Assembly: GCA_902806325.1 (NCBI GenBank) | Contig: CADCWE010000067.1 | Location: 1 to 36,427 of the forward strand | Length of the DNA: 36,427 nt | DNA from: an uncultured Thermomicrobiales bacterium | GTDB taxonomy: Bacteria; Chloroflexota; Chloroflexia; Thermomicrobiales; UBA6265 | Direction: 5' to 3' | Made by a program: the position numbers and the translations under genes | Shown here: positions 1-36,427 of the stretch, piece after piece | Position numbering within the stretch: the first letter of the stretch is position 1 | Layout: every line of letters starts with the position of its first letter | The notes under the pieces: model-generated | Told to the model about the DNA's origin: nothing | What the model saw: the letters and a program-made list of their open reading frames with translations, nothing else | The model's database searches: none

Positions 1-113
1 CCAGCCAACGCGGTCGCGGCGCGCCAGCAACCCAGCCGGGTCCGGGTCGCCAAAGAACGGACCGGGTTTAAGAGTACCAGGTTGGGTCAACCAGGGGACG
101 AAGGTCACGGATA

Positions 114-204
114 GTGGGCAGTGGGCTGAACGACGGGCCGCGGACCGCGGACCGCGGTCTGCCGTCTCGTTCTCCCGTTACGACCCACGGCCCACGGCCC
201 ATGG
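114..204. repeat. Heptanucleotide tandem repeats at the MFS gene end
   Basis: Three short arrays with a 7-nt unit: GTGGGCA/GTGGGCT (114-127), GGACCGC twice (142-155) and CCCACGG, CCCACGG, CCCATGG (184-204). The last array lies inside the 3' end of the MFS transporter gene and encodes its final residues. Positions 1-113 hold no gene I can recognise. Confidence 0.6.
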
Positions 205-1449
205 TCCACCGCCCGCCGCGCGGGCGTCGGCGGCCAACCGCCCCGCCGACTTCTGCGTTTCCGGGGAAAGGCGGCGGGTGACGAAGAAGGTCAGCGAGGC
301 GAAGCCGGCGGCGATCAGGAACGGGAGCTGGTAGCCGACGAAGTTGAGGACGAAGCCGGTGGCGATCGGCACCACGACCGCGGCGGCGTGCTGCATCGTC
401 AGCCCCATCGCCAGCGACGGCGCGATGTCCTCATGCGGGGCGATCTTGCGCAGGTAGATCGCGGCGCCCATCGCCGAGAGGGGAAAGATGAAGGAGTAGA
501 CGACGTAGCAGGCGACGGCGACGACCAGGTTGTCGACCAGGGCGTAGCCGGCCAGGGCGACGACGTAGGCGACGTTGACCGCGGCCAGCATCTGCCGTTC
601 GCCGTGGCGGTCGATCAGGCGGCCGATCCACGACCCCGCGCCCATGCTCAGCGCCGTCACCGAGAGCAGCACCGCCGAGATGGTCGGCACCCCAAGCCCG
701 AAGTGGTCGACCAGGACCCACAACCCGAACGAGAAGAAAATCTGCTGCCGCGCCCCGTCCAGCAAGCTCAGCACGTAGTAGAAGCGGTAGGCGCGGCGGA
801 GCACGATCGGCTGGCGGCGCGCTTCGTCGACCCGCACCTGGCCGTCGTGGAGGGCGGGAAAGCGGGCGATCGCCAGCGCCGCGACCAGGGCCAGGGCGCC
901 GCAGACGACGAAGGTGGAGCGGAACCCGAGCCAGCCCCATTGGAACGCCGTCAGCACGACCAGCATCGCGACCAGCGCGCCGCCGTTGTTGATCGCGCTC
1001 AGGCGGCCGAGGATCCGACCGGAGCGGCCCTCGGTGGTCAGGCTCAGGCCCAGTGCGTACTGGGTTTGGAGCCAGGTGTGGTAGCCCATCGAGGAGAGCA
1101 CCACCCACGGCGCGACCGACCAGAACGAGTTGGACAGCCCGAAGCAGGCGTAGCCGACGGCGAGGACGACGAACGCCCCGGCGGTCAGTTTCGGCAGCGA
1201 CATCCGATAGAACAGCGCGGTCAGGAAGATCAGCAGGAAGCCCGGCACCTCGCGGATCGCGGTGATGTAGCCGAATTGGGGACCGGAGAGGCCGAGGTCG
1301 CGCTCGAAGTAGTTGGAGACGATGTTCTGCTGGGCGGCCATCGCGAACCCGGCGGCGGCGGTGGCGACGGTCAGCATCGCGGCGCCGCGCCCGACCGGGG
1401 TCCGCAGCCAAGCCAGGGAACCGGCCCCGCCGGGGGGAGAGATCGTCAC
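178..1449 (-). CDS. Major facilitator superfamily (MFS) transporter
   Basis: Integral membrane transporter of 423 residues with about twelve hydrophobic segments in two halves, separated by a charged loop near residues 205-220 (HDGQVRVDEARRQP). The inter-helix signatures GRLSAINNGG and GSWIGRLIDRHGERQ resemble the MFS loop 2-3 / 8-9 motif (G-x3-DR-x-G). Substrate is unknown; the two-half fold and loop motifs fit a drug or metabolite efflux member. The start is a GTG preceded by GAGGA at good spacing. The last ~10 residues (GGPWAVGRGS) are encoded by CCCACGG tandem repeats, so the native C-terminus may have been replaced. It is divergent from the GNAT gene at 1542, with an 85-94 bp shared promoter gap. 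Confidence 0.85.
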   Translation of the reverse strand: MTISPPGGAGSLAWLRTPVGRGAAMLTVATAAAGFAMAAQQNIVSNYFERDLGLSGPQFGYITAIREVPGFLLIFLTALFYRMSLPKLTAGAFVVLAVGYACFGLSNSFWSVAPWVVLSSMGYHTWLQTQYALGLSLTTEGRSGRILGRLSAINNGGALVAMLVVLTAFQWGWLGFRSTFVVCGALALVAALAIARFPALHDGQVRVDEARRQPIVLRRAYRFYYVLSLLDGARQQIFFSFGLWVLVDHFGLGVPTISAVLLSVTALSMGAGSWIGRLIDRHGERQMLAAVNVAYVVALAGYALVDNLVVAVACYVVYSFIFPLSAMGAAIYLRKIAPHEDIAPSLAMGLTMQHAAAVVVPIATGFVLNFVGYQLPFLIAAGFASLTFFVTRRLSPETQKSAGRLAADARAAGGGPWAVGRGS

Positions 1450-1541
1450 GGGCTGTCCTCGCTCGCGATCGGCGCGGGAGATAATCGTCGCGGGCAGTAT
1501 ATCGGGGACGGAGAACCGAGGCCTGAGACGGGAGGTTGACG

Positions 1542-2150
1542 GTGAGCGAGGACACGGGGCCGATCCTGAACATCGTCGGCGAGTCGGTGGCGTTGGGGCC
1601 GGTGCGGCGCGACCTGATCCCGACCTACCAGCGGTGGGTCAACGACCTGGGCACGCTGCGAACCCTGGCGATGCCGCCGACGCCGATGATCCTGGAGCGG
1701 GAGACGGCCTGGTTCGAGGGGGTGATTGCCCAGGACGACCTGGCGATGTTTACGGTCTACGAACGCGCGACGGGGCGGCCGATCGGGAACACGGAACTGC
1801 GCGAGATCGATTTTCGGAACGGGACCGCCGGGTTCGGGCTGATGATCGGGGAGCCGGACGCGCGCGGCAAAGGCTACGGCACCGAGACCACGCGGCTGAT
1901 GCTGGACTACGCCTTCACCGCGCTGGGGCTGCACAACGTGCTGCTGACGGTCTACGAGCACAACCCGGCGGCGCACCGGGTCTATCGCAAGGCCGGGTTC
2001 CGGGAAATCGGGCGCCGCCGCGAGGCGCGCGTGTCGGCCGGGCGGCGGTGGGACGAGATCTACATGGACTGCCTGGCGACCGGGTTCACCAGCCCGCTCC
2101 TGGCGCGCGTCTTCGCCTCGGACGGGGATCGGTCGCGCGGCGAACCATAG
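1542..2150 (+). CDS. GNAT-family N-acetyltransferase (RimJ/RimL-like)
   Basis: About 202 residues. Acetyl-CoA-dependent acetyltransferase: the central GLMIGEPDARGKGYGTE is the GNAT motif A (pyrophosphate-binding R/Q-x-x-G-x-G/A loop), followed by LMLDYAF, LHNVLLTVYEHNPAAHRVY and KAGFREIGRRRE, the usual motif B region. The substrate (protein N-terminus, amino acid or antibiotic) cannot be told. A TTG at 1536 would be an alternative start, but GGAGG at 1531-1535 abuts it, whereas GTG at 1542 sits 6 nt downstream, a normal ribosome-binding distance, so GTG is chosen. The C-terminal ~25 residues after the fold are Arg-rich and unassigned. Confidence 0.85.
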   Translation: MSEDTGPILNIVGESVALGPVRRDLIPTYQRWVNDLGTLRTLAMPPTPMILERETAWFEGVIAQDDLAMFTVYERATGRPIGNTELREIDFRNGTAGFGLMIGEPDARGKGYGTETTRLMLDYAFTALGLHNVLLTVYEHNPAAHRVYRKAGFREIGRRREARVSAGRRWDEIYMDCLATGFTSPLLARVFASDGDRSRGEP

Positions 2151-2501
2151 CGGCGCCCAGAAGTCACCGGTTCGCCCGCCGGGCAACGCGTCCCCGGCGC
2201 GGGACAGGCGCGGCATGGTGCGCTCGGAGTCACCGGCGCGGCGCCGGCGCACCGCGCCGCGACCGTGGCCCGGCGCCGCCGCTTGACCCAGCCGTCACGG
2301 CGCGGCGGCGAGCGCCGACGCCATGCCGGTGACACATAGTCAATAATAAGGCGATAGGCGGTTTGCGAGTAGGACCATTAGGCCTTGATAAGTTTCTTTG
2401 CGTCCGATACCTTATCCGTACGCCCGAGAGATTGACATCGGGCCGGACGGATACGCCTCGTGCGCGGTCGCTCCGGACCGCGTCAGAGGAGGGATGGGGC
2501 G
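2151..2501 (+). other. Intergenic leader upstream of the SH3-LDT gene
   Basis: No gene is supported here. The first ~180 bases are very GC-rich. Bases 2335-2445 are distinctly AT-richer than the rest of the window and contain a TTGACA (near 2431-2436) and an inverted GATAAG...CTTATC pair around 2386-2415. This suggests a promoter or leader for the secreted protein at 2502, but I could not fix a convincing -10 box or a known riboswitch. Confidence 0.3.
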
Positions 2502-3518
2502 ATGGAGGAAACGGGGCGCCCGGCGGCTGGGCCGGGTCCGTTGGGGTGGGGCCACCGGATGGCCGGGTTGGCGGCGGCACTGGCGCTGCTGGCGATCCTG
2601 ACGGCGGCGCCCGGGGTGGCTCCCCGCGGCGCCGCCGCCGGTCAGGCGGCGACGGTGGTCGCCGGGGTGGTCGATGTCTGGGCGGGGCCGGCCGAGGGAA
2701 GCGGTTGGGTGGGGCAGTTGACCTGGGGCGACCGGGTCGACGTCTATTGGGGCCCCGAAGGGGATCTCTACGAGATCAACCACGACGGGTATGGGCTGCG
2801 CGGCTGGGTCGCCGGGTGGGCGATCCGGCTCGACGGCGCCACCGGGACCGCCGGGACGGGCGCGGGGTCTTCGACCGGGCAGGCGGCACTGGCGGCCGGC
2901 GGCAGGACGGGCGCCACCGCCTGGGTCGCCACCGACGTGCTCAATATCCGCGGTGGGGCGGCGGAGAGCGCGGCGATCTGGGACCGTGTCGTTTGGGGCG
3001 ACGCGGTGACCGTGATCGGCGCCGAGGTCGACGGCTACGTGCCGATCGACTACAACGGCGCCCAGGCCTGGGTCTGGGGCGGATACCTCCGCTTTGACGC
3101 CACCCCGGGTCCCGCCGTCGGCGCGGCGACCGGCCCGGAGCGGTGGATCGACGTCGACCGCAGCAGCGGCATGGTCACCCTCTACGAGGGCGGAAACCAG
3201 GTCTACGTCGCCTGGGGTTCGATGGGTTTCGACCAAAGCAACGACGGCTTCTACGCCACCGCCAACGGCAGTTTTCGGGTCTACGCCCGGAACGACGACC
3301 TGACCTGGACCGACTGGGGCCGGGTCTACATCACCGACTGGGTCGCGTTCGACCCCGCCCGCTCAAACGGCTTCCATTCGTTCTCCCGCGACCAATACGG
3401 CAACGTCCTCGGCTGGGGCGAGAACCCGACCTACGGCTGCATCGCGCTGGCCCCGGCGGCCTCGCAACGGATCTACGAGTTCGCCCGCCTCGGCACCCGG
3501 GTCGAGGTCCACTGGTAG
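2502..3518 (+). CDS. Secreted SH3-SH3-L,D-transpeptidase-like (YkuD-type) protein
   Basis: 338 residues. An N-terminal hydrophobic segment (residues ~20-38, AALALLAILTAAPG) is a signal peptide or anchor. Two bacterial SH3-like modules follow: ~50-110 (VVDVWAGPAEGSGWVGQ, ending in GWVAGWAIRL) and ~145-205 (VLNIRGGAAE, ending in AWVWGGYLRF); such modules bind peptidoglycan. Residues ~215-338 resemble a YkuD catalytic domain: WIDVDR start, NGFH (His292) and PTYGCIAL (Cys313). The canonical motif is [S/T]-H-G-C-x-[N/R/M]; here the motif His is Tyr and the Arg/Asn is Ala, so it is non-canonical. ATG 2502 is chosen over an in-frame GTG at 2460 because GGAGGG lies 8 nt upstream. The C-terminal domain is paralogous to that of the gene at 18453. 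Likely role: cell-wall cross-linking or attachment outside the membrane. Confidence 0.8.
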   Translation: MEETGRPAAGPGPLGWGHRMAGLAAALALLAILTAAPGVAPRGAAAGQAATVVAGVVDVWAGPAEGSGWVGQLTWGDRVDVYWGPEGDLYEINHDGYGLRGWVAGWAIRLDGATGTAGTGAGSSTGQAALAAGGRTGATAWVATDVLNIRGGAAESAAIWDRVVWGDAVTVIGAEVDGYVPIDYNGAQAWVWGGYLRFDATPGPAVGAATGPERWIDVDRSSGMVTLYEGGNQVYVAWGSMGFDQSNDGFYATANGSFRVYARNDDLTWTDWGRVYITDWVAFDPARSNGFHSFSRDQYGNVLGWGENPTYGCIALAPAASQRIYEFARLGTRVEVHW

Positions 3519-3555
3519 CCGTTTTCCTGACGATCATTCCGGTGTGCGGGAAGGG

Positions 3556-3594
3556 GCGACGAGGCGCGGGTCAATCAGACCCGCGCCTCGTCGC
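3556..3594. terminator. Perfect 17-bp hairpin between convergent genes
   Basis: The arms 3556-3572 and 3578-3594 are perfect reverse complements with a 5-nt loop (AATCA). It lies between the ends of the SH3-LDT gene (+) and the ferritin-like gene (-). There is no T-tract on either side, so it would be a U-less terminator; the stem is extremely GC-rich. Confidence 0.65.
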
Positions 3595-3630
3595 GTGGGT
3601 TGGCCGCGGCGAGGGCGCAACGCACACCGC

Positions 3631-3664
3631 GGCGCGGGCCGAGGAATGGTCCTCGGCCCGCGCC
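3631..3664. terminator. Perfect 15-bp hairpin downstream of the ferritin-like gene
   Basis: Arms 3631-3645 and 3650-3664 pair perfectly around a 4-nt loop (ATGG), 33 bp beyond the TAA of the minus-strand ferritin-like gene. No T-tract. With the neighbouring 3556-3594 hairpin it probably isolates the two convergent transcripts. Confidence 0.65.
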
Positions 3665-3696
3665 ACGTTCTATCCAAATCGAAAGTCGAACCGCCG

Positions 3697-4329
3697 TTAA
3701 GCGTTCATGCTTTCGGTCATGTTGCTCTTGTCGGTTTGCTTCCAAACCCGGTCCACCGCTTGGCGATTCTGGGCCGCGGCCTGGGGATTGACGATCTGGT
3801 GATCGTCCTTCTGGAGTTCCCGCATCACCACATCGGCCATGATGTGGTTGATCTCCTGCACGGCGCTGGCGTGGCCGGTCAGGCCCCGCTCGGCGAGGCT
3901 CGCGGTGGCCTGGTCCCCCACCGCCAGGGCGGTGACGTGGAGCATCGTGTAGCCGATGCAGGCGTGGTTGAAGGCGGTGTAGTCGTCGCGCAAGGACTTG
4001 GAGATCCCTTCGGCGCGGATCTTGTCGATCAGCCCGGCGGCGACGCCAAGGACGGACGCACCGGCGGCGATGATCGGGTTGCCCGCGGTCGATCCGGTTT
4101 TCTCCTGGTGCGCCTTCAGGGCGTCGCGGTTGCCCTTGACCATGTCGTGGAACCGCTGCACCGCCGCGTGCGCCTGCGGATCGTCCTTGGTCATCTTGAG
4201 TTGGCGGTCGAGCGCTTCTTCGATGTGGCTTTCGAGGGCCACCATGTCGCCGACGTAGTCGGCGATGGTCTTTTGGTTCTTGTCGTCGCCCATCGCGACC
4301 GTGCCGGTGCTCCCGCTGTCCTGACTCAT
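3697..4329 (-). CDS. Ferritin-like domain protein
   Basis: 210 residues, predominantly helical and soluble. It has features of ferritin-like four-helix proteins of the DUF892/YciF or Dps-neighbour type: helix ADYVGDMVALESHIEEALDRQ with E/H pairs, then QRFHDMVKGNRDALKAHQEK, YTAFNHACIGYTMLHVTA and AVQEINHIMADVVMRELQ, each carrying Glu/His residues able to bind a di-metal centre. Start ATG 4329 (MSQDSGSTGT) has AAGGAGAT just upstream; the longer in-frame reading to 4395 has no ribosome-binding site. Family assignment is by helix pattern only. Lying next to a metal importer and a Fur regulator, a role in iron or oxidative-stress handling is plausible but inferred. It is followed by two strong hairpins. 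Confidence 0.65.
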   Translation of the reverse strand: MSQDSGSTGTVAMGDDKNQKTIADYVGDMVALESHIEEALDRQLKMTKDDPQAHAAVQRFHDMVKGNRDALKAHQEKTGSTAGNPIIAAGASVLGVAAGLIDKIRAEGISKSLRDDYTAFNHACIGYTMLHVTALAVGDQATASLAERGLTGHASAVQEINHIMADVVMRELQKDDHQIVNPQAAAQNRQAVDRVWKQTDKSNMTESMNA

Positions 4330-4420
4330 GGTATCTCCTTCGTCGTTCCCGAGGTCGCCGTTCGACCCGGTGCGCGTGTGGCACCGAGCCTCCACGCAAA
4401 CCCCGTACCAAGGCGGTGGG

Positions 4421-4803
4421 TCACGGCGCTCGGCGGCGGGCGGCTCCGGCGTCGGTGCCCCGCGGCAACAGCGCCCCGCGGGCGGTCAAGTCCAGGGCAA
4501 CGCCGACGAAGCCAACGTCGTAGGGCAGCCAATCCTCCGCCGCCGGCCGGACCTGATGGAGGCGGAGGAGCTTGTGCTGGACGATCCCGTCGAAGAGGTT
4601 GAATCCGCCCAGCCCGAGCAGGGCGCCGCCCCAGAGCCGGCACCCGCGGCCCTCCCCGTGCGCCGCCGCGTGCGCCGCGCCGAGGATGTCCCGCCCCCAT
4701 AGCCAACCGTTGCCCACGAGACGCCAGCGACCAGCGCCAGCGTCGAGGCGAGGTGGAACCAGCCGTCCGAGACCAGCCCGCTGGCGCGAACGCCGGGCGC
4801 CGC
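4421..4803 (-). pseudogene. DUF2243 membrane protein relic (N-terminal half lost, frameshifted)
   Basis: Two reading frames together resemble the second half of a DUF2243 integral membrane protein. One frame, starting right after the permease stop, gives GVRASGLVSDGWFHLAST (cf. the family's NTLADGLFHLAT region). After a frameshift near 4700-4750 the next frame gives GALLGLGGFNLFDGIVQHKL, LRLHQVR and YDVGFVGVAL, the family's second-half signature with its GxFNxxxGxxxHxLLxxHxVR core. The first half, which in the family carries a similar Gly/His motif, is missing: the relic begins where the upstream ABC permease gene ends. Function of DUF2243 is unknown. The call depends on motif memory; a sequencing error could explain the frameshift but not the missing first half. 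Confidence 0.6.
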
Positions 4804-5721
4804 TCAACCCGCCGGCAGCGACCGGTCGCCCGGCGTCGGTTCCGCCGCGAAGACGTCGCGCTCCGGGTGGGCGAAGTGGAGGCGGCGGGCGAGGCGGGAG
4901 GTCACGGCGCCGGTGCGGGGGGCAAAGAGAAAGGCGAGGCCGAAGACGCCGGTGGCGACCAAGACCACGCTGGCGCCCGAGGCGATCCCGGCGTGGTAGG
5001 AGACATAAAGTCCGATTACCCCGGACCCGGCGCCGATCAGGGCGGAGAGGGCGGTCATCACCCGCAGGCGGTCGGTCAGCAGGCGGGCGGTCGCGGCGGG
5101 CGTGACCAGCATCGCCAGCACCAGCACGTTGCCGACGGTCTGGAGCGAAACCACGATCGCCAGCGACAGCAGGAGCAGGAACAACTGGTCGAAGGCCCAC
5201 AGGTTCAACCCCGATGCCTGGGCGAAGGTGCGGTCGAAGGCGACCAGCGTCAACTCGCGCCGGAACACCGCCATCGTCACCAAAACGACCAGGCCGACGG
5301 CGCCGGTCAGGAGCAGATCCTGGCGCGAGACGCCGAGGATGGAGCCGAGCAAGAAGCTGGCGAGGTCTTTGGTGTAGGTCCGCTGGGCGGAGATGAGGGC
5401 GATCCCGAGGGCGAATCCGCCAGCGAAAAGGACCCCGATCGCGGTGTCGTTGGTCAGGCGTCCGTTCTGGGAGATGGCGCCGATGCCGAGCGACACAAGC
5501 ACGGCGGCGATCAGGGCGCCGACCAGAAAGTTGCCGCCCAAGACGTAGGCGATGACGACCCCGGGAAAGATGGCGTGGGCCAGCGCATCGCCCATGAAGG
5601 CCAACCCGCGCAGGGTGACGAAGGTGCCGATGGCGCCGCAGATGGCCCCCACCAGCACGATCGCGACGAACGCGTGCTGCATAAACGGCCGGGCCAGCGG
5701 GTCGAGCAACCAGTCGGTCAC
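4804..5721 (-). CDS. Metal ABC transporter permease (ZnuB/MntB/TroC family)
   Basis: 305 residues, integral membrane subunit with about eight hydrophobic helices (VAIVLVGAICGAIGTFVTL, LVGALIAAVLVSLGIGAI, GVLFAGGFALGIALISA and others). The N-terminal RGLAFMGDALAHAIFPGVVIAY is the hallmark of zinc/manganese/iron ABC-3 permeases. It forms the channel of the importer whose ATPase and binding protein lie upstream. Start GTG 5721 overlaps the ATPase stop in a GTGA tetramer, implying translational coupling; longer in-frame extensions merely shadow the ATPase gene. Ion specificity (Zn2+, Mn2+ or Fe2+) cannot be decided from the permease. A DUF2243 relic begins immediately after its stop codon. Confidence 0.92.
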   Translation of the reverse strand: MTDWLLDPLARPFMQHAFVAIVLVGAICGAIGTFVTLRGLAFMGDALAHAIFPGVVIAYVLGGNFLVGALIAAVLVSLGIGAISQNGRLTNDTAIGVLFAGGFALGIALISAQRTYTKDLASFLLGSILGVSRQDLLLTGAVGLVVLVTMAVFRRELTLVAFDRTFAQASGLNLWAFDQLFLLLLSLAIVVSLQTVGNVLVLAMLVTPAATARLLTDRLRVMTALSALIGAGSGVIGLYVSYHAGIASGASVVLVATGVFGLAFLFAPRTGAVTSRLARRLHFAHPERDVFAAEPTPGDRSLPAG

Positions 5722-6497
5722 CGCTCCGCTCCCGCGCCCTGGCCGACGGCGGGGGCCGGCGCCGGTTCGACCAGCACGATCGCCTGGCCGCCGAAGGCCG
5801 CCCGCAGGTTGCCGGCGGTCATCACGGCGGCGGGGGGGCCGCTGGCGATCAGGCGCCGGTTGACGAGCAGCACCCGGTCGGAGGAGCGGCTGGCGTGGGC
5901 GAGGTCGTGGGTGGCGTAGACGATGGTTTTGCCGGCCTTGCCCAAGCGGTCGAACAGGTCGATCAGCAGTTCCTGGGTCGGGATGTCGACCCCGGCAAAG
6001 GGTTCGTCGAGCAGAAAGACGGCCCCGTCCTGGAGCAGCGCCCGGGCGAGAAAGACCCGCTGTTGCTGGCCGCCGGAGAGTTGGCCGATCTGGACCCCGG
6101 CGAAGCGGTCCATGCCGACCCGCTCCAGCGCCGCCACCGCCGCCTCCCGGTCCGCCGCCCCGAAGCCGAGGAACCGGGTCCGCCGGCGGAGCTGACCCAT
6201 CAGCACGACGTCGAGCACGCTGACCGGAAAGCTCCAATCGACGCCGGTGCGCTGGGGCACGTAGACGACGGCGGGGTTGGGGCGGCGGACCAGGACGCCG
6301 TCCAATCTGACGACGCCGTGGGACGGCGGCAGCATCCCGGCCAGCGCCTTGAGCAGGGTGCTCTTGCCGGCGCCGTTGGGACCGACCAGGCCGACCGTTT
6401 CGGCCGGGTCGAGGCGGATCGAGACCGCCTCCAACGCCGAGCGGGCGCCGAAGTGGACCCCGAGGTCCTCGGTCTCCAACCGGGCCGCCGTCGTCAC
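5718..6497 (-). CDS. Metal ABC transporter ATP-binding protein (ZnuC/MntA family)
   Basis: 259-residue cytoplasmic ATPase that powers the metal importer. Walker A GPNGAGKST (~residues 39-47), Q-loop VPQRTGVDW, signature LSGGQQQR (~140), Walker B AVFLLDEP and H-loop ATHD are all intact. The PQRTGVDWSFPVSVLDVV segment after the Q-loop is typical of the manganese/zinc importer ATPases. The C-terminal ~15 residues (PAPAPAVGQGAGAER) are a low-complexity tail. The GTG start overlaps the binding-protein stop by the tetramer GTGA, and its own stop overlaps the permease start the same way, so the three genes form one tightly coupled operon. Confidence 0.94.
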   Translation of the reverse strand: MTTAARLETEDLGVHFGARSALEAVSIRLDPAETVGLVGPNGAGKSTLLKALAGMLPPSHGVVRLDGVLVRRPNPAVVYVPQRTGVDWSFPVSVLDVVLMGQLRRRTRFLGFGAADREAAVAALERVGMDRFAGVQIGQLSGGQQQRVFLARALLQDGAVFLLDEPFAGVDIPTQELLIDLFDRLGKAGKTIVYATHDLAHASRSSDRVLLVNRRLIASGPPAAVMTAGNLRAAFGGQAIVLVEPAPAPAVGQGAGAER

Positions 6498-7480
6498 GCG
6501 GCCTCCGCGTCCCCGCCGAGGGCCGCCACGATCACCCCGGTATCGGTCTGCATCAGGCCGAGATAGGTGTCGGCGCCGGACCCTTCGTCGCCCAGGCTGT
6601 CGGTGTAGAGGTCGTCGACGATGGTCACCCCGGCGTCCTCGGCCAACCGCGCCGCCAGGTCGGGCGAGGTCGTGTTCTCGGCGAAGATGGCGGTCACGCC
6701 TTCGGCCTCGATCAGTCCGAGCAACGCGTCGATCTCCCGCGCGCTGGGTTCGGCGCGGGTGTCGAGGCTGGGGATCACGGTGCCGACCACCGTCAGACCG
6801 TAGCGGTCGGCGAAGTAGGCGAGGGCGTCATGGTTGGTGACCAGCTTGCGGCGTTCTTCGGGGATGGTCGCGATCCGGCGTTGGATCGCGGCGTCGAGGG
6901 CGTCGAGGTCGGCTTGGTAGGCGGCGGCGCGGGCGGCGTAGGAGGCGCCGCCGTCCGGGTCGGCGGCGGTCAGCCCGGCGGCGATGGTGTCGACCATGGT
7001 CCTGACCCGGGTGGGGTCGAACCAGACGTGGGGGTCGCCTTCGGCAAACTCCTCGTCCTCGGAGGCGAGCGTGGCGATCCCCTCGGTGGCGACCACGACG
7101 GCGGCGTCCGTCCCGGCGTTGTCGATCAGGTCGTCGGCCCACTCGTCGAGGCCGAGACCGTGCTGGACCACGACCGCGGCGTCCTCGACGGCGACCAGAT
7201 CCTCCGGTGCCGGCTCGAAGTCGTGCGGGTCGGCGTTGGCCGGCAGGATGGTCCCGACCGCGACCCGCTCCCCGCCGACCTGGCGCACGAAGTCGGCCAG
7301 TATCCCGGTGGTGGCGACGACCGCCAGGGGTTCCCCGGCGCGCGGCGTGGCGGCCGGCAAGGTGGCGGGTGTCGGGAATGGCACCGGGGTGGCCGCTTGG
7401 CGGGCGGTCGCCGCCGGCGCCGTGATCGCCACGGCGACCGCGAGGGCAAGCGGCAGCGCGGCGGTGCGGAGCCGGACCAT
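6494..7480 (-). CDS. Metal-binding substrate protein of ABC importer (ZnuA/MntC/TroA, cluster A-I)
   Basis: 328 residues, exported. The N-terminus (residues 1-27, LPLALAVAVAITAPAATARQ) is a signal peptide without a lipobox Cys, so it may be released or anchored otherwise; a Pro/Thr linker (PVPFPTPATLPAATP) follows. The mature domain shows the cluster A-I fold: VVATTGILADFVRQVGG, ligand His in ANADPHDFEP, ligand His in GDPHVWFDP, third His in VTNHDALAYFADRYGL and a C-terminal acidic ligand region (TIVDDLYTDSLG). The short acidic stretch ASEDEEFAEGDPH precedes the second His; long His-rich loops typical of many ZnuA proteins are absent, which leaves Zn versus Mn open. ATG start with AAGGAG upstream; first gene of the importer operon. 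Confidence 0.92.
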   Translation of the reverse strand: MVRLRTAALPLALAVAVAITAPAATARQAATPVPFPTPATLPAATPRAGEPLAVVATTGILADFVRQVGGERVAVGTILPANADPHDFEPAPEDLVAVEDAAVVVQHGLGLDEWADDLIDNAGTDAAVVVATEGIATLASEDEEFAEGDPHVWFDPTRVRTMVDTIAAGLTAADPDGGASYAARAAAYQADLDALDAAIQRRIATIPEERRKLVTNHDALAYFADRYGLTVVGTVIPSLDTRAEPSAREIDALLGLIEAEGVTAIFAENTTSPDLAARLAEDAGVTIVDDLYTDSLGDEGSGADTYLGLMQTDTGVIVAALGGDAEAA

Positions 7481-7549
7481 GGGACACTCCTTCGGGGTTG
7501 GGAAACGGACAAGCGGGGCAACCGGCGCCGAGCGATCGCAGAGACGACG

Positions 7550-7576
7550 GTATCACCGAATGATACTTTGTGTCAA
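7550..7576 (-). promoter_or_regulatory. Promoter with overlapping inverted-repeat operator for the metal importer operon
   Basis: On the minus strand TTGACA (7576-7571) is a perfect -35 box; 16-17 nt on lies GATACC/ATACCG as a weak -10. The inverted repeat GTATCA-N5-TGATAC (7550-7555 and 7561-7566) covers the spacer and -10. A Fur-family gene lies just upstream, so this is a candidate metal-responsive operator. It does not match a canonical Fur, Zur or MntR box letter for letter; the regulator is inferred from proximity. Expected leader is about 65 nt. Confidence 0.55.
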
Positions 7577-7756
7577 TAATGCGGCGCGTTGGGGGCGCTG
7601 GCCGGTGCCGGACCAGACGTGGAACCGGTGGGAACGGGGCGCTTGAGAACGGGGGCGCGGTGAATCACGCCCCGACAAGACCGGCGGTCGCGGCAACGTT
7701 CCCGCGCCAACGAACCGAACCTGCATCGTTCGGAGGGGTGGGCGTCACCACGCCGA

Positions 7757-8272
7757 TCACCCGACCGCCACGCCCCGACCGGCACCGATCCCGTCCGTCG
7801 TCGCGTCGTCCTGGCAGGTCGGGCAGACCCCGAAGACCTCCAGCAGGTGACCGTGGATCGCGAAGTCGGTGTCGCGGGTCAGCGTTTGGACCAGCTCGTC
7901 GACCGGGCAGGCGGTGAACGAGACGGCGGCGCCGCAGCCGGAGCAGAGCAGGTGGTGGCGGTGGCCGGGGGTGCCGACGACGTAGGAGGGGTGGCCGTCG
8001 GCGCCGATCAGGCGGGACAGCACGTCGACCGAGGCCAGGATCTCCAAGGTCCGGTAGACCGTGGCGCGACCGATCGGCGCGCCCGCGCGGGAATCGCCCA
8101 GTTCCGCCACCAGTTGCTCGGCGGTGAACGGGCGGGGTTTGGCGAGCACGGCGTCCAGCACCGCCCGGCGCGGCCCCGTCACGCGGTGCCCGTGGCGGAC
8201 CAAGGTGATCAGGACTTCGTCGGCGGTCGGGGGGGGCGTCGCGATCGGAGTAGGGTCCAAACGGGTGTCCAT
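7757..8272 (-). CDS. Fur-family transcriptional regulator
   Basis: 171 residues. Winged-helix DNA-binding half: LVRHGHRVTGPRRAVLDAVL, PFTAEQLVAEL, GRATVYRTLEIL (the Fur recognition helix signature). Metal-binding dimerisation half: HRHHLLCSGCGAAVSF, HGHLLEVFGVCPTCQ, giving the two CxxC pairs of the structural zinc site and the HxHH regulatory cluster. Such proteins repress metal-uptake or peroxide genes; with a ZnuABC-like operon directly downstream on the same strand, Zur or Fur function is the natural inference. Start ATG 8272 is the only good start before stop-free but unconserved upstream sequence. A small GCTA-GCG-TAGC inverted repeat (8277-8287) sits just upstream of the start and might be an autoregulatory site. 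The ~277-bp gap to the binding-protein gene carries that operon's own promoter. Confidence 0.9.
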   Translation of the reverse strand: MDTRLDPTPIATPPPTADEVLITLVRHGHRVTGPRRAVLDAVLAKPRPFTAEQLVAELGDSRAGAPIGRATVYRTLEILASVDVLSRLIGADGHPSYVVGTPGHRHHLLCSGCGAAVSFTACPVDELVQTLTRDTDFAIHGHLLEVFGVCPTCQDDATTDGIGAGRGVAVG

Positions 8273-8333
8273 GATGCTAGCGTAGCACACCGGCGCAGGG
8301 TGGATCGGATCGGTCGGGACGGGAGGCAACGGC

Positions 8334-9128
8334 GTGCGGATCGTCCTTGGAACGGTACGCCTCGGGGCGGCCGGTGGGGCCGTGGCCCTCGTCCTGGCGC
8401 TCCTCCTCGAGGCCGATCCCGGTGCCGGGATCGGCCTCGGGTTGGTCGCCGCCGTCCCCGGCCCGATCGGCGGGTTCACGGCGACCACGGCGGCGGAGCA
8501 GCAGCGGCGGTTTCGCCTGGCGCGTCGGGCGCCAATCCCGGAGCGAACGGTCCGGGAGTGGGCGCAGGTCGCGTATCCCCGGTGGGGGTGGGTGCCGACC
8601 GGGCGCGAGCCGCACGGCTTGATCGTCCTCCGCCCGGCAAAGCCCGATCCGTGGCCGGCGGTCTTCTTGCTCCTGCTCGGCGTGTTTCCGGCGATTAACT
8701 ACCCGGCGACCGCGGGACGGACGGTGCCGATCGTCGCGACGACGCATGCGGTCGGTGCCGTCGAGACGGATTTGGAGATCGTGGCCTCGGACCGGGGGCG
8801 GGGAGGGGCACGGACGGCGATCCGGTTCGTTAATGGGTTGCACGAGGTGGCGGGCGAGTCCCCCTACCCCCCCAATCGGCGGGGGAAGGGGGTTGGGGGA
8901 TTCACGCCGCGTGCGACAATGCCCGAAACCGTGCCGACCCGCCGGCGATCGATCGCCGCCGCCCGACGTTGGAGCGTTGCCCGTGAATCGCCCGTTCTCG
9001 CGCTGGTCCGCGCCCCGCGTCCTCGGCGTCGTCCTGGCGACCCTGGTGGTGGGCGTGGCCCTGGCCGCGCCGCTTACCGTGAACGCCCAAAGCACCGCCA
9101 CCAAGTCCGTCGAGTGGACGCGGTTTGA
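8334..9128 (+). CDS. Small membrane protein of unknown function, C-terminus probably altered by a repeat
   Basis: GTG start with GGGAGG 7 nt upstream. Residues 1-50 form one long or two close hydrophobic helices (AVALVLALLLEADPGAGIGLGLVAAVPG) and a further one lies at ~107-122 (PAVFLLLLGVFPAINY); the intervening loop is basic. I do not recognise the family. From residue ~177 (GESPYPPNRRGKGVGG) the reading runs through a G/C repeat (8862-8900) and then overlaps the first 146 bases of the DUF2207 gene in another frame, where the protein becomes Arg-rich. The native protein probably ended near the repeat; the downstream coding stretch is unlikely to be genuine. Divergent from the fur gene. Confidence 0.5.
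   Translation: MRIVLGTVRLGAAGGAVALVLALLLEADPGAGIGLGLVAAVPGPIGGFTATTAAEQQRRFRLARRAPIPERTVREWAQVAYPRWGWVPTGREPHGLIVLRPAKPDPWPAVFLLLLGVFPAINYPATAGRTVPIVATTHAVGAVETDLEIVASDRGRGGARTAIRFVNGLHEVAGESPYPPNRRGKGVGGFTPRATMPETVPTRRRSIAAARRWSVARESPVLALVRAPRPRRRPGDPGGGRGPGRAAYRERPKHRHQVRRVDAV
8862..8900. repeat. G/C-rich dispersed repeat (copy 1)
   Basis: Contains the 20-mer GGGGGAAGGGGGTTGGGGGA at 8881-8900, which recurs exactly at 11372-11391, with a C-rich arm at 8860-8872. Similar C-run/G-run hairpins occur at 11284-11334, 36309-36333 and 36371-36401. Confidence 0.75.
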
Positions 9129-11181
9129 CGTCGCCATCGACCTCGTGCCGGAACTCGACAACATCCTCCACGTCACCGAGCGGCAGGAGATCGCGTTCGC
9201 GGGCGGACCGTTCACGGTCGGGTTCCGCAACGTGCCCCTGGAGCGGGTCGACGACATCCGCAACGTCGCGGTCCGCGAGGAGAACGGCGAGCCGTACCAG
9301 CGGGTCTCGCCGACCCGGTTCCGCGAGGATCCGAACACCTTCACCACCCGCGTCACCGGCAGCGAGGTCGCGATCGAGTGGGCGTTCGCGCCGGTCCGGA
9401 ACGAGACGCGCGTCTTTCTGGTCGAGTACGACGTCTACGGGGCGATCCGCTCCTACCTCGATTCCGAGCAGACGCCGCCCGCGGCCGACGCCACGACCAC
9501 CCAAGAACCCTTTTGCGGCGCCGACCCGGCACCGCCCAACCAGCAGATCTGGTGGACCGCCGTCTCCGACGAGATCACCGGCACGGCGCCGGTCGGCGCC
9601 TCGCGGGTCACGATCACCCTGCCGGTGCCGATCCCGCCGGAGCAGATCTGCTACGACGACGACGAGGACGGCGACCCGTCGGCGGTGCCGCCGGAGGCGG
9701 TCTCCGACAACGGCGCGACCTACACCTTCGAGACCGACGACCTCGACCAGGGCGACCAGTTCGTGGTCCGGCTCCAGTTCCCGCCGCTGCTGCCGTTCGC
9801 CGTGCCGGCCTGGCAGGCGGCCGACGACGATCGGCGGCGGAACGAGGAAGAACGGGAGGGCCGCGGCGCGATCCTGAACGTGATCTTCCTCGGCATCGGC
9901 GGCCTGCTCGCCCTCGGCGGCGGGATGGGCGCCTACGGCCTCTGGTACGCCCGAGGACGCGATCCGCACATCGGACCGGTCGCCACGTTCTTGGCCGAGC
10001 CGCCGGACGACCTGCCACCGGGTGCCGCCGGCACCCTCCTGGATGAGCGCGCCGACGAGCAGGATCTGGTCGCGACGATGCTCGACCTCGGCCACCGCGG
10101 CGCGATCGCGATCGAGGAAACGGAGCAGACCGGGGTCTTTGGCCTCGGCGGCGGCCGGGACTTCACCCTGACCCTGGTCAAACCCGAGGCGACGATGGCG
10201 CCGCTGGAGCGGGATTTCGTGCGCGCCCTCTTCGGCTCCAACGCGGCGGCGGGCAAGAAGGTCAAGCTCAGCGAGGTGACCGCGGCCTTCACCGAAGCGC
10301 GGACCGAACTGCGCCAGGACCTCTACGCCGAACTGGTCCAGCGGGGCTATTTCCCGCGCTCGCCGGAAGACACGCGCCGCTCCTGGGGCCAGGGGACGAC
10401 CGTGCTGTTTGTGGTCGCGATCGCCGCCGCGTTCATCTCGATCGTCAGCTTCAGCGGCATCGCCCAGTTCGTCTGGGTGCCGGCGATCGCGCTGGTGGTG
10501 CTGGCGAGCTTGTTCCGCCCGGTCTCCAAGGCGATGCCGCGCAAGACCCAGGCGGGGGCCGAGGCGGCGGCGAAGTGGCGCGCCTTCCGCACCTACCTCG
10601 ACGACATCGAGCGCTACGAGAACATCGGCGGCGCCCGCGAGATCTTCGACAAGTACCTGCCGTACGCCGTCGCCTTCGGCCTCGAACGGTCGTGGGTCGA
10701 GAAGTTCGCCAGCGTTCGGGCGGCGACCCCGGACTGGTTCGGCGGCACCCCAAACCTGGGTGGCGGCGGCTTCGGCGCCGGCGGCTTCGGCGGCAGCATC
10801 TTCGACCCCGTCCCTGGCCGGCGGCGACGCGGTCGCGGCGGCTGGGGGGGTGGCACCGTGATCGTCCCCGGCGGCAACCCCTTTGGCGGCGGGTTCGGCG
10901 GCGGATCGGGCGGCGGGCGGGGCGGCGATGGCGGCGGGGGGTTTGACGTCGACGTCCCCGACCTCCAAGACGTCAGCGACTCCGCCGGTCGCACCCTCCA
11001 AGGTTCCAGCGACAGCTTTTTCGACCTGCTCAACACCGCCGCCAAGGCCTTCGGCAGCATGGGCGGCGGCGGCGGCGGCGGCCGGGGAGGCGGCGGCGGC
11101 GGTCGCGGCGGCGGCGGGGGGTTCGGCGGCGGCGGTTCCTTCGGCGGATCGTCCGGCGGCGGTGGCGGGGGCTTCCGCTGA
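8983..11181 (+). CDS. DUF2207 domain membrane protein with Gly-rich tail
   Basis: 732 residues. Signal segment ~12-35 (VLGVVLATLVVGVALAAP), then an extracytoplasmic N-terminal DUF2207 beta-rich domain (WTRFDVAIDLVPELDNILHVTERQEI, followed by ETRVFLVEYDVYGAI), a TM helix near ~300 (ILNVIFLGIGGLLALGGG), a cytoplasmic segment typical of the family (PPGAAGTLLDERADEQDLVATMLDLGHRGAI, interrupted in the family by a winged-helix-like fold), two more TM helices (~465-510), the conserved FRTYLDDIERYE...ILDKYLPYAVAFGLE-type segment and a tail of over 100 residues rich in Gly/Ser/Phe (GGGGFGGG). Start GTG 8983 is used because GGAGC precedes it and the signal peptide begins there; the open frame extends upstream without support. 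Family function is not known. Confidence 0.85.
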   Translation: MNRPFSRWSAPRVLGVVLATLVVGVALAAPLTVNAQSTATKSVEWTRFDVAIDLVPELDNILHVTERQEIAFAGGPFTVGFRNVPLERVDDIRNVAVREENGEPYQRVSPTRFREDPNTFTTRVTGSEVAIEWAFAPVRNETRVFLVEYDVYGAIRSYLDSEQTPPAADATTTQEPFCGADPAPPNQQIWWTAVSDEITGTAPVGASRVTITLPVPIPPEQICYDDDEDGDPSAVPPEAVSDNGATYTFETDDLDQGDQFVVRLQFPPLLPFAVPAWQAADDDRRRNEEEREGRGAILNVIFLGIGGLLALGGGMGAYGLWYARGRDPHIGPVATFLAEPPDDLPPGAAGTLLDERADEQDLVATMLDLGHRGAIAIEETEQTGVFGLGGGRDFTLTLVKPEATMAPLERDFVRALFGSNAAAGKKVKLSEVTAAFTEARTELRQDLYAELVQRGYFPRSPEDTRRSWGQGTTVLFVVAIAAAFISIVSFSGIAQFVWVPAIALVVLASLFRPVSKAMPRKTQAGAEAAAKWRAFRTYLDDIERYENIGGAREIFDKYLPYAVAFGLERSWVEKFASVRAATPDWFGGTPNLGGGGFGAGGFGGSIFDPVPGRRRRGRGGWGGGTVIVPGGNPFGGGFGGGSGGGRGGDGGGGFDVDVPDLQDVSDSAGRTLQGSSDSFFDLLNTAAKAFGSMGGGGGGGRGGGGGGRGGGGGFGGGGSFGGSSGGGGGGFR

Positions 11182-11203
11182 ATCTCCGGGAAAGGGACCG
11201 GCC

Positions 11204-11350
11204 ATGATCCGACGCTTGGTATGGCTGTGGCGGCGGGGCAATCGGGCCGGGCGGGTGGCGCGGTTGAAGGGGGCGGAGCATCCCCCTCCCCCCCAACCCC
11301 CCCCTTCCCCGAGACCGGGGGAGAGGGGGGAGCCAAAGCCGCGGCCGTAA
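11204..11350 (+). CDS. Possible small basic protein, C-terminus repeat-derived
   Basis: ATG 22 bp after the DUF2207 stop opens a 48-residue frame: a Trp/Arg-rich start (MIRRLVWLWRRGNRAGRVAR) followed by a Pro-rich stretch that is just the translation of a C-rich repeat. The first ~25 residues could be a genuine small membrane-associated peptide cut off by the repeat, or noise. No clear ribosome-binding site. Confidence 0.25.
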   Translation: MIRRLVWLWRRGNRAGRVARLKGAEHPPPPQPPPSPRPGERGEPKPRP

Positions 11351-11391
11351 GCCCCCTTCCCCTTGCTCACGGGGGGAAGGGGGTTGGGGGA
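11280..11391. repeat. Two G/C hairpins of the dispersed repeat family (copies 2 and 3)
   Basis: First hairpin CCCCTTCCCC-gagacc-GGGGGAGAGGGG (about 11307-11332). Second: CCCCCTTCCCC-ttgctcac-GGGGGGAAGGGGG (11352-11383), ending with the 20-mer shared with 8881-8900. The runs of five guanines could form a G-quadruplex. Lies between the DUF2207 gene and the zinc-finger protein gene. Confidence 0.75.
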
Positions 11392-11488
11392 TGCTCCCCA
11401 CCGTCCCGGGTACCAATCGCGTATCCTTGATCGCACCCGGTCCGGCGTGACCCAAGAATCGGCTACCTCCAAGGATGACCCCGCCCGC

Positions 11489-12085
11489 ATGGCGATGATC
11501 GACGAGTTCCCGCGTTCCCAGGGCGAAACCCGCTGCACCTACCACCCGGACACCCTGACCCGGTTGCGTTGCTCCCGCTGCGGCAAGCCGATCTGCCCCC
11601 GCTGCGGGGTGCGGACCCCGGTCGGGTTGCGCTGCCCGGAATGCGCCGGGGTGCGCGGGTTGCCGACCTACCGCACCGACCACTCGACGCTCGGCAAAGC
11701 GGCCGGGGTCGGGTTGGCGGTCGCGGTGGCGGTCGGGGTGCTCTGGGGATTCGGGCCGGAGTGGGGCTTTTTTCTCGCCCTCGGGTTGGGGTTTGGGGTC
11801 GCCGAGGCGATGGCCTGGGCGAGCAACGCCAAGCGCGGCCGGGATCTGCAGCTCCTGGCGATGGGGATGGTGCTGCTGGGGCTGGCGATCAGCCGGGCGG
11901 TGATGGCGCAGCGGTTGGGGATCTCCCTTGCCGACGTCAACCAGCTAGACGTCGTCTTCACCCCCGAGGTGCTGCGGGAGTACGGCGGCCCGGTCAGCGT
12001 CGAGGCGGCGTTGCGGCTGCGGATCATCCCGGATTGGCTGTTTGCGGCGCTGCCGCTGATCATCGGCTGGATCCGGTTCCGGTAG
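11489..12085 (+). CDS. B-box-like zinc-finger membrane protein
   Basis: 198 residues from ATG 11489; a GTG at 11447 would add 14. An N-terminal zinc-ribbon of B-box type (residues ~13-50): CTYHPDTLTRLRCSRCGKPI, CPRCGVRTPVGLRCPEC, with paired Cys and one His able to hold two zinc ions. Four hydrophobic segments follow (~70-88 AAGVGLAVAVAVGVLWGF, WGFFLALGLGFGVAEAMAW, LLAMGMVLLGLAISRAVMA, WLFAALPLIIGWIRF). Zn-finger plus membrane architecture is common in Chloroflexota and Actinobacteria (in rhomboid-like and DUF proteins), but no rhomboid GxSx motif is present here. Function unknown. It ends just before a 14-bp hairpin. Confidence 0.7.
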   Translation: MAMIDEFPRSQGETRCTYHPDTLTRLRCSRCGKPICPRCGVRTPVGLRCPECAGVRGLPTYRTDHSTLGKAAGVGLAVAVAVGVLWGFGPEWGFFLALGLGFGVAEAMAWASNAKRGRDLQLLAMGMVLLGLAISRAVMAQRLGISLADVNQLDVVFTPEVLREYGGPVSVEAALRLRIIPDWLFAALPLIIGWIRFR

Positions 12086-12090
12086 GACGG

Positions 12091-12136
12091 AGCCGTCGGC
12101 CGTCGGACGCAATCGGATCGCTGACGGCCGACGGCT
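12091..12136. terminator. 14-bp perfect inverted repeat between zinc-finger and oxidoreductase genes
   Basis: AGCCGTCGGCCGTC (12091-12104) pairs with GACGGCCGACGGCT (12123-12136) around an 18-nt loop, filling the 67-nt gap. Likely terminator of the upstream gene; the second arm is only 8 nt from the ribosome-binding site of the next gene, so an effect on its translation is possible. No T-tract. Confidence 0.55.
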
Positions 12137-12152
12137 TCATGCTGGAGGGGCG

Positions 12153-13226
12153 GTGCCCGAGAACGAGCGGCGCCTGGGGATCGGAGTTCTGGGCTGCGGG
12201 CCGATCGCGCAGGCCGCCCATCTGGACGCGGTGCGGCGGGCGCGCAACGCCGACCTGGCGGCGATCTGCGACGTGGCGCCGGATCTGCTGGCGCGGATGG
12301 CGGCGATCCACGAGCCGCGAACGACCTACACCGACTACGACGCGATGCTGGCGGATCCGGCCGTCGGCGGGGTGATCGTGGCGACGGCGGACCAATTCCA
12401 CGTCGCCCACGCGCTGCGGGCGGTCCAAGCCGGGAAGCCGGTGCTGGTCGAGAAACCGCTGGGCGTCGCCGTCGAGGAGGCCGAGGCGCTGCGGGCGGCG
12501 GCCGAAGCGGCGGCAGTTCGGGTCCAGGTCGGGACGATGAAGCGGTTCGACCCCGGGATCGCCTTCGCCCGCCGCTTCGTCGAGGAATCGCTGGGGCAGC
12601 GGCTGGCCATGAAGGCGTGGTACGGCGACGGCACCGCCCGCTACGCGATGACGGACAACCTGCAGCCGGTGATCGTCTCCAGCGGCGCGGCGCGGCGCCC
12701 GGAAGGCGACCCGAAGGCCGACCGGCCGCGCTACCTGCTGCTCGGCCACGGCAGCCACCTGGTGGATACCACGCGCTTCCTCGGCGGGCCGATCGCGGCG
12801 GTGCGGGCGCGGCGGATCGAGCGGTTCGGCGCCTGGTGCTGGTTCGTCGAGGTCGCGTTCGCCGACGGGGCGGTCGGGCACCTCGACCTGACGGTCGCGG
12901 TGCGGGGGGATTGGCGGGAAGGGTTTTCCGTCGACGGCGAGTTCGGCAGCGTGGTCGCCAAGACCTTCAACCCGTGGTTCCTCCGCGCCAGCGAGGTCGA
13001 GTGCTTCTCGCTGCGCGACGGGCAGTATCACCGGCCGCTGGGCGAGGACGCCCACGTTTACCGGCTCCAGGTGGAAGCGTTCGCCGGCGCGGTCCTGGAC
13101 GGCACCCCGTCCCACGGCGCGGACGCCGCCGACGGGGTGGCCGCCGTCCGCGCCCTGGTTGCCATCGCCCGCTCGGTGGACTCCGACGATTGGGTCCGGT
13201 TGGCCGACGCCACCGGCGGCGTGTAG
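12153..13226 (+). CDS. Gfo/Idh/MocA-family NAD(P)-dependent oxidoreductase
   Basis: 357 residues. N-terminal Rossmann fold with GVLGCGPIAQAAH (dinucleotide-binding GxGxxA, residues ~11-18) and the family signature VLVEKPLG (EKP at ~100-102) that places the active-site Lys. C-terminal alpha/beta dimerisation domain begins with VGTMKRFDPGIAFARRF; GHGSHLVDTTRFLGG supplies the conserved His/Asp of the active site. Probably acts on a cyclic polyol or sugar (inositol- or glucose-dehydrogenase type) in carbohydrate catabolism; the sugar-phosphate isomerase-like gene that follows supports this. GTG start with GGAGGGG upstream. Its TAG stop lies inside the first arm of a MITE-like element. Confidence 0.9.
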   Translation: MPENERRLGIGVLGCGPIAQAAHLDAVRRARNADLAAICDVAPDLLARMAAIHEPRTTYTDYDAMLADPAVGGVIVATADQFHVAHALRAVQAGKPVLVEKPLGVAVEEAEALRAAAEAAAVRVQVGTMKRFDPGIAFARRFVEESLGQRLAMKAWYGDGTARYAMTDNLQPVIVSSGAARRPEGDPKADRPRYLLLGHGSHLVDTTRFLGGPIAAVRARRIERFGAWCWFVEVAFADGAVGHLDLTVAVRGDWREGFSVDGEFGSVVAKTFNPWFLRASEVECFSLRDGQYHRPLGEDAHVYRLQVEAFAGAVLDGTPSHGADAADGVAAVRALVAIARSVDSDDWVRLADATGGV

Positions 13227-13335
13227 GGGAGCCCCGCGTGCGCCCTCGTCGCGAGGCGGCGAACCGCGTCTGCGCGCCTGCGCAGAACATCGACGTGCGT
13301 TGGTGGCGAGGAGGGCGCACGCCGTGCGCCCCTAC
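13223..13335. mobile_element. MITE-like element with 30-bp terminal inverted repeats
   Basis: 113 bp with no coding capacity, bounded by 13223-13252 (GTAGGGGAGCCCCGCGTGCG...) and 13306-13335, whose reverse complement begins GTAGGGGCGCACGGCGTGCG. The two arms match at 26 of 30 positions. The left arm begins within the last codons of the oxidoreductase gene and contains its TAG stop; the right arm ends 2 bp before the ribosome-binding site of the next gene. It has no flanking ORF of its own, so it would depend on a transposase in trans; no target duplication is obvious. Confidence 0.6.
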
Positions 13336-13350
13336 GGTGGAGGTTCCCAC

Positions 13351-14175
13351 GTGGAACTCGGCATCTTCACCAGGACGTTTGACCGCGGTACCATCGCGGA
13401 TGTGTTCGCCGTCGTCGCCGACCACGGGCTATCGGCCGTGCAGTTCAATTGGGCCGACGCCGGGTTGGCGGAGATGCCGGACGGCGTGCCGGCGGAGGCG
13501 GCGAGGCGGGTGCGCGATGCGGCGGCGGCGCGAGGCGTGGCGATCGCGGCGGTCTCCGGCACGTTCAACATGGCGCATCCGGACCCCGACGAGCGAGCGC
13601 GCGGGTTGGCCCGGCTGCGGGCGGTGGCCGGGTCGTGCGCCGGCCTTGGGACCGATCTGGTGACGCTCTGCACCGGGACGAGGGACCGCGCCGACATGTG
13701 GCGGCGGCACCCCGGCAACGACGGCGACGACGCCTGGACCGATCTGCTGGCGACGATGCGAAGGGCGGTGGCGATCGCCGACGGCACCGGGGTGCGCCTC
13801 GCGTTCGAGCCGGAGCCGGGCAACGTGGCGAACACGCCGGAGCGGGCCGCCCGGCTGCTGGACGCGGCCGGGTCGGACCGGCTCGGGGTCGTCCTCGATC
13901 CCGCGAACCTGACCGAGACCGGAGACGCCGAACGGGTCCGCGCGTTGCTGGACGAGGCGTTCGCCCGGTTCGGGGATCGGATCTGGCTCGGACACGCCAA
14001 AGACCGGCGGGCCGACGGGACGGTCTGCCCGGCGGGACAAGGCACCGTGCCCTGGCGGCACTACCTGGACGGGTTGCGGGCCATCGGCTACCGCGGGGCG
14101 GTGGTCCTGCACGGACTGGACGAAACGGACGTTCCGGCGGCGGTGGCGGCGCTGCGGGCGGCGGGTGCCGGTTAG
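13351..14175 (+). CDS. Sugar phosphate isomerase/epimerase-like TIM-barrel protein
   Basis: 274 residues. AP-endonuclease-2-like TIM barrel of the IolE/IolI/hydroxypyruvate isomerase group: GIFTRTFDRGTIADVFAVVADHG start, AVQFNWADAG, VSGTFNMAHPDPDERARGL, LVTLCTGTRD, LAFEPEPGNV (metal-ligand Glu), GVVLDPANL (Asp), WLGHAKDR (His/Asp) and GAVVLHGLDE (final acidic ligand). Catalyses an aldose-ketose or inosose rearrangement on an unidentified substrate. GTG 13351 is chosen because GGTGGAGG precedes it and the barrel starts at once. Probably works with the Gfo/Idh/MocA dehydrogenase immediately upstream; a MITE-like element separates them. Confidence 0.85.
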   Translation: MELGIFTRTFDRGTIADVFAVVADHGLSAVQFNWADAGLAEMPDGVPAEAARRVRDAAAARGVAIAAVSGTFNMAHPDPDERARGLARLRAVAGSCAGLGTDLVTLCTGTRDRADMWRRHPGNDGDDAWTDLLATMRRAVAIADGTGVRLAFEPEPGNVANTPERAARLLDAAGSDRLGVVLDPANLTETGDAERVRALLDEAFARFGDRIWLGHAKDRRADGTVCPAGQGTVPWRHYLDGLRAIGYRGAVVLHGLDETDVPAAVAALRAAGAG

Positions 14176-14342
14176 CACCCACCGCCGATCGCGTGGTCGC
14201 CCCGGTCGAGGAATTCGACGGCGCGGGCCGATCGGCGGCGAGCGGGTCGGCACCGCGTGGCACGCTCGGCGCGGTGGTCCGATCGCGGGAGCGGTCGGCG
14301 TCCAGGCGGCGGCCGGATCGCGTGGCGAAGGAGACGTTCTCG

Positions 14343-15080
14343 GTGGGGACAACGGCGACGATGGGACAACCCGCGCCGACCCGGTTGGCGGCCTTGCGGG
14401 CCGATGCGGCAGGGATCGGCCGATTGGTCGACGAGACGATCGTGCTGCCCCGCGCGGGGCGAACCATGGTGCTCGTCCGCCCGGGCGACATGGACGAGCT
14501 GCTGGACCGAGCCGTCGGCGACCCGGAGCAGAACTTGCCCTACTGGTGCGAAATCTGGCCAAGCGGCGTCGCCTTGGCGGACGCGATCCTGACCGAACCG
14601 GGCCACGTCGCGGACGGGCCGGTCCTGGAACTCGGGAGCGGGTTGGGGATCACGGCGGCGGCGGCGCTGCTGGCGGGGGCAGACCTGGTCGCCGCCGATT
14701 ACGCCCCGGAGGCGCTCGGGCTGTGCCGCTTGAACTGCCTCGCCAACGCCGGGCGCGAACCGGAGACCCTGACGCTCAACTGGCGCCGTCCCGGCGACGA
14801 CCTCTTCAACCTGGCCGGCGACGGGTTCCCGACCGTCCTCGCCGCCGACGTACTCTACGAGTCGCGGGACGTCGGGCCGCTCCTGGACCTCGTCGGCCGA
14901 TTGGTCGCCCCGGGCGGGTTGCTCTGGTTGGCGGAGCCGGGGCGTCCGCCGGCGACCCGGTTCTTGGAGGCGGCGCGCGAAGCCGGCTGGCACGGCGAGA
15001 CCACGCGTCACCCCGGTCCCTGGCCGGACCCGAAGGACGCCGGGGCGGTCGTCGGGCTGCACGCGCTGCGGCGACGGTGA
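14343..15080 (+). CDS. Class I SAM-dependent methyltransferase (Methyltransf_16/METTL-like)
   Basis: 245 residues from GTG 14343, which has AAGGAG 9 nt upstream; ATG 14361 is the alternative. SAM-binding motif I VLELGSGLGITAAAALLAGA, motif II region VAADYAPEALGLCRLNCLAN, and a VLAADVLYESRDVGPLLDL segment (D-x-x-Y/F-type acidic loop). The preceding YWCEIWPSGVALADAIL (W-E-x-x-W/G-S-x-x-L) is typical of the METTL family of protein-lysine methyltransferases, for example the electron-transfer-flavoprotein lysine methyltransferase. Substrate not determinable here. Monocistronic; 167 bp after the isomerase gene, which holds no other feature I can support, and convergent with the GNAT gene. Confidence 0.85.
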   Translation: MGTTATMGQPAPTRLAALRADAAGIGRLVDETIVLPRAGRTMVLVRPGDMDELLDRAVGDPEQNLPYWCEIWPSGVALADAILTEPGHVADGPVLELGSGLGITAAAALLAGADLVAADYAPEALGLCRLNCLANAGREPETLTLNWRRPGDDLFNLAGDGFPTVLAADVLYESRDVGPLLDLVGRLVAPGGLLWLAEPGRPPATRFLEAAREAGWHGETTRHPGPWPDPKDAGAVVGLHALRRR

Positions 15081-15208
15081 ATCGGCAGCGATGATCTCGG
15101 CGCCGCCAGTGGCAATCCCGATCGAAGCGGAGACGGGCAGGGATCGAGAGGTCTCTCCGGCGTCGAGGACGACCCCTTCCTGGGACCGGGATCGCGCGAC
15201 CATTGGTC

Positions 15209-15952
15209 CTACCGCAACGGTCCGAACGATTCGGCCAGGGAGCGGCGCTGCCGCCCTTCGGGGTCGAAGTTGGCGGGGTCGAGCCAGGCGTCGAAGCCGT
15301 CCCGGAGGCGGGGCCACTCGCGGTTGAGGATCGAGAACCAGGCGGTGTCGCGGTTGCGCCCCTTGGCCACCATGTGCTGGTAGAAGATGCCCTCGAAGGT
15401 GAAGCCGAGGCGGACCGCGGCGCGCCGGGAGGCGGCGTTGAGCGCGTTGCACTTCCACTCCATCCGCCGGTAGCCCAGGTCGTCGAAGGCGTGGCGCAGG
15501 AGCAGGAAGAGCGCTTCGGTGGCGGCCGTCGTTTGTTGCAGCACCGGGCCAAACCAGATGTGGCCGATCTCGATGCTGCCGTGGGCGGGGACGATGTTGA
15601 GGTAGGACGCGACGCCGGCGGCGCGGCCGGTGGCGTGGTCCCGGATCGCGAAGAACAAGGGGTCGCCGCTCGCGGCGTTCGGGATCACGTAGCCGTCGAA
15701 CGCCGCCCGGTCGGGGTACGGACCGGTGAAGAGGTAGTCCCAGACGCGCTCGGCGCCGTTCCCGTGGGATGCGGCGTAGAGCTCGTCGCCGTGGCGGTCC
15801 CGGTCCAGCGGTTCCAGCGTCGCGAAACGGCCCGGGTGCGGGCGGCGCCCGGGAATGGGCGCCGGAGGAACGAAGGCGACCTCGTCGCCGGATGGGGGGG
15901 TGTCGCGCGCGCGTTCGCCCGTCTGATCTGCCACGTCGTCCGAACCTCCCAT
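15209..15952 (-). CDS. GNAT-family N-acetyltransferase (RimJ/RimL-like, larger type)
   Basis: 247 residues. Core acetyltransferase fold: VWDYLFTGPYPDRAAFDGY, RDHATGRAAGVASYLNIVP, EIGHIWFGPVLQQTTAATEALFLLLRHAFDDLGYRR (motif A, here with Q-Q-T-T in place of the usual R-G-x-G, a feature of this subgroup), EWKCNALNAASRRAAVRLGF (motif B), FEGIFYQHMVAKGRNRDT. Members acetylate protein N-termini or small amines; the substrate is not known. ATG start, no strong ribosome-binding site upstream. It is convergent with the methyltransferase; 128 bp between them carry nothing recognisable. Confidence 0.85.
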   Translation of the reverse strand: MGGSDDVADQTGERARDTPPSGDEVAFVPPAPIPGRRPHPGRFATLEPLDRDRHGDELYAASHGNGAERVWDYLFTGPYPDRAAFDGYVIPNAASGDPLFFAIRDHATGRAAGVASYLNIVPAHGSIEIGHIWFGPVLQQTTAATEALFLLLRHAFDDLGYRRMEWKCNALNAASRRAAVRLGFTFEGIFYQHMVAKGRNRDTAWFSILNREWPRLRDGFDAWLDPANFDPEGRQRRSLAESFGPLR

Positions 15953-16263
15953 GATCGCGTCGCGTGCGCCGCTCTTTCCCCTCCTGGGGGCGATCCCATG
16001 CAGGATCGCTGGGGGATGCTAGCGCGGCCGGCCGCCGGGCACCATGGGCGGCGAATGCGTCCGCCGAGACGCGGGGACGCTCCGGCCCGTCGCCGGGTAT
16101 CTGGCGCTCGGGGGGCAGGGACGGTTCGCGTGATGCGTGGCGGTCGGCAGCCCCAAATCACCGGGTCATGCCGAGCGCGGCGAGAAGTCTCGCCATGGTC
16201 TGAGAGGGCGAGCTTCCTCATCTCGGACAAAACGACCGGTCGACCCGCGAGGCCATCCTCGGC
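15953..16263. other. Gene-free stretch with dispersed repeat fragment
   Basis: No ORF is convincing here. 15990-16009 is a short inverted repeat (GCGATCC-CATGCA-GGATCGC). 16165-16200 begins TCATGCCGAGCGCGGCGAGA and contains the hairpin GGCGAGA-AG-TCTCGCC (16179-16194); it resembles the CATGCTGAGCGAAGCGAAGC-type dispersed repeat that I know from many Chloroflexota genomes. That identity is from memory and should be treated as tentative. Confidence 0.35.
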
Positions 16264-16755
16264 TCAGACGAGCCAGTCGCGGGCGGCGGCGAACTCGACC
16301 AGGGCGCGCTCCTGGGCGGGGTTCTCGACGGCGCCGGGGCAGACGGCGCGGAGGTCGGCGAGGGCGGCGGCCGGGGACTGGCCGTCGCGGATCAGGTAGG
16401 CGGCGAGCACGCTGCCGGTGCGACCCTGGCCCATCAGGCAGTGGACCGCCACGGCCCGCCCGGCCTGCCGTTGGGCATCGATGAAGGCGAGCGCGGCGTG
16501 GAATTGGGCGGGAGCGGGCGGGGCCAGATCGTTCACCGGCAGGTGGAGGACTTCCAAGCCGTGCCGTTCGCAGGCGCCGAGTTGGAGGGGCGTTTCGGTC
16601 ATCGAGACCACGGCGCCGATGCCGCGCCCGGCCAACCAGGCCAGGTCCTGGTCCAGCGTTTGGACCTCGTCGCGGCGGTTGCGGACGCCGGGCCTGGCGC
16701 AGCCGGCGAGCACGCCGGGCACCAACCAGTAGAAGAACAATCCCGATCTGGCCAT
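16264..16755 (-). CDS. Dual-specificity-type protein phosphatase
   Basis: 163 residues, complete Cys-based phosphatase domain. Active-site loop HCLMGQGRTG (residues ~105-114) gives the HC-x5-R-[S/T] signature with nucleophile Cys106 and Arg112; the general-acid Asp lies at VNDLAPP (~76). The N-terminus FFYWLVPGVLAGCARPGV resembles the F-x-W-V-x-x-x-L-A-G/A segment of cyclin-dependent kinase inhibitor 3/PTPMT1-like and archaeal DSP phosphatases. Likely dephosphorylates a protein Ser/Tyr or a phosphoinositol/nucleotide; not resolvable by eye. ATG 16755 is preceded by GGGAG; a GTG one codon upstream is equally possible. No kinase is adjacent. Confidence 0.87.
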   Translation of the reverse strand: MARSGLFFYWLVPGVLAGCARPGVRNRRDEVQTLDQDLAWLAGRGIGAVVSMTETPLQLGACERHGLEVLHLPVNDLAPPAPAQFHAALAFIDAQRQAGRAVAVHCLMGQGRTGSVLAAYLIRDGQSPAAALADLRAVCPGAVENPAQERALVEFAAARDWLV

Positions 16756-16871
16756 CACGCTCCCGTTTCCCGCGTCGCGTTCGTCGGGACAAGGGTAGCG
16801 CCGCCGGGGCCGGGACACCATTCCGCGTTCGGGCAGGGCGCCGGGCTGCCCGAACGGGCAGCGGGCGACGA

Positions 16872-17546
16872 TCAGGCGTCGCCAGAAATCTCCGGGTCGC
16901 CGGGATCGGCGGCGATGGCGCCGCGCAGGTCGGACAGGATCGGGTCGTCGATGTGGGTTTGGGCGTCGGCGGCGAAGGAGGCCACGGGGCGGCCGGGGTC
17001 TTCGGCGGCGTAGCGGCGCGATTGGAGGAAGGCTTCCAATTTGTCCGCCTGCTTGACGAAGCGGGCCTCGGGGGTGGCGCGAGCCTCCGCTTCGTCCCAC
17101 AGCGCGCGCAACTCGGCGGCGAGGTCGACCGGCAGATCGCCCAAGAGATCGTCCATCGCGGCCGTTTCCGCGGCGCGTTTGATGGCCTGGCGTTCCGGTC
17201 CGCGGACGTGGGGCCGGTTGAGGAAGGCGGCGCGGGCGGCGGGGTCGGCGGGCAGATCGGCGGGGTCGTAGGGCGTCGGGTCGCCGCTGACCGCCTCGGC
17301 CAAGTCGTGGATCAGCGCCAGCTTGAGAACCCGATCGCGGTCCAGATCCGGCCGCCCGGTCGCGGCCAGCCAAGCCAGCAGCGCGGTGCCGAAGGCGTGG
17401 TCGGCGACCGACTCGGTCTCCGCCGGGGGCACGCCGCAGTGGAGCCAGCCGGTACGCGGGGTGCGTTTGAGGGCGGCGGCACGGCGGAGGAAGCGGGCCA
17501 GTCCGGCGGGCTGCGGCGCGTCGTTGGGACAGGGGGGGGCGGGCAC
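16872..17546 (-). CDS. HD-domain hydrolase, YfbR/HDDC2-like 5'-deoxynucleotidase
   Basis: 224 residues. HD superfamily metal site: TESVADHAFG (His50), ALIHDLAEAVSGD (His80-Asp81, Glu84) and a late Asp in FVKQADKLEAFLQ. The spacing and the KRTPRTGWLHCGVPPAESVADH opening match the HDDC2/YfbR class that removes the 5'-phosphate of deoxynucleoside monophosphates. About 117 bp upstream of the phosphatase gene on the same strand, possibly co-transcribed. GTG start with GAGGA ~8 nt before. Substrate is inferred from family. Confidence 0.87.
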   Translation of the reverse strand: MPAPPCPNDAPQPAGLARFLRRAAALKRTPRTGWLHCGVPPAETESVADHAFGTALLAWLAATGRPDLDRDRVLKLALIHDLAEAVSGDPTPYDPADLPADPAARAAFLNRPHVRGPERQAIKRAAETAAMDDLLGDLPVDLAAELRALWDEAEARATPEARFVKQADKLEAFLQSRRYAAEDPGRPVASFAADAQTHIDDPILSDLRGAIAADPGDPEISGDA

Positions 17547-17604
17547 GTCGGATATCCTCGGCTGCCGCGCGGTTGGGCGGGGAACGGGTGATCGGCGTGG
17601 ACGG

Positions 17605-17778
17605 CTATGGGGTGCTCAGGATGTCCTGGGAGCCAATCCGGCTCCAGACGACGTGAGGGTCATTGCGGTTGATTCAGGCGCCATCGTCGAACGTGGCGCG
17701 GCCACCAACGTGAACGCCCGTTGCTCGGCGACGGCAAGTCGGGCGAAGTCGGCGTCGAACCGGGGTTCCTTGTCATCG
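17605..17778 (-). pseudogene. RelE/ParE-superfamily-like toxin relic downstream of AbrB-like antitoxin
   Basis: Two fragments of a toxin fold in different frames. The first, overlapping the antitoxin stop, reads [20 protein letters not shown] (N-terminal helix of a RelE-like toxin). After a deletion of roughly 40-50 codons and a frame change, the second reads GRATFDDGA, an in-frame TGA, then NDPHVVWSRIGSQDIL, which matches the R-A-T-F...P-H-V-V-W-R-R-I-G-x-H-x-I-F tail of these toxins. The gene cannot make a toxin. The ATGA overlap (17773-17776) with the antitoxin stop is a remnant of coupling, but its ATG is in the wrong frame for the toxin fragment. Family recognised from motif only. Confidence 0.6.
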
Positions 17779-18138
17779 GTTGGCAGGGTTGGATCGAGCC
17801 TCCGCTGATGCCAAGAACGCCTCGCTCGACTCGTGAACGGTCGTCCGACCTTCGGCGATCTGCCGATCGGCGTCCCGTTCGCCTTCCTGCCACTCGGGCG
17901 TCCAGAACCGGGCCTGGTCCGGGTCGATGGCGATCCGACGAAACAAGACCCGGTCCGGGGTCGACACCATGTCGAACGCGGCGACCCGACCAGGCACGAT
18001 CCCGGCGGCGGCCCGCGCTTCCGGCGGCAGGACGAGGCGACCTTCGGCGTCGACCGTGGCGACCACGGCCAACGATCGTTCGTCCTCCTCGGCGAGTGCG
18101 ACCGAAGGATCGTCGGGCTGAGAATGGGCGGCGCCCAT
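17773..18138 (-). CDS. AbrB/SpoVT-type antitoxin (orphaned)
   Basis: 121 residues. Residues ~25-55 ([33 protein letters not shown]) are a swapped-hairpin AbrB domain with the diagnostic D-x-x-G-R-(L/I)-x-(L/I/V)-P-x-x-x-R motif, which binds DNA as a dimer. The C-terminal ~60 residues ([36 protein letters not shown]) have the F-W-T-x-E-W-x-x-G-E...A-D...G-x-x-x-x-F-x-S-x-E-x-F-L pattern typical of the toxin-neutralising tail of antitoxins paired with RelE-type toxins. The cognate toxin downstream is a relic, so this antitoxin may persist as a free regulator or be in early decay. ATG with GAGGAG upstream. Confidence 0.82.
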
Positions 18139-18452
18139 CGGGGCCTCCTCGGCGGGTCCGGCGCGGCCGGAACAACGGGGGGATGATGGGCGTTCGATCG
18201 AACGCGGTCAAGCGATCGCGACCGGTGGCAAGGCGGGAACGAGCCATTGGGCCACGAACGCCCGCCCGCCGGTTCACCCTTTTGGGGGATGCGCGCGGCG
18301 GGCCCGGTGCCCCATCCTTTGCCACGGTCGATCGCGAGTGGCGCGGGCATCCGCTGCCCACCGGGCCAGCGGACGTCCAGGGCACCGATGGCACGGCGCC
18401 GACCGCACGGCGCTCGCCCGAGCGAACGAACCGAACCCCCGGGGAGGGAATC
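18139..18452 (+). other. Gene-free upstream region of the TSP3-malectin-LDT gene
   Basis: 314 bp separating the divergent antitoxin and transpeptidase-like genes. It must hold both promoters, but I see no convincing -35/-10 pair, hairpin or small ORF. A GGGGAGGG ribosome-binding site (18441-18448) is 4 nt before the ATG. Confidence 0.4.
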
Positions 18453-20063
<1,611 letters not shown>

Positions 20064-20068
20064 GGATT

Positions 20069-20092
20069 GGGGGAGGGGGCACGCCCTCCCCC
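20069..20092 (+). terminator. G/C hairpin after the TSP3-malectin-LDT gene
   Basis: GGGGGAGGG (20069-20077) pairs with CCCTCCCCC (20084-20092) around a 6-nt loop, 5 nt past the stop codon. A terminator without T-tract. It is also a member of the local family of G/C-run hairpins. Confidence 0.6.
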
Positions 20093-20105
20093 GGCGGTCC
20101 GCGCC

Positions 20106-20230
20106 ACCCTTCGCCCGCGCATCGGGCAAAGGGTTCGGTTGGTGTTTCCGTCCCCTCTCCCTCGTCAAGGGAGAGGGGTGGCCGTTAGGCCGGGGTGAGG
20201 GCTCGCCCCCCAGGCCCCAGACCCTACCCC
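20106..20230. repeat. Cluster of dispersed intergenic repeats and heptamers
   Basis: Imperfect stem ACCCTTCGCCCG/CGGGCAAAGGGT (about 20106-20134); perfect 11-bp stem CCCCTCTCCCT-cgtca-AGGGAGAGGGG (20152-20178) followed by GGCCGTTAGGCCGGGGTGAG, the layout of the very common CCCTCTCCC/GGGTGAGGG repeat of bacterial intergenic regions; then CCCAGGC and CCCAGAC heptamers (20209-20222). The heptamer leads straight into the stop codon of the kinase relic on the minus strand. Confidence 0.65.
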
Positions 20231-20977
20231 GTCATCGGCAGCCGGATCATCACCGTCTTCCCTGCGCCCTCCGTGCTGGCGACCGAGACGTCGTCGCCCT
20301 GGGTGGCGAGGGTGTGGCGGAGAGCGGCCAGGCCGGGGCCGGTGCCGGGCTAGGTCGAGCAGCTCGTCGACCGGCTCGGTCATCTGGACGACCGCGGCTT
20401 CGATGCTGCCGAGACCGGCGACCAGGCGCTTCGGGTCCACCGGCCCGTGGGGCGGGCTGCCGGAGCCGGGGCGGTGGGCGGTGCCGGCCAGCAGTTGGGC
20501 GTGGCCGCGGATCAAGGTCAGCGGCGTCTTGAGGTCGTGGGCGAGGGCGGCCGGAAAGGCTTCGCGCTCGGTGGCGGCGCGGCCGAGGTCGGCCAGGGCC
20601 CGGTCGCGGGCCTCGGCGGCGCGGCGGAGCGCCCCGTTGGCCAGCACCGCGGCGTCGTAGGCGCCGGCCAGGTCGACGGCGGTGGCGCGCAACTCGTCGT
20701 GGGTCGCTTCCAGGGTGCGACGGCTGCTGGCAAGCAAGACCGCGTCTACCACCCCGACGACGGCCAAGGTCAGGGCGCTGAGCGCGAGCCCGACGAGCGC
20801 TTCGGACCCAAGCGCCGTGGGCCGTCCGTTCAGCGCCAGCCCAAAGACCGCCATCGCGGCCAGGATCACCACGAACTCGGTCCGCGCCCCGCGCAGGGCC
20901 GCCCCCAGGCGCAGATCCGGCTTCGCCGGCAGGACCAGCGGGGCGCGCGGGGAGACCGGCAGGGGTTCGGATGGCAC
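20224..20977 (-). pseudogene. Sensor histidine kinase relic lacking most of the ATPase domain
   Basis: GTG start; about 210 residues read as a kinase N-terminal half: two hydrophobic helices (FVVILAAMAVFGLALNG and ALVGLALSALTLAVVGVVDA), a coiled coil (~80-135, LEATHDELRATAVDLAGAY) and a HisKA dimerisation helix with H-box FPAALAHDLKTPLTLIRGH, ending VDELLDLAR. At about 20347 the frame changes and the sequence continues directly as GTGPGLAALRHTL...VSVASTEGAGKTV...LPMTG*, which is the G2 box and last strands of the HATPase domain. The N box, D/G1 box and F box (roughly 60-80 residues) are gone, so no ATP binding is possible. A clean internal deletion with frameshift; no response regulator is adjacent. 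Confidence 0.75.
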
Positions 20978-21120
20978 CGTTTCGGACGGCAGCGGCTTCC
21001 TTGGCGACCCGGTTGGCGGCGACGGACGGGCGGCGTGACCGTCCGTCGGGCCATCGTAGCGACGAGGTCTGGTCGCGGTCCATCACCCAATGGTCCGCGC
21101 TTTCGCGGGCGATGGGAGGC

Positions 21121-21172
21121 GGGGGATGGAATCTGTCTCCGAATCGTCCCGATCCCCCACCCTCCATCCCCC
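21121..21172. repeat. Inverted repeat GGGGGATGGA/TCCATCCCCC
   Basis: Perfect 10-bp arms at 21121-21130 and 21163-21172 around a 32-nt loop in the 287-bp gap between the kinase relic and the aminopeptidase gene. Possibly another member of the G/C-run repeat set or part of the aminopeptidase leader. Confidence 0.5.
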
Positions 21173-21264
21173 GAAATGTCGGTGGTATAACCCCATGGCC
21201 GCGCGGCGACCGGCGAGGGGCGCCGGGCGCGGAGCGGCCAAGATGGACGAGAGGAGCGCATCCC

Positions 21265-22371
21265 GTGGCGGCGGATTCCCGGATCGAAACCTGGGCGAAG
21301 GTGCTGGTCGGCTACTCGGTCGCAGCCCAACCGGGGCAAACCGTGGCCATCGCCGGCGGCGTGGCGGCGGAGCCGCTGCTGCGGGCGTGCTACCGCGAGG
21401 TGCTGGCGGCCGGCGGGTTGCCGGTGATGATGCCGGTCTTCTCGGGCTTGAACGCCGACCTCTTGGGGCGGGGCAGCGACGAGCAAATCCGGTTCCTGAC
21501 CGCCCTGGAGCGGTTCCAGCGGCTGGAGGCCGACGCCTCGATCCAGGTGATGGCCGACACCAACACCAAAGCCCTCTCCGCCGTCGACCCCTCCCGCCAG
21601 TCGCTGTTCCAGGCGGCGCGGCGGGAACTGACCGAGGCGTTCATGCGCCGGGCGGGCGAAGGGTCGCTGCACTGGGTCCTGACCCTCTACCCGACCGACG
21701 CCTACGCCCAGGACGCCGGCATGGCGACCGACGAGTACGCCGGCTTTGTGTTTGGCGCCGCCAAGTTGGACGAGGCGGACCCGATCGGGGCCTGGCAGGC
21801 GCAGGGCCGAGAGCAGCAGCGCCTGATCGATTGGTTGCACGGCAAGCGCGAGATCCACCTGGTCGGGCCGGAAACGGACCTGCGGGTCGGGATCGCCGGC
21901 CGGACCTGGATCAATGCCGAAGGCAAGCGCAACTTCCCCGACGGCGAGATCTTCACCAGCCCGATCGAGACCGAGGTCAACGGCCACGTCCGCTTCTCGT
22001 TTCCGGTCGTCACCGCCGGCCGGGAGGTGCGCGACATCCGCCTCCGCTTCGAGAACGGCAAGGTGGTCGACGCCAGCGCCGCCCAGGACGAGGCGTTCCT
22101 GATCGGCCAACTCGACACCGACGAGGGATCCCGCCGCCTCGGCGAATTCGCCTTCGGCACCAACTTCGGCATCACCCGCTTCACCAAAAACATCCTCTTC
22201 GACGAGAAGATCGGCGGCACCGTCCACATGGCCGTCGGTGCCGGCTACCCCGACACCGGCAGCGATAACCGCTCCGCCGTCCACTGGGACATGATCTGCG
22301 ACCTCCGCGACGGCGGCACGGTCGACGTGGACGGGGATGCGTTTCTGCGGGGCGGACGGTACGTGGTGTAG
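21265..22371 (+). CDS. Aminopeptidase, peptidase family M29 (AmpS/AmpT-type)
   Basis: 368 residues, cytoplasmic dinuclear metallo-aminopeptidase releasing N-terminal residues from short peptides. Family hallmarks: N-terminal half GQTVAIAGGVAAEPLLRACYREVLAAGG; catalytic C-terminal half with GKRNFPDGEIFTSPIE (ligand Glu), LGEFAFGTNFGITRFTKNIL (Glu), DEKIGGTVHMAVGAGYP (His, Tyr/Asp) and HWDMICDLR (His and Asp). All six expected metal-ligand/catalytic positions appear conserved, so it should be active. GTG 21265 is chosen: GAGGAG lies 8 nt upstream, and the protein then starts as the family does; longer readings extend into a non-conserved stretch. Its TAG sits at the edge of heptameric repeats. 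Confidence 0.92.
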   Translation: MAADSRIETWAKVLVGYSVAAQPGQTVAIAGGVAAEPLLRACYREVLAAGGLPVMMPVFSGLNADLLGRGSDEQIRFLTALERFQRLEADASIQVMADTNTKALSAVDPSRQSLFQAARRELTEAFMRRAGEGSLHWVLTLYPTDAYAQDAGMATDEYAGFVFGAAKLDEADPIGAWQAQGREQQRLIDWLHGKREIHLVGPETDLRVGIAGRTWINAEGKRNFPDGEIFTSPIETEVNGHVRFSFPVVTAGREVRDIRLRFENGKVVDASAAQDEAFLIGQLDTDEGSRRLGEFAFGTNFGITRFTKNILFDEKIGGTVHMAVGAGYPDTGSDNRSAVHWDMICDLRDGGTVDVDGDAFLRGGRYVV

Positions 22372-22455
22372 GGTGTAGGGTCTGGGGACGGCACGACCGG
22401 TTCGTCCCTCCGGCCCCGATGCCTCCGCCGCCCAGACCCCAGACCCCAGACCCTA
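22369..22455. repeat. Heptamer-based inverted repeat between convergent genes
   Basis: TAGGGTCTGGGG (22376-22387) pairs with CCCCAGACCCTA (22444-22455). The right arm is preceded by CCCAGAC repeated three times (22431-22451), and the left begins TAGGGTG-TAGGGTC. The TAG of the aminopeptidase (22369-22371) and the TAG of the minus-strand membrane gene (22453-22455) both lie in the repeat. Probably works as a bidirectional terminator. Confidence 0.7.
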
Positions 22456-22930
22456 TCCTCCTATCCCCATCGTCTCCCGCAGCCAAGGGCGAAACGCGCG
22501 CTGGTAGGCGACGGCCGAGCCGACGATGGCAAGGCCAATCGCGGCGAGGGCGAACACGAAGCCGAGACCACCGGCGAAGACCTCGAACGCCGGGTAGCTG
22601 ACGTCGGCGTAGCAGCCGAGGGCGCCGACGATCAGGAAGACGCTCGACCGCAGCCAGACGCTGGCGACCACGAACCCGAGGTAGAGCGCCGGGTAGAGCA
22701 GCCCGGCGAGGCCCCCCCGTCCAGCGCGAGGGCCGAGAGCTGGCAGAACGCCGCCACGTGACCGAGCAAATCGAACCGGCGTGCCCGCGTTGGACCGCCC
22801 CGGGAAGCCCGCCGGGTCGCCGCCCCAGTGGCGAGCAACGCCAACCCGACCAGGGCACCGACCGCGTTCTCCCGATCCCCCCAAGTCCAGTCCTCGGACC
22901 GGCCGACCCACCGCGCCGGGTCCTTCGAAA
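22453..22930 (-). pseudogene. Frameshifted small membrane protein (unrecognised family)
   Basis: The C-terminal 85 residues in one frame carry two strong TM helices (LYPALYLGFVVASVWLRSSV, FALAAIGLAIVGSAVAYQ). Joined to an upstream frame (WTWGDRENAVGALVGLALLA, HVAAFCQLSALALDGG), it would be a ~150-residue protein with about four TM helices. The frame switch coincides with a run of seven C (22712-22718 on the plus strand), the usual place for slippage or sequencing error. Homopolymer origin means the gene may be intact in reality. No start could be set. Unlike the neighbouring relics this one may be a single-error case. Confidence 0.5.
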
Positions 22931-22954
22931 GGGACCAGCCCCAGGAAGCGGATC

Positions 22955-23050
22955 TTCGCGGTCGAACGCTTGATCCGGCGGCGGGGACGGGTGGGCGACG
23001 CCGTGCTGACGGCGGTCGAGGACCGGTTGCGTGTCCTGTTCGACCTTTAG
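22955..23050 (+). pseudogene. MazF/PemK-like toxin C-terminal fragment
   Basis: The last 30 or so residues before the TAG (23048-23050) read RIFAVERLIRRRGRV...AVLTAVEDRLRVLFDL, closely resembling the C-terminal strand and helix of MazF/PemK ribonuclease toxins (…R-L-x-R-R-x-G-R-V/L…L-x-x-V-x-x-x-L-R-x-x-L-x-L). Nothing upstream continues the fold: the preceding sequence is Pro/Arg-rich noise and overlaps the broken membrane gene on the other strand. The stop codon overlaps that of the GNAT fragment on the minus strand. Recognition is from a short motif, so moderate confidence. Confidence 0.45.
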
Positions 23051-23270
23051 CGAATGGAGTCCGGCCGCCCCGCCATCAGCACCACCCGATAGCCGACCTC
23101 GCGCACCGCCACGGCTTCGATGGTCACGTCCTGCTCCCCGGCAGCGATGGCGTCTCGCCGCTCGTAGAAGCGTTGGGCCGGCGCGTTCCCTTCCAGGACC
23201 CAGAACCGCATCTCGGCGAACCCGAGTCCGGCCAGGTGGGCCGCGATGGCGTCCCACGGCCGCCCGTTTC
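23047..23270 (-). pseudogene. GNAT acetyltransferase C-terminal fragment (chimeric ORF part 3)
   Basis: The last ~73 residues of the 158-residue open frame 23047-23523 are a GNAT tail: WDAIAAHLAGLGFAEMRFWV, LEGNAPAQRFYERR (motif B), then TIEAVAVREVGYRVVL (final strand). The acetyl-CoA loop and N-terminal half are absent. The fragment is joined in frame to PIN-toxin sequence, so it probably arose by deletion between neighbouring genes. Confidence 0.7.
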
Positions 23271-23654
23271 CGCTGGGCAGCAGGGTCCCAACGAGCTGAA
23301 TCGCCGGAGGTCTCCCTTTGAGGGAATCGATCACCCAGTCGCTGTCGATCGGGTAGACCATCGGCGAGAACGCGAAATCGGGTCGACGCGACCCGCGGGC
23401 CGCCTTGAGGTCCACCTTCAGTCGTTCGGTATCGACCAGTTCGTCCCAGCCTCCCGCCGTCGACATGACCGTCGCGATCTGGGCTTCGGTGGGTGGTTCG
23501 AGGGACCGCTTCCCGCCGCCCACGAGCGGGATGAATTACGCCAAGTCCTGGTCCTTCGCCCGAACGAGAATAGTTCCAGCGTGTCTCAGACTTCCTCGGC
23601 GATCCGCCGCAACTCGGGCATATCGGTGGCGTCAACCGACGCGCGCCGTGCCAT
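23270..23654 (-). pseudogene. Antitoxin plus PIN-toxin (VapBC-like) relic (chimeric ORF parts 1-2)
   Basis: Antitoxin: ATG 23654 with GAGGAG upstream opens MARRASVDATDMPELRRIAE, the usual N-terminus of a small antitoxin (MARxxxVDxTDxPELLRLAEEV), but stops after 22 residues (TGA 23586-23588). Shifted by one base the reading continues, meets a TAA (23536-23538) and then gives the antitoxin tail PTEAQIATVMSTAGGWDELV, KVDLKAARGSRR. Toxin: in frame from about 23361, MVYPIDSDWVIDSLKGRPPA is a PIN-domain N-terminus with its first catalytic Asp (D-x-D-W-x-I-D-x-L-K-G); it breaks off after ~30 residues into GNAT sequence. Neither protein can be functional. The intact open frame from GTG 23523 would make a hybrid of antitoxin tail, PIN N-terminus and GNAT C-terminus. 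Confidence 0.7.
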
Positions 23655-23687
23655 AGGATGCTCCTCGTTCGGAATGGGAGCGGATCG

Positions 23688-26600
23688 CTACGCCGGACCC
23701 GGCGGCGTCTGCTTCGCGTGCGCCGTTTCCTCCGGCGTCGGTGTTACCGCGGCGGGGACCGGTTCCAGGGCGCGGGCGGCGAAGGCGTCGCCGGGGGCGA
23801 CGCGGTCGGCCAGGACCTCGGCGATGTGGCGAGTAGGCCGGTCCGTGAAATGTTCGATCTGCTGGCGACAAGAGACGCCGGCGACGGCGACGACGGTGTC
23901 GGTATTGGTCGCGGCGACGGCCGGGAAGAGGCGCTCCTCGCCGATCTTGCGGGAGACGTCGTAGTGCTCGGCCTCGTAGCCGAACGAGCCGGCCATGCCG
24001 CAGCAGCCGGCGCCGCTCTCGGTCGGGCGGCAGCCAGCGGCGGAAAGGATCGCCATGGAAGGGCCGACGCCGATTAAGGCCTTCTGGTGGCAGTGGCCGT
24101 GGAAGAAGACGTCCGGGCCGGGGTCGGGTTTCCAGGCGATGCCGAGGTCGTCGGCGGCGGCGAGTTTGGCCAGGAACTCGTCGAGCATGAAGGTTTCGGC
24201 GGCGACGGCGGCGACATCCGGGTCGTTGGGCAGGAGGTCGCGGTATTCGTCGCGCAGGGTCAGGATGCAGCTCGGCTCGGTGCCGACGATCGGGATCCCC
24301 TGCTTGGCGTAGGGGGCGAGCAACGACACGTTGCGCTTCGCCACCTTGCGCGCGGCGTCGACCAGCCCCTTGGAGAGCATCGGCCGCCCGCAGCAGGCGC
24401 GGCGCTCCTCGACCACCACCTCGAACCCGGCCGCTTCGAGCAACTGGACGGCGGCGAGGCCGATCCGGGGGTAGTTGTAGGTGGCGAAGGTGTCGTGGAA
24501 GTAGACCGCCTTGCCCCGCGTCGAGCGATTCGCCGGCCGGGACTCCTGGTGCTGGCGCCAGCGGTGGACGAAGGTTCGGCGGACGAAGGGCGACAGCCGC
24601 CGCTCCGGGTGGACGCCAAGGGCGCGCATGATCGGCGACGCGAGCGGCGTCTTTAACGCCAGGTTCGCCACCGGCGCCAGCGGCGCGGAGAGTTTGGAGA
24701 TGGTGTGGATGTGGCCGAAGACGCGGGCGCGCAGCGGCGTGCCGTGCCGCTCGTGGTAGTGGGCCAGAAATTCGGTCTTGATCTTGGCCATGTCGACGCT
24801 GGACGGGCACTCGGTCTTGCAGGCCTTGCAGGAGATGCAGAGATCCAGGACGCCGTAGGTTTCTTTCGAGGCGAAGTCGGTCCGGTCGAGGATGCGCCCG
24901 GCGAGGGCGTTGCGCAGCGCGTTGGCGCGGCCACGGGTGGTGTCGTTCTCGTCCTTGGTCGCCATGTAGGACGGGCACATCGTGCCCGCCTTCAGCTTGC
25001 GGCAGACGCCGGCTCCGTTGCACATCTCGACCGCGGCCAGAAACCCGCCTTCGCGGCCAAAGTCGAGGTGGGTCTTGAGTTCGAGCGGCTTGTAGTCGGT
25101 GCCGAAGCGGAGGTACTCGGTCATCGGCGGGGCGTCGACGATCTTGCCGGGGTTCATCAGCCCCCGCGGATCCCAGATCGCCTTGAACTCGCGCATCGCG
25201 GCGTAGAGATCGGGGCCGAAGATGACCTCGTTCAGCTCGGAGCGCTGCAAGCCGTCGCCGTGCTCGCCGCTCATCACGCCGCCGAAGCGGTGGGCCAGTT
25301 CGGCGGCGGCGTGGGCCATCTCCGTCATCGCGGAAATGCCGCCGATGGTCTTCAGGCTCACCAGCGGCCGGATGTGGAGGCAGCCGGCCGAGGCGTGGGC
25401 GTAGTAGGCGGCGGTGGTGCCGTGGGCGGCGACCATCTCCTCGACGGCGCGGACGTAGTCGGCCAGGTGCGGCACCGGCACCGAGACGTCCTCGATCACC
25501 GGGATCGGCTTGGCGTCGCCCTTGACGCTCATCAGCAGCCCGAGGCCCGCTTTGCGGACCGACCAGATATCGGCCTGGCGCTTGGCGTCCAGCACGCGCA
25601 AGGGATCGGCGCTCAACCGGACGCCGCGCTTGGCGAGCAGGGCTTCGAGCCGGTCGCACCGCCGGTCCAGGTCGCGCTCGGTCTCGCCGTAGAACTCGAC
25701 GCAGAGGACGGCGGCCGGGTCGCCTTCGATGAAGGCGATCTGGGCGGCGAACCCGGGCTGGGCGCGGGTCAGCCCGATCAGCATCCGGTCCATCAGCTCG
25801 ATCGCCGACGGTTCGGCCTCCAGGATCGCCGGGGTGGCGGCCATCGCGGCGACCAGTTCGTCGAATTGGAGGACGAGGAGGCCGGTGCGGGTGGGCGCCG
25901 GGACCAGGTCGAGGGTGACCCGCAGCGTCGTGGCCAGGGTGCCCTCGGAGGAGGCGAGGAGGCGGGCCGGGTTGAACGTCTCGTCCGGGGCGAGGAATTG
26001 GTCCAGCGAGTAGCCGGTGGCGCGGCGCCAGTGGGGCGGAAAATCGCGCCGGATCAGGTCGCGGTGGCGCTCGCGAAAGGCGAGCAGACCGCCGAGGAGG
26101 CGCCCGGTTGGGTCGTCGGCGGCGGCGCGGGCGGCCAGTTCGCCGGGGGTGGCCGGGCCGAGGTCGACCACGCCGCCGTCGGCGAGGGCGACCCGGATCC
26201 CGCGCAGGCTGTCGGCGGTCATCCCGTAGAGGATCGAGTGGGCGCCGGCCGAGTTGTTGCCGACGACGCCGCCGACGGTGGCGCGGTTGGCCGAGCTCGG
26301 GTCCGGGCCGAACATCAGGCCGCTCGGTTTGAGCCGCTTGTTGAGCAGGTCGAGGTTGATCCCCGGTTCGACCGTGGCCGTGCGCGCCCCGGCGTCCACC
26401 TCCAGCACCCGGGTCAGGTACTTGGAGCAGTCCACGACCAGCGCCGCGCCGACGGCCTGCCCGGCGAGCGACGAGCCGCCGCCGCGGGGCAGGATCGGGA
26501 CGCCGTGGGAGGCGGCCAACTCGACCGTGGCGACCACGTCCTCGGTCGACTTCGGCACGACCACGCCGACCGGTTCGATCTGGTAGTTCGAGGCGTCGGT

Positions 26601-26783
26601 GGCGTAGAGCATCCGCGAGACGCGGTCGAACCGGACCTCGCCGCCGATCCGGGCGGCGAGTTCGGTCTCCAAGACGCGGGCGGTTTCGACGGCCGCGCGG
26701 CTGGCGCGCCCGTTCGGATCCGGGCGTCCGTCGGCGGGCCGGGCGAGCGGGTCGGCGGTGGCCTCGCGGAGCGTGGCGGCCAT
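23688..26783 (-). CDS. FAD/Fe-S D-lactate dehydrogenase-type fusion protein (YdiJ/GlcD-GlpC-like)
   Basis: 1031 residues, starting at ATG 26783 (GAGGAGA 8 nt upstream; a GTG 13 codons earlier is weaker). Residues ~50-460: FAD-linked oxidase with PCMH FAD-binding motif (VVVPKSTEDVVATVELAASH, PRGGGSSLAGQAVGAALVVD, GPDPSSANRATVGGVVGNNS) and GlcD-like C-terminal domain (CLHIRPLVSL, GGVMSGEHGDGLQRSEL). ~570-680: ferredoxin-like Fe-S region with CNGAGVCRKLKAGTMCPSY and CISCKACKTECPSSVD for two [4Fe-4S] clusters. ~770-1000: two CCG domains (ACCGRPMLSKG; GAGCCGMAGSFGYE) as in GlpC/heterodisulfide reductases. Oxidises a D-2-hydroxyacid (D-lactate, D-2-hydroxyglutarate or glycolate) and passes electrons to the chain. 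Peripheral membrane or cytoplasmic. Intact and full length for the family. Confidence 0.93.
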   Translation of the reverse strand: MAATLREATADPLARPADGRPDPNGRASRAAVETARVLETELAARIGGEVRFDRVSRMLYATDASNYQIEPVGVVVPKSTEDVVATVELAASHGVPILPRGGGSSLAGQAVGAALVVDCSKYLTRVLEVDAGARTATVEPGINLDLLNKRLKPSGLMFGPDPSSANRATVGGVVGNNSAGAHSILYGMTADSLRGIRVALADGGVVDLGPATPGELAARAAADDPTGRLLGGLLAFRERHRDLIRRDFPPHWRRATGYSLDQFLAPDETFNPARLLASSEGTLATTLRVTLDLVPAPTRTGLLVLQFDELVAAMAATPAILEAEPSAIELMDRMLIGLTRAQPGFAAQIAFIEGDPAAVLCVEFYGETERDLDRRCDRLEALLAKRGVRLSADPLRVLDAKRQADIWSVRKAGLGLLMSVKGDAKPIPVIEDVSVPVPHLADYVRAVEEMVAAHGTTAAYYAHASAGCLHIRPLVSLKTIGGISAMTEMAHAAAELAHRFGGVMSGEHGDGLQRSELNEVIFGPDLYAAMREFKAIWDPRGLMNPGKIVDAPPMTEYLRFGTDYKPLELKTHLDFGREGGFLAAVEMCNGAGVCRKLKAGTMCPSYMATKDENDTTRGRANALRNALAGRILDRTDFASKETYGVLDLCISCKACKTECPSSVDMAKIKTEFLAHYHERHGTPLRARVFGHIHTISKLSAPLAPVANLALKTPLASPIMRALGVHPERRLSPFVRRTFVHRWRQHQESRPANRSTRGKAVYFHDTFATYNYPRIGLAAVQLLEAAGFEVVVEERRACCGRPMLSKGLVDAARKVAKRNVSLLAPYAKQGIPIVGTEPSCILTLRDEYRDLLPNDPDVAAVAAETFMLDEFLAKLAAADDLGIAWKPDPGPDVFFHGHCHQKALIGVGPSMAILSAAGCRPTESGAGCCGMAGSFGYEAEHYDVSRKIGEERLFPAVAATNTDTVVAVAGVSCRQQIEHFTDRPTRHIAEVLADRVAPGDAFAARALEPVPAAVTPTPEETAHAKQTPPGPA

Positions 26784-26894
26784 GGAACGGGTCTCCTCGG
26801 GGAGGTGGGCCGGGCGCGTCACGCGGCGCGCTGGCTCGGAACCGGACGGGACGAGTGTAGCACCGGCCCGGGCCTCATCGAGGAGACGGCGCCC

Positions 26895-27443
26895 TTACCG
26901 GAAGACGTGCGCGACTGGGAGCCGGAACCCCGGCAGCACGTCCTCGCCGTCCAGGGCGTCGCCGTTGCCGAGGGTCATCGGTGCCCGGCCCGAGCGGTGG
27001 ACGTCCACGACCCGGTGCGGCGGGTCGGCGTACCAGACCAGCGTCGTCCCGGCGGCGAGGTACTCGCCGACCTTGCGCGCCACGTCGGGGCCGGTCTCGG
27101 ACGGGGAGCGGATCTCGACGGCGAGATCCGGTGGTCCGGGGAAGAAGCCCTCGTCGTCGTCCCACGACGGAACCCGGTTGGCGCGGACGAAGGCAACGTC
27201 CGGGCAGAGGAGGGTCAGCGGGTCGCGGGACAGCACGAATCCGGTCTCGGCGGAATAGACACGCCCCAACCCGCGGTCGCGGGCGAAGAGACCCATGTCC
27301 AGGTGAATGTTGTTTGCGCTGCGCCCGTGTTTCGCCGTCGCCGCCGCCAACCGGATCAACTCCCCGCGAATCACGTCGTAGCGGTGGGCGTCGTCCGGCA
27401 ACCGCTCGACGTCCTCCAACGTGAACAGGGCGGTCGCGGTCAT
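26895..27443 (-). CDS. Uma2 family endonuclease (DUF820)
   Basis: 182 residues. Restriction-nuclease-like PD-(D/E)xK fold: HRYDVIRGELIRLAAATAKH (Glu), LCPDVAFVRANRVP (PD motif), PPDLAVEIRSPSETGPDVARK (D...E-I/V-x-S-P-S, catalytic E/K), KVGEYLAAGTTLVWYADPPHRVVDV, LDGEDVLPGFRLPVAHVF C-terminal signature. Function in the cell is unknown; these genes are greatly expanded in Chloroflexota and cyanobacteria. ATG with GGGAGG upstream. The C-terminal signature matches a relic at 28236, so this window once held at least two copies. Confidence 0.92.
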   Translation of the reverse strand: MTATALFTLEDVERLPDDAHRYDVIRGELIRLAAATAKHGRSANNIHLDMGLFARDRGLGRVYSAETGFVLSRDPLTLLCPDVAFVRANRVPSWDDDEGFFPGPPDLAVEIRSPSETGPDVARKVGEYLAAGTTLVWYADPPHRVVDVHRSGRAPMTLGNGDALDGEDVLPGFRLPVAHVFR

Positions 27444-27605
27444 GGCGCAATGCCTCCCGGCTCGGACCCCTTAGGTTGCCGCGATCGAATAACGGGCGCG
27501 CCCGGACTCCGAGTCTAGCATCTTGGCGGTGGTCGGGCGCCGCCGGATCGGTGAAGCGAATGGCCGCCGCCCGTCCCGCCGGTGGCCGCATCGCCCGCGG
27601 CGCTA

Positions 27606-27634
27606 TTGTCGCCCTCGCGACGATCCGCTATCAT
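27606..27634 (+). promoter_or_regulatory. Sigma-70-type promoter of the Cys-rich protein gene
   Basis: TTGTCG (27606-27611, 4 of 6 matches to TTGACA) and TATCAT (27629-27634, 5 of 6 matches to TATAAT) with a 17-bp spacer, about 55 bp before the ATG. Fits a vegetative promoter. Confidence 0.55.
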
Positions 27635-27688
27635 CGTTCCCCCGCGGAGCGCCATCGGCCAGCCCATCCTCGATCCAGGAGGTGCCCC

Positions 27689-27961
27689 ATGGACGACTCG
27701 ACGGTCGCCGTGTTCGTGCTGCCCGGCGACCCCGACCTCAGCCCGACGGTCCGCCAGATCCTCGACCACCTCTGCCGGGGTGAGTGCCACGCCTACGGCG
27801 ACATCATGGAGTGGTGCGAGTCCCGCGGCGACTGCTGCCACGCCGTGGTCTGCCCGGCGTGCGCCACCCAGTTCGTGATCGACGACGAGGAGATGGACGA
27901 ACTCCGCCGCTGGACCGACCGCGAAGGGCACCCGCTGGCCTGCGGGGTGCGCTGGGAGTAG
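27689..27961 (+). CDS. Small Cys-rich protein, possible zinc binder
   Basis: 90 residues, soluble, acidic. Three Cys/His clusters: HLCRGECHAYGD, MEWCESRGDCCHAVVCPACAT and a final CGVRWE. The CxxC (CPAC) with CC and CH pairs suggests one or two zinc or redox sites. AGGAGG sits ~6 nt before the ATG and a promoter is recognised upstream, so it is likely expressed. I do not recognise the family; no homology claim is made. Divergent from the Uma2 gene. Confidence 0.75.
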   Translation: MDDSTVAVFVLPGDPDLSPTVRQILDHLCRGECHAYGDIMEWCESRGDCCHAVVCPACATQFVIDDEEMDELRRWTDREGHPLACGVRWE

Positions 27962-28235
27962 GCCGTCGCGCCTCAAGACGCGGTCGCGGGCAGCCTCAGC
28001 ACGGTCCGCGTCGACGCGGTCAACGCGCGGCGCTAAGACCCGAGCCGGATCGCCGGTGCCGGCGCCGGCGCCGAGCACGGCGCGTGGCTCGTCCCGGATC
28101 GGACCGACCAGAGCATGGAAAAAGCGCGGGCGCGTAGTGGAGGCGCCGGGGTCCGCCTTGGACCCGGTTCGGTCCCGGAAGCGGGCCGCGTCCTCCGCCG
28201 AGAGGGAGGCGGGGCGGAACGCCATCGGGCGACCG
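27962..28235. other. Gene-free stretch before the Uma2 relic
   Basis: No gene supported. A weak minus-strand reading from 28225 (MAFRPASLSAEDAARFRDRT) starts plausibly, 11 bp after the Uma2 remnant's stop, but turns into low-complexity sequence without a ribosome-binding site. It may be the decayed start of a gene once downstream of Uma2. Confidence 0.3.
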
Positions 28236-28294
28236 CTACAAAAACAGGTCGGCGATCGCGACGCGGAAGCCGGGCAGGACATCGCCGCTGTCTA

Positions 28295-29154
28295 GAGCGT
28301 GTCATGAACTCGGGCCGGGTCGTAAACTCACGAAATGAGCACCACCCGCAAAGCCTACCCGAGCGACGCCACCGACGAGGAGTGGGCGTTCGTCGCCCCG
28401 TACCTGACGCCGATGACCCCGGACGCCCCGCAGCGGCGCCACGACCTGCGCGAGGTCTACAACGCCCTGCGGTGGATCGTGCGCACCGGCTCGCCGTGGC
28501 GCTACCTCCCCGGCGACCTGCCGCCGTGGGCGGCCGTCCACCAGCAGGCCCAGCGCCGGATCGCGGCCGGCGTCTTCGAGGAGATGGTGCACGACCTGCG
28601 GGCGCTGCTGCGGGCGGCGGCGGGGCGCGATCCCGACCCGACGGCGGTGGTCCTCGACGCGCGCACGGTGCGGGGCACGCCGGAGAGCGGCCACCGGGCC
28701 GGCTACGACGGGCACAAGAAGACCAAGGGCAGCAAGGTCCACGCCGCGGTCGACACGCTCGGGCACCTGCTGGGCCTGGCGGTGACGCCGGCGAACGCGC
28801 AGGAGCGCGCGCAGGTGGGCGAGCTGGCCGACGCGGTCCAGGAGGCCACCGGCACCAACGTCGAGGTGGCGTTCGTCGACCAGGGCTACACCGGCGAGGA
28901 CCCCGCCGAGGAGGCCGAAGCGCGAGGCATCGAGTTGGCCGTGGTCCGGCTGCCGGAGGCGAAGAAGGGCTTCGTGCTGCTGCCCCGCCGCTGGGTGGTC
29001 GAGCGCTCCTTCGCCTGGGCGGCGCGGTTCCGCCGTCTGGCGAAGGACTACGAACGGCTGCCGGAGACCGTCGCCGGCCTGCACTTCGTCGCCTTCGCCT
29101 GCCTCATGCTTCACAAGATGGTCCTCCTGCCAACCGGAAGTCCATGACACGCTC
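28295..29154 (+). mobile_element. IS5-family insertion sequence (860 bp, complete)
   Basis: Terminal inverted repeats GAGCGTGTCATG (28295-28306 and reverse complement at 29143-29154), extending to 15 of 16 matches with an internal mismatch. Flanked by TA direct repeats (28293-28294 and 29155-29156), the target duplication typical of several IS5-family groups such as IS427. Encodes a single intact transposase. Everything needed for movement seems present, so it may be recent. Confidence 0.9.
28335..29147 (+). CDS. IS5-family DDE transposase
   Basis: 270 residues in one frame, no programmed frameshift needed. N-terminal DUF4096-like domain [17 protein letters not shown] and [20 protein letters not shown], then the DDE catalytic core: first Asp in [10 protein letters not shown], second Asp in [11 protein letters not shown], and the Y-(2)R-(3)E-(6)K-type region [20 protein letters not shown] carrying the catalytic Glu and Lys. 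It occupies nearly the whole element and ends 7 bp before the right end, inside the terminal repeat region. Acts on its own ends (GAGCGTGTCATG). Confidence 0.95.
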
Positions 29155-29253
29155 TAGGCGCGCTCGATTCGCCCTCCTGACCTTCGGTACGTCAGCGCGG
29201 CCCGTTTAGATACGTGTGAGCGACAGGATCCCGTCCATCGAAAAAGGGCTCCA

Positions 29254-29500
29254 GTATGGGCCCTGGAGCGGCTGTTCGAGGACCTTGGCCTGGTGGCCGC
29301 GACCGGGACCACGCACCTGACGGTAGATAAGGCGCGCGGGCGCCTGGAGACGCGGCGGCGGTGGGCGAGCGCCGCGCTGACCGGCTACGCCGACTGGCCG
29401 CCCCTGGCCCAGGCGCCGTGCGTCGAGCGAGAGACGACGGTCCTGGCCACCGGCGAGGTCCGGGCCGAGCGCGCCGGCGCCACCTCGCCCGCGCCGCCCA
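29254..29500 (+). pseudogene. Transposase fragment (ISAs1-like)
   Basis: The open plus-strand frame reads ERLFEDLGLVAATGTTHLTV, DKARGRLETRRRWAS, LTGYADWPPLAQAPCVERET, LATGEVRAERA: the G-R-x-E-x-R...N-G-Y-x-D-W-P-x-x-A-Q-x-x-x-x-x-R pattern of the middle of ISAs1-type transposases (the usual K-x-H-G-R-x-E). No start, no catalytic ends, and the fold is cut on both sides; the right cut coincides with the broken minus-strand gene at 29505. A relic. Confidence 0.5.
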
Positions 29501-29504
29501 CAAG

Positions 29505-29897
29505 ACCCTTCCCTTCCTCGGCCTTCAGGAAGATTGGAAAGGCCCCGATCAGGCGCTTGCCGACCTTGACCACGTACCGGTCTGGGGCAGGACCACGCCA
29601 GGGGCGGAGCTGGACCTGAACGGTGCCGGACACCGCCTGGACCTTGCCGACGAAGACGTCGCCGGCGCTGGCGACCCACTGCCGGTCGTCGGTCGGGTTG
29701 ATCGCCCACTAGGTCTGGAGGACGCGATCGGGGACGGCGGGTTGCCAGGGTTTGGAGGCGCCGCCCGCGAGTCGGGCGAGCGCCGAGGCGACCACCGCCA
29801 GGAACACCATCCCGCCCAGACCGATCGCACCGGGCTCCTCCGCCGTGGATGGTCCGTCCTCCCGCGACGCTCGGGCACGGGCGATCGCTCGGCACAC
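29505..29897 (-). pseudogene. Membrane-anchored or secreted protein, interrupted by a stop
   Basis: Reading from 29897: one TM or signal segment (GAIGLGGMVFLAVVASALAR), then KPWQPAVPDRVLQT, an in-frame TAG (29709-29711), and in the same frame WAINPTDDRQWVASAGDVFV, GKVQAVSGTVQVQL, DRYVVKVGKRLIGAFP. The part after the stop is coherent (beta-strand-like), so a nonsense mutation broke one gene. It then runs out near 29505 beside the transposase fragment, probably truncated by that insertion. Family not recognised. Confidence 0.5.
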
Positions 29898-30260
29898 GAT
29901 CGCGCGTCGGCAACCTCGGCCTCATGCCGGATCCCGTGCGACGCACGAACAGGCGGCGATGGTCGGCCGTCGTCGGTGGAGGCGCCGTCTTACGGTACGG
30001 TGGTGACGATGGCCATCACCGGATCCGGCCGGTTCCATTAAAATTCCAAACACCGGAGAGGATCCACAGCGGCGACCGTGGGACGAAGGGGGTTGATCGT
30101 TCGTCGTTCAACGCCCCTCACGCCGACCGATCGTCCATGCCTTGGTTCAATAGTCCGACTTAAGGATGACGACAACCCGGACAAACCCGATAGAGTGGAA
30201 TCGCGGGGACCGAGGGAGTTCCCGCGATCACCGCACGCCAAAATTGGGAAGGAAGTTGTC
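29898..30260 (+). other. Leader region of the SpaA-domain surface protein
   Basis: No gene supported in these 363 bp. Bases 30035-30050 (CATTAAAATTCC) and 30140-30200 are AT-richer than the surroundings. TAAAAT (30039-30044) could be a -10 box but lacks a good -35. GGGAAGGAAG at 30246-30255 is the ribosome-binding site of the next gene. Confidence 0.35.
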
Positions 30261-32798
30261 ATGCGACGATCATCGTCACGAGTCCGGCTACTCGCCATGC
30301 TCGGTCTCGCGTTCGGACTGCTGGCGGGGCTGGCCCCGGGTGCGGACGCGGGCTTCAGTCCGAACACCTTTACGGTGGTAAAAACCAACTCCGACGGGTC
30401 CGACCCGGCGGGCGCGGGTTTCACCCTCTACGCCGCCGTCGATAACGGCTCCGGCACCTTGATCTGCGACAAGTCGACCGTCATCGCGGCCGAACAGATT
30501 GTGGAAAGCAATGGAACCAACGGCAGTGCGGTCCTTAGCAGTCCGTTGATCTCGGATTTCAGCTTCTATTGCCTCTCCGAGACGACGATCCCGGAGATAC
30601 CCGAATTCGTGGTCACCCCGCCCGCTGATCGGATCGTCGAAAGCACCGGCGTGAGCACCCTGGTGATCGTGGAAAACACGGTGACCCCCGAGGCGACCTC
30701 GGGCACGATCACCGTCACCAAGACCAACGACGACGGCACCGAGCCGGTCGGGGCGGCATTTGAGGTTTACGAGGCCGGTGGTCCGCTCGACGCCCCCTGC
30801 AACGAGTTCGGCGCCCTGGTTGAAGGCCCGATCACCGCCACCGGGAGTGGCGATGGCACCGCCACCGCCACCGCGACCTTCACCTCGGCCAGCCTGATCG
30901 TCGGCAACACCTACTGCGTCGATGAGTCCACGGTGCCGTTTACCTTTGTCCAAGACGTCCCGGTGGTGACCGTAACCCTGGCGGCCGGGGACAACCTGGT
31001 GTCCTTCGAAAATAGGCTGTCGGGCGGCTACCTCGCGGTCTTCAAGTCCAATTCCGACCTCAGCAACCCGGCCGGGGCAGCCTTCACCCTCTACAGCACC
31101 ACCCCGGACGGCCAGGGCGGGTTCATCTGCAACACCGGTGACCCGATTTCGAACGAGCAAGGCTTCACCAACAACAACGGCCAACTTGGTCTCGCCCAAT
31201 TCGTCGGCACGGCGCTGACCGAGGGCGCCACCATCTGCGTCGTTGAGACGACCACCCTGCCCGGCTACACGCCGGAATTCCCGCAGCGCTTCGCGACCAT
31301 CGAAGGTGGGCGGGGTAGGGTAGACATCCTGAACGTCCGCGACAGCACCATCACCGTTTCCAAGACGTTTACCGGCGGTAACCCAGGCCCGGCCGGCTTC
31401 CGGGTGCTGGATGCCACCTGCACCACCGTGGTGCTGCCCGAGCAGACCACCGACCCGAGCACCGGCAACGCCACCACCTTCAACGATCCCGCCGTGCTGA
31501 CCGCCGGCACGGAGTACTGCGTCGAGGAATCGAGCGTCACCCCCGGCTACACCGCCGATGACGCCCAGCAGTCGGTGACTCTGGCTCCTGGCGACAACGC
31601 CCTCACCTTCGACAACTCCGCGATCGCGGGCACCATCACGGTCTTCAAGGGCAACTCCGACCTTTCCGATCCGGCCGGTGCGGGCTTCACCATCGTCCCC
31701 GGGGGCGATGATGGCCAGGGCGGCTTCACCTGCGACCTGACCACGGTGATTTTGCCGGAGCAGACCGTTATCAGCGATGGCACCCTCGGCACCACCGTCT
31801 TCACCGATGTCGCCTTGACCGAGGGCACCTCGTTTTGCGCCGTCGAGACCACCGGCGTGCCCGGCTACACCGCGTTCCGGTCAGATACGCTGGTGACGAT
31901 CGTGAACGGGTCCGCCGAGGCCTACTTCACGAACGTCCTCAACACCACCATCACCGTCACCAAGACCAACGACGACGGCACCGAGCCGGTCGGGGCGGCC
32001 TTCACGGTCTACGAAGACGGCGACGGCACCGTCGAGTGCGAGGAACTCGGCCCCGTGGTCGAAGGCCCGATCGTCGCCGTTGGCGACGGCTCCGGCTTCG
32101 GTCCCGCCACCGCGGTCTTCACCTCGACCGACCTGGTCGTCGGCGACTTTTACTGCATCGCGGAGACGACGGTGCCGAACGGCTACTCGGCGGACTCGCG
32201 GGTGCGGTTCTTGGACCTGGACGACGGCGACAACGAACTGTTCTTCACCAACACCGCGCTCCCGACCGCAACGAACACCCCAACCCGGACCCCCACCAAG
32301 ACCGCGACCGCGATCACCACCGGCACGGTCGCCACAAGCACCGAGACCCCGACCGCCGCGAGCACCGCTTCCGCGACCACCACCGGCACGGTCGCCACGA
32401 GCACCGCGACCGCGACCGCGACCGCGACCGCGACCGCGACCGGCACGGTCGCCACGAGCACCGCGACTCCCACCGCCACCGGCACGGTCGCCACGAGCAC
32501 CGAGATCCCGGTCCCCACCAGCACGCTGGCGCCGGACACCGAGACCCCGGCCGCCACCGAGACCGAGGACCCGGCCGCGGAGACCCCGGTCGCCACGAGT
32601 ACGGTGGCCCCGACCACGGCACCGGCGGCCCCGACCACGGCGCCGGTCACCCAGTTGCCGGCCACCGGTGCCGGCGCCCAAGGCGCGGCAAGCGTCTCCG
32701 TGGTTTGGACGATGGCGGCGGCGCTGGCGCTGTTCGGCCTCGGAGGCGTGGGCTACGGTCTGCGCCGCCGGGTCACGCCGGCCCGCGCCCGCCGCTAG
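30261..32798 (+). CDS. LPXTG-anchored surface protein with six SpaA/Cna-B-like domains
   Basis: 845 residues. Signal peptide ~1-29 (LAMLGLAFGLLAGLAPGADA). Six repeats of ~100 residues start near 31, 146, 256, 361, 456 and 561; each opens with (T)ITV(T/F)K(T/G)N(S/D)D, contains two Cys (for example GFTCDLTT and GTSFCAVETT) and a late E-(T/E)-(T/S) after the second Cys. The first-strand Lys and the Glu of VETT are placed as for intramolecular isopeptide bonds known in SpaA/Cna-B folds. A Thr/Pro/Ala stalk follows (~667-795: TNTPTRTPTKTAT, TTGTVATST four times). The end is a sortase-type sorting signal: LPATG (799-803), a TM helix (SVVWTMAAALALFGLGG) and RRR tail. No sortase gene lies in the window. 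Likely a wall-attached fibre or adhesin. Confidence 0.85.
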   Translation: MRRSSSRVRLLAMLGLAFGLLAGLAPGADAGFSPNTFTVVKTNSDGSDPAGAGFTLYAAVDNGSGTLICDKSTVIAAEQIVESNGTNGSAVLSSPLISDFSFYCLSETTIPEIPEFVVTPPADRIVESTGVSTLVIVENTVTPEATSGTITVTKTNDDGTEPVGAAFEVYEAGGPLDAPCNEFGALVEGPITATGSGDGTATATATFTSASLIVGNTYCVDESTVPFTFVQDVPVVTVTLAAGDNLVSFENRLSGGYLAVFKSNSDLSNPAGAAFTLYSTTPDGQGGFICNTGDPISNEQGFTNNNGQLGLAQFVGTALTEGATICVVETTTLPGYTPEFPQRFATIEGGRGRVDILNVRDSTITVSKTFTGGNPGPAGFRVLDATCTTVVLPEQTTDPSTGNATTFNDPAVLTAGTEYCVEESSVTPGYTADDAQQSVTLAPGDNALTFDNSAIAGTITVFKGNSDLSDPAGAGFTIVPGGDDGQGGFTCDLTTVILPEQTVISDGTLGTTVFTDVALTEGTSFCAVETTGVPGYTAFRSDTLVTIVNGSAEAYFTNVLNTTITVTKTNDDGTEPVGAAFTVYEDGDGTVECEELGPVVEGPIVAVGDGSGFGPATAVFTSTDLVVGDFYCIAETTVPNGYSADSRVRFLDLDDGDNELFFTNTALPTATNTPTRTPTKTATAITTGTVATSTETPTAASTASATTTGTVATSTATATATATATATGTVATSTATPTATGTVATSTEIPVPTSTLAPDTETPAATETEDPAAETPVATSTVAPTTAPAAPTTAPVTQLPATGAGAQGAASVSVVWTMAAALALFGLGGVGYGLRRRVTPARARR
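32406..32441 (+). repeat. Hexanucleotide repeat (GCGACC)x6 within the surface-protein stalk
   Basis: Six perfect copies of GCGACC encode (Ala-Thr)6. Because the unit is 6 nt, length changes would alter stalk length without shifting the frame. Nearby, the ~24-nt unit for TGTVATST occurs four times (about 32320-32510). Confidence 0.85.
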
Positions 32799-32825
32799 AA
32801 CCGCCGTCCCGACCTCTCCCGAAGG

Positions 32826-32863
32826 CCGAACGCCGCCCGGCTGAGCGCGTGGGAGGCGTTCGG
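32826..32863 (+). terminator. Candidate terminator hairpin after the surface-protein gene
   Basis: CCGAACGCC (32826-32834) pairs perfectly with GGCGTTCGG (32855-32863) around a 20-nt loop, 27 bp after the stop codon. No T-tract. The rest of 32799-33080 holds no gene I can support. Confidence 0.4.
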
Positions 32864-33080
32864 AAGAACAGGGGACGGCGACCCCCGCCCCCTCGGTCCT
32901 TCACGGCCAAGGCGGGCGGAGGGCTCGGCGTCGCCCGGCCAGCGCGGTGCCGTGGGGTGCATCGAACCGGGTCGCTGGGGTGCGATCGGATGCTTCGGGC
33001 GGGCACCTGGCGGAGAACGGGATCGCGTCCGGGGCGCCGATCGTCCATCGGTCACCGCCAACGCGGCGGCGCTGCCCCGC

Positions 33081-33908
33081 TCACCCGCCCGCTTCCCCGA
33101 GCCCGGTGGCGAACCGCACCGTCAGGTCGCGCACCCGCGGCCAGGTCGGCCGGTCCTCGATCACCAGCAGGTGGTCGGCGGGCAACTCGTGGTAGGCGAC
33201 CAAGCCGCCGAAGCGGGCGACCAGGCGGCGGGTGTGGCGGGGGGTGACGATGGTGTCACGCCCGCCCTGGACAATCAGCGTCGACGCGGTGACCCGGGCG
33301 GCGAGGGCGCCGGCCGGGGCGGCCAGGCGACGCAGCTCGTCGAGGCTGGCGGTCGGCAGCCCGGTCTCGCGGCGGAGGCGGTCCAGCGCCGTGGGATCGT
33401 CCAGGTCGAGCGCGGGATCCATCGCGGCCAGGTAGTCCCGGACGGCAGGGTCGGCAAAGTCGGACCCCTGGAACGCCGGGAGCGTCTTCTTGACCCGCTT
33501 GACGACCGGCAGCGCGACCGCCCGCCAATCGGCGAACCGCCACAGCGGCGCCAGCAGGATCAGCCGGTCTGGGGCACGTCTCGCCGCCGCGTGCAAGGCC
33601 AGCGCCCCGCCCATCGAGTACCCCACCAGGACCGACCGCGCGTACCGCCCGGCGACCTCCTCCCAGGCCGAAACCGCCGCCGCTCGCCACTCCGCCGCCG
33701 CGATCTCGCCCAACCGCCCGATTCCCGGCCCGAACCCCGGCAGCAGCGGCCCGTGGGCCGCGATGCCCGCCGTCGCCAGCGCCCGGCCCAACGGCCGCAT
33801 CTCGCGCGGCGTGCCGGTGAACCCGTGGAGGAGCAGCGCGCCGGCGCCGTCGCCCCCATCGGCGTCGAAGGCGAACGGCTCGTGTTCGGGACCGGCGTAC
33901 CAGTTCAT
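33081..33908 (-). CDS. Alpha/beta hydrolase (carboxylesterase/lipase-like)
   Basis: 275 residues. Oxyanion-hole motif LLLHGFTGTP (~27-36), nucleophile elbow GYSMGG (Ser ~95 in G-x-S-x-G), acid in VQGGRDTIV, catalytic His in LPADHLLVIED. The HGFTGTP-REMRPLGRAL start and short cap match the carboxylesterase EstA/monoacylglycerol lipase group found in Geobacillus and relatives, which hydrolyse short-chain esters or monoacylglycerols; cytoplasmic, no signal peptide. ATG 33908 with GAGG close upstream; the longer reading to 34247 is not conserved-looking. Orientation follows the ABC exporter, 389 bp apart. Confidence 0.9.
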   Translation of the reverse strand: MNWYAGPEHEPFAFDADGGDGAGALLLHGFTGTPREMRPLGRALATAGIAAHGPLLPGFGPGIGRLGEIAAAEWRAAAVSAWEEVAGRYARSVLVGYSMGGALALHAAARRAPDRLILLAPLWRFADWRAVALPVVKRVKKTLPAFQGSDFADPAVRDYLAAMDPALDLDDPTALDRLRRETGLPTASLDELRRLAAPAGALAARVTASTLIVQGGRDTIVTPRHTRRLVARFGGLVAYHELPADHLLVIEDRPTWPRVRDLTVRFATGLGEAGG

Positions 33909-34297
33909 GGGGCCTCGTGCGGCGTGCGCGGGGTTCGCGTCGACGCCGGTATTGTGCGCCGCCTGGCGGGGACGGGCCAACCGGCGGGCACGGCTGCCGT
34001 GGTAGCGGCTACGCCTCGAGCGCGTTGCGATCGTCAGGTCGAGGTTCGTGTCGGGACCGGCACGGCGAGTTTCGCGCGCCCGGTCGGCGTAGGGCCACGG
34101 GCGCAGCGGACCACGCCCGACACCCAATCGGCCAATCGCCCGGGGTCGCCGGATCAGATGCCAAGCGCCTCCGCCGCCATCCGCGTCCCCTCGACGCGGT
34201 TCGTGATCTTTTGGAGCGCCACGCCGCGGGCGTAGTCGGGGAATCATCGGGGCGATCCCGAGGCGATCTTCCCCCCGGCGCGCCGGAGCGCGCCGGT
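33909..34297. other. Intergenic stretch with a possible gene tail
   Basis: No complete gene. On the minus strand, bases ~34240-34158 read a tidy 27-residue tail (DYARGVALQKITNRVEGTRM, AAEALGI, TGA) that could be the end of a lost protein; I cannot name its family. A promoter for the hydrolase must lie here but is not evident. Confidence 0.3.
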
Positions 34298-36070
34298 TCA
34301 GGCCGGCAGCGCCTCGAACTGGGCCGCGTGCATCCGGCGGTAGACGCCGCCAGCGGCGATCAGGTCGTGGTGACGGCCCTGCTCGGCGACGCCGGTCCCG
34401 TCGACGACGACGATCCGATCGGCATTCTGGATCGTGGCCAGGCGGTGGGCGATGACCAGGGTGGTCCGGCCGCGGGACAGATCGGCCAGGGAGCGCTGGA
34501 TCGCGCGTTCGGTCTCGGAGTCGAGGGCGGAGGTGGCCTCGTCGAGGATCAGGATCGGCGGGTTCTTGACGAACATGCGGGCGATCGCCAGGCGCTGCTT
34601 CTGGCCGCCGGAGAGTTTGACGCCGCGCTCGCCGATGATGGTGTCGAGGCCGTCGGGAAGGTCGGCGATCACGCGGTCCAGGCGCGCCCGGCGGGCCGCG
34701 TCCACCACCTCGGCCTCGGTCGCGTCCAACCGGCCGTAGGCGATGTTCTCGCGGATGGTGCCGGCGAAGAGGAAGACATCCTGCTGGACGATGCCGATCT
34801 CGCGCCGCAGGGATGCCAGGGTCATGTCCCGGATGTCGATCCCGTCGATCGTGATCCGCCCGGAGTCGGGTTCGTAGAAGCGGGGCAGGAGCGAGGAGAT
34901 GGTGGTCTTGCCGGCGCCGGAGGGGCCGACGAAGGCGACGGTCTCGCCCGGCCGGATGTGGAGGTTGATGCCGTTGAGCACCGTCTGGTGGGGGCCGTAG
35001 CCGAAGGTGACGTGCTCGTAGCGGATCTCGCCGCGCAGGTTCGACACGGCGACCGCGCCCGGGGTGTCGGCGATGTCCGGTTCGGTGTCCAGCAGCTCGG
35101 TGTAGCGCTTGAAGCCGGCGATACCCTTGGGGTAGGTCTCGAGGACGTTGTTGATCTTCTCCACCGGCCGGAAGAAGACGCCGACCAGGAGCAGGAAGCT
35201 GACGAACTGGCCTTCGGAGAGTTGGCCGTGGAGGACGTAGTACGTGCCGGCGACCATGACCACGATCTGGGTCGCGCGCATCCCGAGGTAGGACAACGAC
35301 ATGCTGGCCGCCATCACCCGGTAGGCGTCGAGTTTGGTCGCGCGGTAGCGGGCGTTGGCACCGGCGAAGAGGGCGCGCTCGTGGTTCTCGTTGGCGAAGG
35401 CCTGGACCACCCGCATCCCGCCGACGTTCTCCTCGATCCGGGCGTTGAACTCGCCGACCCGGCCGAACAGGCCGCGCCAGGTTTGGGTCATCCGGCTGCC
35501 GTAGCGGACGGTGATCCAGCCGGTCAGGGGCACGATCACGGCGGTGATCAGGGCAAGCCGGGGGTGGACCGCGAACATCAGGGCGAAGGCGCCGAGAAAG
35601 GTCATCACGGCGACGAAGAGGTCCTCCGGCCCGTGGTGGGCCATCTCGCCGATCTCCTCCAGGTCCTTGGTCACGCGGCCGACCAGGTGACCGGTTTTGT
35701 GGTTATCATAAAACCGGAAGCTGAGCTTCTGCAGGTGGTCGAAGCTTTTGCGCCGCAACTCGGTCTCGATGTTGATCCCGAGCATGTGGCCCCAGTAGGT
35801 GACGACGATCATCAGCCCGGTGTTGAGCAGGTAGACCCCGAGCAAGGCGACCGAGGCGAGCACGATCAGGCCCCAGTCCTCGCCTGGCAGCAGCTCGTCG
35901 ACGAACAAGCCGACCGCCATCGGAAACCCAAGCTCCAGCACGCCGGAGACCACCGCGCAGGAGAAATCCAGCCAGAACAGCCGGCGGTGCGGTTTGTAGT
36001 ACCCGAAGAAGCGGCGGACGAGGGCGCCGGTGGAGTGGGTCGCGGTCGGGGCAGGGGCGGCGGCGGCCAT
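34298..36070 (-). CDS. ABC exporter half-transporter (permease-ATPase fusion, MsbA/lipid or multidrug type)
   Basis: 590 residues. N-terminal ~330 residues: six-TM exporter domain (LFWLDFSCAVVSGVLELGFP, LIVLASVALLGVYLL, LMFAVHPRLALITAVIVP and others). C-terminal nucleotide-binding domain: A-loop YGPHQTV, Walker A GPSGAGKTT, Q-loop IGIVQQDVFLFAGTI, signature LSGGQKQR, Walker B PILILDEATSALD, H-loop VIAHRLATI, all intact. It works as a homodimer or with another half; substrate (lipid, drug, peptide) unknown. No second half-transporter is visible in this window, which supports a homodimer. ATG 36070 with AAAGGA upstream; the open frame extends beyond without conserved sequence. Confidence 0.94.
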   Translation of the reverse strand: MAAAAPAPTATHSTGALVRRFFGYYKPHRRLFWLDFSCAVVSGVLELGFPMAVGLFVDELLPGEDWGLIVLASVALLGVYLLNTGLMIVVTYWGHMLGINIETELRRKSFDHLQKLSFRFYDNHKTGHLVGRVTKDLEEIGEMAHHGPEDLFVAVMTFLGAFALMFAVHPRLALITAVIVPLTGWITVRYGSRMTQTWRGLFGRVGEFNARIEENVGGMRVVQAFANENHERALFAGANARYRATKLDAYRVMAASMSLSYLGMRATQIVVMVAGTYYVLHGQLSEGQFVSFLLLVGVFFRPVEKINNVLETYPKGIAGFKRYTELLDTEPDIADTPGAVAVSNLRGEIRYEHVTFGYGPHQTVLNGINLHIRPGETVAFVGPSGAGKTTISSLLPRFYEPDSGRITIDGIDIRDMTLASLRREIGIVQQDVFLFAGTIRENIAYGRLDATEAEVVDAARRARLDRVIADLPDGLDTIIGERGVKLSGGQKQRLAIARMFVKNPPILILDEATSALDSETERAIQRSLADLSRGRTTLVIAHRLATIQNADRIVVVDGTGVAEQGRHHDLIAAGGVYRRMHAAQFEALPA

Positions 36071-36229
36071 GGGGTCCTTTGGGGGTGATCGGCGGCTGGC
36101 GGGCGAGAACGCCGGGCGACGGGGGTCGGCCGGTGGTGTTGTGCCTATGGTACGGGGTTTGGTGGGGGCGAGGCCAGGTGGGCCGGCGAATCCCGCGCCC
36201 CCCGACCTGGCCCCTCGGATTCTTCCCCC

Positions 36230-36427
36230 GCGACCGCGCGACGGGGGTAGGGGGCGCTTGGAAAGGGGGCCGAGCACGCCCGCGGCCGGGAGAAGGCCCC
36301 CTCCCCAACCCCTCCCCAACCGTGGGGGAGGGGCTTTCGTCGCCTCGCTGTCTTGATACGGCAACGGCTCCCCCTTTCCCCCAACCGTGGGGGAAAAGGG
36401 GCCGGGCGGCGGCCGTTGGGGATAGGG
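36230..36427. repeat. G/C-run hairpin repeats upstream of the ABC exporter
   Basis: CCCCTCCCC-aaccgt-GGGGGAGGGG (36309-36333, followed by CTTTCG) and CCCCTTTCCCCC-aaccgt-GGGGGAAAAGGGG (36371-36401, one bulged A) share the loop AACCGT and belong to the same style as the repeats at 8862-8900 and 11280-11391. A CCCCCG/CGGGGG pair occurs at 36226-36247. No gene is seen from 36071 to the window end. Confidence 0.7.

Follow-up and report, generated by a model that had tools for sequence, protein, structure and literature searches.

The double clamp of an isopeptide bond and a disulphide within one CnaB-type domain is already known from actinobacterial pili, at positions that match those described below. 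SpaA of C. diphtheriae and FimP of A. oris both contain the two bonds; in the C-domain of FimP, the isopeptide bond links K363 to D487 with E452 as the catalytic residue, the disulphide links C385 to C449, and the C-domain disulphide lies at similar positions in SpaA and FimP (PMC3485203). In actinobacteria, pilin disulphides are made by MdbA, with VKOR as its partner in A. oris, and C. diphtheriae is without VKOR (PMC9974433). Moreover, a survey of 2025 reported disulphides in 42.7% of the isopeptide domains of Chloroflexota and in 41.3% of those of Actinomycetota (PMC12617251). A dedicated study of sortases in Chloroflexota was not found in the literature searched.

Here we describe an 845-aa protein which, with a probability that we put at about 80%, is secreted, anchored by sortase and raised from the cell as a surface stalk of one chain that probably acts as an adhesin or adhesin-like spacer. 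It overturns nothing, the double clamp being known.

Results

The window (the whole stretch of DNA that was analysed, 36,427 nucleotides) corresponds to contig 67 in a draft genome of 4.17 Mb and 93.6% completeness. The gene begins with ATG at 30261, its stop codon ends at 32798, and its features are as follows:

30246 to 30255, plus strand: putative ribosome-binding site, purine-rich, GGGAAGGAAG (sequence)
30261 to 32798, plus strand: whole gene of the 845-aa surface protein (ORF, translation)
30261 to 30353, plus strand: signal peptide MRRSSSRVRLLAMLGLAFGLLAGLAPGADAG, aa 1-31, with an inferred cleavage site (sequence)
30363 to 30701, plus strand: CnaB domain D1 with K41, C69, C104, E107 and N139 (alignment; model mean pLDDT 78)
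30702 to 31025, plus strand: CnaB domain D2 with K154, C180, C219, E222 and N251 (alignment)
31026 to 31343, plus strand: CnaB domain D3 with K262, C290, C326, E329 and N358 (alignment)
31344 to 31628, plus strand: CnaB domain D4 with K368, C387, C420, E423 and N452 (alignment)
31629 to 31943, plus strand: CnaB domain D5 with K463, C491, C526, E529 and N558 (alignment)
31944 to 32267, plus strand: CnaB domain D6 with K568, C593, C632, E635 and N664 (Pfam SpaA; AlphaFold pLDDT 90.6; PDB match 7woi)
32286 to 32654, plus strand: Thr/Ala/Pro-rich low-complexity stalk, aa 676-798 (123 aa; sequence)
32655 to 32669, plus strand: LPATG sorting motif, aa 799-803 (sequence)
32688 to 32762, plus strand: C-terminal hydrophobic membrane segment, aa 810-834 (sequence; aligns with three further sorting signals of the genome)
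32763 to 32795, plus strand: basic tail RRRVTPARARR (sequence)

The six tandem SpaA/CnaB domains occupy aa 35-675 and are each 95-113 aa long, their starts being set 6 residues ahead of K41, K154, K262, K368, K463 and K568. An IS4/5-type transposase (28335-29147 of the window, plus strand) precedes the gene by about 1.1 kb; the other annotated neighbours are an alpha/beta hydrolase, an ABC transporter, a Uma2-like protein and an FAD/Fe-S oxidase.

The SpaA/CnaB fold with complete Lys-Glu-Asn triads is supported by several lines of evidence. The Pfam SpaA model (PF17802) matched the whole protein in four stretches (E 2.3e-17, 63.4 bits, cut-off 23.1), and D6 alone scored 28.6 bits, again above the cut-off, so a new domain family was rejected. 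Pairwise identity among the six domains is 26-54%, and their alignment has 11 invariant columns that include the Lys, both Cys, the Glu and the Asn; thus the six SpaA/Cna-B-like domains proposed in the first-pass annotation, each with a Lys, a Glu and two Cys, are borne out in 6/6 cases. The isopeptide triad (strand-A Lys, E-box Glu and last-strand Asn) is complete in every domain. What had been called a late Glu is indeed conserved and is more exactly placed within an E-box of the type E-[ST]-[ST]-x(2)-P-G-Y. The D6 model, for which the six aligned domains served as input, has seven strands at a pLDDT of 90.6; K7 lies on the first of them, a middle strand carries both C71 and E74, and N103 is on the last. 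D1, the most divergent domain, gave a weaker model (mean pLDDT 78) with a weak C-terminal end. Searching the PDB with the single protein sequence returned chance matches only. Better results came from the domain profile and from a fold search, in which D6 gave seven PDB matches at E <= 0.001, from six proteins, namely Spa2 (the best, 7woi), the TIE protein of B. anthracis (two chains), GBS52, BcpA, FimP and a Lactobacillus CnaB2 domain, all of them surface proteins of sortase-bearing Gram-positive bacteria.

The protein contains 12 Cys, exactly two per domain, and all of them fall in two invariant alignment columns, the second three residues before the Glu in 6/6 domains. For 12 Cys placed at random in 641 residues, the probability that all would fall in two aligned columns is about 10^-21, a figure which, since the domains share ancestry, expresses conservation at low identity; chance placement of the pairs was rejected on these invariant columns at 26-54% identity. 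There are eight Lys in all: the six of strand A plus K71 and K680. In the profile alignment, Spa2 YCLYETKAPSGY (YCLYET) and the C. diphtheriae pilin 3hr6 FCLVETATASGY (FCLVET) have the same Cys at three residues before the Glu. Judging from these residues, each of the six domains appears to be locked by an isopeptide bond and a disulphide. The extra disulphide had been described as rarely seen, which does not hold: both bonds occur in FimP and in C. diphtheriae SpaA, in FimP at the same site, and the survey figure of 42.7% for Chloroflexota (PMC12617251) likewise shows that the feature is not rare.

The layout of a sortase substrate is complete in the 845-aa protein, with signal peptide, LPXTG motif, hydrophobic segment and basic tail, and the LPATG, membrane helix and RRR ending that had been read at its C-terminus is confirmed, with the motif at 32655-32669. 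As had been stated, no sortase is found among the annotated neighbours in the window. The genome has two (PF04203, above cut-off), so the absence of a sortase, which had been named as grounds for abandoning this reading, does not apply:

L003, 2474-3163, minus strand: sortase 1, 229 aa
L004, 9054-10070, minus strand: sortase 2, 338 aa, with a C-terminal SH3 domain

For the two enzymes the class F NCBIfam model is by far the best match, though as nearest model only, since the score (105 bits) lies under the curated cut-off of 166; with the class C model, whose cut-off is 160, they reached 18 and 28 bits. Relatives of sortase 1 are found in many Thermomicrobiales MAGs, at up to 73% identity, and in Actinomycetota at 30-39%. 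These nearest relatives support the placement of the genome in Chloroflexota, Thermomicrobiales, in agreement with the phylum first proposed.

Sorting signals were searched for with a profile obtained by aligning four signals of the genome itself; Pfam Gram_pos_anchor was of no use for locating them here, the C-terminus of the 845-aa protein itself scoring 10.4 against a cut-off of 20. The profile found ten signals, that is nine besides this protein, seven of the nine being LPATG or LPNTG, and comparable signals occur also in relatives:

LPATG: the 845-aa protein and a protein on contig C98
LPNTG, six signals: contig C238 twice, C114, C198, C72 and C124
Other signals: MPNTG (C10) and PSNTG (C113)

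With its two class F-like enzymes and some ten proteins that carry a sorting signal, the genome offers a clean example of a Chloroflexota sortase system. Two adjacent LPNTG proteins (L029, 4517-8076, minus strand) have Cys-rich domains of the form CPxxYxGxDYFxDC, a recurrent surface-domain type that is present too in C114, C198 and C72. Among the LPNTG proteins at L154, L151, L152 and L156, several have repeats of a TSP3-like calcium-binding type (DTDGDGL), the Pfam TSP3_bac match having been run for L151 alone.

No whole-protein relative was found in the genome contigs searched or in viral contigs. With the domain profile, two of 60 relatives (G005 and G019) passed 1e-5, both weakly and with another architecture; compared with these 60, the six-domain form seems confined to the genome studied here. 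The genome itself holds a paralogue:

L051, 6151-8688, minus strand: paralogue on contig C98

It has two related domains with the Cys pair, Glu and Asn, a similar stalk, LPATG and a sorting signal that is 63% identical. It differs in that one of its two domains is without the isopeptide Lys, although the Cys pair, Glu and Asn are retained there, and in that the remainder consists of other domain types. Four long SpaA-domain proteins (contigs C162, C30, C269 and C43) have another Cys pair, which starts in strand B (GACF), the next Cys usually following after 11-24 residues. Counted roughly, with a simple regular expression, they contain 32 such sites, and a Lys was seen in the strand-A stretch at 8/32; 3/32 were without a second Cys in range, at least one of these lying upstream of the gene start. 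This pattern suggests that the disulphide outlasts the isopeptide bond in SpaA-domain siblings.

SpaA-domain proteins of up to 2577 aa and without LPXTG were noted at L025 (4009-11739, minus strand), L026, L027 and L028; they have the GACF...C pair and mostly no isopeptide Lys.

Discussion

Our results favor a wall-anchored stalk made of one chain. The 845-aa protein would be exported by Sec, and its six CnaB domains would then fold, the Lys-Asn isopeptide bond forming autocatalytically with the help of the E-box Glu and a disulphide tying the strand that bears the Glu to the stretch following strand B in each domain. A class F-like sortase would cut LPAT|G and join the Thr to the cell wall, and the Thr/Ala/Pro stalk would raise a stiff six-domain rod off the surface. 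The gene, its domains and conserved residues, the D6 fold, the sorting signal and the sortases and other substrates of the genome are directly supported by the analysis; we infer that both bonds form, that the protein is wall-anchored and exposed at the surface and that it serves in adhesion. Since no ligand-binding domain is recognisable in the 845-aa protein, the adhesin role is drawn by analogy; adhesion would be the likeliest role. In conjunction with the sequence evidence, the first-pass annotation is partly supported: it was right on the fold, the anchoring and the phylum, and wrong on the rarity of the extra disulphide.

The protein could also be the shaft subunit of a sortase-polymerised pilus, with copies joined head to tail and the polymer anchored to the wall. 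Indeed, the best fold match (Spa2) is a shaft pilin, the LPXTG major pilin model NF033902 gives a weak match, and an E-box and LPXTG are both present. The NF033902 score is however 43.9 bits for a cut-off of 95; the protein has no YPK/WPK/xPK pilin motif, and apart from the triad residues its only Lys are K71 and K680, the latter in the stalk; both sortases of the genome are nearest to class F, with none like class C; and the neighbours in the window are not pilus genes. Pilin identity was rejected for the lack of a pilin motif, of a class C-like sortase and of a pilus cluster, and we consider polymerisation very unlikely. The fibre first proposed stands as a single extended chain, and nothing was found that points toward sortase-polymerised pili.

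Similarly improbable is that the Cys pairs form no intradomain disulphide and either stay reduced or cross-link neighbouring chains. The argument for it comes from the folding machinery. Neither DsbB, VKOR nor Thioredoxin_4 family members were found in the 93.6%-complete draft genome, so the predicted disulphides are without an obvious catalyst; nor was a system of the actinobacterial type (an MdbA-like exported thioredoxin with a VKOR or DsbB partner) found in this draft. The only DSBA match in the genome is FrnE-like, has no signal peptide and contains an in-frame TGA. Against this, the Cys position equals that of the proven FimP disulphide, there are exactly two invariant Cys per domain, the 2025 survey (PMC12617251) predicts disulphides for 42.7% of the isopeptide domains in Chloroflexota, and in an aerobe oxidation might proceed without an enzyme. 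Given that C. diphtheriae is without VKOR and that about 6% of the genome is missing, the lack of a known partner is not decisive.

The FrnE-like DSBA-family frame (L157, G000:C206, minus strand) has its TGA at 1942-1944 (VFFDYG-TGA-PYVWGAAVWL), at the usual position of the active-site Cys in such proteins. Downstream of the TGA is a hairpin with a GGTCTG loop that resembles a bacterial SECIS element, and the protein is, by its sequence, a candidate selenocysteine protein.

The weakest alternative, which we regard as the least probable, is a membrane-tethered or S-layer-like coat protein that sortase does not cut and whose LPATG is incidental: little work has been done on the envelope of these bacteria, LPXTG is missing from other SpaA-domain proteins that the genome encodes and the Gram_pos_anchor score is under its cut-off, but the same genome has two sortases and, like its relatives, a family of C-termini of the form LP[AN]TG-A-G-helix-RR.

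Considering the siblings, a doubtful though broader proposal is that in this lineage CnaB domains might have come to be held mainly by the disulphide, with the isopeptide bond as a dispensable second clamp, in a cell without a recognisable Dsb or VKOR oxidase. If true, this would imply an exported thiol oxidase of a new kind or uncatalysed oxidation. For the single-chain stalk itself, six double-clamped domains in series could be used to ask how isopeptide bond and disulphide share load.

Compared with the systems described, the closest is the C-terminal CnaB domain of A. oris FimP (3UXF), which like the domains of the 845-aa protein has the triad and a disulphide, with C449 three residues before E452, and FimP is an LPXTG protein as well. 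FimP differs in being a polymerised pilin of three domains with a pilin Lys, and its M-domain uses a catalytic Asp (PMC3485203); moreover, its disulphides are in the N- and C-domains only, whereas the 845-aa protein has the same Cys pair in all six CnaB domains. SpaA of C. diphtheriae (3HR6) and Spa2 of C. glutamicum (7WOI) were matched by the domain profile and have the same Cys-x-x-Glu in the E-box strand; unlike the stalk proposed here, they are shaft pilins of assembled pili, with fewer domains and from another phylum. The SpaA-type domains of Chloroflexota in the 2025 survey (PMC12617251), which gives statistics alone, belong to the same superfamily and phylum and have disulphides in 42.7% of cases.
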